Source: a virus
Direction: 5' to 3' (one strand)
IMG/VR virus record: IMGVR_UViG_3300033148_004729
Location: 1-60,437 of that record
Length of the DNA: 60,437 bases
The notes under the pieces are model-generated. The model was not told the origin of the DNA, searched no databases, and worked only from the letters and a program-made list of their open reading frames with translations. The translations under genes were made by a program, and so were the position numbers. Shown here one piece after another: positions 1-60,437 of the stretch (position 1 is the stretch's first letter; every line of letters begins with the position of its first letter).

Positions 1-3000
1 TTCAGCACGAGGGCTGTAAGTGCCCCGGCCGGCGTGGCCCTTCGGAATCGCTTCGGCAAGGAGCCCGTCAAGTACGTTCCCCTGTCGCAGTTTTTCACTT
101 CCAGGCAGCGCAAGGACGGCGAGGACGATGATGCCATTTATGGCAGGCGTGCTCGACCACGTAAAAAGAAGAAGGGCGCCAAGGCGTCTGAGGGCCCCCA
201 GGGGCCCAAGCAGCCGGACACGGACGATGAGACCCGCAGGACGAAGAAGAGTCCCACAGAGGCCGTAGAGGCTCAGGATGGGGTATTCCTGACCGAGCCG
301 CTCGTTGAGGGGAAGATTTGCTGGATGAAGGGATGTTCCAGCCCGGCCACGAAGCAGATTGTGTGGGCTGATGGTCGCGCCATCTTTCCCGTCTGCGATG
401 CCTGCGTCGAGGCCGGCAAGAAGTACCTCAAGAAGAAGAACGGAAAGTGGGCCGAGATCGTTGCTGTCCAGTCCATCAAGGAGGCTGGAAGTGGGCAACC
501 TGTTGCCCACCTCGACGAGTCGGCGGCGCACGTCAAGTCCATCGCCTTGATGCGGTGGCTCTCCAGAGCGGCCAAGGAGCTTCGAGCCGACCAGCATATC
601 TACGTCGTCGGCGGTGCGGTCAGAAACTTCGTCATCGACAAGCCCATCAAGGACGTCGATGTGGTGCTCGACGCCGTGGCCCTCGGGCGCGGGCGCGACT
701 CGGCGTGGTTCGCCAAGCAGCTTCAGAAGCGCATCGGCGCCAGGTCGAAACTGGCAACCAACCAGTACGGGGTGGCCATCCTGACCGTCTCGGGCGACTG
801 GGAGGTCGATGGTCACAACCTCAAGGGCGAGGTCATCGAGATCGCCAACGCCAGGAGCGAGAGCTACGGCGGCGAGGTCGGCAAGGGGTACAAGCCCTCG
901 GACGTGCAGGTGGCGCCCATCGAGAAGGACGTCAAGCGGCGGGAGTTCACGTTCAACTGCATGGGCGGTGACACCCTCATCCCGACCGAGATGGGTATCC
1001 TCCGGATTGACAAGATCGCCGACCGGACCGATGGGGATCGACAATCCATCGAACTTCGGGTCGCCGGGCAGGACGGTCCGGCTGTTGCCGCCGGGTGGCA
1101 GTATAGTGGTCATACCGACACGCTTCGGGTCAAGACTGAGTGGGGGCACACATTCACCTGTACCTATCATCACCCGGTCTTGGTGCTGCGGGGTCACGAG
1201 CACGAATGGGTTCAGGCTGATCAACTCGAAGATAGTGACTTGCTCTGTGTCCCAGTGCGTCAGATGGTGCGCCAGGCCCCGTTGACACTTGACTTGTCCG
1301 ATCCGGTGCCGCCGAAACATGGTCGCCTCAAGGAGATCCGGAAGCCAGAGGTGATGACCCCGGAGCTTGCCTACGTCCTCGGATGTCTTGTGGCCGAAGG
1401 GTCCAACACGGCGAAGAGGGTGTCGTTCAGTAATTCGGACAACGCTTTCATCGCTCGCTACGCCGAGTGCTTTCAGGCTACGTTTGGGTTTGCGCCATCG
1501 CGAAATCAAGTGGTTGCAGAGGGCGACGTCCGGGTGCTGGATGGTGTCGAGTTTCGAGCGACTCGTGACGGGTTCGACATTTACGCGGACAGTCGGACCC
1601 TGGTGGGTTGGTTCGATGAGCTTGGGTTGTACTGTGGTGGCGCATGGGGCGGGAAGTCAGCCTCTCATCACAAGATAGTGCCGTGGTCGATTCTGGAGGC
1701 TGACGAGAAGAGTCAGGCTGCGTTCCTGGCCGCTTACCTGGAGGGTGACGGGTCGATCAGGCCGGACTCGGGGCGCATCACTTACTGTTCCGTTTCGCCG
1801 CATATCCGTCAGCAATTACAGGTACTCCTGGGTGCCCATGGGATACTGAGCAAGGTCAAGGGTCGATTCGTCTACGTCAATGCCGTGGATTCGGCGAAGC
1901 TGTGGTCGAAGATCGAAGCGTGGATGGTTACCAAGCGGTTCGACTACGACGGCGTGAGCTTCAAGTCGCGCAATCGTTACGGCGTCCAAAATGAGCATCT
2001 GGCGGGGTGGTTGAAGGGGCGGCGCGTCAGCGTGGGAAACAACACCGGGGCATCCATCTTTCGAACCGACGATGGTGACGAGGTGTCGCTGGCCGGGATG
2101 ACCGAAGCTCTTCGGCGTCCAAAGCGAATCCTTCACGATTCCGTGGCTCGTGGGGACTACGACACGTTCATGGTGGGGCTCAAGATGGTCAGCCCGACCG
2201 AGTACGCCAAAGTTCAACGGCTCCTTGATCTGGAATACCAGTATGTCGAGGTGGCCTCCGTGGAGAACGCAGGACAGCAGGACGTGTACGACTTGTCCAT
2301 GCACGAGGGAGTCGAGCCAGCTTTTGTAGCCAACGGGGTAATCGTCCACAATACGCTCATGTGGCGGCTGGCCGACCTGGCCAAGGGCCCCGACAAGGCC
2401 GAGATCATCGATCTGGCCGGCTGCGGCCTGAAAGACCTCAAGGCCAGGACCATGAGGTGTCCGTCGGACCCGGACAAGACCTTCTCGGACGACCCCACAA
2501 GGATGCTTCGGGCTATCAAGTTCATGAACAAGTACGGGTTCAAGATCAGCCCGGACACCGAGGCGTCCATCCGGCGCAACGCCAGCAAGCTTCGTAACGC
2601 CCCCTCGGCGGCCATCGCGAAGCTTCTCGTCGACGTCATCTTGAAGGAGCCGCGGACAGCGAAGAAGGCTCTCGGCGAGATGAAGCGGCTCGGGCTCCTC
2701 GACGTGGTGGCGCAGATGGCCCAGGACGACGCATCGTTTCGGGCGACCTTGAGCGGCTGGGCCAACGACCAGCGGGTGGCGCTCCTCTTCCACCTGCTCG
2801 ACCTGGGGCTCCCTCTCAAGACGAAGCTCGGGGCCTTCGAGCCAGCCGAGCAGAAGCGTATCCGGGTCGTGACGGCCACGATGCCGGATGCCGAGGCCTC
2901 AGAATACCTGGCTGCGCTCAAACAGCCTGGTCGGGCGTGGAAGGACAAGCTCTTCTTCGCGGCCATGGCGGCCGACTTGGGCGCAACGGGGAAGGGCATC

Positions 3001-3702
3001 GGTAAATTGGCGCAGCGCGTCAATGGCATTGCCAGGGACGCCATGCTGTCGGACCCCAAGCTCGTGGGCTCGCCAGAGAAGCTCAAGCGCATCATCCGGG
3101 ACGCCATCAAGGACTCGGGAGCCCGTTTTGAGGCCAAGACCCGCAAGTGCGAGTTCTGCCAGAGCCCGGCGACCCACGCCGTGCGAGCCCAGCCGACCGG
3201 CCTTGACGTGTGCGACGAGCACCTGAAGAGGGCTAAGGCACGACTTCGTAAGATGGGGTTCAGGGACTCGCGGATCTCGTCGCATAGGATGGCCACGGTC
3301 TACGGCGAGAGTCGCGAGAGGAGCAACTGCGACTTTGGCAGTAGCGCCTACTACGAATTCGTCAAGAAGAACCAATGCTTTAGGACCAGGGAGTTCGAGG
3401 AGTTCGTCACCGACCACAACAAGGCCGGTCGAGACAGCGGTGAGCTTCAGGACATCGCCATGCACGAGGTCGAACGCCTGGCGCGGGAGTTTGCGAAGAA
3501 GGTCGAGGGCATGACGACCACGGCGAACATCGCCACAACGCCGGTTCCGGTCGGCGCCGGGGATGGCCGCAAGTTCCTCGACTTCGGTCCTGGTCATCCA
3601 TTCCATGGGCGCGATTTCGGTGAGCCGAAGAAGAAGCGGAAGCGGAAGAAGAAGCGCCAGGGCTTGTCGCAACGGCTCTCTTACCTGCTTACCATCCCGT
3701 AG
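1..3702 (+). CDS. tRNA nucleotidyltransferase / poly(A) polymerase-like protein with intein (5' partial)
   Basis: Adds nucleotides to RNA 3' ends by family inference (CCA-adding enzyme / bacterial poly(A) polymerase); after protein splicing it would act on host or phage RNA. Numbering from the GTG at 34, the head domain shows GGAVRN at about 193-198 and the metal-binding DVDVV at 207-211, then RREFTFN, which is interrupted by an intein and resumes with TLMWRLADLA, DDPTRMLRAIKFMNKYGF (neck). Two small Cys clusters share a C-x(2-4)-C-x-SPAT pattern: one near 96-140 before the head domain, one near 1040-1080 (CEFCQSPAT then VCDEH). The C-terminus is very basic (PKKKRKRKKKR). The frame is open to base 1 and no Shine-Dalgarno (SD) precedes the GTG at 34, so the true start is probably upstream of the window. 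Stop is TAG at 3700-3702. Enzyme class is confident; CCA versus poly(A) activity cannot be told. Confidence 0.85.
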   Translation, partial: FSTRAVSAPAGVALRNRFGKEPVKYVPLSQFFTSRQRKDGEDDDAIYGRRARPRKKKKGAKASEGPQGPKQPDTDDETRRTKKSPTEAVEAQDGVFLTEPLVEGKICWMKGCSSPATKQIVWADGRAIFPVCDACVEAGKKYLKKKNGKWAEIVAVQSIKEAGSGQPVAHLDESAAHVKSIALMRWLSRAAKELRADQHIYVVGGAVRNFVIDKPIKDVDVVLDAVALGRGRDSAWFAKQLQKRIGARSKLATNQYGVAILTVSGDWEVDGHNLKGEVIEIANARSESYGGEVGKGYKPSDVQVAPIEKDVKRREFTFNCMGGDTLIPTEMGILRIDKIADRTDGDRQSIELRVAGQDGPAVAAGWQYSGHTDTLRVKTEWGHTFTCTYHHPVLVLRGHEHEWVQADQLEDSDLLCVPVRQMVRQAPLTLDLSDPVPPKHGRLKEIRKPEVMTPELAYVLGCLVAEGSNTAKRVSFSNSDNAFIARYAECFQATFGFAPSRNQVVAEGDVRVLDGVEFRATRDGFDIYADSRTLVGWFDELGLYCGGAWGGKSASHHKIVPWSILEADEKSQAAFLAAYLEGDGSIRPDSGRITYCSVSPHIRQQLQVLLGAHGILSKVKGRFVYVNAVDSAKLWSKIEAWMVTKRFDYDGVSFKSRNRYGVQNEHLAGWLKGRRVSVGNNTGASIFRTDDGDEVSLAGMTEALRRPKRILHDSVARGDYDTFMVGLKMVSPTEYAKVQRLLDLEYQYVEVASVENAGQQDVYDLSMHEGVEPAFVANGVIVHNTLMWRLADLAKGPDKAEIIDLAGCGLKDLKARTMRCPSDPDKTFSDDPTRMLRAIKFMNKYGFKISPDTEASIRRNASKLRNAPSAAIAKLLVDVILKEPRTAKKALGEMKRLGLLDVVAQMAQDDASFRATLSGWANDQRVALLFHLLDLGLPLKTKLGAFEPAEQKRIRVVTATMPDAEASEYLAALKQPGRAWKDKLFFAAMAADLGATGKGIGKLAQRVNGIARDAMLSDPKLVGSPEKLKRIIRDAIKDSGARFEAKTRKCEFCQSPATHAVRAQPTGLDVCDEHLKRAKARLRKMGFRDSRISSHRMATVYGESRERSNCDFGSSAYYEFVKKNQCFRTREFEEFVTDHNKAGRDSGELQDIAMHEVERLAREFAKKVEGMTTTANIATTPVPVGAGDGRKFLDFGPGHPFHGRDFGEPKKKRKRKKKRQGLSQRLSYLLTIP
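491..510. repeat. palindrome copy 1
   Basis: GTGGGCAAC-CT-GTTGCCCAC, 9-bp arms, inside the nucleotidyltransferase gene (encodes QPVAH). Confidence 0.85.
958..2352 (+). mobile_element. LAGLIDADG intein inside the nucleotidyltransferase
   Basis: In-frame 465-residue insertion. It begins with Cys (CMGGDTLIP, block A), has a block B pattern TCTYHHPVLVL, two dodecapeptide LAGLIDADG motifs (YVLGCLVAEG near host residue 447 and AAYLEGDGSI near 567), and ends with FVANGVIVHN (blocks F/G, penultimate His and terminal Asn) followed by Thr as the +1 extein nucleophile. Removing it restores RREFTFN-TLMWRLADL, which matches the conserved RRDFTxNAL motif of class II nucleotidyltransferases. All splicing residues are present, so it is predicted active for splicing; both acidic endonuclease residues are also present. 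Base composition is visibly less GC-rich than the flanking extein, consistent with recent acquisition. Confidence 0.93.
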
Positions 3703-3803
3703 CAACTGCCAGATGTGAGTGGTAGTATTGCCTCCAACCTCGTGGTGAGGAGTGGTGCTCTTGTATTGTCAGGGGCATCGTAGAAGGAGGAGGAGAAGGA
3801 GAG

Positions 3804-4795
3804 ATGGACCAAATTACCCCTGAAGCTACCACCAGCACGGATGCTCCCACGCAAGCCCTTGGAACGTCGACGACAAGGCCAGGTCGTCACAGCAAGGCGG
3901 AATCCTCGATACGTCGGATGAGAGCTACAAGCCGGTCACCGAGGCTTCACCAGAGCGTGGAATCTATGGAATTGTTGGCGGGTACGTCGACGACAACGGC
4001 GTTCTGCACAACGAGGTCGAGCTTGAGGCCATGGGTGGTGACGAGGAAGACCTCCTCGGCAACGAGTCTGTTCCGTTCATGAAGCGGATGGATTCAATCA
4101 TGGCCTCCTGCACGAAGAGGATTGGCACCATCACGGACGCGGCCGGGATCCACCGGGCCATCCGGGAGATGCCATCGGGTTCGAAGACTCATCTCTTCAT
4201 ATGTCTGCGGATCACTTCTCATCACAAGACTCAGAAGGACGTGTACGAGATGGAAGTCCGCTGCCCGGACAAGATCCAGTGCGGCAAGATCGGGTACTAC
4301 AAGGTCAGCCTGCTCGACCTCGACCTCTTTCAGCCTGAGGATCCGACGGAGTTGGTCCACGAAATCGAGCTTCCGTACGCCGAGTGCAAGGCGAAGTGGA
4401 AGACGCTCACGGGCAAGGAGGACCACATCCTCACGCTCCTGACAGAAGCGAGCCAGCCCGAGCAGTTGAGTTTCGCCATCCTTGTGCGTCTGGTTGAGCT
4501 TGATGGTGAGCACGTCGAGCTTGCGATGACTGAATGCCTGTCCGGCGACGGCAAAAAGGTGAAGCTCAACAAAAAAGCCACCAACTTGCTGAGGAAGGTC
4601 AAGGCAATGAAGGCCGGAGACCGCGACTTGTTCCGTGGCGACTTCATGGACAAAGAGGCTGGAATCGAGACGGATATTGACGTGACGTGCTCCCATTGCA
4701 ACATGGACTTCATGGCACGGCTCAACGTGGCTCAGGAGGCGTTCTTTTTCCCTCAGGTAACCTCGCGGCGCTCGAAGAGGAGACGCTCTACTTGA
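3804..4795 (+). CDS. tail assembly chaperone / baseplate hub chaperone-like protein, first part (frame-disrupted)
   Basis: The ATG at 3804 follows a very strong SD (GAAGGAGGAGGAGAAGGAG). The reading frame starting there (MDQITPEATTSTDAPTQ) is lost after about 20 codons. Convincing coding sequence (GGILDTSDESYKPVT, GIYGIVGGYVDDNGVL) then continues one frame back and runs without any ATG/GTG/TTG before the ATG at 4031. The simplest repair is one extra C near 3857. The C-terminal part has CSHCNMDF followed by FFFP, the zinc-knuckle-like end seen in phage tail chaperones and T4 gp26-type proteins. Position just ahead of the tape measure gene supports a tail-assembly role. Without the frame repair the product would start at 4031 (254 residues). 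It is followed by a -1 frame extension (next entry). Confidence 0.7.
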
Positions 4796-4917
4796 TGGAT
4801 CGTCTTCACCTTGGCTATCGGGACGTCATGGAGATGCCCATCGGTCGGCGAAAGAGGTTCTGCGAGGAAATCGAGCACATAGATCGCGTGAGGTCGAAGA
4901 AGAAGCCTAAGAAGTAG
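4744..4917 (+). CDS. tail assembly chaperone -1 frame extension
   Basis: This segment has no start of its own. It is read by a -1 shift from the preceding frame at the sequence TTC TTT TTC CCT (4742-4753), giving FPSGNLAALEEETLYLMDR and then LHLGYRDVMEMPIGRRKRF. The motif with LGYRDVMEMPxxxR resembles the gpT-like second half of tail chaperones (aromatic, then LPxxxR). In many phages a chaperone G protein and a minority G-T fusion are made by exactly this kind of slip upstream of the tape measure gene. The alternative is a missing T in the T5 run. The first-frame product instead ends in a short basic tail at 4795. A GTG at 4687 could in principle start this frame but its first 20 codons do not look like protein. 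Confidence 0.6.
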   Translation, partial: LFPSGNLAALEEETLYLMDRLHLGYRDVMEMPIGRRKRFCEEIEHIDRVRSKKKPKK

Positions 4918-4954
4918 GTACGGCGGCATAGTGGGTGGCGGGGAGGTCGGGTAG

Positions 4955-5809
4955 ATGCCTGGCGGCGGGATGGGAAGGATGGGGGAGGTCGAGACGGGGG
5001 CCACGTTCGGGTCGTGGACCGTCCTTGACGTTTCCGGCGTCCAGCGCCGTGAAGCCTATTACGACTGCCGGTGCTCCTGCGGGACCGAAAAGCCTGTCGC
5101 TAAGTCGTCTCTCCTAAGTGGTGCGAGCACTCGATGCCGGCAGTGCTCCAACGCCAGCAACCAGAAGGCCACGGAAGCTCGTCGGCGGTCCATCAATCCG
5201 GGTGCGACCATCGGCTTGTGGACGGTCCTCGAAGAGGCCGAGGCACGGAGCGGCAACCTCTACATGCGGTGCCGGTGTGAGTGCGGGGCCGAGCACGAGG
5301 TGATGGCCTCGACACTGCGACGCGGAAAGTCGAAGAGTTGCGCGGCCTGCTCTCGGAAGATGAGCCGGAAGAAGAATCGCGAGATGACCTCGAAGCACGG
5401 CGGGGTCCAGGCTGAGTACCGAGCTTGGAGCCGAATGCGAGAGCGGTGCAGGAATCCCAACGAGAGGAGCTTCGAGCGGTACGGTGGCCGGGGCATCAAG
5501 GTCTGTGAGGAGTGGCAGGGCGAGGGTGGCTTCGAGCGGTTCATGGAACACATCGGACCTCGGCCGTCGGTCAAACACTCCCTGGAGCGCATCGACAACG
5601 ATGGCAACTACGAGTCCGGCAATGTGAAGTGGGCGACGAAGAAGGAGCAGCAGAGGAACACGAGACGAAATAGGCAGGTGACCATAGACGGGGTGACGAA
5701 GTGCGTGGCTGAATGGGCTGGAGAGTCCCAGGTTCCAGCCTCCATCATCTACAAAAGGTTGTATCGAGGATGGCCTCCTGAGAGGGCCGTATTCGAAGGG
5801 AGGATGTAG
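4955..5809 (+). CDS. HNH-type homing endonuclease with two zinc-ribbon DNA-binding repeats
   Basis: 284 residues. Residues about 20-70 and 80-130 are two copies of a zinc-ribbon module (each starts G-x-x-x-G-x-W-x-V-L, then C-x-C-x-C-G, then C-x-x-C). The rest is the phage HNH family signature: EYRAWSRMRERCRNP, YGGRGIKVCEEW, then SLERIDNDGNYESGNVKWAT. The gene sits between the tail chaperone and the tape measure gene, where it has no structural role, so it is read as an intergenic mobile endonuclease. Its first nine residues (MPGGGMGRM) are identical to those of the downstream tape measure protein but use different synonymous codons. Its last codons (GGG AGG ATG TAG) supply the SD of the tape measure gene. 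Start chosen at ATG 4955 behind GGGGAGG. Confidence 0.85.
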   Translation: MPGGGMGRMGEVETGATFGSWTVLDVSGVQRREAYYDCRCSCGTEKPVAKSSLLSGASTRCRQCSNASNQKATEARRRSINPGATIGLWTVLEEAEARSGNLYMRCRCECGAEHEVMASTLRRGKSKSCAACSRKMSRKKNREMTSKHGGVQAEYRAWSRMRERCRNPNERSFERYGGRGIKVCEEWQGEGGFERFMEHIGPRPSVKHSLERIDNDGNYESGNVKWATKKEQQRNTRRNRQVTIDGVTKCVAEWAGESQVPASIIYKRLYRGWPPERAVFEGRM

Positions 5810-8800
5810 ATGCCAGGGGGAGGAATGGGGCGCATGATGGGCTTTGGCTTCCTCTTTGGAGCCAAAGACGATGGTGCGGTCCGTATGACCGAGGACATCT
5901 CGGGCGGCATGGGTCGCATGGTCGATGCCACTGAGCGTGTTGGTCGTGAGTCTGCTGGCATTGGTCGTCTCGGCAACTTCATCAACGCCCTCAACCTTCG
6001 GCAGTTGTCTCGTGTTGGCGATGCCATGGAGAACCTCGCCAGCAGGGCTGGAGCCTTGGCAGGCGAGGTTTCTTCGACCTCGATGGAGTCCTTTGGGGCT
6101 GAGTACGCACAAACCTTCAGGGCGGCTACTGCGGGCATGGGTGAGTACGGGGCCGAGGTCGAGTCTGTCAGGGGTGAGATCGGGAGCCTCGCGTTCAACC
6201 TCGGCATCGGAGCCGACGAGATGTTGAGCTACGCCACCACGGTGGCGCGGAGCGGCATGAGCCTCGACGACTTCGGCATTGACATGAGGTCGGTCGCCGG
6301 TTCCATCCAGGCCAACATTCTCTCCGGCGAGCAGCTTGCCGGAGTCCTGACAGGTCTTGCGCGCGGGTATGATCTCGGGGCTGAAGGGGCTACGAGGATT
6401 CTCGACACCATCACGGCAGTCGGTGAGCAATTCGGTGTTGGGGCAGACGCGGCCAGGGCCCTTCCAGAGGTCATGCAGGCCGTTGACGCTGCTGCGGCAC
6501 GCTTCCCGTCCATCGGCGAGAATGTCGATGTTGCCGTTGAGTCCATCACACGACTCGGAATCGCCCAGCAGCGACGCCTTGGGGGCACCTTCCAGGAAGG
6601 CATTTCGTCGGCCATCAACGTCTTCAACGAGCTTGCCGGTACGCGGCGGGAGATGGAGGGCCTGTTCACGGGCTTGAATGATCAGTTCCCGGAGCTTGCT
6701 TCCGAGATTGCGAGGGCCACCGGCAACGTCAGCTTGAGTTTTGACGCCATCATGCAGGACCCGGCCAGGTTCGCTGGGACCATCGCCAGCATGTTCCGGA
6801 GCATGGACCAGGGGAGTCCGGCGGCGTCCAGGCTTCGGGCCGTCCTCGAACAGATGGGGCCTGAGTTCATGTTCCTCGTGCAGGGTGGCGAGGAGTCGGC
6901 TCAAGCTCTCGAAGCTGCCATGGGTTCTGTTGAGGGGGTCGAGGGGGCTTTCAACAGTATGAGTCGGTCTGCGGGTGGGGCGACTCGTACCTTCGCCGAG
7001 TCCATGGAGCTTGTTGAGGAGAGCTTCCGACACCGGCTCGACCGGATGGCGAGGCGCCACTACCCAAACTTCGAGCGTGACGTCCTTCAGCGACAACGGC
7101 GTGCCTACCAGATGATCGGCGATACCATCGCCAGCGTGGCCGGCAGGAGCGGTCCGGTAGGGATGCTCACGAGGTCGATGATTGCATTCCGCCGCGGTGG
7201 TTTCACCGGTCTCGTCGAGGGGTTGTCCAGGGAGACCCGTGGGATGGGGCGGCGATTCGTCGAGGCCGCTGGTGAGGCGAGTCCTGCTCTCGGGGCTATT
7301 GCTCAGGGGTTTGTCGGGCTTGGGGAGAGGGCTCGGGACGCCATGCCGTTCTTGGACGGCGCGGGTGAGATGATCTTTGACATGGCCGGGCAGGCGCTTC
7401 CGACTGCAACTGCGATGGGTGCCCTTGGCCTAAATTTCGAGACCGTTGGACGGGGAGCCCGTGGCGCCGCAAGTGGTATCGGCAGGGTTGTGATGGCCCT
7501 TGGTCCGCTTGCCATCGTTGTCGCTATCGCGGCAGGTGTCTACTTGCTGGTCAGGAATTTTGACCGGGTTCGGGCGTCGCTGTTGAGCGCCGGTGAGAGC
7601 ATCAGGGACTTCGGTGCCAACTTCCTCGATTGGGCAACCAACATTGACTGGGCGACCCTCGGTCAGCGCATTGTTGCTGGTATCGTGTCGATCTTCACGG
7701 GTGCTGGGTCGAGGCTCACAGGGATGGCCGAGGATGCCACCGGGGCCGTCTTGGACCCCGTGTGGGTGCAGATGGGCAGGAACATCCGAGACGGCATCAG
7801 AGACGTCTTCCTTGGCATCATGCACGCCGTTCCAGGGTTGGCCAGAGGCATCTGGACTGGCATCCAAAATCTGTTCTCGGACCCCGAGGCGTTGCGCCAG
7901 GCCATCACGGACAACATCGCATCCATAGGCGAGTTCCTCGGGCCGGCGTTTGAGAGTGCTTTCAGCACACTCGGTGACATCGGTGGGAGGATCTGGGGGT
8001 TCCTCTTCGAGAGGTTCAACATCGGGCCCATCACTGAGGCCATCCAGCAGGGAGACTGGGGTCGAGCCATCTTCGAAGGCATCATCGGCGCGACCGGCGC
8101 TGGTTTTGTCAGGCGGATCTGGGCGCATCTCTTCGGCGAGGAGGCTGTCTCCGAGGGTCTCAGCGGCATTGCAGGGGTCTTCGGCGAGATAGGCACTGGC
8201 ATCTGGGACTCCATGACGACTTGGGTGGAGCTTGCGAGGCCCATCTGGAACGAGTTCATGGGTGCCTTCAGCGAAATCCAAGGTGTCTTCGAGGAGTTGT
8301 GGAGAGACACCATTCAACCGTTGTTTGGCGAGATTTACAACGAGATCGTGCCGTTCATCGAGGAGCTTTTCGGTATTCAGATTGCCGTTGGTGGCGTTGG
8401 TGAAGGGTTCGAGGGTGTACAGGGTGCGGTGAGGGGCTTCTTCGAGAACGTCCAGCGAGGGTGGCGGGTCATGCAGCCCTTCATTATGGAGTTCGTCCGG
8501 AGGATGTTGCCGCGAATCGTTGAAGGTGTAAGGAACTGGGCACGAGGTGTCAGGGTCGTCATCGGGGTGATGCGGAGGGTCTGGCGTGTGGTGGGACCTG
8601 TTTTGCTCAACATCGTGCGCGGGTTCCGCGTGATGATTGAAACTGCTTGGGAGTTTTGGCAGGAGACCTTGAGGCCTGTCCTTCAGCGTATTTTCCGTAC
8701 ATTCCGGCGTGTCTTTGTGCGGTATATTCTTCCGACGGTTCGTCGGGTGTTTACGACTCTCGGTAGAGTCATCAGAGTGTGGTGGCGCCGTCGGGTGAGG

Positions 8801-9784
8801 CCGATCCTTAGTGCGTTGTGGGATCGGTTCAGCAGGACGTTCAGTTTTATCGTTCGGACAGGCCGGACTGTCTTCAACTACCTCCAGCGGCACATCACCA
8901 ACCGCATTCGTCAGGCGGCGATGGTCTTCCAGGTGCTCGGGGAGAGGTGGAGGGCCACGAAGGAAGTGCTCAGGGCTGGGTTCCGTGTCATTGCTGCTGA
9001 GGTCAACAGGTGGCTGGTCGTGCCGTTTTTGCGGCTTCAGGGCACCTTGGTTGGCATGGCCGACATCATCAGGCTTGCTTTCCTGAGGGTCAAGATGGGC
9101 GTCATGGATATGATGCTCAGTATCGTACAGGGCTTTCAGACGTTTTTGCGGAACATCACTGGAGTCGGACCGACCTTGGCCAGAGCCTTGGACCCTGCTG
9201 TGACGGCGATTCAACAGCGCATCACGACAATCGGAGGCGCGACCGGAGAAGGCGGCGAGATTGGCCAATTCATGGCCAGGACTGAACGAGAAAGATTGTC
9301 GCGTCAGGGTCAAATTGACGAGGCCAACACGAGGGCTGACAGCGCCAGGGAGGCGGCGGCGGCGGCCGAGGTCACGAGGCAACAGGTCGAGCGAGAGGCT
9401 CGTGTCAGGATGGCTCACGCGGAGCGTATGGCAAGCGCAGCCCCGGAGCCACCGACGAGAGCCACGGGTGCGCCCACGCGCGCAAGAGGGGTTGCGGCAC
9501 CTGCTGCTGTGGCTGCTGCTGGCGTTCCAGAGGTCATGGCAGGCCCAAGGAGGGGGGAGGAGTCGGAGCCCGGAGTGGCAACTTCTAGGCGCAGAGAGGC
9601 CGAGGAGGAGCGAAGGACGAGGGAAACAGAGGATCTTGCTGATGCCATTGCCATCAGTGAGTTCGGCAGCCAGGCCATCGGGCAGATGCGGGATGCGGTG
9701 CAGGAGGCTATTCAGAGGTCCAGGCGAACGACGCCACCACCTCGACGGCGAGGCGGGGAAAGGGTCCTGACGACAGACCCGTAG
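5810..9784 (+). CDS. tail tape measure protein
   Basis: 1324 residues, by far the longest tail gene, directly after the chaperone locus and before baseplate genes. The sequence is rich in Gly/Ala/Met helices. A hydrophobic stretch near residues 562-582 (GPLAIVVAIAAGVYLLV) is typical of tape measure proteins, which span the tail tube lumen and help DNA entry. A strongly basic amphipathic section with regularly spaced Trp/Arg follows near 900-1060 (many RVxxVxRxxW turns), and the C-terminus is a charged Ala/Arg/Glu-rich coil. The start at ATG 5810 follows GGGAGGATGTAG, an SD located inside the last codons of the upstream homing endonuclease. Two in-frame ATGs follow within ten codons. Confidence 0.93.
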   Translation: MPGGGMGRMMGFGFLFGAKDDGAVRMTEDISGGMGRMVDATERVGRESAGIGRLGNFINALNLRQLSRVGDAMENLASRAGALAGEVSSTSMESFGAEYAQTFRAATAGMGEYGAEVESVRGEIGSLAFNLGIGADEMLSYATTVARSGMSLDDFGIDMRSVAGSIQANILSGEQLAGVLTGLARGYDLGAEGATRILDTITAVGEQFGVGADAARALPEVMQAVDAAAARFPSIGENVDVAVESITRLGIAQQRRLGGTFQEGISSAINVFNELAGTRREMEGLFTGLNDQFPELASEIARATGNVSLSFDAIMQDPARFAGTIASMFRSMDQGSPAASRLRAVLEQMGPEFMFLVQGGEESAQALEAAMGSVEGVEGAFNSMSRSAGGATRTFAESMELVEESFRHRLDRMARRHYPNFERDVLQRQRRAYQMIGDTIASVAGRSGPVGMLTRSMIAFRRGGFTGLVEGLSRETRGMGRRFVEAAGEASPALGAIAQGFVGLGERARDAMPFLDGAGEMIFDMAGQALPTATAMGALGLNFETVGRGARGAASGIGRVVMALGPLAIVVAIAAGVYLLVRNFDRVRASLLSAGESIRDFGANFLDWATNIDWATLGQRIVAGIVSIFTGAGSRLTGMAEDATGAVLDPVWVQMGRNIRDGIRDVFLGIMHAVPGLARGIWTGIQNLFSDPEALRQAITDNIASIGEFLGPAFESAFSTLGDIGGRIWGFLFERFNIGPITEAIQQGDWGRAIFEGIIGATGAGFVRRIWAHLFGEEAVSEGLSGIAGVFGEIGTGIWDSMTTWVELARPIWNEFMGAFSEIQGVFEELWRDTIQPLFGEIYNEIVPFIEELFGIQIAVGGVGEGFEGVQGAVRGFFENVQRGWRVMQPFIMEFVRRMLPRIVEGVRNWARGVRVVIGVMRRVWRVVGPVLLNIVRGFRVMIETAWEFWQETLRPVLQRIFRTFRRVFVRYILPTVRRVFTTLGRVIRVWWRRRVRPILSALWDRFSRTFSFIVRTGRTVFNYLQRHITNRIRQAAMVFQVLGERWRATKEVLRAGFRVIAAEVNRWLVVPFLRLQGTLVGMADIIRLAFLRVKMGVMDMMLSIVQGFQTFLRNITGVGPTLARALDPAVTAIQQRITTIGGATGEGGEIGQFMARTERERLSRQGQIDEANTRADSAREAAAAAEVTRQQVEREARVRMAHAERMASAAPEPPTRATGAPTRARGVAAPAAVAAAGVPEVMAGPRRGEESEPGVATSRRREAEEERRTRETEDLADAIAISEFGSQAIGQMRDAVQEAIQRSRRTTPPPRRRGGERVLTTDP

Positions 9785-9796
9785 GAGTAGAAGTGA

Positions 9797-10129
9797 ATGG
9801 GTGAAGTCAGCATCAGAAGCACGTCGAGGCTCAGGTTTGCTCGGTACGTCACGACCGGTGGCGTCGACTACTGGGAGCTTCCAGAGTACCCTGAGGTGCC
9901 ACCGGCTCCGGACGACATCCTCTACACGGTCACCCGGAAAGACCGCATCGACTCGCTTGCTCAGAGGTTCTACGGCGACTCGACCCTCTGGTACATCATC
10001 GCCCTGGCCAATGACTTTCGGCTTGTGCCGACGGACATGCGGGAGAACATGCAGCTTCGCATCCCGAACGGCAAGCGTGTCTTCACTGAGATCCTGAGGA
10101 GTGCCAATCGGGGCGAGGAAGGGAAGTAG
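9797..10129 (+). CDS. LysM-like baseplate wedge protein (gp53 type)
   Basis: 110 residues. The central part DILYTVTRKDRIDSLAQRFYGD then STLWYIIALANDF is the LysM-like fold found in T4 gp53-type baseplate proteins and in XkdP/gpX-type tail proteins: Tyr-Thr-Val, Asp-x-Ile/Leu, Ala-x-Arg-Phe-Tyr-Gly, Trp-x-x-Ile-Ala-x-Ala-Asn. It follows the tape measure gene and precedes the hub gene, the usual position. Start ATG 9797 has the SD GGAGTAGAAG. Likely a structural part of the baseplate bridging hub and wedge. Confidence 0.85.
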   Translation: MGEVSIRSTSRLRFARYVTTGGVDYWELPEYPEVPPAPDDILYTVTRKDRIDSLAQRFYGDSTLWYIIALANDFRLVPTDMRENMQLRIPNGKRVFTEILRSANRGEEGK

Positions 10130-10130
10130 C

Positions 10131-11576
10131 TTGCCTGTCCTCGATCCCTCTGGTTTCCAGATCGCCGTCATCGTCAAGCGGAACGACGTGCGGTTCCCGT
10201 TGTGGATCGGCGGGGCCAGACGAGATGACTCCAGCATCTTCTTCGATCCATCAATTGAGTTTCCGGACATCCCCATCGTTGAAAGCATCAATATCGAGAT
10301 TGGGATGGGCCTCATGGGGAAGATCGGCATCGAGATCTCGGCGCCGTATGACCTCGGGCTCGCATTGCTTCAGAGTCGGCTTTTCACCATCGGCAGCATC
10401 ATCGAGGTACAGATCGGTTACCCGAAAATTTCCAGATTCATCCCGTGGTTCTCGGCCATGCAGTCGAAGCCAACTATCAACCTGAGCCAGGAGGAGGGTC
10501 TCAGCGCGACATTGAACGGTGAAGCTGGGGCTTTCGCCTCGATGCGGGTTAGTTCTTCTGAGACGTACGACGGCTCGTACGCGGACATCATCACCGAAAT
10601 CGCGAATCAGGATTCCAACCAGTGGACCTTGAGCTTGCCGGCGCGGATCGGGACTGATGATGCCCTCTACACGTCTAGGCAGGGTGTCAGCCAGGGTAAC
10701 TCGCCGGACTGGCCTTTCATCATGCGGCTGTGTCGGTTGGCGAACTGCGATGCCTACATCGCCCAGGACCCACAGCAGGCAGGACGGAATCGCATCGTGG
10801 TCCTTCGGCGCTCGGAGTCGATGGCGGGCACACCGAGGTTCACCTTTGTGAGTCGTGGTAGGTCAGATTTCGTCAACACCTTCCCTTTGCTTGAGTTCGA
10901 GTCGACGGCCGAGCAGGTGTGGCTGCCTTCCAATTATGGTGAGGTCACGGCTGCTGCCATTGATCCGAGGACTGGAGCAATCATCTCGACCACGGCGACA
11001 CCTGAGCAGAGCGGGACGCCGAGGGGTCCTGGGGACAGCGGTGCGGGCGGAAGCCCGACAAGAGTCGATGGCACCACGGTGGCGCTGGCGTCGACCAGAA
11101 GGGATGAACGCGGAACAGGAGAGCGGTTGTCTCCGTCGCCGAGGGCTTCGGCGACTCCACAGGAGGTTGTGGCGTCGAGGTCAGAGGAGGGGCAACAGGG
11201 TGGCGGTTTGAACGCCAACATGACGAGCTTTGGGTTGCCGGAGCTTCTTCCAGGCGAGGTGATTCGTATTGCAGGGGCCGGGATCTTCGATGGCAACTAC
11301 GGCGTCGAGACGGTCCAGCATGCTGCAAACGCCGAAGAGTGGACCATGAACGTGAAGCTCTTGAGCAACTCCCTCTTCAATGGTGAGAATCTCATGACGG
11401 GGATGAGCTTGCCGTGGAGAGCCTTCGGTGGGCGCGTCAACGACCAGCCGGCAGTGGAGGTTCCGGAGGCGGCGAGTGGAGCAACTGATACGGTGGATGC
11501 CCTTCTTTCTGACCTCGAAGCGGAGCCATCTCCGTTGCCAGACCTGACAGGGCTTGGCGGTGGCGGTGACATCTGA
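10131..11576 (+). CDS. baseplate hub protein, late control gpD-like
   Basis: 481 residues from TTG 10131, preferred because GGAAGGGAAG lies right before it; an in-frame GTG at 10101 would add ten residues inside the previous gene. The N-terminal half (IEIGMGLMGKIGIEISAP, FTIGSIIEVQIGYP) is the first barrel of gpD/gp27-like hub proteins. The middle has FASMRVSSSETYDGSYADII, and the end GEVIRIAGAGIFDGNYGV with EEWTMNVKLLSN is the closing barrel. A Gly/Thr/Ser/Pro-rich linker separates the two halves (about residues 285-350). It would form the trimeric ring that joins tail tube and spike. The stop overlaps the next ATG (TGATG). Confidence 0.82.
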   Translation: MPVLDPSGFQIAVIVKRNDVRFPLWIGGARRDDSSIFFDPSIEFPDIPIVESINIEIGMGLMGKIGIEISAPYDLGLALLQSRLFTIGSIIEVQIGYPKISRFIPWFSAMQSKPTINLSQEEGLSATLNGEAGAFASMRVSSSETYDGSYADIITEIANQDSNQWTLSLPARIGTDDALYTSRQGVSQGNSPDWPFIMRLCRLANCDAYIAQDPQQAGRNRIVVLRRSESMAGTPRFTFVSRGRSDFVNTFPLLEFESTAEQVWLPSNYGEVTAAAIDPRTGAIISTTATPEQSGTPRGPGDSGAGGSPTRVDGTTVALASTRRDERGTGERLSPSPRASATPQEVVASRSEEGQQGGGLNANMTSFGLPELLPGEVIRIAGAGIFDGNYGVETVQHAANAEEWTMNVKLLSNSLFNGENLMTGMSLPWRAFGGRVNDQPAVEVPEAASGATDTVDALLSDLEAEPSPLPDLTGLGGGGDI

Positions 11577-12318
11577 TGGCCATTCCTCGCATGAGAGGCT
11601 CTCCTCAGTACAGTGCGACAGGGTTCCGCCGGTTCCTCGACGACATCCTCATGCACGGGCTCGAAGTCATCGGGCTCTACTATGGGTGCTACAGAGCGAA
11701 GGTCATTGGGGGCGTCTCACGGTTCAGATACCGGCCGTGGATGGGACTTCAGTGCGGGCAACCAGGCTTGCCTATCCCATCACCGCCATCGCAGGTCCGC
11801 AGTACGGTTTCAAGAGTTTGCCTCCTGTCCACACCGACGCGGTGCCGAGCATGGTCTACGTCATCTTCGAGCGCGGCAAGGTGGAGGCCCCATTGTGGTT
11901 CGGGGGGTGGTGGCGAGACGGTGATCTCCCGACCGACCTCCAGCCGGCCGACGCTCACGGGTGGTTCACGCCGGGCGGCCATCAGATTCTTCTTGACGAC
12001 CAAGACGGCCAGGAAGTCATCAGGTTCAAGCACAAGGACGGCGAGACCCGCATCGAGTTCAACGCCCAGGGCCGGATCTTCATCGTCAACAAGTCCGGGC
12101 AGAAGGTCTACATCGGTGACGGAGCGGACACCGCCAACGAGCCGGCGGTGCTTGGGGAGACCCTCAAGGGGTTGCTTGAGAGCCTCATTGATCAGATCGT
12201 GTTGATCAAAGTACCAACGCCAACGGGGTCGTCACAGGTTCCGATCAATGCGGCTCAGTTCCAGCAGATTCGTGGGCGTTTGAACACGGTTCTCAGCCAG
12301 ACCGTGGGCTTGAAGTGA
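11576..12318 (+). CDS. baseplate spike protein gpV/gp5-like (frame break at a G5 run)
   Basis: The protein begins at ATG 11576 (MAIPRMRGSPQYSATGFRR, FLDDILMHGLEVIGLYYG) and then must move to the -1 frame at the GGGGG run 11708-11712 to continue with GRLTVQIPAVDGT, the OB-fold of gpV/gp5 spikes. That second frame gives TDAVPSMVYVIFERGKVEAP and then a repetitive beta section (EVIRFKHKDGETRIEFNAQG). Neither frame alone makes sense from end to end: frame 1 before 11708 and frame 2 after it look non-coding. One extra G would join them perfectly. This is therefore either a real -1 slip on GGGGG or a homopolymer error. Position after the hub and before gpW/gp25 fits a cell-puncturing spike. Confidence 0.75.
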
Positions 12319-12327
12319 GGGGCGAGG

Positions 12328-12813
12328 ATGTCACTGATTTCAGCCACGCTTGTCTCTTCGCTGACGACCATCCTGGGGGCTCCATCGACGAGTGGCGCCG
12401 AGAAGGCCCAGCAGCTTGGAACGGCGTACCAGGCGTACGCCTTGACGGCTACGGCAGGAGTTTTGCTGCCAATCTTTGTTGGGATCGAGGGTCGCGTCAT
12501 GGCGGCCAGGCTGACGCCTGTGCTGAGTGCAACGCATTCGACGGCGTACGATTTCGCGAATGCTCTAGCAGGCGGCGTCGAGGCATTTTGGCTTCTCCCT
12601 CCTGTTCCTTTCACGGGTGGGGTGGCAGCCGGTTTGGTTTCTGCCTTCATCGGAAAGAGTGCCTTGGTAGCAGCGGTGGCGGGTATCTTGGCAACACCAA
12701 CGTCTTTGCACGGACCAGTGGCGATCCAGTTGGCGAGTGCGCTCGATGTGGCGACGAGGACGGTCACGGTGACCTTCGCGCCGCCTCCGGGGTCCACGGT
12801 GACCCTGCTGTGA
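12328..12813 (+). CDS. Ala/Val-rich virion protein of unknown role
   Basis: 161 residues, start ATG 12328 behind GAGGGGCGAGG. Rich in Ala, Thr, Leu and Val with several amphipathic or weakly hydrophobic stretches (ALTATAGVLLPIFVGIEG, AAGLVSAFIGKSALVAAV) and a Pro-rich C-terminus. There is no signal peptide and no motif I recognise. It sits between the spike (gpV-like) and gpW/gp25 genes, so it is probably a baseplate or spike-associated component; a PAAR-like tip is possible by position but I do not see the PAAR motifs. Confidence 0.7.
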   Translation: MSLISATLVSSLTTILGAPSTSGAEKAQQLGTAYQAYALTATAGVLLPIFVGIEGRVMAARLTPVLSATHSTAYDFANALAGGVEAFWLLPPVPFTGGVAAGLVSAFIGKSALVAAVAGILATPTSLHGPVAIQLASALDVATRTVTVTFAPPPGSTVTLL

Positions 12814-12830
12814 GGTAGGATAGGTCGGCC

Positions 12831-13220
12831 ATGGGTATTATCGGCATCAGCTTCCCCTTCCAGAAAGGGGTGACATCGTTCCCGAGGTCGTCGACCGATA
12901 ACGATGTCATTGCCGAGAACATTCAGCATATTCTCACGACTCGGAGGGGCGAGCGCGTCATGCGGCCTGATGCTGGGAGTGGTGTTTGGGAGTTTGTCTT
13001 CGAGAACACCGGGGCAGTCCTGAATGCCCGTATAGACAACGACGTTCGACAGGCTCTTGCTGAAGGGGAGCCCAGGGTTGATGTCATACAGGTGAATGTC
13101 ACCGAGGAGAAACGGACGGACGGCGACAAGGATGTTGTCGTTGAGGTGGTCTACTCGGTCAACCTCGACGTCCAGCAGACGACCGTGACACTCGCTGTGC
13201 CGTCGAGCATCGGAGGCTGA
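12831..13220 (+). CDS. baseplate wedge protein, gpW/gp25 family
   Basis: 129 residues. MGIIGISFPFQKG, then DVIAENIQHILTTRRGERVM, then FENTGAVLNARIDNDVRQAL match the gp25/gpW lysozyme-like-fold family, whose hallmark is the I-x-x-I-L-x-T-x-x-G-E-R motif with Arg/Pro following. It connects the baseplate wedge to the sheath in contractile tails. Start ATG 12831. The stop is followed one base later by the GTG of the gpJ-like gene, so the two are translationally linked. Confidence 0.9.
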   Translation: MGIIGISFPFQKGVTSFPRSSTDNDVIAENIQHILTTRRGERVMRPDAGSGVWEFVFENTGAVLNARIDNDVRQALAEGEPRVDVIQVNVTEEKRTDGDKDVVVEVVYSVNLDVQQTTVTLAVPSSIGG

Positions 13221-13221
13221 A

Positions 13222-15351
13222 GTGACGGAGCCGCTACAGACAGAATCACCTCAGGCCAGCATCAATAGGGCGAGGTTCGCAAGTAAAGATTTTTTCACGT
13301 TCGTCGACGACCTCATCAGCCGCATCCAGCTTCTTTTCGTCACGGAGTTCAACGACTTCGTGTCCAGCGGCACCGGGCAGATGCTCATCGACATCGTGTC
13401 ATGGGCTTGCGAGACGCTTTCTTTCTACATCGACCGGCAGGCTTCGGAGAGCTACCTGGCCACGGCGCGGCTCAGGCGCTCTGTCAACCGTCTTGTCCGC
13501 CAGGTCGGCTACAAGATGGCCCCTGCGACGGCGGCGTCCGTGGACCTCGAAATCACGCTCACACAGGTTCGTGCTTTCGACGTGCCCATCAACATTGGCT
13601 TTCAGTGTAAGGGGCCGAATAATCTCATTTTCGAGGCCACCGAGACGATCACCTTCCCGGCTGGCGAGGGACCCCTGAGCACTCCGAGGATGTTGAGTGT
13701 TCGTGAGGGGACTACGAAGATCGAGCGATTTACGTCGGATGGAACCAAGAATCAGGCCTTCCGGCTTCAGCCAGGAACCAACCGCTACGTGGCTGAAGGA
13801 ACCGTGTCTGTCAAGGTGGATGGCGCTCCGTGGACCGAGAGCGAGTTCATCACCTTCGACGAGACCGACCAGTACGAGATCGACTACAACATGGTGCCAC
13901 CGTTGGTTCGGTTCGGTGACGTCCTGGCTGGCAACGTCCCGGCCAATACGGCCGACATTGAGGTTACTTACGTGACCACCGGCGGCAAGGAAGGGCTTGT
14001 CCTCGCCGATACCATCGACGACGTGGTGACTCCCCTCGTGGTAGCCTTCACGGACATTGGACTCAACATCACGAACCCAGACCCGACGAGTGGTGGTGCG
14101 CCCCCCGAGACATTGGAGTCGGCCAAGGCCAATGCGCCACTGTGGTTTGCAGCTCGCAATGTTGCAGTTGTCCAGGCCGACTACGTGTCCTTGTCGGAGA
14201 ACTATACGGACCCCACGGCTGGGTCGGTGGCGGTAGCTCAGGCCTTTGTCGCGCTCGGGGCGAGCGACGACCTCACTTTGCAGAGGCTCCTCGACAACAT
14301 CAGGTCCATCACCGCTCCTCTGACGACGACCATCAACGGTTACGTCGCACAGGCCGAGTCGGACCTGTTGGACCTGTCCGATGAGCGAGACAGTGCTGAG
14401 GTCGCGAACGGCACGGTGGCCACCAAGCTCGTTGGCATCGCTTCCGACTCTGCTTCGGCGCGGTCCTCGGTGCAGAGCGTCAAGGGTGATGCCGTTCAGC
14501 TACAGGCTCAGGTTTCGGCTGGCCAGGCGTTTGTGTCGGCGCTGCCGACGAATGCACCGAGCCAATTGACCATTGCTGACCGGGATACCATCAATGGCTA
14601 CTTCACGACCATTGGGTCCGAGGGGAGCAGCATCAGCGGGGATGCCGACTCTGCCGAGGGGGATCTCGATGACCTCGACGACAAGGTAGACGACGCTCAG
14701 ACGGCCCAGGCTCAGGTGGCCTCGGACCTGACGGCGATGACGCCGCTCATTACGAGCATCCAGGCCCAGCTCGACAACATCGAGGCGGGCATGACCACGA
14801 GTTTCGAGACCTCCATCGAGACGGAGCTTCAGGCCATCTACGACCATGTGGATGCGTTCCTCGCGTACGACTGCAAGAGCAACCTCGTGCAGGTGCCCAT
14901 CTTGACCACGGACGTCGATGGTTTCTTCCAGTCCCCATCGACGGCCTTGATGCGGTCGCTGGAGAACTACCTGAGAGCCCGTAATGAGGTCACGCAGGTA
15001 GTCGAGGTAGTCGATGGTGGGGCGTGGCTCGTCGAGGCCATCATCACTGGGACTCTTGGAATTACTGAGGGGTATGTTCAGGCCACGGTGCTCTCGAACG
15101 TGGCCAAGGCGCTCGACGACCTTCTCCGGGAGCGACGTTTTGGTGACAGTCTTCGGCTCTCGGACCTCTACACGTCCATTCAGCCGGATCCGTTGACCGG
15201 GGTGGGTGGTGTCGACGGCGTGGAGTACGCGGTCTTCGCGATTACAGGGCCAACGGCATTCTTGAATATCAATGGAAATCTAGTGATAACGGAAAAGTAC
15301 GTCATCTCCAAGGGGAGCGTGACGCTGACGGCAGAGACGGCCATCGACTGA
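13222..15351 (+). CDS. baseplate wedge protein, gpJ/gp6-like, with inserted coiled coil
   Basis: 709 residues, start GTG 13222. The N-terminus (FVDDLISRIQLLF, LIDIVSWACETLSFYIDRQ, ARLRRSVNRLVRQVGYKM) is the helical start of gp6/gpJ wedge proteins, followed by beta-rich sections with P-x-x-x-F-x-x-x-G type turns. Residues about 365-545 are a long Ser/Asp/Ala-rich, mostly helical insertion (DLDDLDDKVDDAQTAQAQ) that looks like a coiled coil not present in short family members. The C-terminal wedge domain resumes at KSNLVQVPILTTDVDGFF and ends with a beta strand. In T4, gp6 dimers form the baseplate ring. Confidence 0.87.
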   Translation: MTEPLQTESPQASINRARFASKDFFTFVDDLISRIQLLFVTEFNDFVSSGTGQMLIDIVSWACETLSFYIDRQASESYLATARLRRSVNRLVRQVGYKMAPATAASVDLEITLTQVRAFDVPINIGFQCKGPNNLIFEATETITFPAGEGPLSTPRMLSVREGTTKIERFTSDGTKNQAFRLQPGTNRYVAEGTVSVKVDGAPWTESEFITFDETDQYEIDYNMVPPLVRFGDVLAGNVPANTADIEVTYVTTGGKEGLVLADTIDDVVTPLVVAFTDIGLNITNPDPTSGGAPPETLESAKANAPLWFAARNVAVVQADYVSLSENYTDPTAGSVAVAQAFVALGASDDLTLQRLLDNIRSITAPLTTTINGYVAQAESDLLDLSDERDSAEVANGTVATKLVGIASDSASARSSVQSVKGDAVQLQAQVSAGQAFVSALPTNAPSQLTIADRDTINGYFTTIGSEGSSISGDADSAEGDLDDLDDKVDDAQTAQAQVASDLTAMTPLITSIQAQLDNIEAGMTTSFETSIETELQAIYDHVDAFLAYDCKSNLVQVPILTTDVDGFFQSPSTALMRSLENYLRARNEVTQVVEVVDGGAWLVEAIITGTLGITEGYVQATVLSNVAKALDDLLRERRFGDSLRLSDLYTSIQPDPLTGVGGVDGVEYAVFAITGPTAFLNINGNLVITEKYVISKGSVTLTAETAID

Positions 15352-15360
15352 GGTGACGCG

Positions 15361-15966
15361 ATGCGTTGGACGCACTGGATATTGTACGGAATTTGTTTGC
15401 CTTGGGACCTGTTGGTCGCGTGGCCTGTGGTGCTGTTCGTTCGGCTCTTCTGGGGGAAGAACCTCCACTGGGAGAAGCCTCCCGCGTACACGCGCGAGAA
15501 GGGTGGCGGCGGCGGTCCATGCCTCGTCTGTCAGATACGAGACGGCTCTTTTCCGGTCACTCCTGGTCGGTTCCCAAAGGGGTGGTACCTGCGGGACAAG
15601 GACCCTGACAACCCGAGGCCATGGGGAGGCACAAGCCTCGGCCACGGCATCTTTTACGGGCCTACGGTGAGGATTGAGACGCAGGAGTGGACGCGGACGC
15701 AGGCGCACGAGAACATCCACACCGAGCAGGACGAAGTTGCCATGCTCAGGAGCTTCATCGTTGGCCTGGCAGCCGGAGTGGTCCTGCTGGCCCTGGGGCA
15801 CCCGCTGGCGGCCTTGTTGCTCTTTTGGGGCATCTGGTTCTCGGGTTACCTGATGATGGGCGTGGCGGGCTGGCTGACGGCCGTGCTGCGTGGTGAGCCG
15901 GCCTACTGGGGGTCGACCCACGAGGAGAGCGCCAGGGCCCAGGATGATGGCTTGGCGGTGAGGTAG
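15361..15966 (+). CDS. membrane protein with HExxH metallopeptidase-like motif
   Basis: 201 residues. An N-terminal hydrophobic segment (WILYGICLPWDLLVAW) is followed by a Gly-rich loop and CLVC. The sequence HENIH at residues 116-120 fits the zincin HExxH consensus, with downstream EES as possible third ligand. A second hydrophobic region of about 45 residues (LRSFIVGLAAGVVLLALGH, then LLFWGIWFSGYLMMG) forms one or two further membrane spans. It lies between baseplate and fibre genes. The arrangement (HExxH directly before a membrane hairpin) could be a small membrane protease or only a metal site; activity is inference. Confidence 0.7.
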   Translation: MRWTHWILYGICLPWDLLVAWPVVLFVRLFWGKNLHWEKPPAYTREKGGGGGPCLVCQIRDGSFPVTPGRFPKGWYLRDKDPDNPRPWGGTSLGHGIFYGPTVRIETQEWTRTQAHENIHTEQDEVAMLRSFIVGLAAGVVLLALGHPLAALLLFWGIWFSGYLMMGVAGWLTAVLRGEPAYWGSTHEESARAQDDGLAVR

Positions 15967-15971
15967 GAGCG

Positions 15972-17381
15972 ATGGCTGCGACGTCTCCCAGGATGGCATG
16001 GGCCTATCCCTCGCGGGATGCAGACCCGTGGTATGACGAGTTCGACGACTTCGTGGTGGCGGCCGATGCTTCAGGGTTCGCTTCCAGGGAGGACCGGAGC
16101 CTCATTTTTGCCGGAGGCGGAACTATCGCTTGGACCCTTGGTTCCGAGACGCTCTCGTGGTCCGGCGTCATGTACGTCTTGTCCCCAATCACGGGCCGGC
16201 TCATTCAGGTGGCTTCGGGCTCCGAGACCCTCGAAGAGGGGGAGGTGCTCTACCTGTCTCTGACTCGGCAGGCGCTCTCAACTGTCTCTGTGTCGCTCCA
16301 GAAGGCCTCTTCAGTTCCGTCCAACGACCAGGACATCATTCTGTGCTTCCGCCGCGACAACCGTGTGTATTTTCGCACAGGCTTCAGTCTTGGCAACGGT
16401 GATACAGCGGACAGTCTCGCCCCGACTCCTGGAAGTAGTGGTGGGGCGCCCCTCGTGGTTGAGGACGAGGGCATCGGCATCGAGCCAGACACTCGCCTCG
16501 TGGATTTCGTAGGCGATGGTGTCACGGTCACGAGCACCGGGCCAAACGACGTACAGGTTGCCATCCCGGGGATGGAGGTGGAGAAGGACGGTGGCTCCAT
16601 CGAGACGGCCGTTGACACCATCGACTTCCGTGGGCCTCTGACAGTCGTCAATGTGGCTCCAGAAGAGGTCAGGGTCACCGTCAACGGCCTCGACGTGCAG
16701 GACGAGGGCGGACCCATCGAGCCAGACGTCACGACCATGGATTTCATTGGTGCGGGCGTCACGGCGGCGAAGACCGGAGCAGGCGCGGTGTCGGTCACCA
16801 TTCCCGGTGGTGGTGGTGTGGACCCGAATGCCATCCATGACAACGTAGCGGCAGAAATCTCGGCCGTCGCCCTGAAGGGTGTGCCGACAGTTTCGGACTT
16901 TTTGCTCATCGAGGATGCGGCGGCCGGTGATGCCAAGAAGCACATCACCATCGGTTCTCTTCCTGGGGGTGGCGGCACCAATCTCACCGAGTATGACTGG
17001 GCCTCGGGCTACCTCTACACGCAGCTTGCAGTGCCGGTCGAAGAGACGATGGGTAACGGGCGGCTGGATGGTTCGCAGATTCAGGCCACGGCGTATTTCA
17101 GGGCGACGTGGGACCCGCAGTTCGGTGCTGTTGGAAATGCCTACATCAGGCTCTACGACCTCGGGCCTGCCGCTGGTCCTCCGGCAGCCCCGGTTCTCAT
17201 TGCGACCCTGACCACGGCGTCGAGCGGTCTCAGGTATGACCAGCAGGCTCTCGCGGTTGGAGGGGCTCCCGGGGCGAATCAGATCGCCAACACGCCGAGG
17301 ATGTACGAGGTCACGGTGGACCAAGGCTCTCAGGTCGGAGACACGGTTGACGTCGGGTCGGCCGGGATTTCGGATAGGTAG
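15972..17381 (+). CDS. tail fibre protein with threefold internal repeat
   Basis: 469 residues. The N-terminal domain (about 1-150, with DPWYDEFDDFVVAADASG) recurs in the gene at 18906. Residues about 160-285 are three tandem repeats of about 38 residues, each starting with E-x-(E/G)-x-I-E and holding (T/L)-x-D-F-x-G near the middle and V-x-V-x-(I/V)-x-G at the end, a typical beta-structured fibre shaft. A Gly-rich hinge (IPGGGGVDPN) precedes a C-terminal domain shared with the 18906 gene (GxxxDG... RMYEVTVDQGSQVGDTVD against RMYEATLEQSSLAGDTVD). It is likely a trimeric host-recognition fibre. Start ATG 15972. Confidence 0.82.
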   Translation: MAATSPRMAWAYPSRDADPWYDEFDDFVVAADASGFASREDRSLIFAGGGTIAWTLGSETLSWSGVMYVLSPITGRLIQVASGSETLEEGEVLYLSLTRQALSTVSVSLQKASSVPSNDQDIILCFRRDNRVYFRTGFSLGNGDTADSLAPTPGSSGGAPLVVEDEGIGIEPDTRLVDFVGDGVTVTSTGPNDVQVAIPGMEVEKDGGSIETAVDTIDFRGPLTVVNVAPEEVRVTVNGLDVQDEGGPIEPDVTTMDFIGAGVTAAKTGAGAVSVTIPGGGGVDPNAIHDNVAAEISAVALKGVPTVSDFLLIEDAAAGDAKKHITIGSLPGGGGTNLTEYDWASGYLYTQLAVPVEETMGNGRLDGSQIQATAYFRATWDPQFGAVGNAYIRLYDLGPAAGPPAAPVLIATLTTASSGLRYDQQALAVGGAPGANQIANTPRMYEVTVDQGSQVGDTVDVGSAGISDR

Positions 17382-17392
17382 GAGGAGGCGGG

Positions 17393-18604
17393 ATGTCGTT
17401 CTATGTCAGCCGAAACATGGGGCCCTACGGAACGGTTGCCCTCGGGCTCTATGATTGGAAAGAGTTCTTGAAGAACACGGGTGGCACGAAGGACTGGAAC
17501 GTCGTTGCCAGCGGGGATGGATTGGCCGCCTTCTCGGCCTCTGGAGACATCATTGCGAGCGGGGCCATCGGGGCTACCGGCTTGGACAACACCAACGCCT
17601 GGATTGTACTCGAAGACCCAGACGGCAATCGTCAGATCAAGCTCTACAGATCGACGAATGGTTATCGGTGGTATTGGAGGTACTCGAAGGGCAAGAAGTT
17701 TGCGCTCCACGGAGTTGGAGATGGTATTGCGCTTACGATTGATGCCACTGGGACGCCAAACATTGTCCTGACAGATTCGGCCGGTGAGTTCACCTCGGAT
17801 GTGGTCGGCAAGAACATCACGATCATTGGAGCAATCAATCCGGCGAACGACGGCACGTATCCTATCACGGCTCAGACGGCCACGACGGTCACGTACACCA
17901 ATGCAGGAGGAGTTACCGAGAATTTCGCCGGGACGTGGCACATCACCGACGGGACTGCGGTGACATCTCCTTCAGCGGACGACGACAAGTCATTTTCGCT
18001 CAACAGATCAGTGTCATTTGTTGGCTATCCGTCCAGTGGTTCGTACTACATGCACATCGTTGCGGAGGGAGACACGCCGGACGGTAACGTTTATCCGTTC
18101 TGGACGGCCATGAGGTACACCGCTACCGGGAATCCCTGGGGCTTCATCATGATGGATTGTATTGATGATTCGTTGTCTCCGGCTGCCGATAGCGATAAGG
18201 CTCTTTTGGCGAGTTCTGCGAATCAGGCTCTTGGATACAACTCCGGCACCTATTTTGGTTACGGCAGTCCGAATTCTTACCTCAGTGGGTTCATGCGGTA
18301 TGGTGAAGCAAACGAGGAGTGGAACGCTTTTGGGTATTTGAACTATTATTTGACTGGTGCCGTGGTTTGTCCGAATGCCCTTGGGTCGAACCCAGAGGAT
18401 ACCAAGTACGCCGTGCTTCCTAACTTCGTGGCGAGGACCGGCGGTATCGTAAATGGCATGAAGGGTCAGTCGAATCTGACGAGGTGGAAGCCGATCAACA
18501 CATTCGGGTATGGCGACGTCGTCTATGACGGGACAGATTATTTTCTTGTCATTGATGAGACGATGTTACGGGGCTGGCCGGATTCGACGGGGCCGACGAT
18601 TTAG
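17393..18604 (+). CDS. receptor-binding/tail adhesin paralogue 1
   Basis: 403 residues. The most divergent of four paralogues (with 19796, 20732, 21792), sharing the closing pattern DG-x-DY-x-x-x-x-x-x-L-x-GWP. Residues about 115-185 are an inserted domain (IVLTDSAGEFTSDVVGKN to FAGTWHI) that is clearly related to the C-terminal domain of the protein at 23519, including PANxGxxxIT and YTNxxG. The main part is rich in Tyr, Trp, Gly and Asn, as usual for carbohydrate-binding phage adhesins. Start ATG 17393 after GGAGGAGGCGGG. Confidence 0.75.
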   Translation: MSFYVSRNMGPYGTVALGLYDWKEFLKNTGGTKDWNVVASGDGLAAFSASGDIIASGAIGATGLDNTNAWIVLEDPDGNRQIKLYRSTNGYRWYWRYSKGKKFALHGVGDGIALTIDATGTPNIVLTDSAGEFTSDVVGKNITIIGAINPANDGTYPITAQTATTVTYTNAGGVTENFAGTWHITDGTAVTSPSADDDKSFSLNRSVSFVGYPSSGSYYMHIVAEGDTPDGNVYPFWTAMRYTATGNPWGFIMMDCIDDSLSPAADSDKALLASSANQALGYNSGTYFGYGSPNSYLSGFMRYGEANEEWNAFGYLNYYLTGAVVCPNALGSNPEDTKYAVLPNFVARTGGIVNGMKGQSNLTRWKPINTFGYGDVVYDGTDYFLVIDETMLRGWPDSTGPTI

Positions 18605-18613
18605 GGACTGGCG

Positions 18614-18895
18614 ATGGCCTTCTACACGGCGGATCAGAGTTACTATGACTACGTGACCCCGGATACTTGGGGCGCGAAGTACGGCTTGAAGCCTGGGTAC
18701 GTTTATGTTGGTGCAGGTGGTGGCGGCGTGACCGAGTATTGGATGAACAAGTGCTGGGACCCGGGTGGTCCTGCGTGGGTGTTCTGGGAGACACCGAACG
18801 CACCGGACCCGGCCGGGGCCTCGTACCCAGACCCGTACGCCACGGGCTTCGGGGGTTGCTCCGACTACCGGGTGGCGTTCAAGCGGTATCAGTAG
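18614..18895 (+). CDS. small fibre-associated protein, paralogue of 22815
   Basis: 93 residues. The C-terminal half (GGVTEYWMNKCWDPGGPAW, then GASYPDPYATGFGG and YRVAFKRYQ) is strongly similar to the protein at 22815 (LEYWVNKTWDPGGPEW, GASYPDPHGTGFGG, YRIAARRYR), while the N-terminal parts differ. One copy follows adhesin 1 and the other follows adhesin 4, so each adhesin block ends with one. It could be a small capping, chaperone or connector subunit for the adhesins; function is not known to me. Confidence 0.72.
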   Translation: MAFYTADQSYYDYVTPDTWGAKYGLKPGYVYVGAGGGGVTEYWMNKCWDPGGPAWVFWETPNAPDPAGASYPDPYATGFGGCSDYRVAFKRYQ

Positions 18896-18905
18896 GAGGG
18901 GCAGG

Positions 18906-19793
18906 ATGACAGCGAACAGCCCCAGGATGGGATGGCCCTACCCCGCACGGGAAGATGACCCGTGGTACGACGGGTTCGAGGACTTCGTTCAGGCTGACGA
19001 TGCTTCTGGCTTCGCCCACAGGGAAGACAGGAACCTCTTCATCACCGGGGGTGGTACCTTGTCGTGGGATGCCGGAACGGGCGTCCTGACGTGGACTGAG
19101 GCCATCCAGCTCGTTTCTCCGACGACAGGGTTCCTCCTTGGTATCGCGGCTGACTCCGTGACCATCGAGAACGGCGAGGTGCTCTACGCCGTATTGGTCC
19201 GTCAGGCGCTCGAAGCCAGGACCCTCACCAAGGCCATCGCGAATTCGGTGCCGTCGAACGACAACGCCTTCATGCTGTGTGTCAGGATCGGCAACAACCT
19301 CCACTGGCGCAACGGCCTTGTGATGTCGAGTGGCTCGTCGGTGAGTGGAGTCGGTTTTTCGGGTTCTGGCATCTCTCTCAGCATCGAGACGGGACGTGCA
19401 GACTACGTGCAGGTGAATCCCACGGTCGAGGAGGTCGTGGGACAGTGGATGCTCGACGGTGCTGTTGTTGCTGGCGGTGTGAGGTTCAGGTGCATGATGC
19501 GGCCGACCTTCAACGCGGCCGGGTGGGCGCGCGTGCGCGTGTACGATCTCGGAGCCGTCGGGACCCCCGCGGCGGCTGTCGAGATCACGGATGACGCGAC
19601 GGCGGCCTATCGAATGCAGGCAACGACTTCTGGCCTTGTCTACCTGGAAACGTCGGTGATGACGATAGGGGTCTCCCCGGGCGTTGGGCAGATTGTCAAC
19701 GCCAGGAGGATGTACGAGGCGACCTTGGAGCAAAGCTCCTTGGCAGGTGACACGGTAGATTTCGGCTTCGCTGGCGTCTACGTGGGGGTGTAG
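18906..19793 (+). CDS. tail fibre protein, shorter paralogue of 15972
   Basis: 295 residues from ATG 18906, placed after GGAGGGGCAGG; an upstream in-frame start would run into the previous gene. The N-terminal domain (SPRMGWPYPAREDDPWYDG, DDASGFAHREDRNLF) and the C-terminal domain (RMYEATLEQSSLAGDTVDFG) match the 15972 fibre, but the three shaft repeats are missing. So the array contains a long and a short version of the same fibre. Likely a structural tail protein. Confidence 0.78.
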   Translation: MTANSPRMGWPYPAREDDPWYDGFEDFVQADDASGFAHREDRNLFITGGGTLSWDAGTGVLTWTEAIQLVSPTTGFLLGIAADSVTIENGEVLYAVLVRQALEARTLTKAIANSVPSNDNAFMLCVRIGNNLHWRNGLVMSSGSSVSGVGFSGSGISLSIETGRADYVQVNPTVEEVVGQWMLDGAVVAGGVRFRCMMRPTFNAAGWARVRVYDLGAVGTPAAAVEITDDATAAYRMQATTSGLVYLETSVMTIGVSPGVGQIVNARRMYEATLEQSSLAGDTVDFGFAGVYVGV

Positions 19794-19795
19794 CC

Positions 19796-20725
19796 GTGGC
19801 CATCGTCAGAGACCTCAACCGGGCTTTCGATAGCGGAAATTTTTTGACCTGGCAGGTGAAGTTGTTCCTGGAGGGTCTTGGGTGGACGACCGTTTCTACA
19901 GGGTCGGGTGGCGGCGGGCTGTATTCAGCAGTTGGCGAGGTCTGCACGGTCCCACAGTACGGTAATTTTTGTACCCTCGGAACCGAGTGGGGGTGGAACT
20001 ATTGCTGGAGGGTCTTGGAGAGCCCTGGACCACGTCATGAGCAATGGTTGTTCAAGCATGGAATTTACTACGGCGACGACAACTCATGGACGATCTCGTA
20101 CTCACCGGACGGGAACTTCACGAGGACTCCGACGAATGCGCCGTCGGCGACTGTTGCGCCGACGTGTGCTGACGAGCATCAGTTGTACTCAGGGCTTTAC
20201 GGGACGGACAAAGGGAACCTCGCGCTGTATCATTTCATCGGCATTGATGCGCCTATAGGAGCCGGGGCGTACGGGTTTGTTGTCGCCACGCTTGAAAGTC
20301 ACTCTGGTTACAGCCCGAGGCCAGGGGTGTCGTTGGTTCAAGATCCATTCATGAATGGTGATCCTTCAGATCCTCATGCGTGGGCTGTTGGTGTTCCACT
20401 GAATTTCGATTGGGATTTGAAGCTCGCGTCACTCGTCCACGCCGGGACAGGGACGGAGTTTTGGGCGACGATTTACGGAGGGTCTTGGAGTGGTGGAGGG
20501 TTCTTGAATGCCGTTCATGGTGTTGGAGTTGACCTGAAAGAACGGCCTCTTCCTGTACCGTATGTGAGTGAAAATCCGAAGTGGGTTCCTGGGGTGTCCT
20601 ACTTCTTTTTCGGTCCCGGGGTTCAGCGTCACTATCCACAGCGAGTTGACGGGGAGGACTTCGTTTACATCGGAGAGTTTTTGTTGCGTGGGTGGGACAA
20701 GACAGTTTTTCCGAGGACGGTCTGA
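19796..20725 (+). CDS. receptor-binding/tail adhesin paralogue 2
   Basis: 309 residues, start GTG 19796 with only two bases between it and the previous stop. N-terminal pattern LTWQVKLFLEGLGWTTVSTGSG, middle YSPDGNFTRTPTNAPSA, C-terminal DGEDFVYIGEFLLRGWDKTV. All three patterns recur in the 21792 gene and partly in 20732. It is rich in aromatic residues and Gly, with no catalytic motif seen. Role as a receptor-binding protein is inferred from position and family-like architecture. Confidence 0.76.
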   Translation: MAIVRDLNRAFDSGNFLTWQVKLFLEGLGWTTVSTGSGGGGLYSAVGEVCTVPQYGNFCTLGTEWGWNYCWRVLESPGPRHEQWLFKHGIYYGDDNSWTISYSPDGNFTRTPTNAPSATVAPTCADEHQLYSGLYGTDKGNLALYHFIGIDAPIGAGAYGFVVATLESHSGYSPRPGVSLVQDPFMNGDPSDPHAWAVGVPLNFDWDLKLASLVHAGTGTEFWATIYGGSWSGGGFLNAVHGVGVDLKERPLPVPYVSENPKWVPGVSYFFFGPGVQRHYPQRVDGEDFVYIGEFLLRGWDKTVFPRTV

Positions 20726-20731
20726 GTTGAA

Positions 20732-21784
20732 ATGGCCATCGTAGCTGCCGTGAACAACGATTACCGTGGAGGGACAGAGTGCCTGTGGAGGCTCAAGTCC
20801 GTCTTGAAAGCAGCGGGTTGGACTGTTCCATTTTCGGGTTCAGGTTCGGACATTGATTGTGGTGCTGGTCTTATATTGCCGGGCTCGTATTTTGGTGGGG
20901 ACTTGCCAGCATGGGGTGTTGGCAACACAAGATTTTGGGGGTGTCCAGGACTTGGAGCTTTAGGGATAGGCACGGCAGCGGGGACGTCTCTTGGTCGTCC
21001 AAGGTCGTGGTTCTGCATCGTGGACCCGAATGGTCGAGGATGGTTCTTCGGGCGCAGCAAGTATGAAAATTCGGACAACGGGTGGTGTGTGGCCTACAGT
21101 CCGGACGGGTGGGTGTCGCACGGAGATGCCGCGTGGGACGATGGGACCCTTTATGGGCATCCTGTTTCTCCGACGGGTAGAGAGCAGGTGATCGTTGGGT
21201 GGAATCTCGGGTGGGAGGTGGATCAGTTTTTGTTGAACACGAATGCTGGATTCCCGGTAAATTCAAAATTCCACTGTTGGGCTGACTCCGCTCCGTCTGC
21301 GTCTGGTGAGTATTCGCTCATCATGCTCAATGTCTACGGTACAAATCAGACCCAAGAATTTCTTGCTCAAGACCCATTTGAGGATAGCTACGATCCGTTG
21401 AATCCGCATCCATTGGCTGTTGTTCGTAGCAGAAGCCTCCATGGTGGGCTCAATAAGTGGTTCGGGCAGACGTACATGCACTACGGGCTGGAGTCCGAAC
21501 TGTGGAAGGTTTTGTGGGGAAGTGAGTGGAGGGATACCGGAGGGTTCTTGACGCCGGGCGGCGGTGGAACCGGAGCCGACGGAAAGGAGCGTCCCCTTCC
21601 TGTTCCGTATTTGTGCGAGCTTCCAAACGAGCACCCAGGCATGTCGTCAATGTTTTGGTGGAATCCGAATGGTTCTGCTGTTCATGCTTACCCAGATCAA
21701 GCAGATGGCGAGGACTATTTGTACGTGCAGGATGTGATGTTGTACGGCTGGCCCAACGCAGTGGTGCCGCAGTCGTACCCGTAG
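20732..21784 (+). CDS. receptor-binding/tail adhesin paralogue 3
   Basis: 350 residues. Shares the start (LWRLKSVLKAAGWTVPFSGSG) and end (DGEDYLYVQDVMLYGWPNAV) with its neighbours; the middle is largely different, as expected for a host-range determinant under diversifying selection. GKERPLPVPY near the C-terminus also occurs as LKERPLPVPY in paralogue 2. The gene is visibly more AT-rich than the baseplate genes. Start ATG 20732. Confidence 0.76.
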   Translation: MAIVAAVNNDYRGGTECLWRLKSVLKAAGWTVPFSGSGSDIDCGAGLILPGSYFGGDLPAWGVGNTRFWGCPGLGALGIGTAAGTSLGRPRSWFCIVDPNGRGWFFGRSKYENSDNGWCVAYSPDGWVSHGDAAWDDGTLYGHPVSPTGREQVIVGWNLGWEVDQFLLNTNAGFPVNSKFHCWADSAPSASGEYSLIMLNVYGTNQTQEFLAQDPFEDSYDPLNPHPLAVVRSRSLHGGLNKWFGQTYMHYGLESELWKVLWGSEWRDTGGFLTPGGGGTGADGKERPLPVPYLCELPNEHPGMSSMFWWNPNGSAVHAYPDQADGEDYLYVQDVMLYGWPNAVVPQSYP

Positions 21785-21791
21785 GAGAGTC

Positions 21792-22805
21792 ATGGCGCTT
21801 CATCGAAATCTGAATCAGCCGGGTTATAGTTACAACCACTTGACGTGGTACATCCAGACCGAGCTTCTTGCTGCCGGGTGGATTGTTGCGGCTTCAGGGT
21901 CAGGCACGGGTGGTCTTTATAGCGCGGCCGGTGATGTTTTCGATAGGGGTGGCAAGAATCCTGTTCAAGGTAGCGATGTTACTGACATCGGTGTTGGGAT
22001 TGGGCAGGAACATTGGGGTAATACGCTTTGCTGGGCCATCATGGAGTACCCGACTGCCGCGACGAAGAAGCGTCAGCTCCTCATGTATCGGGATGGTCTT
22101 TTCGGGACGGCGAGTGATCGGAACTGGAGGTTCTATTACTCGCACAACGGAGATTTCACTCGGAACCCGACGAATGTGCCGAGTGCGAACGTCTTCCCGA
22201 CGTGTGCTAATGGCTACCTGATTCGCGATGCAACGATGTTCAACGTCGATGCCAGCATCATTCATGTCGTGGCGAACGATGTGCCCATCAATGGAGAGTA
22301 TGGATTCTGGGGGCTTCGTGTTGTTTCTGCGAACGCCTTTGGAGGGATGATCTTCTTTGACCCGCTTCATTCAAACGAGGGTGCGCTTGCACCTCATCCG
22401 TTGGCTGTTGCTGGATCGGAAGGGAATCTGTCACTCGCAGGTATAATAGCTACACGCGGAACCACAGTGAACGCCAAGTGGGTAGCTGATGCTGGGCTTC
22501 CCTCTGAAGAGTGGAACACCATGGTGTACCCGACGCTGTACGGGCGTCAGTCGGGGCCTTCGGTTTATCCGGGGTCGGCGGGGGTGTCACCGTGGGATGG
22601 GAAGTCCAGGCCGATGATCATTCCGTGTCATGGGCTTCCGTTGGGCCCGAAGGGTGGGTACGTCGGGGTGTCGACGTGGTTCTCGTGGAAAGCTGTCGGG
22701 TTGAGGGACTATCCTGATCAGGCTGATGGTGAGGACTACCTCTACATGGGTGATTTGCTCTTGTACGGATGGGACAACACTGTCATTCCAACGGCAGTGC
22801 CGTAG
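21792..22805 (+). CDS. receptor-binding/tail adhesin paralogue 4
   Basis: 337 residues. N-terminal LTWYIQTELLAAGWIVAASG, middle YSHNGDFTRNPTNVPSANV (almost the same as paralogue 2), C-terminal DGEDYLYMGDLLLYGWDNTV. Closest to paralogue 2. Start ATG 21792 after GTAGGAGAGTC. Confidence 0.76.
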   Translation: MALHRNLNQPGYSYNHLTWYIQTELLAAGWIVAASGSGTGGLYSAAGDVFDRGGKNPVQGSDVTDIGVGIGQEHWGNTLCWAIMEYPTAATKKRQLLMYRDGLFGTASDRNWRFYYSHNGDFTRNPTNVPSANVFPTCANGYLIRDATMFNVDASIIHVVANDVPINGEYGFWGLRVVSANAFGGMIFFDPLHSNEGALAPHPLAVAGSEGNLSLAGIIATRGTTVNAKWVADAGLPSEEWNTMVYPTLYGRQSGPSVYPGSAGVSPWDGKSRPMIIPCHGLPLGPKGGYVGVSTWFSWKAVGLRDYPDQADGEDYLYMGDLLLYGWDNTVIPTAVP

Positions 22806-22814
22806 GAGGCTGGT

Positions 22815-23090
22815 GTGGCCAAGGTCCAGGTAGAGATAGAAAACTACGGGATTCCTGTCTTTGCTGGCGGTGTTCCTCCGGTGCCGATTGACACCGAAAC
22901 GATGGAGTTCGGGGTTGGTGGTCTTTTGGAATATTGGGTCAACAAGACGTGGGACCCAGGTGGTCCAGAATGGGTCTACTGGGAGACGAATCCTGATCCT
23001 GACGTAGGAGGAGCGTCGTATCCGGATCCACACGGGACTGGCTTCGGGGGCACCGAGGGCTATAGAATCGCTGCGAGACGGTATCGGTAG
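22815..23090 (+). CDS. small fibre-associated protein, paralogue of 18614
   Basis: 91 residues, start GTG 22815 behind TAGGAGGCTG. The second half duplicates the 18614 protein (WDPGG, ASYPDP, TGFGG, RRY end); the first half is different. It closes the four-adhesin array. No known domain. Confidence 0.72.
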   Translation: MAKVQVEIENYGIPVFAGGVPPVPIDTETMEFGVGGLLEYWVNKTWDPGGPEWVYWETNPDPDVGGASYPDPHGTGFGGTEGYRIAARRYR

Positions 23091-23102
23091 AAGGAGTAGG
23101 AG

Positions 23103-23507
23103 ATGGTGAAGTCGGGGCAGAAGTCGCCGAAAAGAAGGCGAGACGGGGGCAACGGGGTGGTGAAGGTCACGGCCTCCTCGGTCATGGTTCCGGAGGACTT
23201 GAGACCCACCGTCAGAGAGGCGTGCGGGGAGGTCATCAAGTTCCAGGCCGCCGGGATGAACATCCGGGAGCAGTACCTCAAGAGGGAAGCTAGTGTCTTG
23301 GCTCAAATCAGAGCGGCTACCCATCGGCGTGATGTTCTCATCAGGAAGGTGCGCGATGGACTCGGTGTCCCTGACGACTGGACCTTGGTCGTTGAGACGA
23401 TGGGTTTCCGGCCGACTGGGATGCCTCCTGTAGCCTTGCAACGGCGAGCGTCCGAGGACACCCCTGAAGAGCCTGAAGCTCCACAGACGCCGACAGAGGA
23501 CGAGTAG
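23103..23507 (+). CDS. small helical tail-region protein, unknown
   Basis: 134 residues. Basic N-terminus (KSPKRRRDGG), a long predicted helix near 35-75 (EACGEVIKFQAAGMNIREQ), and an acidic Pro/Glu C-terminus (EEPEAPQTPTEDE). Start ATG 23103 after GAAGGAGTAGGAG. Sits between the adhesin array and a gpI-like gene; possibly a scaffold or fibre connector, but nothing I recognise. Confidence 0.68.
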   Translation: MVKSGQKSPKRRRDGGNGVVKVTASSVMVPEDLRPTVREACGEVIKFQAAGMNIREQYLKREASVLAQIRAATHRRDVLIRKVRDGLGVPDDWTLVVETMGFRPTGMPPVALQRRASEDTPEEPEAPQTPTEDE

Positions 23508-23518
23508 GAGGGGTGTGA

Positions 23519-25276
23519 GTGTCGGGATTTGGACATTGGCCGTTCGGTGAGGGCCCGTTTGGCTCGTTCGACTGGGCGAAGCAAGTCCTTTTCCGGGACC
23601 TTCCGGAGATCGACCGGCGGCTTGATGCCGAGAATCCTGATGCCCCGCTGGAGACATGGGCTGACTCCTGCAAGCCTCTTTTTGATGAGCTTCTGACCTT
23701 CGCCCGTGAGTTCGAGACGCTCCGGGACCCGGATTATGTTCGGACCCAGTTCCAAGACCGTCTTTCGGTGACTTTGCTGTCTGCTGCGGTCGAGAAGAGT
23801 GGGCGGACCGTGCGGGTGACGGTGGATGACCCGGACCCGAACGATCCTTTCGTTCCGCTTGGGCGCACCTCTGTGGGGTGGATTCTCACCGATGCCGACG
23901 GTCGAGAGTTCACGGTCAATCAGGTCCACAAGCTCTCGAACGCCATCATCATAACCGGCAACATCTTGCCAACGACCGGGGTTTCTCCGGCTGGTGACGC
24001 TATCCTTCAGCCGCCGTCGCTCATCGGTTTCCTCGGAGGAGACTACGGCGTCAAGATTGACCAGCACGACCCCGAGGTCTTCCAACGTTCGATGGTCAGG
24101 AACGCCTGGCAGCTCTTCGGGATGAAGGGGTCGCAGAAGAGCTACGAGGTGGTCGGCAAGATGGCCGGCTACGATGTGGTGGCTTTGGCGCTCTGGAGGG
24201 TCAACCCGGTTCCGTCGGCGATTCCGGCTGGAAGCGTCTACGAGATACCACCTGGAAGCGGCAAGTATTACACCGACGTGGCCCCTGCGAGGCCAAATTT
24301 TGACATGGTGGCGGCCGACGTTATCCCACTCGACAAGTTCTGCTGGGAGGAGCCTGACTGGACCACGGACGGCATCACGCCGCCTCCTGGCCCTCTTCCG
24401 GACGGAACGTCTGTGCAGGATGCCATTGGCTCCTACACCCAGGGACTCTCCATCACGGGCTCGGTGAGCCTCGGGGGTGGTCTCTGGCGCATCATCGTCA
24501 ACGGGGGTGCTGATCTTTGGCCCATCGCGTCACAAGGGCAGTGGCATGCGACCTTCACGGACGTCGGGGCTGACACCGGGCAGTTTTGGTTGGAGAGCAC
24601 TCCTGTGGACATCGGTGGGGGTTCGTGGACCTTCGTCGTGATGGCTAGTGCGACCCCGACCTTCGGCACGACGGTCAACCTCGACTATGAGTGCCAAGAG
24701 GAGACGTCCTGCGACTACTGCCGGGCGAGCCTCATTCGTATCGAGGTCCGACCGACCGAGATCCTCAACGAGCCGGACGCGCTGCTCAACGGTATCCTCG
24801 AACGGTTGCGGGATCGCATCCTGGCCATCGTGCCAATTCACGTAAGAATTGCCGATATCGTTCACATTATCGGTCCCGTGCCGGTGGATGTCGGGGTGGC
24901 GGGGCAGCATCTCATTGTGACAGGTACCCAGCAACGGGCTCTCTTCGCGTACGCGCCCATTGGGTACTACTTCGACCACATGGCTGCTGACATGTTCAAG
25001 GTGGACCCGGCCCACATGGTCGTCACGCCATCGTTGACGGTCAGTGGAACCGGGGACACCATCGGTGGAGCACCTCCGGCTATGACCTTGACGGATGCGG
25101 CAGGTGGTTTCATGCCGTGGATGGTTGGCAAGACGGTCACTTTGGCTGGCGCCACAACCCCAGCAAACAATGGGCCTTTCACCATTACGAGCTATATCAG
25201 CCCAATACAGATCGGGTATACCAATGGGGCTGGATTTGCGGAGCCGTTCCCAGGAACGTGGTCCGTGTCGACGTAG
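23519..25276 (+). CDS. tail protein, gpI-like (baseplate-to-fibre adaptor)
   Basis: 585 residues, start GTG 23519 after TAGGAGGGG. N-terminal GFGHWPFGEGPFGSFDW, then a helical part with LPEIDRR. Near residues 205-230, NAWQLFGMKGSQKSYEVVGK followed by MAGYDVVALALWRV is the block typical of gpI-type proteins that attach fibres to the baseplate. The middle is beta-rich with a Cys cluster (CQEETSCDYC). The last about 70 residues are a domain also found inside adhesin 1 (MTLTDAAGGF, VGKTVTLAG, TPANNGPFTIT, FPGTWSV). Assignment to gpI is by position and the LW motif, not certain. Confidence 0.72.
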   Translation: MSGFGHWPFGEGPFGSFDWAKQVLFRDLPEIDRRLDAENPDAPLETWADSCKPLFDELLTFAREFETLRDPDYVRTQFQDRLSVTLLSAAVEKSGRTVRVTVDDPDPNDPFVPLGRTSVGWILTDADGREFTVNQVHKLSNAIIITGNILPTTGVSPAGDAILQPPSLIGFLGGDYGVKIDQHDPEVFQRSMVRNAWQLFGMKGSQKSYEVVGKMAGYDVVALALWRVNPVPSAIPAGSVYEIPPGSGKYYTDVAPARPNFDMVAADVIPLDKFCWEEPDWTTDGITPPPGPLPDGTSVQDAIGSYTQGLSITGSVSLGGGLWRIIVNGGADLWPIASQGQWHATFTDVGADTGQFWLESTPVDIGGGSWTFVVMASATPTFGTTVNLDYECQEETSCDYCRASLIRIEVRPTEILNEPDALLNGILERLRDRILAIVPIHVRIADIVHIIGPVPVDVGVAGQHLIVTGTQQRALFAYAPIGYYFDHMAADMFKVDPAHMVVTPSLTVSGTGDTIGGAPPAMTLTDAAGGFMPWMVGKTVTLAGATTPANNGPFTITSYISPIQIGYTNGAGFAEPFPGTWSVST

Positions 25277-25294
25277 AAGCGGGAGGAGGACGAG

Positions 25295-26008
25295 GTGGCG
25301 GTTTCAGCAGTCGTAGCGAACGGATGGCGTGAAATCCTTGCGCGCGTGTACGCGAGAGACATCACGCAGGCCTTGTCTGAGATCGTCCGCTTCAAGATCG
25401 GGGAGGGCGGATTCTCTGGAGGCGTTCCCATCACGCCTGATTCGACCTTCACCGACTTGGAGTCCGAGGGGGCTCCGCTTGCTGGTGGTGGGACGGCGAC
25501 TTTCAACAACGGTTCGACGGCAGTCGTCGGTGTCGGAACGAGCTTCCTGGCTGATGTTTCTCCGGGTGACTGGATCAAGCCGGGGCCGACTTTCATTGGT
25601 GTTGGTGCAACGCCTCAGTCGGCAGGTGACCCGGGCTCCGAGTACGACGAGTGGGGCCAGGTTCAGTCAGTCACGGACAACCTCAACATCGTCCTCACGG
25701 TTGGGTACGCGGGCGTGACGACCGTGCCGGTCAGGGAAGTTCGGAAGGCCTTGGAGCCTTTCTTCACCTTCCGAAAGACTCTTGTGGCTGGCGCTCTTGT
25801 CTACACCAGCGGGTTGCCGGCCATCACCGAGGCGACCTCTACCGTCGCAGCAGGCGAGGCGAATCAGGATCAGCTACTCAACAACCCGGTCTTCTACGAG
25901 CTTGCTCTCTTCGACAGCAACGGCGTGATGGTCTGCTACTGTACGTTCGATGCTCAGACGAAAGTGAGCGGAGTGCAGCTTGTGACGATTCTGGATCTGA
26001 CGTTCTAG
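25295..26008 (+). CDS. tail collar/fibre protein
   Basis: 237 residues, start GTG 25295 behind GGGAGGAGG. N-terminal helix (GWREILARVYARDITQALSE) then IVRFKIGEGGF, and beta-rich remainder with FFTFRKTL and PVFYELALFDSNGVMVCYCTF, a pattern common in phage tail-collar or fibre-tip proteins that precede fibres. It probably interacts with the fibre encoded next. Confidence 0.65.
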   Translation: MAVSAVVANGWREILARVYARDITQALSEIVRFKIGEGGFSGGVPITPDSTFTDLESEGAPLAGGGTATFNNGSTAVVGVGTSFLADVSPGDWIKPGPTFIGVGATPQSAGDPGSEYDEWGQVQSVTDNLNIVLTVGYAGVTTVPVREVRKALEPFFTFRKTLVAGALVYTSGLPAITEATSTVAAGEANQDQLLNNPVFYELALFDSNGVMVCYCTFDAQTKVSGVQLVTILDLTF

Positions 26009-26039
26009 GGGCTAGCGACGACGGAGAGGGAGAAGAAGC

Positions 26040-28160
26040 ATGTCCACGACATTGGCAACCCCATCGAACACTCAGGTCAAGGTCCGTTGGGAGGAGCAGT
26101 ACGTCTCCGAGGGGCTCAACAAGAAGCTCACCGGGGTCATACCTGAGGGCGTTATCCGAGGTGGCAGGCTCATCGCTCACCCGTCGATCAACATGAACGT
26201 CACCGTCGAGTCTGACACGGGCTCCGGCGACAGTGTGTTTTCGTACGTTGACGCCAACGGGCACCAATTGTCCTTTCGCCAGGTTGGCGACGTCAACCTG
26301 GACCTGACAGCCGAGGCAGGAAACACCGTCTACATCGGCCTTGAAATTGTCTACGTGATCTCGTCGGTCACTCAGGTGTTCTGGCGAGCTTACTCGGCTG
26401 CCGAGGTCGTAGCTGACCCGACGTTGCTCATCATCGGAAGTGTCATCGTGCCTGCCGCTGGACTCGTACCGGCTGGTGACGTTCGAGGAAATGAGCGCAA
26501 GGACGGTGGGCTCGATTTGTCGTCCGGGATGAGGGATTGGCAGCAGACCGTCGAGAACTCGGACTTCCAGCAGGGCAGGAATTTTGCTGCGTCGTCGTAC
26601 TCGCGTGACTTGCCGAATTGGCAGTTGGACCCAGGCGCCCTTGGCACCGTGGGGCGCACGACCTCGCAGGCCAGGACCGGAGATGCAAGCCTCCAGTTCG
26701 TTGGTGCTGGAGGCGGGTCTCACGACCTGAAAGCCAAGCCGATCAAGCTCTTTTCGGTGCTCCCTGGTCAGACCATCAAGGTTTCTGCGTTCATCAAGGG
26801 TGTTTCGGTCGTTCTTGGATCGGGTGCTGGGGCTTCAGTTTCTCTGGCTGTGACTGCTCTCGATGAAGGTGGATCTGCCGTTGTCGCTGGGGATTTCTCC
26901 CTGTTTGGGTCGTGGTTCCACAGTGAGGATGGCACGGTTATCAATGGGTCATTCGACTGGTTCGAGATGGGCGGCAGGACGACCATTCCTGCCGGAGTGG
27001 CGTGGCTTGCCGTCACTATCACAATCGTTGATGGGACTTCGTTCACGGGCGACATCTTCTTCGACGACGTGCAGTTGTGGGTCGAGCCTGGGCCCGTAGC
27101 TGATTCCTACGACCGCAAGGACGAGATGGTCGGCGCGGATACGTACACGCCCGGTCTGGTCGTAACCCCGGCGTGGGGGCAGGACGCGGTAATTACGAGC
27201 TACCAGAAGGTCTTGGACCGGGCCATCAGGTTCCTTTGCAAGGACGCAGGAATCGCTACGCTCGAATACCTGATGGAGACGGGTGATGCGAGCATTTCCG
27301 ACTGGCTCCTGAACATCACGAGGGGGCAACTCAAGCTGGGAGAGGGTCTCATCTCGGGCGTCGCCAGTGCGGCCAAGCCGAGGGGAATTTTGCCATTCCC
27401 CTTGGATGCGACGGCTCCGTACACCCTGCTATGGGAGATGCCGCATCCGACGACCGGCAAGAGCATTCGCATCTACGTTGCCGAGTCGCCTGTGGTTTCG
27501 ACGTCAGAGCGGCTTGTTATCACCATCAATGCTCTGTGGACGGGCACGCAGTGGCAGCGTGACGAGAACGCCAACAACGCCATAAGGTTTGATTTCAGTT
27601 CGTCCGGAGGCATTACCATTTTCGCAAGGGATGCGACGGCTTCGGCAACGTGGATCGACACGGATTGGGATGATGGTGGCGTCAACAGCGAGAGAACGTG
27701 TTCGCTTGGCTTGGGTTTTTTGGGGTCGCCGATTGGCGGAAACCTGACCCTCGCAGACGGAATCCTCATCATGTCTCCGGCGGGCACTGTCACGAACCCT
27801 TCGGCAGGCAGCCTTTTGGCGTTGCCGAACGCGCTCTACGGGAAGAACATCGTCAAGTCGTGGGGCATGTTCCAGGTGGCCGCTGGGGTGCCAACGCTTT
27901 TGGGCGGTGAGGGGTTCAATATCAGTGGTTTGGCGGTGACGATTGGTGGTGAGCTTGACATTACCTTCCAAGTTCCAATGGCCAACGCAAACTACGCGAC
28001 TCCATTGTCCATTTTCTCGGCGATAACCGACGAGTTCGTAGTGTGGAACCAGACGACGAACGTGTTGACGTTGGCTTTGGTGAACCACACATTGGGTAGC
28101 AAGTTGGACCTGAACATCGACAACGGCATAGGCGCATTCACTACGTGTGCGCAGCAGTAG
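26040..28160 (+). CDS. large tail fibre protein with carbohydrate-binding-like module
   Basis: 706 residues. The N-terminal region (WEEQYVSEGLNKKLTGVIPEG) looks like a fibre attachment domain. Near residues 160-355 a jelly-roll type module runs from ENSDFQQG through LPNWQLDPG, RTGDASLQF, VLPGQTIKVSAFIKG to GDIFFDDVQLWVEPG; this is the layout of CBM4/9-like carbohydrate-binding modules, including the closing FDDVxL. The C-terminal half is beta-rich. Start ATG 26040. Likely binds a surface polysaccharide. Confidence 0.76.
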   Translation: MSTTLATPSNTQVKVRWEEQYVSEGLNKKLTGVIPEGVIRGGRLIAHPSINMNVTVESDTGSGDSVFSYVDANGHQLSFRQVGDVNLDLTAEAGNTVYIGLEIVYVISSVTQVFWRAYSAAEVVADPTLLIIGSVIVPAAGLVPAGDVRGNERKDGGLDLSSGMRDWQQTVENSDFQQGRNFAASSYSRDLPNWQLDPGALGTVGRTTSQARTGDASLQFVGAGGGSHDLKAKPIKLFSVLPGQTIKVSAFIKGVSVVLGSGAGASVSLAVTALDEGGSAVVAGDFSLFGSWFHSEDGTVINGSFDWFEMGGRTTIPAGVAWLAVTITIVDGTSFTGDIFFDDVQLWVEPGPVADSYDRKDEMVGADTYTPGLVVTPAWGQDAVITSYQKVLDRAIRFLCKDAGIATLEYLMETGDASISDWLLNITRGQLKLGEGLISGVASAAKPRGILPFPLDATAPYTLLWEMPHPTTGKSIRIYVAESPVVSTSERLVITINALWTGTQWQRDENANNAIRFDFSSSGGITIFARDATASATWIDTDWDDGGVNSERTCSLGLGFLGSPIGGNLTLADGILIMSPAGTVTNPSAGSLLALPNALYGKNIVKSWGMFQVAAGVPTLLGGEGFNISGLAVTIGGELDITFQVPMANANYATPLSIFSAITDEFVVWNQTTNVLTLALVNHTLGSKLDLNIDNGIGAFTTCAQQ

Positions 28161-28174
28161 GAGACGGTGACGCC

Positions 28175-28576
28175 ATGGCAGTTGAAATAGTGACGCAGAA
28201 TGGCCTGGAGGGCTTCACCGAGGTGGACCTTGGGGTGGAGGTCTCCGGGATGACCATCACGGTCAAGGCCGGAGAGGCCAAGTGGTGCGGGAGGGATGTG
28301 TCGCTTGCTGAGGACAAGACCTATGTGGTCGATGACGATCCTGATGGCAGGTCGGTCATGGGCCATCTCGTCGAGGAAGAGTCCGGTGGCATCAACGTCC
28401 TCGTGGACGAGGTTGGCCAGGACGACACTCCCTACTACTTCTTCGGGAGTCCGTATGTCTCGGTGATGCTGCTGTTCCGGTGCGATGTTCCAGGCGGGGC
28501 TTCGAGCATCGAGGACGCTTCCATGAAGACGTACAGGGTCGTGCAGCCACCCGGCCCAGAAGAAGGAGATGAGTGA
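28175..28576 (+). CDS. small acidic virion-region protein, unknown
   Basis: 133 residues from ATG 28175, chosen because TAGGAGACGG precedes it; an in-frame GTG at 28145 would overlap the fibre gene. Acidic, beta-rich (VEVSGMTITVKAGEAKW, KTYVVDDDPDG, YYFFGSPYVSVMLLF). Stop overlaps the next ATG (TGATG). No domain recognised. Confidence 0.7.
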   Translation: MAVEIVTQNGLEGFTEVDLGVEVSGMTITVKAGEAKWCGRDVSLAEDKTYVVDDDPDGRSVMGHLVEEESGGINVLVDEVGQDDTPYYFFGSPYVSVMLLFRCDVPGGASSIEDASMKTYRVVQPPGPEEGDE

Positions 28577-28767
28577 TGGGAAAGGCAATCTCAGGGAAGG
28601 CGATCAAGGCGTCGGACTCGAAGTACGTTGACCGCAAGGCTGCAAAGGTCGCCAAGAAGGGTTTCGTCGCGGCCTTCGATGGGAAGGTGTTCGCTGATCT
28701 CACAGGAGGAGAGAAGGACGACCTTCTGAAGGTCTTGGCCATCGCTGCTGGTATCATCAGCGAGTAG
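28576..28767 (+). CDS. small basic protein, unknown
   Basis: 63 residues, start ATG 28576 overlapping the previous stop. Lys/Ala-rich (KAIKASDSKYVDRKAAKVAKK) with a short hydrophobic end (LLKVLAIAAGIISE). A poor candidate for a membrane anchor because the hydrophobic stretch is short. Tightly packed between two tail genes. Confidence 0.65.
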   Translation: MGKAISGKAIKASDSKYVDRKAAKVAKKGFVAAFDGKVFADLTGGEKDDLLKVLAIAAGIISE

Positions 28768-28770
28768 ACG

Positions 28771-29562
28771 ATGGTATCGCCTCCCGGCAACATTCTCTCG
28801 GCCATCACCCAGTTCCCTCAAGAGGAGCATCTGGCGAGGGCCTACCTCCAGCCGGTTGACATGGCTCCGGGTGAGGTTCCGCCATGGAGTAGCCACCGAG
28901 AGGGCAGTGCCATCGCTTTCCAGTATTGGCCCGAGACGATTCAGGACACACGGCCGGTCGAGTGGAGCCCACGTTCGATTCCTGGGGGGTCGCATCCGAT
29001 CTACCAGTGGACCCATGGTGGCGAGCGGCGCATTTCCTTCACAGCAGTCTTCATGACGGACACCGCCCCCGATGAGCACCTGTTGGAGGTTGCAGACAAC
29101 GCCATCGACGCCGTGACTTTCGGGGCTGGTTCACTCCTGGCTAGCAGTTCGTACTCCAGTCCATATGAGGCCCAGGCTGATGTGCCTCTCAGCGGTCTGG
29201 AGCTTGGAAAACGGGATCTCGATCTCAGGTCTGTCATCTCGTGGCTCCGGTGGTTCACCTATCCGACCTACGGTACTGGGAACGACTTGAGGGCTTTCGA
29301 ACCGGCCAAGTGTCTTTTGGTCCTCCCGCACACGAAGCTCGGGCACAGTGGCTCCGACTACATCATCACCGTGATGACGCAGTGTGACGTCACGTACGAG
29401 GCCTGGTTCCCGACCGGATTCCCTCGTATCATCGAGGTCAGTTTGGAGTTCGCCGAAGTGGTTCAGACCCAGCGGCGTGTTCGCTTCCATGACCGCAAGG
29501 ACATGCGTCCTGCTCAGGCTGTCCGATCCTTCCTCTACACGCGCGGAACACCCACCGGATAG
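28771..29562 (+). CDS. tail tube / baseplate connector-like protein
   Basis: 263 residues, start ATG 28771. The motif FQYWPETIQDTRPVEWSP, then IPGGSHPIYQWTHGGERRIS and FTAVFMTD, resembles contractile-injection-system tube/connector proteins (T4 gp48/54-like; CIS_tube), which begin tube polymerisation at the baseplate. The C-terminus returns to beta strands (EVSLEFAEVVQ). Identification rests on my recall of the FQYxP...GGSHPxYQWxxGGER pattern, so moderate confidence. Confidence 0.68.
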   Translation: MVSPPGNILSAITQFPQEEHLARAYLQPVDMAPGEVPPWSSHREGSAIAFQYWPETIQDTRPVEWSPRSIPGGSHPIYQWTHGGERRISFTAVFMTDTAPDEHLLEVADNAIDAVTFGAGSLLASSSYSSPYEAQADVPLSGLELGKRDLDLRSVISWLRWFTYPTYGTGNDLRAFEPAKCLLVLPHTKLGHSGSDYIITVMTQCDVTYEAWFPTGFPRIIEVSLEFAEVVQTQRRVRFHDRKDMRPAQAVRSFLYTRGTPTG

Positions 29563-29612
29563 ACGGGTTCGCATTGATCTTGTAGAGTCGGGAGGGGTTG
29601 CGTGGGAAACCC

Positions 29613-29867
29613 ATGCGAGCAGAATCCATCAATACACCAGAGACGAAGGTCGAGGAGGCCTCGGGGGTCATGCTTTTGATGATCTCCACGAAGGTGTGGG
29701 AGATCCTTATCGCTCAGGGTCGCGACGAGGGCACGTCTCCGGGGGATGTACTCGCAACTGCTCTCATGGCGTACATCGAGGAGCATGGCCACGAGGAGGC
29801 CAGGGCCTTGATGGATGGGTTTGGTGGGCAACCTGTTGCCCAGATGGTTGATGGGGCGCGGAGGTAG
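29613..29867 (+). CDS. small helical protein carrying a palindrome copy, unknown
   Basis: 84 residues from ATG 29613; an in-frame TTG at 29598 sits too close to its GGAGGGG to be a good start. Sequence ASGVMLLMISTKVWEILIAQ then SPGDVLATALMAYIEEHGHE is helical with an acidic end. Its C-terminus GGQPVAQM is encoded by one copy of the recurring GGCAAC-CT-GTTGCC palindrome. It is the first gene after the tail module. Confidence 0.6.
   Translation: MRAESINTPETKVEEASGVMLLMISTKVWEILIAQGRDEGTSPGDVLATALMAYIEEHGHEEARALMDGFGGQPVAQMVDGARR
29825..29842. repeat. palindrome copy 2
   Basis: TGGGCAAC-CT-GTTGCCCA, 8-bp arms, at the end of the 29613 gene, 29 bases before the ParB-like gene. Confidence 0.85.
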
Positions 29868-29870
29868 AGG

Positions 29871-31940
29871 ATGCCGCTGAACAAAAGATGTGACAAGGAG
29901 GCGGTCAGTGACAACATTCGTCTGTGGCTCGACGAGAAGGCCGACGAGGCGAAGGCCGCAGGCAGGAGTCGTGAGGAGCTTCATCAGCAGGCCATCGCTG
30001 TGGCTCTGAGCACCCTCAAGAAGTCGTGCGGCGTTGACTACAAGGCCAAGATGACCCCGAAGGAGATCGTGGCCGCAGGGCGCAAGGAGGAGGCGTTGAC
30101 GACGAAGCCTCCGCACACCGACGTCAGCAAGTACAGCCTCAGGGTTCACGGCTTCGGCAGCGAAGACCTCTCGAAGAAAATTGAACAAGGCATCCAGAAG
30201 TCGGCCGACCTGTGCAAGATTTCGCCGCCTGTCTGTGTTGGCAACCTCGGCGTTCCGCGTTCGAAGATGCCACAGCTAGAGCCCCAGCCGGTTGTGCTGC
30301 AATTCCTTCGTGATCTCAAGAAGGAGGGCGTCAAGGTCAGCAAGGGCAAGATGCACGTCGGCAAGCTCAAGGCGACGCAGCGTGGCATCGACGTCCGTAA
30401 GGCCCTCCAGATGGCCAAGGAGTACCAGCAGGGCAAGTTCCCTCGCATCAAGGACCAGATCGTCGTTTCCAGTGATAACCATGTGCTTGATGGGCATCAT
30501 CGTTGGGCGGCGCTGGTCATTACCGACCCCAACGAGACCATGAACGTGCTGAGGGTTGGGATGCCAATGCAGGCGCTCCTTGCCAAGGCGAATTCCTACA
30601 AGGGGGCCGCTCGCAAAGGGTTTGGGGAGGAGGCTTTCGGGCTTGCTGGGCCTCCGAAGATTTTCAGTCTTGTGAGGGTCAAGCCGGCGACGGCGCAACC
30701 GAAGCGGCCGGTTCACCGCAAGGCCAGGAGTGGCTATGAGCAGCCATTCATCGACCCCGAGGACTTCACCGTTCGCGCGGTCGCGCGGTCGGGAACGGGT
30801 GTGAAGGAGGATGGGATGGGCGGGTTCTCGGACCTCATGTGTGCGATCCGCGAGGACAAGAATAAGGACCGTGATGGCGCGGTACGTCGGACTGAGTTCG
30901 ATGTTGGTGTTCCAGCAGCGGAACTGGAAGATGATGGCCGCGTTCGTCTTCGGGCCTTCATCCTCGCCAACACATCCGTGGGCCACAAGTACATGATGGC
31001 CAGTGGTGGTCAGGGTATCGTCTATGCCGACAATCGCGGCCGGGCGGTCAAGTGTGCCATCAAAGACCTCGGTGATGGTGAGCTACTTTGGTTGGCCAGG
31101 CAGAAGGGCTGGGAGCCAGAGGTGCGTGAGCCCACCGCCGACCCGGGCTATCGGAAGCCTGTCACGGAAGAGGTCGAGGAGGACTCCGAAGCCCCTTTTG
31201 ACCGTGGTGTTGAGTCTCTGGACGAGCGTCGGAAGCTCCTCAAGCCAGGAGACCGGAAGAACCTGGAGCAGAGCATTTGGAGGCGCATCGGGCACCTTCG
31301 GACACAGGGTGTTCTCGTGGTCAAACTGACGGACAAGCTTGCTGCGGTCGCAGGAATTGGTCGCAAGGGCAAGAATGTTGACCTCAAGGACGTTGCCGAC
31401 GCCATGATCATCAGACTCGCGAAGCATATGGGGGTTGGTGGGATGGTTCCGGATTTGTCCGAGGACACGGATGAGGTCTTTGACTTCATTATCGAGAATG
31501 GCATTGCTGTGCTCGATGAGCGAACGAGTCACTTTCTCGCCAGGGATTTGTCCTCGGGGATCCAGCAAGTTGTTTACGCATACGCTCAGAACGCCACCAA
31601 AGCTGACGGGGTGGATGCCAGGAAAGCTTCCGACGCTGCGACGACCATGACGCCGGTCATCATCTCCTACCTCGTGAAGTTTCTCGGGAAGAAGCCGGTG
31701 GACGACCACATCCACCTCGTGTCCATTATTTTGAGGGCGGCTCAAGAGGCAGCGAAGGACGTTCTTGGAATTTCGGGTAGGCCTGACCGTGGTGGTGCGG
31801 ATATCGTCGATATGGCCACCAGGAGGCTTGTGGACTACTCCGGTGGCAGGGCGGCCAGGATGTCCAAGCTAGCTCTCAAGAAGCTCAAGAAGGCCAGGAC
31901 GCTCAACGATGTGGGAGAGGCCTTCCAGTCTTCGGCGTAG
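29871..31940 (+). CDS. ParB/sulfiredoxin-fold domain protein
   Basis: 689 residues, start ATG 29871. Residues about 130-235 hold a ParB/Srx-like core: MHVGKLKATQRGIDVRKALQ, then IKDQIVVSSDNHVLDGHHRW and AALV. The DGHHRW motif is the hallmark of the ParB/sulfiredoxin NTP-binding fold that many large phages carry. The rest (about 240-689) is unrecognised, with a charged linker and a long helical C-terminus. A copy of the recurring palindrome lies 29 bases upstream of the start. Could be a DNA-associated protein packaged in the head or a nuclease; not decided. Confidence 0.72.
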   Translation: MPLNKRCDKEAVSDNIRLWLDEKADEAKAAGRSREELHQQAIAVALSTLKKSCGVDYKAKMTPKEIVAAGRKEEALTTKPPHTDVSKYSLRVHGFGSEDLSKKIEQGIQKSADLCKISPPVCVGNLGVPRSKMPQLEPQPVVLQFLRDLKKEGVKVSKGKMHVGKLKATQRGIDVRKALQMAKEYQQGKFPRIKDQIVVSSDNHVLDGHHRWAALVITDPNETMNVLRVGMPMQALLAKANSYKGAARKGFGEEAFGLAGPPKIFSLVRVKPATAQPKRPVHRKARSGYEQPFIDPEDFTVRAVARSGTGVKEDGMGGFSDLMCAIREDKNKDRDGAVRRTEFDVGVPAAELEDDGRVRLRAFILANTSVGHKYMMASGGQGIVYADNRGRAVKCAIKDLGDGELLWLARQKGWEPEVREPTADPGYRKPVTEEVEEDSEAPFDRGVESLDERRKLLKPGDRKNLEQSIWRRIGHLRTQGVLVVKLTDKLAAVAGIGRKGKNVDLKDVADAMIIRLAKHMGVGGMVPDLSEDTDEVFDFIIENGIAVLDERTSHFLARDLSSGIQQVVYAYAQNATKADGVDARKASDAATTMTPVIISYLVKFLGKKPVDDHIHLVSIILRAAQEAAKDVLGISGRPDRGGADIVDMATRRLVDYSGGRAARMSKLALKKLKKARTLNDVGEAFQSSA

Positions 31941-31975
31941 AATGGAATGGCAGGTTCTTTTCTGGTGGTGGGGGA

Positions 31976-32854
31976 GTGGGAGATGAACCTCGGGTGCCTG
32001 ACGATAAAAAAAAGCGGAGCAGAGGTGTTGCTGTCAGGTCGACAATCTCCGACATGGATGCTGGGACAGGCGAGCGCGAGGCTTTGTTGCAAGATCCCGT
32101 TGCCAGTCCACCGCCGCAAATAGCGTCTGAGTTCACCCCGATCACCGACTTCAGGGAGCTTGGAGAGGCCGTCGGCGAAATCAAGGCTGACATCAAGACC
32201 GTCAAGGTCTCCGTCGACAAAATGGAACCCAAGCTCGACAGGGCCATCGAGGGCATCGTCAATCACCGGGCTCGTATCAAGGTTTCAGAGGCAAGGCTCA
32301 AGCGGGCTGAGGAAAAGGTCTCCTCCATCGCGGAGACCCCGCATTCGTGTTTTCAGTCCGAGACCATCGCTGATCTCAAAGAGGCCGAGAAGGCCGGGCG
32401 CAAGGAGAGGTCCGACATCTCGCAGGTCGTCGTCACGGCCAAGACGACTCTCGGGAACGTCACCGATGACGTCATCACGCTTGAGTCTGACAAACGAATA
32501 GGACGGCGCTGGATCATCGGTCTCGTGGTTGGGGTTGTGCTTGCGCTTGGTGGAGCTGCGTCCGGGATCATCATCGTCGTCTACGTCGTCCAGTCCAATG
32601 TGGATCACATGCAACAGGAGCAGACTAGGCTCCGGAACCAGATGGACGACGTTCGTATCACGGTAGCCAAGGATGGTTCCAGGGTTGAGGCTGCGGCAAG
32701 ACGTGTCGAGACGGCCGCAAAGTCTGTTGCCATGAATGGTCACGCAAAGTTGCTCATCTCTGATGATGTGTGGTGCGATCTTTCTCATCGCGAGCGCAAC
32801 AAGCTGAAGCGGCGTTATCCTTCTGATAGACTCCCCAGCAGGAGGTGCCCATGA
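31976..32854 (+). CDS. coiled-coil membrane protein, unknown
   Basis: 292 residues, start GTG 31976 after GGTGGGGGAG. A charged, mostly helical N-terminal section with heptad-like spacing (EIKADIKTVKVSVDKMEPK, RIKVSEARLKRAEEKV) leads to one transmembrane segment near 183-210 (WIIGLVVGVVLALGGAASG) and then a second coiled coil (MQQEQTRLRNQMDDV). The end WCDLSHRERNKLKRR is conserved-looking. Topology resembles a membrane-tethered structural or lysis-related protein; no assignment. Confidence 0.7.
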   Translation: MGDEPRVPDDKKKRSRGVAVRSTISDMDAGTGEREALLQDPVASPPPQIASEFTPITDFRELGEAVGEIKADIKTVKVSVDKMEPKLDRAIEGIVNHRARIKVSEARLKRAEEKVSSIAETPHSCFQSETIADLKEAEKAGRKERSDISQVVVTAKTTLGNVTDDVITLESDKRIGRRWIIGLVVGVVLALGGAASGIIIVVYVVQSNVDHMQQEQTRLRNQMDDVRITVAKDGSRVEAAARRVETAAKSVAMNGHAKLLISDDVWCDLSHRERNKLKRRYPSDRLPSRRCP

Positions 32855-33027
32855 AGTGCCCGAAGTGCCAAAGCCAAAATTTGCTGGTTGAAGGCCTTGG
32901 TAACGGGGAGAAGAGGCTGACGTGCCAATCGTGCGGATTCAGCCAGATTACCGACAACGAAGGCCGCAAGCTCCTCACTGAAGTTCCGCAGACCGACCAG
33001 AGGCGGCTTCTGACTGAGGCCAGGTAG
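32851..33027 (+). CDS. zinc-ribbon miniprotein
   Basis: 58 residues, ATG 32851 with GGAGG five bases before; overlaps the end of the previous gene by four bases. MKCPKCQSQNLLVEG and LTCQSCGFSQ give a CxxC...CxxC ribbon. C-terminus has a LLTE repeat (KLLTEV, RLLTEA). Probably nucleic-acid or protein binding. Confidence 0.72.
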   Translation: MKCPKCQSQNLLVEGLGNGEKRLTCQSCGFSQITDNEGRKLLTEVPQTDQRRLLTEAR

Positions 33028-33036
33028 GGGGTTGTC

Positions 33037-33363
33037 GTGGGGGTCGTCTGGCGTTTCATCAAGCGATGGTGGTGGACCTTCCTCGTAGGGGCTGCTGCTA
33101 TTGGTGGTGTGGTCCTGCTCATCCTGCTGCCGAAGAAGGACGAAACGACGCCGATGCCTGGCGAACCGCCAAGGCGCACCTTCAAGGAGAGGGCCGAGGT
33201 GGAGGTCGAGCGCGTCCGGTTGGAGGGTGAGGTCGAGAAGGCCAAAGCCACGGCCACGGCCGATGTCCAGCGGGTTGAGCTTGATGTCATTGAGGAAGTA
33301 GGCAAAGAAGATCCTGTCGAAGGTCGTCGGCAGATTGCTGCATGGATGGCCAGGAACCTTTGA
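33037..33363 (+). CDS. single-pass membrane protein with charged helix
   Basis: 108 residues, start GTG 33037. N-terminal WRFIKRWWWTFLVGAAAIGG and VVLLILLPKK is one membrane span, followed by a Pro-rich turn and a charged helix (VEVERVRLEGEVEKAKATAT). This is the layout of an inner-membrane spanin subunit, but equally of many small phage membrane proteins. Stop overlaps the next ATG. Confidence 0.68.
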   Translation: MGVVWRFIKRWWWTFLVGAAAIGGVVLLILLPKKDETTPMPGEPPRRTFKERAEVEVERVRLEGEVEKAKATATADVQRVELDVIEEVGKEDPVEGRRQIAAWMARNL

Positions 33364-34418
33364 TGGCCTTGCCGCTTTCCAAGCAGAACCTCGCGAAGGT
33401 CTTCAAGGAGCTGGATGAGGTCGCGGTAGCCGTGATGGTTGTCGGCACACGGCGGCCGAAGCTCATGCAGCTTGCCCGGATAGTGCTTCCGGTCAGGGAT
33501 GCGCTCGTGGGTACTCGTCCCGAGGTTCGCAAGATTCGTGATGACCTCACCCGGGCTATGCACAACACCCGGCGGTCTCCTCTTCGGCAGCGGCCGGCGT
33601 CGAAGGCCATCAAGGCACTCGCGGCCGAAGTCAAGAAGGTCCGGAAGCTCGTCGATGGAAAGCTTGGGGATGTTCCGTCTTCTTTCAAGGTGTCTAGGCT
33701 GACGGCTATCAATACATGGGGCTACTCGGAGCGAGAGGCCAGGCCATTCCTCGACCGGCTCGACAGGGCCTTGAAAAAAGCCAAGGCCCTTGGTCTCGAC
33801 AAGCAGGTGGTCTATGGGGAGGTCATTCTTGACCCTGACGAGGCCGGAAGCAGGGCTCTCTACTATGATCCTCACGGCGACCGGCTGATTGGCAATCCGT
33901 CGAAGGCGACGAATCGAGACTCTGAGATCGGCGAGGCCCTCGCGGCTCGTGTTTGGTTGGCGACCTTTGGCTCTGAGGAGCACACCGAGTTTGGTGGCAT
34001 CCGGGCTGGATTCGATCCATTCGTTCGATTGTTCACGGACATGCTGAACGGCAAGAAGCTCGACCGTGGTCACGCGACCATCATGGCGACGACGACCGGC
34101 GTGAGGCACGCGGCAATTTCTGAGGACACCATTCCCAAAGAGCCTCGACCGAAGGGTGTGGTGAAGCTCACACCGATCTCCATCGAGAGAGCTATCGAGG
34201 CCATCAGGGAGGGCCGCGGGCGCACGCTTCACGGGTACTACATCAGGGTTGGAAGCATGAGCCACGCCAGTGGGCCTGGCTTCGTCACGCTCAAGCCGAC
34301 TGGGGAGAAGGGGCCCGGGGTCACCTTCTACAGCCTCGGCCACAAGACGGCAGCGAGACGGGCTGCGAGGTTCGTCTACAATGCCGCCAAGCAGAAGGGC
34401 AGGGAGGAGGCAGTATGA
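33363..34418 (+). CDS. unknown phage protein (351 aa)
   Basis: Start ATG 33363 overlapping the preceding TGA; an in-frame ATG at 33342 is possible. The N-terminal part is helical and basic (KAIKALAAEVKKVRKLVDG), the middle has DPDEAGSRALYYDPHGDRL, and the C-terminus is basic (HKTAARRAARFVYNAAKQ). No catalytic motif recognised. It lies just upstream of the holin gene, with an ATGA overlap. Confidence 0.72.
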   Translation: MALPLSKQNLAKVFKELDEVAVAVMVVGTRRPKLMQLARIVLPVRDALVGTRPEVRKIRDDLTRAMHNTRRSPLRQRPASKAIKALAAEVKKVRKLVDGKLGDVPSSFKVSRLTAINTWGYSEREARPFLDRLDRALKKAKALGLDKQVVYGEVILDPDEAGSRALYYDPHGDRLIGNPSKATNRDSEIGEALAARVWLATFGSEEHTEFGGIRAGFDPFVRLFTDMLNGKKLDRGHATIMATTTGVRHAAISEDTIPKEPRPKGVVKLTPISIERAIEAIREGRGRTLHGYYIRVGSMSHASGPGFVTLKPTGEKGPGVTFYSLGHKTAARRAARFVYNAAKQKGREEAV

Positions 34419-34963
34419 AGCGTCTCATGGGGGTTTTGGCTCTTGGGGTAGTGTTCCTGTTTTCGATGGCGGCTCTTGGTGAACCGTGCCCGCCGGTCGA
34501 CATCAATCTCTCCGTCGCGGACCAGGCCCAGGAGTGGTGGATGGTCCTGCTCGACTTCCTGCTTCAGCTTGTCACCCCAATCGCCATTGCTGTGCTGACC
34601 ACCTTGGCTGGCATCGCCGTGCGGAAGTGGGGACACAAGCTGGACCATGAGAAGCAGGAGTCCTTGGTTCGCTTGACGGACAGCCTGATCACTTCTGGCG
34701 TGGCGTTCGCTGAGGAGCAAGGGCGCAAGGCCCTGAGGGTGGACAAGGTGAAGACGGAGGGGGTGGACAAACTCGTGATTGCAACTGATTTTGTTGCACA
34801 ACAGCTCTCCTCGTCTGGTCTGCCCGGGATTGTGGAGTACGAACTGGTGAAGCTCATCGAGGCCAAGCTCCAGACAGAGCGGGCTCGACCAGACGGAGCT
34901 ATCCGGGGCGATGGAGACAGTGAGTTCAAGCTGCCCGATGAAGAGAAGGAATCCAAGGAGTAG
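34415..34963 (+). CDS. holin, LL-H type, with signal peptide
   Basis: 182 residues. MKRLMGVLALGVVFLFSM and AALGEPC is a signal-peptide-like start. A second hydrophobic span WMVLLDFLLQLVTPIAIAV then LTTLAGIAVRKWGHKL is followed by a helical domain with ITSGVAFAEEQGRKAL and FVAQQL, ending in a Lys/Glu-rich tail. The membrane span followed by a conserved AEE-containing amphipathic domain is the pattern of the LL-H holin family. It would depolarise or perforate the inner membrane at lysis. ATGA overlap with the gene before. No endolysin is recognisable next to it. Confidence 0.72.
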   Translation: MKRLMGVLALGVVFLFSMAALGEPCPPVDINLSVADQAQEWWMVLLDFLLQLVTPIAIAVLTTLAGIAVRKWGHKLDHEKQESLVRLTDSLITSGVAFAEEQGRKALRVDKVKTEGVDKLVIATDFVAQQLSSSGLPGIVEYELVKLIEAKLQTERARPDGAIRGDGDSEFKLPDEEKESKE

Positions 34964-35057
34964 ATCGGACCTCTACCTCGCGCGCTTGTGTGTGTGGTAA
35001 GGTAGCGTCGCATCGTTCGGGGAACAGGTCCCGGAGTGTGAAGAGGAGAACGAAGCC
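34964..35057 (+). other. intergenic leader
   Basis: 94 bases without a gene. Contains an alternating purine-pyrimidine GTGTGTGTGG, a GGTAAGGTAGCG stretch that could hold a promoter -10, and the SD GAAGAGGAGAACG for the 35058 gene. I see no clear terminator. Confidence 0.4.
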
Positions 35058-35312
35058 ATGATCATGACCATCACGGAAACCGCCGGAGTGGCCCTCGACA
35101 TCGAGTTTCGGGGCTGTATTCCCGCAACCACCATCGCCATCGCTGGAAACGCCACGTTCGGTGTCTCCATGGCGGATCTGTTCGCTCAGGCGGACGCTGG
35201 CAACCCGGCGTGGAAGTACCTCGACACGCTGGTGAAGAAGGGCCAGGCAACCATCGCGTTCGCCGCTGACGCCGACGACGTGAACGTCCTCGACGAGGCG
35301 AACGAGGTCTAG
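35058..35312 (+). CDS. small acidic Ala-rich protein, unknown
   Basis: 84 residues, ATG 35058. Sequence is beta then helix (ETAGVALDIEFRGCI, SMADLFAQADAG, TLVKKGQATIAFAADADD). It stands alone between two short noncoding segments, unlike the overlapped genes around it. Could be a small virion decoration or a regulator; not known. Confidence 0.65.
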   Translation: MIMTITETAGVALDIEFRGCIPATTIAIAGNATFGVSMADLFAQADAGNPAWKYLDTLVKKGQATIAFAADADDVNVLDEANEV

Positions 35313-35403
35313 TCCTCTACCGGCGTCTGAATCTTCCTTCCGCACCGTAGGCGCCGGGGCACTCCTCCGGTGCTCTGCGGTGTGGCGCGTCCGGAGGTGG
35401 CCT

Positions 35404-36420
35404 GTGCCCGAGAGTCTCATCGAAGTCGAGGCAGATCTCATTCTGCATCTTTCAGAGGACGTGCTGTCTTGCGTCTCTGATGGTGAGTTCACCGAGGAGG
35501 CCATCGAAGATGTCTTCGTCGCCATGATGGAGACGTACGAGATTTCTCCAGAGGAACTCGAAGAGGTCATCGAGGAGTTCGTTGATGAGGACGTCGGACC
35601 GGACGCGATTGTCGAGGTCGTTGAGGAGGACATTCTCGATGAGCGGAAAGTTCTCAAAAAGTCCAAGCGCAAGATTCCTGGGGCTGACGACCCAGAACTC
35701 GATGAACCTGTAGAGCCCAAGCCCAAGCCAAAAAAGAAGATCAAGGTCAAGCGGAAGCTCCGTGGGGACGAGCCCGAGCCCGAGCCCGAGCCCGATCCGA
35801 AGCTCAAGGCGGCCGAGAAGGAGCCTGGCGAGGATCCCAAGAAGGAGCCCGAGGACAAGAAGGAAGGCGGCTTGATGCAGATGCTCAAGCATGCCCTCAT
35901 CGGTGCTGTGAAGAAGATGTACAAGCAGCCCGACAAGGCTGGCGAGATCGTCAAACGCGGTCTCAAGCGGGCCGGCAAGAAGGCTGTCAAGCACCTCGCC
36001 CGCAAGGGCATGAAGATGGTCTTCGGCAAGTGGATCAAAACGGGCAAGGGCGGTGCGAAGAAGCCCGAGCCTCCGAAGAAGCCCGTGACCCCTCAGCAGA
36101 AGGCGAAGAAGGAAGAGCCGGGAGCAGACAAGAAGGAGGAGTCGGTTGGTCTCGCCGAGGAGGTCCGCGGCATCCTTGACGAGGGGCGGCGAAGCGCCTC
36201 GGTCCAGGCGAAGAAGGATTTTGTTCGGCAGGCTCAAGAGCGGCAGGGCGTGGTCCGGATGCCGCGCATCAACAAGGACGAGTATCCTACCATCAAGGGG
36301 TTGGAGGGGCCGTTCCAGTTTCGTGGTGGGCGCATCTTGTACTACGATCCTCGCAAGGGTCGGTACTACGACAGGAAGACGGATATGTACCTGTCGCGTG
36401 GTGAGAACCTTGGGAGGTAG
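35404..36420 (+). CDS. highly charged Lys/Glu/Pro-rich protein
   Basis: 338 residues from GTG 35404 behind CCGGAGGTGG. First 80 residues are acidic (EVIEEFVDEDVG, EVVEED), then a Lys-rich low-complexity region with PEPEPEPDP near 120, a helical basic segment (LKHALIGAVKKMYKQPDKAG, GKKAVKHLARKGMKMVFGK), more Lys/Pro, and a compact end (GRILYYDPRKGRYYDRKT). Such proteins are often intrinsically disordered and DNA- or capsid-associated. No known family. Confidence 0.72.
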   Translation: MPESLIEVEADLILHLSEDVLSCVSDGEFTEEAIEDVFVAMMETYEISPEELEEVIEEFVDEDVGPDAIVEVVEEDILDERKVLKKSKRKIPGADDPELDEPVEPKPKPKKKIKVKRKLRGDEPEPEPEPDPKLKAAEKEPGEDPKKEPEDKKEGGLMQMLKHALIGAVKKMYKQPDKAGEIVKRGLKRAGKKAVKHLARKGMKMVFGKWIKTGKGGAKKPEPPKKPVTPQQKAKKEEPGADKKEESVGLAEEVRGILDEGRRSASVQAKKDFVRQAQERQGVVRMPRINKDEYPTIKGLEGPFQFRGGRILYYDPRKGRYYDRKTDMYLSRGENLGR

Positions 36421-36422
36421 AG

Positions 36423-36701
36423 ATGGGACTGTCGCAAGAGCTTCGAGAGTCGATGGGTGATCTGACCGAGAGGGAGGTCATCGGCATGACCTTCCAGGCG
36501 ATAGATGCGGAGTTGCACAACGTCAAGCTCCATGTGGACAGAGCCAGGAAGGCCAATGACAGGATGAAGGCGCGAGACCCCTCGATGCCCAAGACGCACG
36601 CCGAGTATTTGCCGAAGGCCATCCAACGAGACCTCTCGACGGCCGAAACGCACGCCGAGTACCTGCTGAAGACCATCCGGAAGGTCATGAAGTTTAGATG
36701 A
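36423..36701 (+). CDS. small helical protein with internal repeat
   Basis: 92 residues, ATG 36423 after GGGAGGTAG. The second half contains a tandem repeat of about 14 residues: THAEYLPKAIQRD and THAEYLLKTIRK. Stop overlaps the next ATG (ATGA). Function unknown. Confidence 0.68.
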   Translation: MGLSQELRESMGDLTEREVIGMTFQAIDAELHNVKLHVDRARKANDRMKARDPSMPKTHAEYLPKAIQRDLSTAETHAEYLLKTIRKVMKFR

Positions 36702-37207
36702 GGGCTCTCCTCTCCGTCGTGGCTGTCGTTTTCCTCGTGGCTTGTGGGGCTGCGACAGCCGAGGAGAGGGCCGAGCGCACCCTTCCTGACCCTCTGTTCA
36801 CCCAGGAGCTTCCGGACCCACCTGAGGAGGTTCCTCCGGACAAGCGAATGTCAACGCCGGCTGAGGCTTGTGTCGTCGAGGGTTCCGACCCGCCGCAGAA
36901 GCTCCCTCCAGGTATTCTCATCAGCCAGGAGATGGGGCTTCGGGCGGCGAGGACCAAGGTTGCGTACGACGAGATCCGGAGTCTCTACAAGACCGACCTG
37001 GCGACCATGGACCGAGAGCGTGGCGTCTACGAGAAGCACCTCGAAGCGGCCGACACGGAGATCACCGTCTGGCGGGAACGGTCGAGGCGCACCTGGCTGG
37101 AGAGAAACGGTGGTCTTCTTGGTCTTGGCTTGGGTTTCGTTGTTGGGGCAGCGATCACGGTGGCCATCGTTGCGGCTGTAGAAGGCACTACTGAGGGCAT
37201 CCGATGA
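36698..37207 (+). CDS. candidate unimolecular spanin (lipoprotein with C-terminal TM)
   Basis: 169 residues. The N-terminus RALLSVVAVVFLVAC ends in a lipobox (LVAC), giving a mature lipoprotein; then a Pro-rich periplasmic stretch (PDPLFTQELPDPPEEVPPD), a charged helical section (YEKHLEAADTEITVWRER), and a C-terminal membrane span (GLLGLGLGFVVGAAITVAI). An outer-membrane lipid anchor at one end and an inner-membrane anchor at the other is the definition of u-spanins such as T1 gp11, which fuse the two membranes at the last step of lysis. Two kilobases downstream of the holin. The alternative is an inner-membrane lipoprotein with another job. Confidence 0.6.
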   Translation: MRALLSVVAVVFLVACGAATAEERAERTLPDPLFTQELPDPPEEVPPDKRMSTPAEACVVEGSDPPQKLPPGILISQEMGLRAARTKVAYDEIRSLYKTDLATMDRERGVYEKHLEAADTEITVWRERSRRTWLERNGGLLGLGLGFVVGAAITVAIVAAVEGTTEGIR

Positions 37208-37524
37208 GGGAAGCAGAGGCGGTTGCTGGTCTCGAAGAGGCTTGCGACTTCGAGGAACAGCTCAAGGAGCGGTTTGATGTTGTGGCCGCTCAGACCGGGC
37301 TTCGCTCTGGTTTTGTTGATGCGCCACTGGCCATTCGGGCGTTGGAGCAGATGATTTTTGGTGCGAAGAAGGAAGAGGCCTATCTCAAGCGGCTCGTCAA
37401 GACCGGCGTTGGTACGGTGTGGGGTGGTCAGGGTGAGAGCAAAGTAACGAAGACATGGGTTATCGCAAGGGACTACCTCCGATCCCTCGAAGACCTGTAT
37501 GCTCTGGCTCAAGCAAAGGTGTGA
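37204..37524 (+). CDS. unknown small protein
   Basis: 106 residues, ATGA overlap with the lipoprotein gene. Helical, acidic N-terminus (AEAVAGLEEACDFEEQLK), then ALEQMIFGAKKEEAYLKRL. No domain recognised; the tight overlap suggests it is co-translated with the candidate spanin. Confidence 0.65.
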   Translation: MREAEAVAGLEEACDFEEQLKERFDVVAAQTGLRSGFVDAPLAIRALEQMIFGAKKEEAYLKRLVKTGVGTVWGGQGESKVTKTWVIARDYLRSLEDLYALAQAKV

Positions 37525-37536
37525 GAGGAGAGGACA

Positions 37537-38124
37537 ATGGGCGGATTGGCGAAGCAGCTTCGTAGCATCCTGAGCGAGGGACAAGAGATTGACGACGATG
37601 AGCTTGTGGAGCGTCTCGCTTCGCTCAACCTCAAGCTGTCTGGTCCGCTCGCCAAGATGCCTTCCTACCTGAAGGTCATCAACGACGAGTTGGGGCAGGC
37701 CGACTACTCTCTTCAGCTTCTTGCCAAGGGCGAGAAGTACGCGCCGCAGAAGGGCAATCTCATCGCGGCCCTCAGGAAGATCCAGCAGACGACGCGCGTG
37801 GCGCTCAGGCGCGTCGAGAAGGTCGAGAGCATCGAGGACGATGGCGACCTACTCGACGAATCAGCCATCGCTGGTTTGACCAACGCGCAGCGTCGTGCGT
37901 TGCCGAATGGGTTCGATCTGGCTGTGTTCATCGAGAACGCAGAGCATGATTTGAACCAGATACGTTCTGGTCTTCAAGGTTTCGTGAAGGTACAGGAGGG
38001 GGATGCTCGTAGTCGTTGGAAGCTCGCCGGACGTGTCATGAGTGGGCTTGCTTCTCTCCAGGGGGAATCGAAGCGGTACTACAACAAGGTGGGTCACAGC
38101 TTCGATAAGATGCCGAAGGAGTAG
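37537..38124 (+). CDS. unknown helical protein (195 aa)
   Basis: ATG 37537 with GAGAGGAGAGG before it. N-terminal GGLAKQLRSILSEG resembles the N-termini of the 38130 protein (MLAESLRSIIEG) and of part of the 35404 protein (LAEEVRGILDEG). The shared L-A-x-x-x-R-x-I-L-x-E-G is probably a common targeting or processing peptide. The remainder is helical. Confidence 0.7.
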   Translation: MGGLAKQLRSILSEGQEIDDDELVERLASLNLKLSGPLAKMPSYLKVINDELGQADYSLQLLAKGEKYAPQKGNLIAALRKIQQTTRVALRRVEKVESIEDDGDLLDESAIAGLTNAQRRALPNGFDLAVFIENAEHDLNQIRSGLQGFVKVQEGDARSRWKLAGRVMSGLASLQGESKRYYNKVGHSFDKMPKE

Positions 38125-38129
38125 AGGTC

Positions 38130-39764
38130 ATGATGGGGATGTTGGCAGAGAGCCTCCGGAGCATTATCGAAGGCCCCCTTGGTGAGCACGGAGTCACCAT
38201 CGGCAAGGTTCGTGAGCGCGTTGCGACCATCCGGCAGAATGAGCGCCGGACGGTTTTTGGTGTTTCCATTTTTCGTGATGGTGACGACCGCTACTTCATC
38301 GGCGAGGAATCTGAGCCTGCATCGAAGAAGGGTGCTGCTGAAGCCGTCAAGGGGGCCCTCCAGCAGCAAGGGAGACTTCTTGATGATGATGGGCATGTTC
38401 TTGACGAGAAGCTCTCCTCGGCTGCTCTGAGGGCCATGCAGGACCAGGAGAAGGCCGCACAGGAGCACGAGGCCAAGATCGGCGCTGCTTTCAAGAAGCT
38501 CGGGAAGCGGTATGCCGAAGCTCTTTCGAAGATGAGCGGCAAGGAGTGGAAGGTCGCCAACGCCAGTGCTGACATCTTCAGCCTCGATTCTGACGACAAG
38601 CCCAAGCGGGCTGTCGACATCTACTGGGAGGCTGATCCTGGAACCAACACGGCCACCATCTACATCGAGGGGCCGAAGGGTAAGCGGGAGGTCTACAAGA
38701 AGCAGCGCCTCGCTGACATCCCGAAGAAGAACTACGTTGCGTGGCTCCAGGGAGTTCTCAAGGAGGAGATGAGGGCTATCCTCGGTATGGCCATGATGGA
38801 GATGGCCGAGCCAGAGGTGATCTTCGAGCACGCTGTCATCATCGAAGAGGTCAAGGGCGTTCTGGCCGAGTTCGAGGTCTACAAGAAGCGAGGTTTCGGG
38901 CACGCACCGAACAAGGGTCGCAAGACTCCATCCGTGGTGGGCTCGCTGACGAAGGTCAACGCTCTGTTCAAGCGGCTGTTGCTCACTCTGAAGCGCGGTG
39001 GTGATTTCGACAACGTGATCTGGCTGCTCCGCAAGGAGAGCGTGCCCGAGAGCGACATCAACTACGCGATTCGCCGGCTCCGGATGCCGATGGCTTACGC
39101 CGAGGAGGTGGACCTCGACGGTGACGCGCTTGACGAGGGTGAGTGGGACGAGGCCGAGGAGGCTGATCTCTTCCCTTTTGAGAGCGAGTTGACTCTGGAC
39201 CGCATCGAGGAGTTGACTGGTGAGGGCGGGCACTGGGAGGGTGGAAGCGAAGGCTATCAAGCCTGGTTCAACCGGACCAAGGGCTACGACCTCAAGACCA
39301 TGCGGAAGATGGCCATCAAGCAGGGGTACGCGGACCTGTCCGGAGCTTCCAAGCACTCCGATTACCAGGGCGTTGGCGAAATCATTGGCTATATGCTCAG
39401 GAAGGGTCGCCCGGTTTTTGTCCTCGACGACCAGATCACCCTCAGGCAGAAAAGCAACATCGACTCTTTCACTCTTGGACTGCACATCGGCCTCGGTGAG
39501 GGTCCGGCGCTGGAGCCCAAGGACAAGACGAAGTGGAAGATGAAGCAAATCTCTTCGGCAAAGACCAGACGCAAGGGTTGGCGCGTTTGGGTCACGAAGG
39601 TTGGAGCAAGAGAGCTTCCGAGCAAGGTCGTTCAGCCGAAGGGTTTCGGCAAGAAGTCCGTGGGGTCAGAGCGACGTGCGGTCAACAGGTTGGCTGCCGA
39701 GCCTGACCATGATTTCACCAAGACGAAGATCGTACCGAAGCGCCGGGTCCGAGCCGCTTCCTGA
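38130..39764 (+). CDS. large unknown virion-region protein (544 aa)
   Basis: Start ATG 38130 (a second ATG follows at 38133). N-terminal MLAESLRSIIEG as in the gene before. Middle sections are helical (AALRAMQDQEKAAQEHEAK), with an acidic stretch (EGEWDEAEEADLF) near 345 and a basic C-terminus (TKIVPKRRVRAAS). It is the last gene of the long plus-strand late-type run; a promoter-like sequence follows. No known motif. Confidence 0.72.
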   Translation: MMGMLAESLRSIIEGPLGEHGVTIGKVRERVATIRQNERRTVFGVSIFRDGDDRYFIGEESEPASKKGAAEAVKGALQQQGRLLDDDGHVLDEKLSSAALRAMQDQEKAAQEHEAKIGAAFKKLGKRYAEALSKMSGKEWKVANASADIFSLDSDDKPKRAVDIYWEADPGTNTATIYIEGPKGKREVYKKQRLADIPKKNYVAWLQGVLKEEMRAILGMAMMEMAEPEVIFEHAVIIEEVKGVLAEFEVYKKRGFGHAPNKGRKTPSVVGSLTKVNALFKRLLLTLKRGGDFDNVIWLLRKESVPESDINYAIRRLRMPMAYAEEVDLDGDALDEGEWDEAEEADLFPFESELTLDRIEELTGEGGHWEGGSEGYQAWFNRTKGYDLKTMRKMAIKQGYADLSGASKHSDYQGVGEIIGYMLRKGRPVFVLDDQITLRQKSNIDSFTLGLHIGLGEGPALEPKDKTKWKMKQISSAKTRRKGWRVWVTKVGARELPSKVVQPKGFGKKSVGSERRAVNRLAAEPDHDFTKTKIVPKRRVRAAS

Positions 39765-39769
39765 ACAGC

Positions 39770-39795
39770 TTGACAATCGCCGGTTGTGATATAAC
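39770..39795 (+). promoter_or_regulatory. sigma70-like promoter ahead of 39805
   Basis: TTGACA at 39770-39775 and TATAAC at 39790-39795, with a TGA immediately before the -10 that gives an extended -10 (TGATATAAC). The spacer of 14 is short. The predicted transcription start falls at the ATG of the next gene. It marks the border between the late-type block and the accessory block. Confidence 0.5.
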
Positions 39796-39804
39796 CTCCC
39801 TGGT

Positions 39805-40101
39805 ATGACCGAGGGGGAACCGAGGGTGCCCGAAGAAGGAGAACGTTCTCTTCGGGATGAGCTTGCGGCCGAGCGTGACCGTGCTGATCGTTTCGAAATA
39901 GAGTCCATCATCATGTTGGAGATGGCCTGTCGAACCCGCGAAATTGCTGTCGCGTCCGGTTTTCAGGTCGTGGCGCAGTGCAAGCGATATGTCGAGGAGG
40001 TCAAGCCTCTGTTGGAGGATCGGATAGCTCTGCGCGAAGAGGTCGAACGTCGTCTTGTGAACAAGAGGAATCGTGGGCAAAAACAAGAGAATGAACCTTG
40101 A
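39805..40101 (+). CDS. small charged helical protein
   Basis: 98 residues, ATG 39805 with no SD. Glu/Arg-rich helix (SLRDELAAERDRADRFEIES) and a basic end. Overlaps the next gene by 29 bases. Possibly translated from a leaderless message (see promoter). Confidence 0.62.
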   Translation: MTEGEPRVPEEGERSLRDELAAERDRADRFEIESIIMLEMACRTREIAVASGFQVVAQCKRYVEEVKPLLEDRIALREEVERRLVNKRNRGQKQENEP

Positions 40102-40465
40102 TGTTTCACATGGAACAACAGTTTTTCCACATGGTATTTGCTCAAGGTGCAAGCAGCGTCCATCCCGTCCCTCTCATCGGTGGTGCAGGGAATGTCACGC
40201 CAAGAACATGAAGGAACGAAGGGCCACGGGAAAGGGCAAGCTGCGGATCCCGGATCTTTGTACCGATGAGGCCATTGTGGAGGCCATTGACGAGATGAAG
40301 CATCGGCTCAGGTCAGGTGCCCCGCTTGGGAAGTGGTCATCCATCAGATCTTCGCTCGATGCCAAGCTCAGGTTCTTCATCATCGACAACGAACTCGACG
40401 GCGACCCCCATATGCACGCCAGCTTGCCGAAGGACCGTGAGGACCCTTCCAAACCGGTGGGGTGA
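40073..40465 (+). CDS. Cys-rich zinc-finger protein, possibly frame-broken
   Basis: 130 residues, GTG 40073 behind AAGAGGAATC. Contains CSRCKQRPSRPSHRWCRECH (a CxxC...CxxC finger). Its frame ends in TGA at a GGGG run (40460-40463); with one G fewer it would continue into the next entry, making one protein with three fingers. Confidence 0.65.
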   Translation: MGKNKRMNLDVSHGTTVFPHGICSRCKQRPSRPSHRWCRECHAKNMKERRATGKGKLRIPDLCTDEAIVEAIDEMKHRLRSGAPLGKWSSIRSSLDAKLRFFIIDNELDGDPHMHASLPKDREDPSKPVG

Positions 40466-40496
40466 GCTTTCCCCGTGCGCGGGCGCGTGCGGGCGT

Positions 40497-40916
40497 GTGA
40501 GCTTGCCTGGAAACCTCCTGTGCGCCGAGTGTCATGAGGCCGATGGGGTCGAGCCCCCAGTGGTGGAGCGCGACCTCGACATCCACATTGAGGTGATGGA
40601 GGAGCAGTTCCGTGGCGAGCATCGTTGGCAGGACCGTATCGAGGAGGAGGGCACCCACCCTTGTGGGCTTTGTGAGCGACCCGCACTTCCAGGCCGTATT
40701 TACTGCTCGCCAAGGTGTCGTGGTCGGGCTCCGCGCATCGGAGGGCAGGTTTTCCTCCTTGATGGCATCGAGGCCTCTCTGGTCGAGCATGCTCGTCGGT
40801 TAGGCCTCAAGAAGGACACCGTGATCAAGCGTGTCTCGCGGGGTGTTGATCCCATCGAGGCACTCATGACCCCGCTTGATGACCGACCCCTTTGGGAACG
40901 CCGCCAATCATCTTGA
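40497..40916 (+). CDS. Cys-rich protein with DNA-binding-like C-terminus (start uncertain)
   Basis: From GTG 40497 it is 139 residues. The frame is open further upstream and encodes a complete finger (PCAGACGRVSLPGNLLCAEC) that the GTG start would cut. This suggests fusion with the preceding gene through a G-run length error, or a start upstream. A second finger is HPCGLCERPALPGRIYCSPRC. The end EASLVEHARRLGLKKDTVIKR and VSRGVDPIEALM looks like a short helix-turn-helix for phage-type recognition. Confidence 0.6.
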   Translation: MSLPGNLLCAECHEADGVEPPVVERDLDIHIEVMEEQFRGEHRWQDRIEEEGTHPCGLCERPALPGRIYCSPRCRGRAPRIGGQVFLLDGIEASLVEHARRLGLKKDTVIKRVSRGVDPIEALMTPLDDRPLWERRQSS

Positions 40917-40940
40917 CAGACGCAAGTTGTGCGTTATGTT
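40913..40940 (+). promoter_or_regulatory. promoter of the TTGACAGACGC type
   Basis: TTGACA 40913-40918, 16-base spacer, TATGTT 40935-40940. The -35 is followed by GACGC as in several promoters of this region, and ACGCA...TGCGT form an inverted repeat inside the spacer that could be an operator. Drives the gene at 40961. Confidence 0.6.
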
Positions 40941-40960
40941 ATGGGTGGAAGGGAGGCGTC

Positions 40961-41248
40961 ATGAACGTGTCTTTTGATCTTGGACCCGTCGTCGCTACTC
41001 CGGCAGCACTCGCCCTGTGCGAGAAGCTCGGAAGGGACCCGAGGGCTCTGATAGCTCGTCACGCCAGGGGGGACTGGGGCGACATCGACCCCGGTGATCA
41101 GGGTGCCAATGAGGAGGCGCTGGAGTGCGGATCTCGCATCTTCTCCGTCTACAAGGTGAAGGGGGAGACGCTGTGGGTGATCACGGATGCTGAGGTTGCC
41201 CCAGGGAAGCGGCAGGCCACGACTCTGCTGCGGCCAGAGGACTACTGA
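40961..41248 (+). CDS. conserved hypothetical protein of plasmid/phage type
   Basis: 95 residues, ATG 40961 with GGAAGGGAGG. LIARHARGDWGDIDPGDQGA then NEEALECGSRIFSVYKVKGE and TLWVITDAEVAP recall a widespread plasmid-borne family (GDWGD, N-x-x-A-L-x-x-G-x-R-(I/L)-x-S-x-Y, WVIT-x-A-D/E). Function unknown. Confidence 0.72.
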   Translation: MNVSFDLGPVVATPAALALCEKLGRDPRALIARHARGDWGDIDPGDQGANEEALECGSRIFSVYKVKGETLWVITDAEVAPGKRQATTLLRPEDY

Positions 41249-41262
41249 AGAAGGAGGGTGTC

Positions 41263-41616
41263 GTGACACAAGCCAGGGTGTTTCACGCTGACGAAGGGGT
41301 CGTTCGGGCAAGAGGCGCAAGTGCCTTCGACGGTGAGGCCATCTGGCCAGACGAGTACCGGCTTGTGGCTCGTGTTGACGTACCCGACAGCACCGACGTG
41401 TTGCCACAAGACCAGGCAAATCTGGCATTCCAGAAAACCAACCACATCGAGGAGCCGTGGTGGGAGAACGAGGGCGTCGAGAGGGTCGGTCCAGAAACGC
41501 GCTCAACTTCAGTTGGTGACGTGGTGGTGGTCGGTGAGGTCGGGTTCGTCTGTGATCGCTGTGGTTGGTTGGAGTTCTCCGTTGTTCGACCAAAGCTGAC
41601 CAGCGATCTGTACTGA
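41263..41616 (+). CDS. conserved hypothetical protein of plasmid type
   Basis: 117 residues, GTG 41263 with GAAGGAGGG. LAFQKTNHIEEPWWENEGVE followed by RSTSVGDVVVV fits a plasmid/phage family with the TNHI...RSTSVGD signature. A CDRCG near the end may bind zinc. It follows the 40961 gene as in many plasmids, suggesting a shared module. Confidence 0.72.
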   Translation: MTQARVFHADEGVVRARGASAFDGEAIWPDEYRLVARVDVPDSTDVLPQDQANLAFQKTNHIEEPWWENEGVERVGPETRSTSVGDVVVVGEVGFVCDRCGWLEFSVVRPKLTSDLY

Positions 41617-41630
41617 GAAGGGAGGGCGTC

Positions 41631-42089
41631 ATGGGTATCTACATCTACACGATGCTGCGAAACAAACCGGTCCGGACGGATTTTGGTCCGGTCTATTTAC
41701 AGAAGTACCTCTGCAAGGCTGCGGACCTCGATGATCTCTTCACCGAGGGACGTGGGCTGCTTCAAGCTCGTATCGACCAAGCCCGAGAGACGTGGCTCGT
41801 CGACGAGGACATCTACTTCGTGTTGCCGACTGGTGGCGACTGTGACGTCGCACAGGCTGGTGACAAGGTGTTCCGTGGGACCGCCAACGATGCGTGTGTG
41901 TGGTGCGACTATGATGGTGTGCCCGGTACGTTGCTTGGAGTTCTCGTCGAGCAGGATGGTTGTTGGATGGTCAAGCCACACTGTCGTTTTTGCCGAGGAG
42001 AGGGTCAAGAGGCCGACGATTCCAAAGATGGCGGTTGGGCTCTGTGCCGTGAATGTGAGGGCACCGGAGTTCGTCAGGAGGCGGTGTGA
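41631..42089 (+). CDS. unknown protein with DnaJ-type zinc motif
   Basis: 152 residues, ATG 41631 behind GAAGGGAGG. The C-terminus has CRFCRGEGQ and CRECEGTG, two CxxCxGxG half-sites like a DnaJ zinc centre. Rest not recognised. Overlaps the next start (GTGA). Confidence 0.7.
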   Translation: MGIYIYTMLRNKPVRTDFGPVYLQKYLCKAADLDDLFTEGRGLLQARIDQARETWLVDEDIYFVLPTGGDCDVAQAGDKVFRGTANDACVWCDYDGVPGTLLGVLVEQDGCWMVKPHCRFCRGEGQEADDSKDGGWALCRECEGTGVRQEAV

Positions 42090-42442
42090 AGAACTTCACT
42101 TTCTCTCTGTGTTCCGATGCTGAGGCAGGACCGCTCACGGAAGACGGCGAGCCCATTATGCTACTTCGGTGGTTCATCCTTGCCGAGGATGAGAAGGGGT
42201 GCCGTTGGACCTACGATGGTCCAGGGGGGCAGTGGGACCCGACCGTCGACGATAGTCCACCGGATGGAGCCGAGGGCTTGCGTGGTGAGTTCGAGTCGAA
42301 GAAGATCGATCCGTCGAAGAACACACGAGCTTGGGCAGAAGATCTCCCGAGGTACGGTTCTGAGGCGTGGGACGATAACGCCGAGTACGGGTTGGCCTGT
42401 GAAGAGGCTGATGCTCTTGGAACCACGCGGCCCGAGTGGTAG
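42086..42442 (+). CDS. unknown acidic protein
   Basis: 118 residues, GTG 42086 overlapping TGA, SD CAGGAGG. Acidic, Trp-rich (WTYDGPGGQWDPTVDD). No domain recognised. Confidence 0.66.
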   Translation: MKNFTFSLCSDAEAGPLTEDGEPIMLLRWFILAEDEKGCRWTYDGPGGQWDPTVDDSPPDGAEGLRGEFESKKIDPSKNTRAWAEDLPRYGSEAWDDNAEYGLACEEADALGTTRPEW

Positions 42443-42449
42443 GAGGTGC

Positions 42450-42623
42450 ATGGCCAGGATCACACTGAAGAAGTTCGTTCTGATGGGGGCAACGATGCTT
42501 GTTGCCATTGGGTGCAGGGCGGTAGGGTTCGTCCGGGACATCATTGCCGGAGATCGAAAAAGGAGCAGGAGATGTGGGAGTTCGCAGCACAGCACCCGAT
42601 CTGGTTCTTCTTTTACCTCGTGA
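42450..42623 (+). CDS. small signal-peptide-like protein overlapping 42572
   Basis: 57 residues, ATG 42450 with AGGAGG four bases upstream. RITLKKFVLMGATMLVAIGC is a good signal/lipoprotein-like start, then a basic Ser-rich end. It overlaps the next gene by 52 bases in another frame. The strong SD is the main support. Confidence 0.45.
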   Translation: MARITLKKFVLMGATMLVAIGCRAVGFVRDIIAGDRKRSRRCGSSQHSTRSGSSFTS

Positions 42624-42766
42624 CGGTTTGCCTGAGTATCATGGTGATCGCGGCGAGCTTGTTTTCTACTGTCAGGTTTGTCTTTGTCGATCTTCTTCGT
42701 GACAAGGGCGGGGATGATGGTGGTCCTGATGGTGGAGTTGAGTCGGATCCAGAGACTTCCGACTGA
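42572..42766 (+). CDS. small single-pass membrane protein
   Basis: 64 residues, ATG 42572 behind AAGGAGCAGGAG. WEFAAQHPIWFFFYLVTVC then LSIMVIAASLFSTVRFVFV spans the membrane; the C-terminal tail is acidic (GGPDGGVESDPETSD). Could be a small holin or antiholin-like protein. Confidence 0.62.
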   Translation: MWEFAAQHPIWFFFYLVTVCLSIMVIAASLFSTVRFVFVDLLRDKGGDDGGPDGGVESDPETSD

Positions 42767-42835
42767 GGTTGGGCTCGATACCAACAAGAAAGTGGCCTCC
42801 TCAAGGCATTTGCGGCCACTGCACTGACCTCGTGC

Positions 42836-42841
42836 TATCAT
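42836..42841 (+). promoter_or_regulatory. extended -10 promoter ahead of 42849
   Basis: TGCTATCAT at 42833-42841: TATCAT hexamer with TGn extension. No convincing -35 (TTGCGG 20 bases away). Seven bases later comes the ATG at 42849, so any message would be leaderless. Confidence 0.4.
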
Positions 42842-42848
42842 CCTGGCG

Positions 42849-43076
42849 ATGGAGATAGGTGACCGCTTCGGCAAGTGGGAGGTCATCTCCTTCGATGCCA
42901 AGAGATACCGGGGCCATATCCAGGTTGTAGTCAGGTGTGAGTGCGGGGGCGTCCGTGCCATACCTCGAAGCTACCTCACCCGGAACGAGAGGCCGAGTCG
43001 TCAATGTCAGGTGTGTGCCAGAAAAGCATGCGCTGCACTCCGCTTTGGGACACGAAAACCTCCGCTTGACGCTTGA
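42849..43076 (+). CDS. orphan zinc-ribbon module related to the HNH endonuclease repeats
   Basis: 75 residues. EIGDRFGKWEVISFDAKRYR, then VVVRCECGGVRAIPRSYL and CQVCARK correspond to the module repeated twice in the endonuclease at 4955 (GxxFGxWxV, CxCG, CxxC). It lacks the nuclease part. It may be a domestic DNA-binding protein or a remnant of a homing endonuclease. No SD before ATG 42849. Confidence 0.68.
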   Translation: MEIGDRFGKWEVISFDAKRYRGHIQVVVRCECGGVRAIPRSYLTRNERPSRQCQVCARKACAALRFGTRKPPLDA

Positions 43077-43101
43077 CAAACCCCTCTTGTGGGCCAATGA
43101 T
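43073..43101 (+). promoter_or_regulatory. promoter ahead of 43108
   Basis: TTGACA 43073-43078, 17-base spacer, AATGAT 43096-43101. ATG of the next gene starts six bases after the -10, at the expected transcription start, with no SD. Leaderless translation is predicted. Confidence 0.5.
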
Positions 43102-43107
43102 TGAATT

Positions 43108-43425
43108 ATGACGGTTGAGGTGCAGGTACACCTTGCCAAGTACATCCCAAACGCGCGACGCAACGAGCCAAAGAATTTTGGCCTGTGCGTTCTGGCGGGG
43201 ACTGGGGAGTTCAGCTTCAGGTTTCGGTCTGACCCTCATGAAGGGGGCAACCGTGGTGAGTACAAGGAGCTTGTGAGGAAGTGGACCGAGGTCTTGGACA
43301 AGTACGGACCGAAGGCCCTCTCGTGGGTGGGGAAACGGAGGGGGACCTACTACATCGAGTCTGCATACGGAGAGATGGTGCAGGGTTTCGACTTCGAGAA
43401 GTTGTACGAGGAGCTTGTGCTATGA
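43108..43425 (+). CDS. unknown protein (105 aa), leaderless
   Basis: ATG 43108. TVEVQVHLAKYIPNARRNEP, FGLCVLAGTGEFSFRFRSD, then helices. Resembles DUF3037-type small proteins only loosely. ATGA overlap with the next gene. Confidence 0.64.
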   Translation: MTVEVQVHLAKYIPNARRNEPKNFGLCVLAGTGEFSFRFRSDPHEGGNRGEYKELVRKWTEVLDKYGPKALSWVGKRRGTYYIESAYGEMVQGFDFEKLYEELVL

Positions 43426-43664
43426 ACAGCATGGCTACAGCGGACCAGTCGAGCAGGTACGAGATCGTCGATACCGTGATCGTTGAAGGTTGCCCGGGAT
43501 GCCTCCTGCAAGAGGCCTGCTCAGGCGAATTCGTGGTATCGGTCGACATCGACGACGAGCACGTTTGCACTGTGCGCGGCAGGGACCGTGATCAGGTGCT
43601 TCGTGGCGTCCGAGATGCCGTGAGGAAGATCGTCGGATTCGTACCGAGAACGGCAGCGGCTTGA
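43422..43664 (+). CDS. small Cys-containing protein, unknown
   Basis: 80 residues, ATG 43422 overlapping the previous TGA. VEGCPGCLLQEACSGEF may bind metal. Followed by a beta-helix end with RDQVLRGVRDAVRKIVGF. Confidence 0.64.
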   Translation: MNSMATADQSSRYEIVDTVIVEGCPGCLLQEACSGEFVVSVDIDDEHVCTVRGRDRDQVLRGVRDAVRKIVGFVPRTAAA

Positions 43665-43666
43665 CC

Positions 43667-43870
43667 ATGGCAGGTAACGGGACCGTGGAGTTCGTGAGTG
43701 TTGCCCGATTGCGGGCCATTCATGACCTTCACCCACCGTTGTCATGGGATCAGGTCTGGTCTTCACATCTCGCACCAACGGAACCTCGGGAGCCCCGAGG
43801 CGAGATGGAGATGCTCGTCCTGAAGAGTCGAGTTCGTGACCTTATAGAGGAGGGCTGCACGTCGGTGTAG
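43667..43870 (+). CDS. small unknown protein
   Basis: 67 residues from ATG 43667 (TTG 43661 is also in frame). VSVARLRAIHDLHPPLSWDQ and MLVLKSRVRDLIEEG. No domain recognised. Followed by 45 bases without a gene containing a T6 run. Confidence 0.58.
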   Translation: MAGNGTVEFVSVARLRAIHDLHPPLSWDQVWSSHLAPTEPREPRGEMEMLVLKSRVRDLIEEGCTSV

Positions 43871-43915
43871 ACCTTCGTTTTTTGCCCCCGCAGCAGGAGC
43901 AGCCGGAGAGGGAGC

Positions 43916-44284
43916 ATGGGGCCCCATTGTTGCCACGCCAATGGATGTGAGGACCCGGATATTCATCCGGACATTCCTTTTTGCAAATACCACTTCGAGA
44001 TGCTGCCGGTTGGCCACCGGAACAAACTCTGGCAGCTCAGGCCAGCTCAGGGGTGTGGTGTCTGCAATCCGAGGTCGGCGATGCCCGAGTGGCTTAGTCT
44101 CGCCAACCTTGGCATCGTGCTCCTCTGCCGCATCGAGTACGGGCGCCATGGTTGCCCCAAGCACCTGTTGGATCACAAGGGCTTCTGTTGGGGCTGTGGT
44201 TGCAATGACGTGCCGCGCGCCTACGAGGTGGCAGAGGCCGTTATCAGGAAGTACAACTTGCCCGTGATGGAGGACCCGGTATGA
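43916..44284 (+). CDS. Cys/His-rich protein
   Basis: 122 residues, ATG 43916 with GGAGAGGGAG. CCHANGC, FCKYHFEM, CGVCN, CPKHL and CWGCGC: at least three likely metal sites. Overlaps the next gene (ATGA). Confidence 0.68.
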   Translation: MGPHCCHANGCEDPDIHPDIPFCKYHFEMLPVGHRNKLWQLRPAQGCGVCNPRSAMPEWLSLANLGIVLLCRIEYGRHGCPKHLLDHKGFCWGCGCNDVPRAYEVAEAVIRKYNLPVMEDPV

Positions 44285-45132
44285 GCGACGAAAAGTGGAC
44301 GGACCCAATCATTGTCGACGAGGATACGCCGCATCCCATCTGGTTCGCGAAGGCCGCGTTTCAGCTTGGTCACGACTCCATCGTCCGTAAGGTCGAGGAC
44401 GGTAGCTACGAGATCCGTCTTCCGAGGGAGCCGACGGAAGCACAAGACGAGATCACCGAACGCGCCATCTGGCTCAAGGAGAGGGATGCCAAGGGGCTTC
44501 CGGTGGATCCACTTCCGAGTGGCCGGTTTCCAGATGACCTTGAAGAGTTCGGCGACCAGATTCCGGTGGTCATCGTCGCTGACACAGAGCGCGTCGAGGT
44601 CTACATCGACTTCGCGCGACCTATCAAGGCACTCGGTGTCAGTCCGGCCATGGCGCGAACCATCGCGTTGAAGCTCAATCAGGTGGCTGACCTCATCGAC
44701 CCCGACGGGTCCCTCGGGATGCAGAACCCAGCTTCAGTCACCATCGGGCACATCAGGGTTCCGGGTTCCGTCGTTATCAAGGAGGGCAACGTCATCGTTC
44801 CGGGGCTCATGGATGACCTCAGGGTGCATGGTGATCCCATGGAAGAGGTTGAGGCGCGTGAAGAGACCTTGCAGGAGTTCCCCGTCGTCGGCATTTGTGG
44901 TGCGGACGCTTGCAATGAAGCACAGTATGGGACTCCGAGCGGCCCGGTTTGCAGGTGGGGTCACGGTGGCGCCAAGACATTCAAGCCGTGTTGGGCCTGC
45001 ACGTACGACGAGCTTGAAAAGGATGCCGAGCACTGCAAGTGTGGGCGTTCGATCAAGGACAACGCCGAGGCACTCGATTGTGATGCTTGGACGGTTGACC
45101 CGTTCGCCATCAAGAGCGTTGGAGGAGGTTGA
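44281..45132 (+). CDS. unknown protein with C-terminal Cys cluster
   Basis: 283 residues. Contains VEVYIDFARPIKALGVSPAM in its middle, a segment repeated in the next gene. The C-terminus has CGADACNEAQYG, CRWGHGG, CWACTYDEL, CKCGRS: a multi-Cys zinc domain. Start ATG 44281. Confidence 0.7.
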   Translation: MSDEKWTDPIIVDEDTPHPIWFAKAAFQLGHDSIVRKVEDGSYEIRLPREPTEAQDEITERAIWLKERDAKGLPVDPLPSGRFPDDLEEFGDQIPVVIVADTERVEVYIDFARPIKALGVSPAMARTIALKLNQVADLIDPDGSLGMQNPASVTIGHIRVPGSVVIKEGNVIVPGLMDDLRVHGDPMEEVEAREETLQEFPVVGICGADACNEAQYGTPSGPVCRWGHGGAKTFKPCWACTYDELEKDAEHCKCGRSIKDNAEALDCDAWTVDPFAIKSVGGG

Positions 45133-45133
45133 C

Positions 45134-45373
45134 GTGGACGAGGAGAAGACGGAATCAACAGAAGCCCAAACTGAGGGCAAGCTTGGTCTTGAAGTGTCGT
45201 GCGGAGCGGGTGTTGTGAAGCTTGATTTTGGAAGGCCGATCCGATGGATTGCTCTTCCGCCTGACCAGGCCTTTGCGCTTTCCGTCATTCTTGCCCAGCA
45301 CGCGGGGACTGCTCAGGCAGCTCTCGAAGAGAAGACTCCGACAATTGTTGGGCCTGATGGCAAGCCGTCGTGA
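45134..45373 (+). CDS. small protein sharing a domain with 44281
   Basis: 79 residues, GTG 45134 after GGAGGAGG. VVKLDFGRPIRWIALPPDQA is similar to the 44281 segment (V-x-x-DF-x-RPI-x-x-x-x-x-x-P-x-x-A). Probably the same fold standing alone. Confidence 0.64.
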   Translation: MDEEKTESTEAQTEGKLGLEVSCGAGVVKLDFGRPIRWIALPPDQAFALSVILAQHAGTAQAALEEKTPTIVGPDGKPS

Positions 45374-45588
45374 GTAGGCCATTGCTGGCCACTGAGGAGC
45401 CCCAGGAGTGCTCGTCTTGTGGCATCAAGGTCATTGGTAGGTTTGGTGACACACGGGGCTGGCGTGGCATCCAGACGTGCCCAGACGACGCCGAGAGCTT
45501 CAAGTGGTACTGCAACAATCCGTTGTGTCAGGAGAAGTTCGATGAGGTCTACGTCGGGGCCGAGAAGGCCTGGTCTGATGGATCGTAG
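45370..45588 (+). CDS. small Cys-rich protein
   Basis: 72 residues, GTG 45370 overlapping TGA. CSSCGIKV, TCPDD and CNNPLCQEKF indicate a zinc ribbon. Ends two bases before the next palindrome copy. Confidence 0.66.
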   Translation: MSRPLLATEEPQECSSCGIKVIGRFGDTRGWRGIQTCPDDAESFKWYCNNPLCQEKFDEVYVGAEKAWSDGS

Positions 45589-45610
45589 AATGGGCAACGT
45601 GTTGCCCATT
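45589..45610. repeat. palindrome copy 3
   Basis: AATGGGCAAC-GT-GTTGCCCATT, 10-bp arms, in the junction between 45588 and the next gene; includes a possible start codon. Confidence 0.85.
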
Positions 45611-45811
45611 TTGGGAAGCGTGACGATGCCCATCAGGATGCCAGCGACGACAATCGACGTGAAGGTCGAGGCCCGAGCCACTGGAAGCTACATCATCTTC
45701 GAGACGCCGGACGGACCCATCGAGGTCAGTATCGGAAGCGACATGATGCGAGCCCTTCGGATCATGCAACGGTGCAAGCAGCTTCTAGCGATAAGGGAGA
45801 AGCGTGGGTAG
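45590..45811 (+). CDS. small unknown protein with palindrome at its start
   Basis: 73 residues from ATG 45590, whose first codons are part of the palindrome AATGGGCAAC-GT-GTTGCCCATT. A better SD (GGGAAG) precedes an alternative ATG at 45626 (61 residues), which would leave the palindrome in the leader. Core: PATTIDVKVEARATGSYIIF then DMMRALRIMQRCKQLLA. Function unknown. Confidence 0.6.
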   Translation: MGNVLPILGSVTMPIRMPATTIDVKVEARATGSYIIFETPDGPIEVSIGSDMMRALRIMQRCKQLLAIREKRG

Positions 45812-46301
45812 ACCCAAGAAGACCAGCAAGGCGGTTGAGTGGAAGACCCTGGCGACGCTGACTCAGATGTACGACGAGGCTGGAAAACCGAACCCTGGGC
45901 CAGCTATTCGGACGACCTACTCGAACATCGGTGATCGCACGGTGTACTCGCATACGCCAGGCATCGTTATGGACGATGGGAGCTTCCGGCCGGTGCAGCA
46001 TCTCCATGACCGGCATGGCGAGGTCTACATGCTTCTGTTGATGGATGCGCTTGCGGGGGTCTATGCGGCCAAGAAGACTGGCATTGAGGTCATCGAGGCC
46101 AGCTATGGCCTTTTCGAAAAGTCTCTCAGGAGGTCTCAGGAGACGGACAGCATGCTCAAGAAGGTCGACAGGGCGGCCAAGTCCATCATCGAAGAAGGCC
46201 GCTCCACGTGCCATGCACGGCCCAGGAAGAGGGTTTCGGAGCAGTCCGGACTCAAGGCTTCGCTTGGGGATATGCTGAAGGCAAAGGGGCAAGGAGCATG
46301 A
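45804..46301 (+). CDS. unknown protein (165 aa)
   Basis: GTG 45804 with AAGGGAGAAG; overlaps the previous gene by eight bases. Basic N-terminus (GRPKKTSKAVEW), helical middle (YMLLLMDALAGVYAAKKTG) and basic C-terminus. No domain. Confidence 0.68.
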   Translation: MGRPKKTSKAVEWKTLATLTQMYDEAGKPNPGPAIRTTYSNIGDRTVYSHTPGIVMDDGSFRPVQHLHDRHGEVYMLLLMDALAGVYAAKKTGIEVIEASYGLFEKSLRRSQETDSMLKKVDRAAKSIIEEGRSTCHARPRKRVSEQSGLKASLGDMLKAKGQGA

Positions 46302-46750
46302 AGCCTCCATTCCCGTGGCCACCGCCACCACCGAGGCCACCATTCGACCCCAGCAAAATTGTGGTCTACGTGGCTTGTACCAAAGAGCGATTGGACCTCG
46401 CCAGGGAGGCGATGCGATGTGTTGAGGAGGCCGGACATGTCTTGGCCTTCGACTGGACCGAGGCTATTCAGCGCGAAGACAAAATGAGTGACGAGGAGCT
46501 TTCGCTCAGGGCTGCTACCGCCATCGAACATGTCGTTTCGGCCCGTCACCTCATTCTCATCACGGCCGCGGAGATGCGTTCGGTGGGGAGCATCATCGAA
46601 GTGGGGGCTCTCCTCGGGTCCGGTGGCAACGTTATCGTGGTCGAGGAGCACGGTGAATTCGACCACTTCTTCTGCCACCATCCTCGGGTGAAGAAGGTCG
46701 CCACGCTCAACGAGGCCATCGAGTGCATCAGGGACCTTTATGGTGATTGA
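46298..46750 (+). CDS. nucleoside 2-deoxyribosyltransferase-like protein
   Basis: 150 residues, ATG 46298 after AAGGAGC, overlapping the preceding stop. After a Pro-rich start (PPFPWPPPPPRPPF), KIVVYVACTKERLDLAREAM, then GHVLAFDW, then RHLILITAAEM and IIEVGALLGSGGNVIVV show the Rossmann-like NDT/DRTGG-type fold (small beta-alpha-beta, acidic E in the E-x-G segment). May process modified nucleosides or act in nucleotide-signal defence; inference only. Confidence 0.7.
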   Translation: MKPPFPWPPPPPRPPFDPSKIVVYVACTKERLDLAREAMRCVEEAGHVLAFDWTEAIQREDKMSDEELSLRAATAIEHVVSARHLILITAAEMRSVGSIIEVGALLGSGGNVIVVEEHGEFDHFFCHHPRVKKVATLNEAIECIRDLYGD

Positions 46751-46775
46751 CAAACCAACGATGTGACACCATCTT
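46747..46775 (+). promoter_or_regulatory. weak promoter ahead of 46812
   Basis: TTGACA 46747-46752, 17-base spacer, CATCTT 46770-46775 (poor -10). It overlaps the stop of the preceding gene and leaves a 37-base leader with SD GGAGA. Confidence 0.4.
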
Positions 46776-46811
46776 GGGTTGATGCGCGCATGAGTGCGCC
46801 GGAGACCTGCG

Positions 46812-47435
46812 ATGACTGTCTGGTTTACGGCTGATCCTCACGTTGGGCACGAGGCCATCATCTCGCATTCGAAGAGGCCCTTCGGGTCCACCGAGGAGAT
46901 GGACAGGGTGATCCTTCGTCATTGGGATGAGCTTTTGAAGCCAGGTGACTACTTCTGCATCCTCGGGGACATCGCGATGAATCGGAGGTGTGTCGAGCCG
47001 ACTCTCGACCGGATCCCGAGGGGGGTCCAGGTTGCGTACATCTTCGGCAACCACGACCATCATCATCGGAGGATTATCGACGCGCACCCGAAGGTTGTGT
47101 GGAGTGGGAGCCTGAAGGAGATCAAGGTCGACGGCCAGCGCATCGTGCTCCTCCACTACGCCATGCGGACGTGGCCATCGTCGCAACATGGCTCGTGGCA
47201 GCTTTTTGGCCATTCCCACGACAAGCTGCATCCGTGGGAGCGCCAGCTTGACGTGGGTGTCGACAGTGCTGCGAAGCTCGTCGGCGAGTATCGGCCGATG
47301 TCCTTCGAGGAGGTCGCACGTTTTATCCACGACGGAGAGAATCCCAAGGTGCTCGCCGGCAAGTTTGGAACCTCGCCAAGTTGGATGGGTGGAGATCATC
47401 ATGAGAGACGGTCCGGATGCCTTGACAGGGGATGA
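46812..47435 (+). CDS. calcineurin-like metallophosphoesterase
   Basis: 207 residues, ATG 46812. All metal motifs are visible: ADPHVGH, LGDIAMN, FGNHDHHH, LLHYAM and GHSHD. Small phage-type enzyme similar to host YfcE/MPE families; substrate unknown (cyclic nucleotide, nucleotide or protein phosphate). Downstream of the deoxyribosyltransferase-like gene. Confidence 0.88.
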   Translation: MTVWFTADPHVGHEAIISHSKRPFGSTEEMDRVILRHWDELLKPGDYFCILGDIAMNRRCVEPTLDRIPRGVQVAYIFGNHDHHHRRIIDAHPKVVWSGSLKEIKVDGQRIVLLHYAMRTWPSSQHGSWQLFGHSHDKLHPWERQLDVGVDSAAKLVGEYRPMSFEEVARFIHDGENPKVLAGKFGTSPSWMGGDHHERRSGCLDRG

Positions 47436-47520
47436 TGGTGGTAGAGTGAGCCACAACCTCAGGACTACCGAGGCACAGGGCGCTGGGCGGGAATGGGTTT
47501 GGCTTCGGGTAGGAGGCTAG
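47401..47520 (+). CDS. possible small protein overlapping the phosphoesterase end
   Basis: 39 residues, ATG 47401 with GGTGGAG spaced well; ends right at the terminator hairpin. The 5' third overlaps the phosphoesterase gene in another frame. Support is only the SD and position. Confidence 0.3.
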   Translation: MRDGPDALTGDDGGRVSHNLRTTEAQGAGREWVWLRVGG

Positions 47521-47559
47521 GGGGCACTCGTTGCCGGCGAGCGAGTGCCCCTGCTTTTT
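47519..47559 (+). terminator. Rho-independent terminator
   Basis: Perfect 10-bp stem GGGGCACTCG (47521-47530) / CGAGTGCCCC (47542-47551), 11-base loop, followed by TGCTTTTT. Clear transcription stop for the preceding plus-strand genes. Confidence 0.85.
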
Positions 47560-47569
47560 GGTGGGTTTG

Positions 47570-47671
47570 ATGATTGGGTTGTTGGTCATTTTTGTCGTGT
47601 TCGTGTTGCTTGTGATGGACCTTTCTGAGGTCAATCACGCTGAGAGGAAGCAGGAGTTGTCGTCAGATTGA
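47570..47671 (+). CDS. possible 33-residue membrane peptide
   Basis: ATG 47570. MIGLLVIFVVFVLLVMDLSE then a charged end. One hydrophobic helix. No SD seen, but it fills the gap between terminator and next promoter. Confidence 0.35.
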   Translation: MIGLLVIFVVFVLLVMDLSEVNHAERKQELSSD

Positions 47672-47681
47672 CCCGCTGATG

Positions 47682-47687
47682 TAGAAT
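47682..47687 (+). promoter_or_regulatory. putative -10 ahead of 47697
   Basis: TAGAAT hexamer at 47682-47687; -35 not clear (TTGTCG at 47657 with a 19-base spacer). ATG follows nine bases downstream without SD, as for other leaderless candidates. Confidence 0.35.
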
Positions 47688-47696
47688 CGCGTGGGT

Positions 47697-47918
47697 ATGA
47701 CCATTCTGCCGGTACCATCGAGGCGGGCCGACAACCTTGTGCTCATCCTTTGTGATCAGTGCAAGAAGGACATACAGGTCTCTGCTGGCGTCAAGCTCCC
47801 GAAGCCCTGGAGAGAGGTCAAGATGAACGGGTGGATCGGAGTCATGCACGCTTGCTCTGATCACTGTGAGATCGGAGTTCGAGTCCGCCACGAGAAGAAG
47901 GAGTCGCCGTGCGAGTGA
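47697..47918 (+). CDS. small Cys-containing protein
   Basis: 73 residues from ATG 47697 (GTG 47691 in frame). LVLILCDQCKKDIQV and HACSDHC suggest a metal site. Overlaps the next gene by ten bases. Confidence 0.62.
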   Translation: MTILPVPSRRADNLVLILCDQCKKDIQVSAGVKLPKPWREVKMNGWIGVMHACSDHCEIGVRVRHEKKESPCE

Positions 47919-48295
47919 GAATTCTGGTCGAGGTCATCGGTGACGATGGTCGGACGGTCCGTAAGCAGAGCGCCATCATCGTCCCGCCAGCCGTGGTCAA
48001 AACCAACAGTGTCGTGTGCGAGTCCCAGGATGACATCCTGAGATTTGTCTTGGACGACGTGGTGTCATCTGCTCTTGGTGCCGTTTCGCGCCCACAGTCC
48101 CCTCAGGTCGCCCTGGAGGAGGCTCTCTTGAAAGGTGGTGGTGCCTCGGGCTCTGGCGAGCCGAACAAGCTAGAGGCGATGCTCGGGCTTGACCTGATTG
48201 ACCACATGGACGGCATCGACTCCAGGAAGGGTGGCGGCAGGCCACAGATGACGCCTAGTGACCTGGCCCTTCCACAAACGGGCACGAGGAGATGA
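47909..48295 (+). CDS. unknown protein (128 aa)
   Basis: GTG 47909, SD GAAGGAG. Beta-rich N-terminus (RVRILVEVIGDDGRTVRK), C-terminal Gly/Pro-rich tail. ATGA overlap with the next gene. Confidence 0.66.
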   Translation: MRVRILVEVIGDDGRTVRKQSAIIVPPAVVKTNSVVCESQDDILRFVLDDVVSSALGAVSRPQSPQVALEEALLKGGGASGSGEPNKLEAMLGLDLIDHMDGIDSRKGGGRPQMTPSDLALPQTGTRR

Positions 48296-48564
48296 TGACC
48301 TCTTCCGAATTGGCAGAGGCACTCGAAGGTAACAACCTCAAGGTCGAGGTCGAGAAAATCATTGCATACTGCCAGGGCCAAGCCGAAACAGCCAAGGGGC
48401 AAGCGCACCGGTATGAGAAGACCGGGGGCCCTCGGGTTCGGACGACTACGATGGTCGAGAAGAGGCTTCAGACGGCTACCAGCAACTACGCTGAAGCCAG
48501 GGGCGAGGCGACTGCCTACCGTGACGTGGTTGCTGTTCTCTCGGGTTTGCTGAGGAAGATGTGA
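48292..48564 (+). CDS. unknown helical protein
   Basis: 90 residues, ATG 48292 (second ATG at 48295). Long helices (AEALEGNNLKVEVEKIIAY, TATSNYAEARGEATAYRDVV). Stop overlaps the next start (TGATG). Confidence 0.66.
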   Translation: MMTSSELAEALEGNNLKVEVEKIIAYCQGQAETAKGQAHRYEKTGGPRVRTTTMVEKRLQTATSNYAEARGEATAYRDVVAVLSGLLRKM

Positions 48565-48773
48565 TGGACGAGCCCATCTGGGAGCCGTGGTTCCATGGCG
48601 GCCAGGTCGTCAGGGTCGAGGGCACCGAGGTCGATGGCGTCTTCGTGGTGGACGCCGACATCGTGATGCCGGCGGTGCTACCCGAGAGCATCACACTCAA
48701 GCTCGTGCCGAATCCGCACCCTTGGGATGAGACCGTGCTGGCCATGCGGGCCTCGGCCGGTAAGCTGGTGTGA
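48564..48773 (+). CDS. small beta-rich protein
   Basis: 69 residues, ATG 48564 overlapping the TGA. EPWFHGGQVVRVEGTEVDGV and LPESITLKLVPNPH. Unknown. Confidence 0.63.
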   Translation: MDEPIWEPWFHGGQVVRVEGTEVDGVFVVDADIVMPAVLPESITLKLVPNPHPWDETVLAMRASAGKLV

Positions 48774-49102
48774 GCATGGCGCTATCGAAGAACTTGGAAG
48801 AAGCAGTCAGGTCCAGATGGAAGCACAAGACGATCACCATTCCGGCTCGCGACAACAAGACGTTGACGTTCAAGGCGTGGGTCCTCGGCTCGTGGGCGGT
48901 TCACGGTCGGCCACCGGCAGCTATCACGCACATCCCGACTGGGAAAATGGTTGCGATGGGTGGTACTCAGGCTGAGACGAAGGTCGCTGTCGAGGAGATG
49001 GTCGACACTGATCCAGTCCTGCTCGATTTGCCGACAGAGGCGGGCGTGATGAAGCATATCCGTTTGCTGGCGAAGTGGTCCCACAAGATTCGAGGGTTCT
49101 AG
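48770..49102 (+). CDS. unknown protein, last of the plus-strand run
   Basis: 110 residues from GTG 48770 (GTGA overlap); ATG 48776 is an alternative. SRWKHKTITIPARDNKTLTF, then KAWVLGSWAVHGRPPAAI. Followed by a hairpin between convergent genes. Confidence 0.65.
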   Translation: MSMALSKNLEEAVRSRWKHKTITIPARDNKTLTFKAWVLGSWAVHGRPPAAITHIPTGKMVAMGGTQAETKVAVEEMVDTDPVLLDLPTEAGVMKHIRLLAKWSHKIRGF

Positions 49103-49225
49103 GCGCTGAGTCTACTTTAGCTCCTACCAGTAGCCCATCATTGTCAAATCATTTTACTTAGAGATTCCCTACAGATATTGCGTAGTATGAGCGTTTTGGA
49201 TCGCGACTGGATCGCCTTTTGAACA
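49103..49225 (+). other. AT-rich intergenic segment
   Basis: No gene. Noticeably AT-rich (CAAATCATTTTACTTAGAG, TACAGATATTGCGTAGTATG), with a direct repeat GGATCGC at about 49198 and 49209. Nothing definite. Confidence 0.35.
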
Positions 49226-49226
49226 C

Positions 49227-49255
49227 TGGGGCTGGCCAGGGAATGACCAGCCCCA
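49227..49255. terminator. hairpin between convergent genes
   Basis: TGGGGCTGG (49227-49235) / CCAGCCCCA (49247-49255), perfect 9 bp with 11-base loop. No clear T-run on either side. It lies between a plus-strand and a minus-strand gene end, so a bidirectional terminator is the natural reading. Confidence 0.55.
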
Positions 49256-49264
49256 TTCTCCTTC

Positions 49265-49777
49265 CTAGAAGTTGTAGTCGTAGTGCTCGCCGCGGTGGCC
49301 GAGGCTGATCGTTCCGCCTCGCTGGCGGACTGTGGAGCCGGGGATGCGGTACTTACCGTCCTTGCGGAGCCGGGCGGTCTTGACGGGGGCCTGGAGGTCC
49401 TCCTCGTAGGAGTACCGCTGCGTGCCCTCCCAGTGGGCTGCGAAGCCTCCGGGGTAGACCTTCAGTGCGTCCGTCTTGCCGGACCCGGGACCGTTCAGCA
49501 GGGTCGCCTTGTCGCGGCGGAAGTACACCGTCTTGCCCGAGGGCGAGAACCCGACGATGGTCCCCGCTCGGGAATCGGACCAAGCGTGCTCCGTGCAGCC
49601 GTCGCCGGCCTTGTGGGTGACTTTCTCGACCCGCACGGTGTCCCACTTGGGGGCCACGAGGTCGCGGTGCTTCTCGGCCTCCTTCTTCGTGAAGAAGGTG
49701 AAGGTTCGCCCCTGGGCGAACTCCAGGGTTGCGACCACGATCCACAGGGTCAGGGCCTCTCTTGCCTTCTGCGTCAT
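49265..49777 (-). CDS. DUF7447-like phage protein
   Basis: 170 residues; ATG at 49777 with GGAAGGAGG in front. TEHAWSDSRAGTIVGFSPSG, then TVYFRRDKATLLNGPGSGKT, PGGFAAHWEGTQRYSYEED and the end LGHRGEHYDYNF follow a widely distributed phage family; role unknown. First gene under the promoter at 49838. Confidence 0.72.
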   Translation of the reverse strand: MTQKAREALTLWIVVATLEFAQGRTFTFFTKKEAEKHRDLVAPKWDTVRVEKVTHKAGDGCTEHAWSDSRAGTIVGFSPSGKTVYFRRDKATLLNGPGSGKTDALKVYPGGFAAHWEGTQRYSYEEDLQAPVKTARLRKDGKYRIPGSTVRQRGGTISLGHRGEHYDYNF

Positions 49778-49808
49778 TTGCGGCCTCCTTCCTTTCTCTC
49801 TCACGCCT

Positions 49809-49838
49809 AAAATATGTGCATGAATGAGCGTCTGTCAG
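49809..49838 (-). promoter_or_regulatory. minus-strand promoter ahead of 49777
   Basis: Reading the minus strand: CTGACAGACGC (49838 down), spacer 18, TATTTT at 49814-49809. Same CTGACAGACGC-type extended -35 as elsewhere. Leader 31 bases with SD. Confidence 0.6.
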
Positions 49839-49863
49839 TAGCAAAAACGCAGTATTTACGGTG

Positions 49864-49950
49864 ATGTACGAAGTCGCATACGACCTCGCATATGACCTTG
49901 TATGCGACTTCGCATATTGGAGTGGATTGTCTGGATTGAAAGCTGAATGA
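49864..49950 (+). CDS. possible 28-residue repeat peptide
   Basis: ATG 49864 opens a short frame MYEVAYDLAYDLVCDFAYW followed by SGLSGLKAE and TGA. The first part is created by 12-bp tandem repeats. No SD. More likely the repeats matter as DNA, but a leader peptide is possible. Confidence 0.2.
   Translation: MYEVAYDLAYDLVCDFAYWSGLSGLKAE
49870..49917 (+). repeat. four 12-bp tandem repeats
   Basis: Units GAAGTCGCATAC, GACCTCGCATAT, GACCTTGTATGC, GACTTCGCATAT in exact 12-base register; consensus GACYTCGCATAT. Between two minus-strand genes, upstream of neither promoter directly. Could be iterons or a protein-binding array. Confidence 0.8.
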
Positions 49951-49982
49951 TTACGTTGAGTGCGACGCGCGCGACGGAAAGA

Positions 49983-50261
49983 TCACTTCTTCACGAGGTA
50001 GGTGCCGATTCGGCATGGATCGTTGGGGGATTTTTCGATTTGGCCGTGTGAGTAGCAGGGGGTCTCGGGGTACCAGGGTCGGTCGTGGATGGCGCACGAG
50101 TAGGAGCCAGGCTTGTCGCCTTGGAGGTGTGGGCATCGCTCGGGTTGCCCGAGCTTGAAGCCGATGCCTTTGAGGTTGTTGTCGGCCAGGCCGAGTTCTG
50201 GATCCACAACGATGACGACCATCGAGGTCAGGCAGCAGTGGCCGCATCGAAGGCAGATCAT
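49983..50261 (-). CDS. YkgJ-like Cys-cluster protein
   Basis: 92 residues; ATG 50261 overlaps the stop of the upstream gene (TGATG). CLRCGHCC near the start, CPHLQGDKPGSYSCAIHD, then YPETPC and SPNDPCRIG match the YkgJ Fe/Zn-cluster family found across bacteria and phages. Role unknown. Confidence 0.8.
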   Translation of the reverse strand: MICLRCGHCCLTSMVVIVVDPELGLADNNLKGIGFKLGQPERCPHLQGDKPGSYSCAIHDRPWYPETPCYSHGQIEKSPNDPCRIGTYLVKK

Positions 50262-50527
50262 CAGTCTGCCCACAGCGGTAGGTCGTCTTTCAAGATGTCG
50301 CAGATGTGCTGGTAGACGGACATGCCACGCTTGTCGTTGCGTTCCTTGCAGGTGAGCATCGCCGCACGGTTCGCTGCGTAGGCACCGAGGACTTCTGTTG
50401 CTGCGACGTACCTGGGTCGTCGCTTCGGGAAGATCTCGCGTGCCGTCTTCACCGGGTGGAAATGGACGCGCGCCCAGAACGCCATCAGGGTCTTGTTGTC
50501 CAGCCTGTCGAGGTCGTAGGTCGTCAT
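50261..50527 (-). CDS. unknown small protein
   Basis: 88 residues, ATG 50527 behind AAAGAGGAG. TTYDLDRLDNKTLMAFWARV, then RRPRYVAATEVLGAYAANRA. Helical; unknown. Confidence 0.68.
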   Translation of the reverse strand: MTTYDLDRLDNKTLMAFWARVHFHPVKTAREIFPKRRPRYVAATEVLGAYAANRAAMLTCKERNDKRGMSVYQHICDILKDDLPLWAD

Positions 50528-50541
50528 GACTCCTCTTTCCA

Positions 50542-50679
50542 TCATGGCCACCGGGTGATGATGGCCTCGGCGATGACGAACAGGATGATGATGACGCCCA
50601 GGGCGAGCCCCATCGGCACGAGGTCGAGCATCAAGTCGAAAGGTTTCTCATCGTCGGGTTTTCGGCCTAGTGTGGGCAT
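50542..50679 (-). CDS. small single-pass membrane protein
   Basis: 45 residues, ATG 50679. KPFDLMLDLVPMGLALGVII then ILFVIAEAIITRW. One membrane span. Overlaps the end of the upstream gene by 13 bases. Confidence 0.55.
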   Translation of the reverse strand: MPTLGRKPDDEKPFDLMLDLVPMGLALGVIIILFVIAEAIITRWP

Positions 50680-51018
50680 GGCCACCTGGCTTCTTGCTTT
50701 CGGCTGACGTAGTAGCCGTCCTCCTTGTAGGCGGCGTGCTCCCCGATACCGGGAACGTCGTCGTCGGCGAAAGCGATGGCAGCTCTGGTGGCGTCGTCGT
50801 ATGCCTCGGGGCTGTCGACGGCTTTGTCGAGCATCCTTGGGGCGCCGACTGTGACGAAGATGCTCTCCTCGTCGGGTGCCTTCACCCTGGCAGCGTACTG
50901 CTGTGTTTCGTCGACCCACAGGATACGAATGCTGATTTTTCCGCTGTCTCGTTGTGCCCTTTTCGCTGCTCCTCTCAGGTGATTTTTCGGTGACGGCCGG
51001 GAGCCTGACCTTCCTCAT
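50667..51018 (-). CDS. unknown protein, frame break at an A5 run
   Basis: ATG at 51018 overlaps the upstream stop and begins RKVRLPAVTEKSPERSSEKG; at the A5 run (plus-strand T5, 50936-50940) the good coding frame changes to KISIRILWVDETQQYAARVK, which continues to 50667 (IAFADDDVPGIGEHAAYKED, end WPCPH). One A fewer joins the two. Taken alone, the second part has only a GTG at 50885 without SD. Function unknown. Confidence 0.55.
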
Positions 51019-51680
51019 CAGTCCTCTTCGCCGAACGACGCCAGGAGGGTGTTGTAGGCCTCAAGGAACGCCGGGACCTCTTCCAGCTTGACGTACACGT
51101 CGTCAATTTGGATTCGAAGCATTGGGCCTTCTCCGTCCGTGGCGATCTCGGCGCTAAGTTTTTGGTTTCCAGTCTTGATGCTCAGGTGCTTGTTGTCGCT
51201 GTAGAAGCTGGATGCCACTCCGGCTTTTTCAAGGGAATGCTGCACGTTCCTGGCACGGATAATCTTTCGCTGTCTCTTTTCCTTGGCCATTTTGACGGAC
51301 TCGCGGATAAGGTCGAGACGCTTCAAGATGCACTCGTGGATACCTTTGAGGTTGGTCGAGCCATTCTCGTTGACCTTGAAGCGACGTCCCATCTTGCTGA
51401 TACTGCGATTGTGGATGTCGGAGGCCTCGACCTTCAAGCCAGCGATGTCGCCATAGAACGTATAGTTCGCAGCGACGATGGCGATGCTCACTATGTCGTA
51501 GTGCGCTTCTGTACCGGCTGTCGCATCAATACGGCAACCGTAGTCCCAGCTCTTGAAGACGTATTTGACGTGTCCGTGTTGCCCCTTGCCAGGAGATGTT
51601 TTTTGGAGTTGGGCTTGGAGCTTCTTCAGCCACGACTTCTCGGATTCATTATTCTTTAGTTTGTATCCGTAGTTTATCAT
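51018..51680 (-). CDS. unknown protein (220 aa)
   Basis: ATG 51680 after AGAGGACGTC. Lys-rich N-terminus (KLKNNESEKSWLKKLQAQLQ), middle IVSIAIVAANYTFYGDIAG, long helix then an acidic end. Lower GC than its neighbours and unusual codon use (more AAA/AAT), so perhaps recently acquired. Confidence 0.72.
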   Translation of the reverse strand: MINYGYKLKNNESEKSWLKKLQAQLQKTSPGKGQHGHVKYVFKSWDYGCRIDATAGTEAHYDIVSIAIVAANYTFYGDIAGLKVEASDIHNRSISKMGRRFKVNENGSTNLKGIHECILKRLDLIRESVKMAKEKRQRKIIRARNVQHSLEKAGVASSFYSDNKHLSIKTGNQKLSAEIATDGEGPMLRIQIDDVYVKLEEVPAFLEAYNTLLASFGEED

Positions 51681-51689
51681 GACGTCCTC

Positions 51690-52268
51690 TTAGCTCTTCG
51701 GCCCGGAGCAGACGAAGATCTTCTCCTTGGAGTCTGGGACTGGTTGAAGCTCGACGGACCAGAAGTGCTCCACAAGGACAGCCTCAAGCTCGTCGCGGCC
51801 CTTCGCTCCTGGGGGCAGGTAGGGCCTCGGATCGGAGGCCAGGTTCGCAACCAAACGGCCACCTTCGGCGAGAGCCCCTTGCAATTGTTGGAGGGTGCCG
51901 AGGAGAGCCGTGAGTGATGGCTGGACGTTCATGACGTTCGAAGCGAGGACCGTCTCGTACTGCTTCGAGAGCGCATCAGGAGAGAGCAGACCAGCTTGGA
52001 AGGCTTCGTAGAACTTCGAGGCCCTTCCGCTTGCTTCGCCTTCTTCTGGCGCCCACTCGTAGCCGACGACCTCGTACCCCTCGTTGCGAAGCTCCTCGAC
52101 CTGAACAGCGTCGACCCCGCACCCGAAGTCGAGCATCGAGCCAGCTTTCTCGGGCGGTAGGTTTTCCCGTAGCCATCTCGGCACGAGAGGACCGGGGCCG
52201 CCACCGACGCGCCGTCGGCATGTGGCGCCCATCCTTTTGTACTCGTTCTTTGTTGGTTCGTGTTTCAT
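51690..52268 (-). CDS. SAM-dependent methyltransferase
   Basis: 192 residues; ATG 52268 preferred over upstream ATGs because the promoter at 52317 would leave a 15-20 base leader with GAGAAG. MLDFGCGVDAVQVEELRNEG and YEVVGYEW are motif I and post-I of class I methyltransferases; ETVLASNVMNVQPSL is the region of motif IV without a DPPY/NPPY, so a DNA adenine/cytosine role is not indicated. Substrate unknown. Confidence 0.78.
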   Translation of the reverse strand: MKHEPTKNEYKRMGATCRRRVGGGPGPLVPRWLRENLPPEKAGSMLDFGCGVDAVQVEELRNEGYEVVGYEWAPEEGEASGRASKFYEAFQAGLLSPDALSKQYETVLASNVMNVQPSLTALLGTLQQLQGALAEGGRLVANLASDPRPYLPPGAKGRDELEAVLVEHFWSVELQPVPDSKEKIFVCSGPKS

Positions 52269-52289
52269 GGCGTGACTTCTCACGTCACT

Positions 52290-52317
52290 AACATAAACCA
52301 TAATGAGCATCTGTCAA
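52290..52317 (-). promoter_or_regulatory. minus-strand promoter ahead of 52268
   Basis: TTGACAGATGC (52317 down), 16-base spacer, TATGTT (52295-52290). Good match to the local promoter type. Confidence 0.68.
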
Positions 52318-52379
52318 GAGGTGGTGCTTTCGATGGTGGTGATCTGGTGTCGGTAGGTAAGAAGCTTTGATTTCGTTCG

Positions 52380-53333
52380 TTACGCTGCTTTCTTCTGGGG
52401 CTCTTCGTTGGCCACGTAGCCGCCTCTTTCGGCGGCCTTCCGGAGCCACGTCACGGCCTTCTTTGCCTTGCTGGCGGCCTTGTAGAAGTACCGTTGGTCG
52501 TCTTCGAGGGCTCCCAGCCAGTGGCCGAGGTACTCAGCGTGCTGGCAGCGTCCATCAAGCTGGAACTCGGCCCCGAGGAACGCGGCCGTCAACTCGGCGA
52601 CAAGCTCCTCTTCGGCGTAGGCCTCCTTGCCGACGATGGTTCGGGCGCCGATGCCTCGTGCGAGTCGACTTTTGTGGCCGGTTGCGTGCCCGTACTCGTG
52701 CAGGTGCGTCAAGTAGAACTCCTCGATGGCTCTGTAGAGCTTCGCGGGTGGGATCCGAACTTCATCGATCAGGGGCACGTAGCACGCCTTGTCGCCGCCG
52801 TACTTGAGCCCGAAGCTGCTGCCCTCTTGTGCGCATGCGAGGAACCGCTCGACCCTGGCGTCACGTTCGTGCTCGGGAAGCTCTTCGGGGAGGTGTTTGA
52901 TGTACCTTGTGGGTTCCACTGTCGTTTGCTCGACGTTGTAGACGACCTGGGCACCGGACATCCAGAAGCGCACCACCTTGGGGTCGCCGTTGTTGTCGAG
53001 GACCGCCTGACCGTCCTTGTCGGTCTTGAGTCGCTCATCGGGGCGGAACCAGATTACGGCTCGACCGTTGTCCCACTCGTCTTGTTTGACATGGCCACCA
53101 AGGGCCTGGGCTTGCTTCCACGTCAGCCAGAGGGGATAGCTGTATTCCTTCACCGACTGGAGCGCGCCCAGGTACAGCGCGTTGACGCCGTTGTAGACGC
53201 GGCCTGTCTTTGCGTTCCGTTGGGCCCCGAGGGTCTGCCAGGGCTTCGCCCATGGCGCTACGCCTGCCTTGATGCTCTCCAGCAGGGTTTCCGCCTGGGC
53301 CTCGTAAGCATCCTGTGTTTTTGCCTTCATCAT
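52380..53333 (-). CDS. ArdC-like antirestriction protein with zincin domain
   Basis: 317 residues; ATG 53333 behind GGGAGGGCG. The N-terminal ssDNA-binding part has GVAPWAKPWQTLG and GRVYNGVNALYL (ArdC W-x-x-P-W, Y-x-G-x-N). The middle YPLWLTWKQAQALGGHV is typical. Near residue 212 HEYGHATGH gives the HExxH zinc site, with EELVAELTAAFLGAE as the third-ligand helix. ArdC protects incoming DNA against restriction and is common on plasmids. It is transcribed divergently from the kinase at 53549. Confidence 0.87.
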   Translation of the reverse strand: MMKAKTQDAYEAQAETLLESIKAGVAPWAKPWQTLGAQRNAKTGRVYNGVNALYLGALQSVKEYSYPLWLTWKQAQALGGHVKQDEWDNGRAVIWFRPDERLKTDKDGQAVLDNNGDPKVVRFWMSGAQVVYNVEQTTVEPTRYIKHLPEELPEHERDARVERFLACAQEGSSFGLKYGGDKACYVPLIDEVRIPPAKLYRAIEEFYLTHLHEYGHATGHKSRLARGIGARTIVGKEAYAEEELVAELTAAFLGAEFQLDGRCQHAEYLGHWLGALEDDQRYFYKAASKAKKAVTWLRKAAERGGYVANEEPQKKAA

Positions 53334-53357
53334 AACGCCCTCCCTGGTTGCATTACC

Positions 53358-53386
53358 AGTGTGGTCACATGGGATGCGTCTGTCAA
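53358..53386 (-). promoter_or_regulatory. minus-strand promoter ahead of 53333
   Basis: TTGACAGACGC (53386 down) is perfect, but at 17 bases the -10 is only CACACT. The conserved extension suggests a real site whose second half is weak or activator-dependent. Confidence 0.45.
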
Positions 53387-53548
53387 GGCTTGCTCTGGTC
53401 AATCCGGTGCTTATGTTGAAGGTAATGGAGGTCGAGGATGCCTCCCTCAGCATCTACAAACTCGGTGAGGGTTGAGGAGGTGCTTGGGGGCTGAGAGAGC
53501 CGTGTGATAGATTCATATTTCGTAGGCGGCTCAAGATGGGAGCATGGG

Positions 53549-54799
53549 ATGAGTCTATCCAGTCAGCTTGATGATGCCCTTGCCGAATGGGCAATGGCGA
53601 AGCCCGGAGAGAAGCGTGAGCGTAAGGACGGGTACATCTGGCAGAAGCAGCGAAGCGGAGCGTGGAAGCGCCTCCACAAAGCCGCTGGCCGCAAAGCTGG
53701 GGCCGAGGAGGGTGCCGCCGTCGAGGCTGCCAGCAAGGCCATGAACGCCAAGGACGCGCCGGTGCCGAAGGGGCGCATCTGGATTGACCATGTTCCGGGG
53801 CTTCCGAACGACACCCAGAAGGCTCACATCGACACGGAGACCGGCGACTACAAGCCGGAGCGCAAGGCTCTCCACAGGAAGATCATCGAGGGCTTCCTGG
53901 CTGGGAATATGGTCAAGGGGGAGTTCGTTCCTGCTCAGGTTGTACCTGAAGGTCATCAGCCTGAGACACTGTTCATGATGGGCACTACGGCTTCGGGTAA
54001 GAGCAGCGCACGCAGAGAGGTCGATCCGGACCCGTTCAAGAAGTTCGGTGTTGTCGAGGTCGATCCGGATGCCATCAAAGCGATGCTTCCGGAGTACCAA
54101 AAGTCGATTTCCATGTCGGCTCGGGACGCTGCGAAGATCACTCATGAGGAGTCCTCTGACATCGCCGATCAGATCCGGAAGCTCGCCCTGGAGCAGAACA
54201 AGAACATCCTCGTTGACGGGACCGGCAAGACACTCGATACGGTCGAGAAGAAGATCAAAGAGGCGAAGGCCCGAGGTCATCACATTTCTGCGCTTATGCC
54301 GCACGTCCCGCTGGATCAGTGCAAGGAACGGGCGGACGACCGTGCTGAGAAGAAGGGGCGGTACGTGCCTCACTTCGTCATCGAAAAGTGCGCCGAGAAG
54401 GTGGGCAAGAACTTCATGGCGCTGAAGGACACGTTCGACACCTTCACTCTGTTCGACAACAGGACATTGGAAGGTGGCAAGAGGAAGCCACCAACACCAA
54501 TCATGAAGAAGCCGCCGGAGCCGCCGAAAGTCATTGATTCGGACTACTTCAAGCTGTTCTTGAGGGAGTCTGGCATCACGATGGAGTGGATCCGGTCCAA
54601 GGGGAATCTGATGACCGAACAAGATCAAGAGAAGATGGACTCACGAGAAGGTCCACCGCCGAAGAAGAAGCGCGCCGTCGACCCGGAAGCGTACGATGCG
54701 TGGTTCATCAATACCATCGAGGCCGAGAATGCGGCCAACGACGCGGAGCCCGCGGACTACAAGGTCGGCGAAGGTGTCGAGGAAGTCCTCGGTGACTAG
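53549..54799 (+). CDS. zeta-toxin-like P-loop kinase/ATPase
   Basis: 416 residues from ATG 53549 with GGGAG; a GTG at 53504 would add 15 residues. The N-terminus is basic with an RKDGYIWQKQRSGAWKRL motif. The P-loop GTTASGKSS is near 144-152, followed by VVEVDPDAIKAMLPEYQ, then NILVDGTGKTLDTV and RADDRAEKKGRYVPHFVI, as in zeta-toxin/PezT-like kinases that act on small molecules or proteins. The C-terminus is acidic. Located beside the ArdC-like gene, so part of an interference/counter-defence block by inference. Confidence 0.8.
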   Translation: MSLSSQLDDALAEWAMAKPGEKRERKDGYIWQKQRSGAWKRLHKAAGRKAGAEEGAAVEAASKAMNAKDAPVPKGRIWIDHVPGLPNDTQKAHIDTETGDYKPERKALHRKIIEGFLAGNMVKGEFVPAQVVPEGHQPETLFMMGTTASGKSSARREVDPDPFKKFGVVEVDPDAIKAMLPEYQKSISMSARDAAKITHEESSDIADQIRKLALEQNKNILVDGTGKTLDTVEKKIKEAKARGHHISALMPHVPLDQCKERADDRAEKKGRYVPHFVIEKCAEKVGKNFMALKDTFDTFTLFDNRTLEGGKRKPPTPIMKKPPEPPKVIDSDYFKLFLRESGITMEWIRSKGNLMTEQDQEKMDSREGPPPKKKRAVDPEAYDAWFINTIEAENAANDAEPADYKVGEGVEEVLGD

Positions 54800-54822
54800 C
54801 TCTTAGGGTTGCGAGGGCATGG

Positions 54823-54828
54823 TAGGAT
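54823..54828 (+). promoter_or_regulatory. extended -10 ahead of 54835
   Basis: TGGTAGGAT: TAGGAT at 54823-54828 with TGn before it. ATG follows six bases later; leaderless candidate. -35 not clear. Confidence 0.35.
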
Positions 54829-54834
54829 CAGGAC

Positions 54835-54984
54835 ATGATGAAGCGTCGCTATGAGAGGCCGACCTTCAAGCGCGTCAAGGGGCTCGATTTCGTGACGCGC
54901 TACCTCCCCCCGTGTACGGTCTGCGGGGTCCAGAGGACGTGTCAGCGTTGTGGTTCGTGTACTGCCTGTCACGGCTGCCGTTGA
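54835..54984 (+). CDS. Cys-rich 49-residue protein
   Basis: ATG 54835 (ATG ATG). Basic first half (MKRRYERPTFKRVKG), then CTVCGVQRTCQRCGSCTACH GCR: seven Cys in about 23 residues, at least two CxxC pairs. Too small for most gene callers. Convergent with the next minus gene. Confidence 0.55.
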   Translation: MMKRRYERPTFKRVKGLDFVTRYLPPCTVCGVQRTCQRCGSCTACHGCR

Positions 54985-54992
54985 CGACGATT

Positions 54993-55280
54993 TCAACTGA
55001 CCTTATCCATGAAGGCGCGGAGGGCCTCGGCGCAGAGCCGAGAGTAGTGCGAGGTCATCCCGTGGCGGTTTCCCAGGGAGCGCCTCTTGCCGTCTTCGAC
55101 GACGTAACAGCGATCCCACACGTCGGGACTCTCACCCTTCTGCTCGACGAAGAACTCGACCCATACGCCCGGGAGCGCGCCCATGCGTATCTGGCCACTG
55201 TCGGTCGCGAGGTGGCTGGCGTGGCCTGCCACATTGCCGACGAAGGTGTCGAATAGCTCGGCGGGGGTCTTGTCGGTCAT
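54993..55280 (-). CDS. unknown small protein
   Basis: 95 residues; ATG 55280 with AAGGAGG. ELFDTFVGNVAGHASHLAT, WVEFFVEQKGESPDVWDRCY. Overlaps the upstream gene (ATGA). Last gene of a four-gene minus operon. Confidence 0.72.
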   Translation of the reverse strand: MTDKTPAELFDTFVGNVAGHASHLATDSGQIRMGALPGVWVEFFVEQKGESPDVWDRCYVVEDGKRRSLGNRHGMTSHYSRLCAEALRAFMDKVS

Positions 55281-55636
55281 GATTGGACCTCCTTATCGAG
55301 GCATTCCGGGTGGACGTGCCATGCTCCATGTTCGTCTGTCACGACGGCGTAGCCGTGGGGTTTGGTGAAGCGGTCGAAGGTGAAGCTCCGGCCGAGTAGC
55401 TCACGTTCCATTTCGGAGATTGGCCGGGCTACGGTGACGGGCTCATCCTTGCGGAGGGTTCGCCACTCCTCGGCGGCGGCCTTTTCGCTCCTGGCTTCGG
55501 CGAGGGCCTCAACCCTGTACTGCGCGACGCAGCAGACGTTCAGGCCATTGGCGTGGTCGAGGCATTCCTGGCAGCATGGACGGCCACATTCGGGACACTC
55601 CGTGGTGGTGGATTCGTAGCAGGACGCACATTTCAT
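55277..55636 (-). CDS. Cys-rich zinc protein (B-box/RING-like)
   Basis: 119 residues. CASCYESTTTECPECGRPC then CQECLDHANGLNVCC: eight Cys and a His in the first 35 residues, a cross-brace-like arrangement. The second half is helical then VTDEHGAWHVHPECL. Function unknown. Confidence 0.72.
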   Translation of the reverse strand: MKCASCYESTTTECPECGRPCCQECLDHANGLNVCCVAQYRVEALAEARSEKAAAEEWRTLRKDEPVTVARPISEMERELLGRSFTFDRFTKPHGYAVVTDEHGAWHVHPECLDKEVQS

Positions 55637-55902
55637 GACGCCTCTTCACGCAGGAACCACGGAGCTTCGCTGACGGTGCCGTCGGGCTCGATGCGGAATC
55701 CTCCAGAGCGCCAGCACGTTTTGTCGTCAACGCTCTTGAACACGTCACCGATGACGGAGCCGTCGTCCTGCTCGTCGCCTACCTCGAAGAAGTATTCGGC
55801 GAATAGCACGGTCCACGCATTCGAGGAGCCGGTGCTCTCGCGGCACACGGCCTCCCACTTCCTGAGCGTGTCGTCTGCTGCTGCTGTGCATGACCATCCC
55901 AT
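55633..55902 (-). CDS. unknown small protein
   Basis: 89 residues; ATG 55902 behind GAGGAAGGAGAG. EYFFEVGDEQDDGSVIGDVF and GGFRIEPDGTVSEAPWF. ATGA overlap with the downstream gene. Confidence 0.72.
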   Translation of the reverse strand: MGWSCTAAADDTLRKWEAVCRESTGSSNAWTVLFAEYFFEVGDEQDDGSVIGDVFKSVDDKTCWRSGGFRIEPDGTVSEAPWFLREEAS

Positions 55903-55920
55903 GACGCTCTCCTTCCTCGT

Positions 55921-56157
55921 TCACGATGAACTATTCAATCTCTCCTTGACCGTCTTCTCGTGGTAGCGGCGGTCAAGCTCATCGCGGCACGTTGTGCCGC
56001 AGGTGCCTTCGAGCTTGTCGAAGTTCTTTCCGCTCCAGAAGTGGAGCACGCAGTTCCAGCAAGCGACTTTGCCGCACACGCGACAGGTCCAGGGTTGGCC
56101 GCTGTGACCTTGTGAGGTCTGCGCCCTGCACCCAGCCTGTCTAGCGGATTTCGACAC
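55921..56157 (-). CDS. Cys-rich small protein, first gene of the minus operon
   Basis: 78 residues from GTG 56157, chosen from the promoter at 56205 and AGGGAGATAAC just upstream. CRVCGKVACWNCVLHFW, then CGTTC: zinc ribbon. Longer frames upstream run through the promoter and are not credible. Confidence 0.68.
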   Translation of the reverse strand: MSKSARQAGCRAQTSQGHSGQPWTCRVCGKVACWNCVLHFWSGKNFDKLEGTCGTTCRDELDRRYHEKTVKERLNSSS

Positions 56158-56176
56158 GTTATCTCCCTGCACTTGG

Positions 56177-56205
56177 AATATAATCATGCAAAAAGCGTCT
56201 GTCAA
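56177..56205 (-). promoter_or_regulatory. strong minus-strand promoter
   Basis: TTGACAGACGC (56205 down), 17-base spacer, TATATT (56182-56177). Best sigma70 match in the window; drives the four-gene operon 56157 to 54993. Confidence 0.78.
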
Positions 56206-56209
56206 CCGC

Positions 56210-56237
56210 TTGACAGTGCGCCATTGGTGGATAAGTT
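56210..56237 (+). promoter_or_regulatory. divergent plus-strand promoter
   Basis: TTGACA 56210-56215, 16 bases, TAAGTT 56232-56237. Back to back with the minus-strand promoter; could transcribe the structured segment and the gene at 56613. Confidence 0.45.
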
Positions 56238-56239
56238 TG

Positions 56240-56496
56240 AGTTGGAGGCGGGAGCCTCTGGGAAGGAAAGTGGTTCTAGTTCGAGTCTGGGTCGCGGTTT
56301 CTGACCCTTCGTAAGTCGGGCGACGGCTCGCAGTGAGGTCAGAGCGGTGGTGGCGCCGCCATCGTGTCAGAGGCCGCAGACCTGGGTTCGAGCTTCGAAA
56401 AGGATAGACGGTTCCCTTTCCCCTCGCCCGGCTGTAGACCGGGTGGCACAAAACCGAGGGGTGCGTTGCCGGGAGGTTCAATTCCTTGGGGGACCA
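56240..56496 (+). ncRNA. candidate structured RNA (tRNA-like 3' element)
   Basis: No ORF. Helices seen by eye: GAGGC[GGGA]GCCTC (56245-56258, GNRA-type loop); TCTGACC (56300-56306)/GGTCAGA (56337-56343) enclosing CGGGC[GACG]GCTCG; GGTGG[TGGCG]CCGCC (56346-56360); TTCGA[GCT]TCGAA (56387-56399); and GGTTCCC (56410-56416)/GGGGACC (56489-56495) enclosing CCCCTCG/CGAGGGG (56420-56426/56455-56461) around CCCGG[CTGTAGA]CCGGG. Before the last outer strand is a T-arm-like GGAGG-TTCAATT-CCTT. Two more T-loop-like motifs occur (TTCGAGT at 56280, TTCGAGC at 56387). The last 87 bases mimic a tRNA with a GUA anticodon loop but lack a D-arm. Confidence 0.4.
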
Positions 56497-56612
56497 CTGA
56501 TTGGCTTCAAATTGTTGACTGTGGATAGGCGACAGGACTGGCTCCTGTTCGCCTTATCGTCGCATGGCAGTTGACATCAGAGGCCGGTGTGGTCGGAAAG
56601 AACAGGGGCGTC
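56497..56612 (+). other. leader of the GHKL-zincin gene
   Basis: 116 bases. Contains a hairpin GACAGGA-CTGGC-TCCTGTTC (about 56531-56550) and another TTGACA at 56571 without a good -10. SD AGGGG for ATG 56613. Confidence 0.35.
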
Positions 56613-58100
56613 ATGCCAACGACACCGAGGAAGAAGAAGGGCTCTGCTTTGCCCGCCTTCGTGGTGGACAAGAAGGGGCTAGAGAAGATCATGGCGAGGC
56701 GCGGAAAGCACTTCGCTGTCATCGAGCTTGTACAAAACTCGCTCGACGAGGATGTGACCAAGGTCGATGTCGTTTTGGAGTCCCACGGTAAGCGCGGTCG
56801 ACACACCCTCCGAGTGACTGACGATTCGCCTGAGGGGTTCGCTGACATCCGGCACGCCTATACCCTCTTCGCCGAGTCCAACAAGAAGGCGGACCCGACG
56901 AAAATGGGCAGGTTCAACCTTGGGGAGAAGCTCGTGGTGGCAGCCTGTGACAAGGCAACAATCACGACCACCTCGGGGTGCGTCAAGTTCGATGGCGATG
57001 GGCGCGTGAACGGTCGGAAGAAGACCAAGGTCGGTTCCGTCTTCGAGGGCGTCATCAGGATGACTCGTGAGGAGGCGAAGAAGACGTCCGAGGTCTCTAA
57101 ACAGGTGCTCGTACCCGAAGGGGTCACGTTGACCTTCAACGGTGAGGTCATCGTTTCCAGGCAACCTGTTGCCCGGTTTGAGGCAATTCTCCCAACGGAG
57201 ATTGCTGATGACGAGGGTTACCTGCGACCGACCAAGCGCAAGACGACCGTCAGTGTCTATGAGCCTTGCGATGGAGAGGTCCCGGCCCTGTATGAGGTGG
57301 CGCTTCCAGTCGTTGAGACGGGCGACCAGTGGCACATCAGCATTGGCCAGAAAGTGCCGCTGAACATGGACCGGGACAATGTGACCCCGGCGTTTCTTCG
57401 GCGCGTGCGAACTCTGGTTCTCAACGAGATGGTCGACAAGCTGCCAGAGGACGACGCTGCGGCCTCCTGGGTCGGGGAGGCCCTCGGGGACCCCGGCGTA
57501 TCCAACGAGGCCGTGGGTGCTGTTCTGACGAAACGACATGGGGAGAAGCGGGTCATCAGGGATCCGTCGGACCCCGAGGCCAACAACCTGGCAGTGAGCG
57601 AGGGCTATTCCATCATCGAATCCCGCAGCTACACGAAGGGGCAGTGGGAGACCATCAGGCGTTCTGGTGCAGCGAAGCCTGCCGGACAGGTGACACCGAG
57701 CCCGAAGCCATACGGACCTGACGGTCGTGAGCCCAAGGAGATCCCGCAGGAGGAGTGGACCAATGGCATGAATGAGTCGGTTGGCTACGTCAAGGCGCTC
57801 GCCAAGGTTCTCCTCGGGTGCTCCATTTCTGTTCGGATCGTTGATGACACGGAGTGGAGGTTCTCGGCCACGTACGGCAAGGGTCGTCTGACTCTGAACA
57901 AGGGGTGTCTCGGCGGCGGGTGGTTCGAACGCGGGCCGTCCGTGATCGTCCACGAGCTTCTCATCCACGAGTTCGCGCACCACTTCGAAAACAACCACTT
58001 GAGCAGCGGGTACCATGACGCCTGCTGCTCGCTCGGGGCGAAGCTCGTCCAGTTGGCGATGGATGATCCGGCCTTTTTCTTGAAGTGGTGGAAGTCATGA
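56613..58100 (+). CDS. GHKL ATPase fused to a zincin-like domain
   Basis: 495 residues from ATG 56613. N-box FAVIELVQNSLDED near 35-48, then LRVTDDSPEGFADIRHAY (in place of DxGxG) and KMGRFNLGEKLVVAA (lid/G-box) define a Hsp90/histidine-kinase-type ATP-binding domain. A transducer-like part follows (QKVPLNMDRDNVTPAFLR), then SPKPYGPDG, and finally HELLIHEFAHHFENNH near 445-460 with an HExxH zinc motif. This ATPase-zincin fusion is a widespread but uncharacterised phage/plasmid family as far as I recall. A palindrome copy lies within it at 57160. Confidence 0.8.
   Translation: MPTTPRKKKGSALPAFVVDKKGLEKIMARRGKHFAVIELVQNSLDEDVTKVDVVLESHGKRGRHTLRVTDDSPEGFADIRHAYTLFAESNKKADPTKMGRFNLGEKLVVAACDKATITTTSGCVKFDGDGRVNGRKKTKVGSVFEGVIRMTREEAKKTSEVSKQVLVPEGVTLTFNGEVIVSRQPVARFEAILPTEIADDEGYLRPTKRKTTVSVYEPCDGEVPALYEVALPVVETGDQWHISIGQKVPLNMDRDNVTPAFLRRVRTLVLNEMVDKLPEDDAAASWVGEALGDPGVSNEAVGAVLTKRHGEKRVIRDPSDPEANNLAVSEGYSIIESRSYTKGQWETIRRSGAAKPAGQVTPSPKPYGPDGREPKEIPQEEWTNGMNESVGYVKALAKVLLGCSISVRIVDDTEWRFSATYGKGRLTLNKGCLGGGWFERGPSVIVHELLIHEFAHHFENNHLSSGYHDACCSLGAKLVQLAMDDPAFFLKWWKS
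57160..57173. repeat. palindrome copy 4
   Basis: GGCAAC-CT-GTTGCC, 6-bp arms, in the GHKL-zincin gene (encodes QPVAR). Confidence 0.8.
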
Positions 58101-58161
58101 GACGGCCCAGACGAGGAGGGGTGGTTCTCTGGTCCGTTGGCTCCATTTCCAGGAGGTGATC

Positions 58162-58371
58162 ATGAGACAACGTGGGGATACGCCGAAATGTTGCGAGAAA
58201 GGAGAAAACTTCATTGAGTGGCACGAGGTGAGAGAATTGGTCGGTGTTGAGGATGATGGGTGGACCATGCTCGTCGCCGACAACATCAATCACCCGTCAT
58301 TCACTGGAGAGAACCACCAAGAGGTGATCCGGTTCTGTCCCTTCTGCGGGGAGCGCCTGCCGGAACCTTGA
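58162..58371 (+). CDS. small zinc-site protein
   Basis: 69 residues, ATG 58162 with AGGAGG. CCEKGENFIEWHEVRELVG and FCPFCGERL. The end overlaps the next promoter by four bases. Confidence 0.68.
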   Translation: MRQRGDTPKCCEKGENFIEWHEVRELVGVEDDGWTMLVADNINHPSFTGENHQEVIRFCPFCGERLPEP

Positions 58372-58395
58372 CAGACGGCCATTGTTGGTTATCCT
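58368..58395 (+). promoter_or_regulatory. promoter ahead of 58420
   Basis: TTGACAGACGG 58368, 16-base spacer, TATCCT 58390-58395. TTGACAGACG extension shared with the other local promoters. Confidence 0.6.
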
Positions 58396-58419
58396 GATGT
58401 GAAGCAGCGGGAGGTAGGA

Positions 58420-59088
58420 GTGGCGGAAGAAGCCGAAGCATCTGTGGTTGTAGAGTCGAACGTCGCCATCATGGCGGTGCAGCACCTTGCGGAACAGGGG
58501 CGTAGCAAAGGCCAGTCGGCGAGGCTCATTGCCTCCAAAATACAGAGTGTTGTCGAAAACAGGTGGGGCACTTCCAAGGTACCTCGTTTCGAGGATGCCG
58601 AGGGTGGCGGTTGGCTCATCGACGTGAGTCCGGCGTTCGATGACGAGGCCATGTACGCCGTGGTCCGTTCGAAGGATGGTGTCCGGACGGTGACCCATAT
58701 CACCGAGGAGGAGGAGGCCATCAGGATGGCCATGCCAGAGGCACCTCCTGGGTCAGACGGCAAATCTCATCTTGGTGAGATGCCCTTGGCAACCGAGGTC
58801 GGCCTGGACCCGGCGAATCCCTCGGGGCCGTCGCTTGGTCAGCAGAACGTCATCCTCACCGAACAGCTTCGCGAGGCCGTCGAGGTCGTCGAGAAGCTCA
58901 CGCCGAAGGCCGACAGTCCGGCGCTTGTCCGCGTGAAGGAGGGTGAGGACAAGTGGCAGACGTTTTCGGTCATGTACAACACTGTAGGTGCGCTCGTGCA
59001 GGAGCTTTTGTCCAAGGGAACTACCCCCGACGACATCGAGGTCTGGATCAGCCGGCGGAAGCCGAAAGTCAAGGTGGAGCTGGAGTAG
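58420..59088 (+). CDS. unknown protein (222 aa)
   Basis: GTG 58420 behind GGGAGGTAGGAG, preferred over GTG 58399, which lies at the promoter start. SNVAIMAVQHLAEQGRSKGQ, a beta section, a Pro/Gly linker, then ILTEQLREAVEVVEKLTP and a final GALVQELLSKGTTPDDIEVW. Function unknown; overlaps the next GTG by one base. Confidence 0.7.
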   Translation: MAEEAEASVVVESNVAIMAVQHLAEQGRSKGQSARLIASKIQSVVENRWGTSKVPRFEDAEGGGWLIDVSPAFDDEAMYAVVRSKDGVRTVTHITEEEEAIRMAMPEAPPGSDGKSHLGEMPLATEVGLDPANPSGPSLGQQNVILTEQLREAVEVVEKLTPKADSPALVRVKEGEDKWQTFSVMYNTVGALVQELLSKGTTPDDIEVWISRRKPKVKVELE

Positions 59089-59837
59089 TGGATCACGCCG
59101 CTCCACCACGGGGGCCCGACGGGCTTGACCTTGATATTCCGAGGAACGAAGAGGGGCTCCTCCAACCGATTTCGTGGGTGCAGCTATATGCGCTCTGGCT
59201 TGGCATGGCAACGAAGACGATCCCCGTGGAGGCGGCCTTCGACCTGTCCAAGTTGCCAGAGGTGCTCAAGGCTGACGACATCGTGGCGGTTCAGCCCATG
59301 ACGGCGCCGTGTGGGAAGTGGTGGAAGGAGGCAAAGACGAAGACGGCGATTGCGCTCAAGGTACCAGAGAGGCACCTCTTCCCAAACGTCGATGAGGAGA
59401 GTCGGCGCCAGTTCGTCGATGCGATTTTCAAACACAATTCTTCGTCGCGAGGGGTGTGCGACGAGTGTCCAGGCGTGGGCGAGTGCGACGACGACACTGA
59501 GCCCAAGGAGTGCGGGCCCAAGCTCTGTGAGCACGGCAGTGTCGAGGGGCAGTGTCCGTGGCCCGTAGGCGAGTGTGAGCACGCCGCGCCTGAGGACTAC
59601 ATATACGTCGATTACAAGGAATCCGGAGTAAAGGAATACGGAGTAGATGCCTTTCAAGCTCGGGTCGAGTATCCGAAGGTGAAGATGAAGCGTTCTCCGA
59701 AGCCTTTCTTCGAGGGTGGGCGTTTCATCGAGTACGGGTGGGGGTGGTCTGTCTATTGCCTTGCCAAGCCGAAGATGGACCCCGTCACCGGTGAGGTCAC
59801 CTGGGAGGACGACCCTGACACTATGGCGAGGTGGTGA
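59088..59837 (+). CDS. unknown protein with Cys cluster (249 aa)
   Basis: GTG 59088. GLLQPISWVQLYALWLGMAT, then VPERHLFPNVDEESRRQFVD; Cys cluster GVCDECPGVGECDDD, CGPKLCEHG, QCPWPVGECEH; aromatic C-terminus GWGWSVYCLA. Overlaps the next ATG (TGATG). Confidence 0.68.
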   Translation: MDHAAPPRGPDGLDLDIPRNEEGLLQPISWVQLYALWLGMATKTIPVEAAFDLSKLPEVLKADDIVAVQPMTAPCGKWWKEAKTKTAIALKVPERHLFPNVDEESRRQFVDAIFKHNSSSRGVCDECPGVGECDDDTEPKECGPKLCEHGSVEGQCPWPVGECEHAAPEDYIYVDYKESGVKEYGVDAFQARVEYPKVKMKRSPKPFFEGGRFIEYGWGWSVYCLAKPKMDPVTGEVTWEDDPDTMARW

Positions 59838-60067
59838 TGGACACGGTGCGGTGGTTCAAGGCGCAAGCGAAGAAGCTCCTCAAGGCGCACAGGGCCGGAG
59901 ACAACGAGGCCACGAAGCGCATCCGGAGGAAGGTTCGGAACATGAATCACGTTCACCTCCAAAAGGTGCAGCACGTCGTTGCCGTCGAGGCTGGCTTTGC
60001 CAATTGGAAAGCCCTCGTCGACGCCGACGACAAACAGCGACAGGCCTGTATCGAGACCTTGGGATGA
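59837..60067 (+). CDS. small conserved helical protein
   Basis: 76 residues, ATG 59837. RWFKAQAKKLLKAHRAGDNE, then VQHVVAVEAGFANWKALV. The K-A-x-x-L-x-x-A-H-x-x-G-D start and V-V-A-x-E-x-G-F-x-x-W-x-x-L end recur in many bacterial small proteins (often fused to ankyrin repeats or glyoxalase-like domains). Function unknown. Confidence 0.72.
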   Translation: MDTVRWFKAQAKKLLKAHRAGDNEATKRIRRKVRNMNHVHLQKVQHVVAVEAGFANWKALVDADDKQRQACIETLG

Positions 60068-60339
60068 CTAGAGTGGTTTCCATTCGTGAGCCGAGTCTCG
60101 TGAAGGTGTTTGCCGAGGTGTTCCGAGAGAAGCTGAAGAAGATGAAGGAGGAGGAGATGTCGAAGGATACGATGGAGTATGTGGTCAAGAAGCCGGTCAC
60201 CAAAGTCGTCTTGATTGACGCTTTGATTCGCTGTACGAGCTGCGGCGGCTACAAGCCGGCCTCCGAGGTTGGGTTCCGTCGCATGAAAGATGGCGTGCTC
60301 CGGAACCAGCCTCAGTGCAAAGCCTGTCGGGCTGGGTGA
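60064..60339 (+). CDS. small basic protein with C-terminal zinc finger
   Basis: 91 residues, ATGA start at 60064. A Lys/Glu helix (VFREKLKKMKEEEMSKDT) precedes CTSCGGYKPASEVGFRRMKD and CKAC, the K-P-x-x-x-F zinc finger often found before HNH nucleases, here without nuclease. Confidence 0.68.
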   Translation: MTRVVSIREPSLVKVFAEVFREKLKKMKEEEMSKDTMEYVVKKPVTKVVLIDALIRCTSCGGYKPASEVGFRRMKDGVLRNQPQCKACRAG

Positions 60340-60437
60340 TGTCCCGCGATATCGACTGGGTGAGCTACATTGGGCGGCTCGTCTTTTGCTATGGGTGTGG
60401 TCGATTCGGGGTGCCCGCGAAGAACGGTCGTCCTCCT
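60339..60437 (+). CDS. unknown protein, 3' partial
   Basis: ATG 60339 overlaps the previous stop; at least 33 residues (SRDIDWVSYIGRLVFCYGCG) with CYGCG. Cut by the window end. Confidence 0.5.
   Translation, partial: MSRDIDWVSYIGRLVFCYGCGRFGVPAKNGRPP

What the first reader, a model, noticed from the sequence alone, without database searches (positions are those of the whole stretch)
958..2352. Intein in the core motif of a phage nucleotidyltransferase
Seen: Cys1, block B, two LAGLIDADG motifs, C-terminal HN and +1 Thr; excision restores RREFTFN-TLMW. Known: inteins favour conserved active-site motifs. Inference: nucleotidyltransferases of this class are not hosts I recall for inteins, so this may be a new insertion point.
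Basis: partly seen in the sequence, partly recalled or inferred. Interest (0 to 1): 0.72.

Follow-up and report, generated by a model that had tools for sequence, protein, structure and literature searches.

The report
Intein inside a phage tRNA nucleotidyltransferase
A phage gene for a CCA-adding-type enzyme carries a self-splicing, self-spreading protein insert exactly inside its active-site motif; related phages carry or lack it in a patchwork that shows it jumps between them, and unrelated inserts have hit the same spot in another branch of the enzyme family.

Summary
Window 958-2352 (+) encodes a 465-aa class-1-type intein: Cys1, TxxH block B, two LAGLIDADG motifs, C-terminal His-Asn, +1 Thr. 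It lies inside motif B (RREFTFN|TLMW) of a class II nucleotidyltransferase (PF01743) in a myophage structural gene module. Twenty-two distinct relatives have an uninterrupted motif. Six distinct intein alleles (eight contigs) occupy exactly the same position. The inteins form one clade (100/100), but their hosts are scattered among empty alleles (AU test against one host clade p = 4e-40). L002 and L035 inteins are 93% identical while their host flanks are only about 60% identical. Both points indicate homing. dN/dS is about 0.06-0.15. A junction-pattern scan found a second, dissimilar intein lineage (320-323 aa, +1 Cys/Ser) at the same position in CCA-enzyme-like proteins of two other phages, so the site is a recurrent target. 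That Cys1 pattern had no match in 84,980 bacterial and archaeal genomes, and I found no published report. The mycobacteriophage 'nucleotidyltransferase' intein lies in a different family (RlaP, PF10127). Splicing and DNA cleavage are inferred, not shown. Verdict: a new insertion site for a known kind of element.

The parts
1..957 (+). N-extein: N-terminal part of the nucleotidyltransferase protein (5' end cut by the window edge), with a CxxxC...CxxC zinc-finger-like stretch and the PF01743 head domain
652..660 (+). D-V-D of motif A (catalytic carboxylates GGAVRN...KDVD) in the nucleotidyltransferase
   Evidence: sequence; D43 and D45 invariant in the 15-row alignment
937..957 (+). first half of motif B, RREFTFN, directly before the intein
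958..2352 (+). intein with LAGLIDADG homing endonuclease, 465 aa
958..975 (+). splicing block A, CMGGDT, with catalytic Cys1
1162..1173 (+). splicing block B TxxH (T69, H72)
1366..1401 (+). first LAGLIDADG motif LAYVLGCLVAEG (acidic E147)
1723..1752 (+). second LAGLIDADG motif FLAAYLEGDG (acidic D264)
2245..2352 (+). splicing blocks F and G (VEVASVENAGQQDVYDLS...FVANGVIVHN), ending His464-Asn465
2353..2355 (+). +1 Thr of the C-extein (nucleophile for trans-esterification)
   Evidence: Thr, Ser or Cys in empty relatives
2353..3699 (+). C-extein: second half of motif B (TLMW), motif D, weak PolyA_pol_RNAbd match, C-terminal zinc-finger-like stretch; stop at 3700-3702
2488..2523 (+). motif D-like DDPTRMLRAIKF (cf. 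EDPxRxLRA of CCA enzymes)

Best explanation
Nt 958-2352 is a mobile class-1-type intein with a LAGLIDADG homing endonuclease, inserted between Asn and Thr of motif B (RREFTFN|TLMW) of a phage class II nucleotidyltransferase. After translation it most likely cuts itself out: Cys1 attacks the N-extein bond, the chain moves to +1 Thr, Asn465 cyclises, and the exteins are joined, restoring the active-site motif. Its endonuclease most likely cuts the empty motif-B DNA of related phages in mixed infections, and repair copies the intein in. Shown by sequence: anatomy, precise empty and occupied alleles, horizontal spread, purifying selection, same-site hits by a second intein lineage. Inferred: that splicing and cleavage occur, and that the spliced enzyme is active.
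For: Family models and all splicing and endonuclease residues present. Foldseek of the intein model finds TliVMA intein 3e-14, PI-PfuI, PI-SceI and I-DmoI; its LAGLIDADG core is the part predicted with useful confidence. 22 distinct empty and 6 distinct occupied alleles share one exact junction. Nearest empty relatives: L004 for the window (about 80% protein identity, 99/99) and L018 for L040 (100/100). Host tree: intein-bearing rows scattered, 6 changes, one-clade AU p 4e-40. Intein tree: the six motif-B inteins are one clade 100/100. L002/L035: intein 92.6% aa and 89% DNA identity against about 60% aa for the host flanks. dN/dS 0.06-0.15 for the intein and no higher for its endonuclease part. 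GC3 0.70 in the intein against 0.82 and 0.85 in the exteins. Host fold: an empty relative at pLDDT 90 matches CCA-adding enzymes, E about 1e-13.
Against: dN/dS from saturated synonymous sites is rough. The AlphaFold model of the splicing part is poor (pLDDT mostly under 50; whole model 56), so the fold match rests mainly on the endonuclease core. The first LAGLIDADG motif ends in Glu rather than Asp, which is also known from active enzymes (own knowledge). No homing-site cleavage data.
Confidence: 0.95

Rival explanations
1. An intein that has decayed: it sits there but no longer splices or no longer homes, so the enzyme is dead or split.
For: Splicing was not tested. In two contigs (L036 = L037, identical) the N-extein has a +1 frame break about 50 nt upstream of the intein, so at least one allele may sit in a broken gene. 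L057 keeps only the first ten intein residues joined to host sequence 22 residues downstream.
Against: In the window every splicing and endonuclease residue is intact, the frame is open on both sides, and the alleles evolve under purifying selection.
Confidence: 0.04
2. The 465 residues are an ordinary domain of this nucleotidyltransferase family, not an intein.
For: None found.
Against: 22 distinct relatives lack it at the exact point, and the PF01743 and solved CCA-enzyme sequences run straight through the junction.
Confidence: 0.005
3. The intein serves the phage as a post-translational switch: splicing is timed so that the nucleotidyltransferase becomes active only under certain conditions, for instance inside the infected cell.
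For: It interrupts a catalytic motif, so the precursor should be inactive; the gene lies in the structural module beside the tape measure protein, so the product could be carried in the virion; conditional splicing is published for mycobacterial DnaB inteins (PMC6195587, abstract).
Against: Most close relatives live without it, and the patchy, horizontally spread pattern is what a selfish element gives without any host function.
Confidence: 0.07
4. The two intein lineages at motif B share one old motif-B intein ancestor rather than having arrived independently.
For: Same insertion point, both with Cys1 and LAGLIDADG_3.
Against: No BLASTP similarity between the window's intein and the L053/L054 inteins (best E 0.28 and 1.4). 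Closest isolate-phage relatives differ: terminase inteins for the window type, ribonucleotide reductase inteins for the L053/L054 type. Other viral relatives of the window type sit in portal proteins, terminases and a helicase-like protein.
Confidence: 0.08

Closest known systems
Class 1 inteins with LAGLIDADG homing endonuclease (e.g. TliVMA PDB 7qsu, PI-PfuI, PI-SceI; splicing ends like Mxe GyrA)
   Same: Cys1, blocks A, B, F, G, HN + Thr, two LAGLIDADG motifs, in-frame insertion in a conserved motif, patchy distribution
   Different: Host protein and insertion point: motif B of a PF01743 nucleotidyltransferase
Phage terminase/portal inteins (Xanthomonas phage PhiXhv-16 TerL; portal inteins in IMG/VR contigs L066, L097, L100, L104)
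   Same: Closest relatives in sequence: 33-44% pairwise identity with the window intein; same overall layout of about 430-490 aa
   Different: Inserted in portal or terminase proteins; the six motif-B inteins are a separate 100/100 clade
Mycobacteriophage cluster C1 'nucleotidyltransferase' inteins (ET08 gp3, Cali gp3; PMC3029335, PMC5050341)
   Same: Intein in a phage protein called nucleotidyltransferase, near a conserved motif
   Different: Host is RlaP (PF10127, 5e-50), a different family; site KHGWD|TKTGYHALRL; a different intein
Class II CCA-adding enzyme / poly(A) polymerase (T. maritima 3h37, Planococcus 6ibp, B. stearothermophilus 1miv)
   Same: Fold, DxD motif A, motif B RRxFTxN, motif D-like DDPxR, RNA-binding part; profile match 6e-23
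   Different: Phage protein with zinc-finger-like ends; in relatives fused to 2H phosphoesterase, type IB topoisomerase and acetyltransferase domains; substrate unknown

Membership tests
Class 1 intein | In-frame insert with no stop, absent at a precise point from homologues | tested here: met
Class 1 intein | Cys/Ser at position 1 and block A | tested here: met
   CMGGDT, C1 invariant in 7 inteins
Class 1 intein | Block B TxxH | tested here: met
   T69 and H72 invariant
Class 1 intein | C-terminal His-Asn and +1 Cys/Ser/Thr | tested here: met
   H464, N465, +1 Thr
Class 1 intein | Family model over its curated cut-off | tested here: met
   PF14890 55.7 bits against 35.8; TIGR01445 27.1 against 24.5; TIGR01443 C-terminal model below its cut-off, 10.7 against 15.6
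Class 1 intein | Protein splicing occurs | not testable with these tools
   needs expression
LAGLIDADG homing endonuclease | Two LAGLIDADG motifs with acidic residues | tested here: met
   LVAEG (E147) and LEGDG (D264), PF14528 7e-12
LAGLIDADG homing endonuclease | Spread independent of the host gene | tested here: met
   tree conflict and 93% against about 60% identity
LAGLIDADG homing endonuclease | Cuts the empty site | not testable with these tools
   needs cleavage assay
Class II nucleotidyltransferase (CCA/PAP, PF01743) | Head domain with DxD, RRxFTxN and a motif D-like DDPxR | tested here: met
   PF01743 44.1 bits against cut-off 23; invariant columns; PDB profile match 6e-23; fold match 3e-13
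Class II nucleotidyltransferase (CCA/PAP, PF01743) | Adds CCA or A to RNA | not testable with these tools
   needs enzyme assay
RlaP nucleotidyltransferase (host of ET08 gp3 intein) | PF10127 match | tested here: not met
   no PF10127 match in the window protein at E up to 1; ET08 gp3 matches it at 5e-50
Second motif-B intein lineage (L053/L054) | Sequence similarity to the window intein | tested here: not met
   BLASTP best E 0.28 and 1.4

The most novel reading that the evidence does not exclude
Motif B of CCA-type nucleotidyltransferases is a convergent intein homing site in phages, and in the window's phage family the intein also works as a switch that keeps a structural-module (possibly virion-borne) nucleotidyltransferase inactive until it splices.
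Probability: 0.07. Interest if true: 0.7.

Novelty: new member of a known kind. Interest (0 to 1): 0.45.

Why it matters
It adds a class of host protein, CCA-adding-type nucleotidyltransferases, and a precise site, motif B, to the list of places where inteins settle. It gives a natural set of 22 empty and 6 filled alleles with discordant trees in which phage-to-phage homing can be tested directly. The second lineage at the same residue pair supports the general rule that inteins hit active-site motifs that cannot be lost or changed. In practice, annotation pipelines that meet these 1,000-2,800-aa fusion proteins will misread the insert unless the intein is recognised.

Tried and rejected
Same intein as mycobacteriophage 'nucleotidyltransferase' inteins: rejected, different family. 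Ordinary domain of the family: rejected by empty alleles. Cellular occurrence: pattern scan of 84,980 genomes for RR[DE]FTxN|Cxxx[DE]T gave none; an intein-profile scan gave only two 25%-identical inteins, in Acidimicrobiia assemblies, in a protein that reads to me like a ribonucleotide reductase (family not scanned). Neither scan sees Ser1 or class 3 inteins or very divergent motifs. Isolate phages: of the 60 of 91 records listed, those annotated are terminases, helicases, DNA polymerases, RecA and the like, none a nucleotidyltransferase. Pattern hits L048, L050, L051 were chance matches; L046 and L047 are empty alleles with a natural +1 Cys. AlphaFold of the intein was weak in the splicing part, so no argument rests on it. 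L082 looked like another insertion but is an ordinary expansion elsewhere. A plasmid search with a portal-intein endonuclease stretch returned mainly RecA/Hint-domain genes and led nowhere.

Full report
Observation. The ORF at 1..3702 (+) is open at the left edge and reads 1233 aa without a stop. Its middle, nt 958-2352, is a 465-residue insert that begins CMGGDTLIPT and ends FVANGVIVHN, followed by Thr; excision joins RREFTFN to TLMW. Pfam finds Intein_splicing over residues 15-465 of the insert (6e-15) and LAGLIDADG_3 (7e-12), with PolyA_pol before it. NCBIfam finds the intein N-terminal region over its cut-off, and its CCA-enzyme and PcnB models resume just behind the insert. The nearest solved sequences are Mxe GyrA intein and VMA inteins.

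Host protein. With the insert removed, the head-domain motifs are those of class II nucleotidyltransferases: GGAVRN...KDVD (motif A), RREFTFN-TLMW (motif B), DDPTRMLRA (motif D-like). In a 15-row alignment of empty relatives the two Asp of motif A and R138, R139, F141, T142, N144, T145 and W148 of the junction region are invariant. A profile of these relatives matches the T. maritima CCA-adding enzyme (6e-23), with RRDFTINAM aligned to the junction. An AlphaFold model of the empty relative L004 (pLDDT 90) matches CCA-adding enzymes at 3e-13. The insertion falls between Asn and Thr at the start of the strand after the motif-B loop. From general knowledge of these enzymes, motif B helps to bind the incoming nucleotide, so the precursor should be inactive. 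Whether the enzyme adds CCA, A or something else is unknown.

Surroundings. The window is a 60-kb IMG/VR virus fragment. Downstream genes match tape measure protein (5810-9784) and baseplate wedge proteins (12831-15351), so the gene lies in a myophage structural module. In the relative L014 the order is a terminase-like ORF, a portal-like ORF, a 2H-phosphoesterase-like ORF, then the nucleotidyltransferase (my reading of the translations). In L002 the nucleotidyltransferase is the first part of a 2,808-aa stop-to-stop frame that also has 2H phosphoesterase, type IB topoisomerase and acetyltransferase domains. The module position suggests, but does not show, a virion-associated enzyme.

Empty and occupied alleles. 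Scans of IMG/VR with the spliced protein, the intein, and a junction pattern gave 22 distinct empty alleles and six distinct occupied ones in eight contigs: the window; L002 = L003; L035; L036 = L037; L040; L065. All occupied alleles have the identical boundary FN|C...HN|T. +1 in empty alleles is nearly always Thr, once Ser (L030) and once Cys (L046). The nearest empty relatives are L004 for the window (99/99) and L018 for L040 (100/100).

Mobility. The host tree of 27 rows scatters the six occupied alleles; the label needs six changes, and forcing them into one clade costs 204 log-likelihood units (AU p 4e-40). The intein tree puts the same six in one clade (100/100) apart from portal, terminase and helicase-like inteins, and inside it joins L002 with L035 (100/96), which are apart in the host tree. 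Their inteins are 92.6% identical in protein and 89% in DNA, while the host flanks are 58-61% identical in protein. This is the mark of horizontal homing. dN/dS is 0.06-0.15 over the intein and 0.05-0.12 in the endonuclease part; most synonymous distances are near saturation, so only the direction (strong purifying selection) is firm. GC3 is lower in the intein than in its exteins (0.70 against 0.82 and 0.85).

A second lineage at the same site. The pattern RR[DE]FT.NC also hit two CCA-enzyme-like genes, in a 479-kb and a 178-kb contig (L053/L072, L054/L073). Both match PF01743. Their inserts are 320 and 323 aa, 52% identical to each other, and without BLASTP similarity to the window's intein. 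They carry LAGLIDADG_3 and a sub-threshold Intein_splicing match, +1 Cys and +1 Ser, and their nearest isolate relatives are ribonucleotide reductase inteins, whereas the window's are terminase inteins. Empty relatives of this enzyme run RRDFT[IM]N[AS]. So motif B has most likely been hit at least twice.

How it works. Best supported: self-splicing restores the enzyme, and the endonuclease cuts empty motif-B alleles of co-infecting phages, so the intein spreads. Shown: anatomy, exact junctions, horizontal spread, selection. Inferred: splicing, cutting, and enzyme activity after splicing. A regulatory role is possible but not needed.

Known or new. Inteins near active-site motifs of phage proteins are well known (PMC5050341). 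The published 'nucleotidyltransferase' intein of cluster C1 mycobacteriophages (PMC3029335) lies in RlaP, PF10127, at KHGWD|T, not in this family. Full-text searches joining intein with tRNA nucleotidyltransferase, CCA-adding enzyme or polynucleotide adenylyltransferase found no report of an intein in such an enzyme. Only open-licence papers are held, and InBase could not be searched, so novelty of the site is likely, not proven. The element itself is an ordinary class-1-type LAGLIDADG intein.

Side observations of note are listed separately, above all a portal protein (L097) with two dissimilar inteins lying back to back without a single extein residue between them.

Noticed in passing
L097:2995-5763 (IMGVR_UViG_3300005935_000023), portal-like protein ORF L097:514-6621: Three inteins in one portal-like protein; the second (2995-4386) and third (4387-5763) are directly adjacent with no extein residue between (..VVHN|CQIGES..), only 41% identical to each other, so the second must use Cys1 of the third as its +1 residue or wait until the third has left. 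Extein would rejoin as TYN|TMEIALSV. Related portals are empty there (L117-L121: SYN|SMEVALSV, SFN|TLEAALSS). A text search for tandem/adjacent/back-to-back/twin/nested inteins returned one paper, on neighbouring inteins. Assembly could not be checked against reads.
   Followed up: partly
L066:4001 onward (= L099), portal-like protein: Two inteins only four extein residues apart (FL|C...HN|SGDA|C...SN|TYNN).
   Followed up: partly
L053 (G001:C1:162698-164041) and L054 (G002:C1:85140-86660): Dissimilar 320/323-aa inteins at the same motif-B position in CCA-enzyme-like proteins, +1 Cys and +1 Ser, C-terminus TSN instead of HN.
   Followed up: yes
L057 (reverse complement, from 6865): Only the first ten intein residues (CMAGDTLIPT) are present, fused in frame to host sequence 22 residues past the junction (..|GCGMRDLQ): an intein loss by deletion that took part of motif B with it, or an assembly chimera of filled and empty alleles.
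   Followed up: partly
L036/L037 about 3500-3590: Frame break in the N-extein about 50 nt before the intein, identical in two contigs from different metagenomes; the host enzyme may be broken there while the intein frame stays open.
   Followed up: partly
L002:7545-15968, L035:1509-9947, L013, L024: Very long stop-to-stop frames (1,700-2,800 aa). In L002, nucleotidyltransferase, 2H phosphoesterase, eukaryote-type topoisomerase IB and acetyltransferase domains share one frame; L014 carries similar parts as separate ORFs next to portal-like and terminase-like ORFs. A possible multi-enzyme polyprotein.
   Followed up: partly
window 308-410 and 3148-3240: The nucleotidyltransferase protein has a similar zinc-finger-like stretch near each end (CWMKGCSSPATKQI...CDAC and CEFCQSPATHAV...CDEH).
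   Followed up: no
window 53504-54799: ORF with a PHROG match to polynucleotide kinase (4.5e-9) and a stronger one to a minor head protein family (5.2e-12).
   Followed up: no
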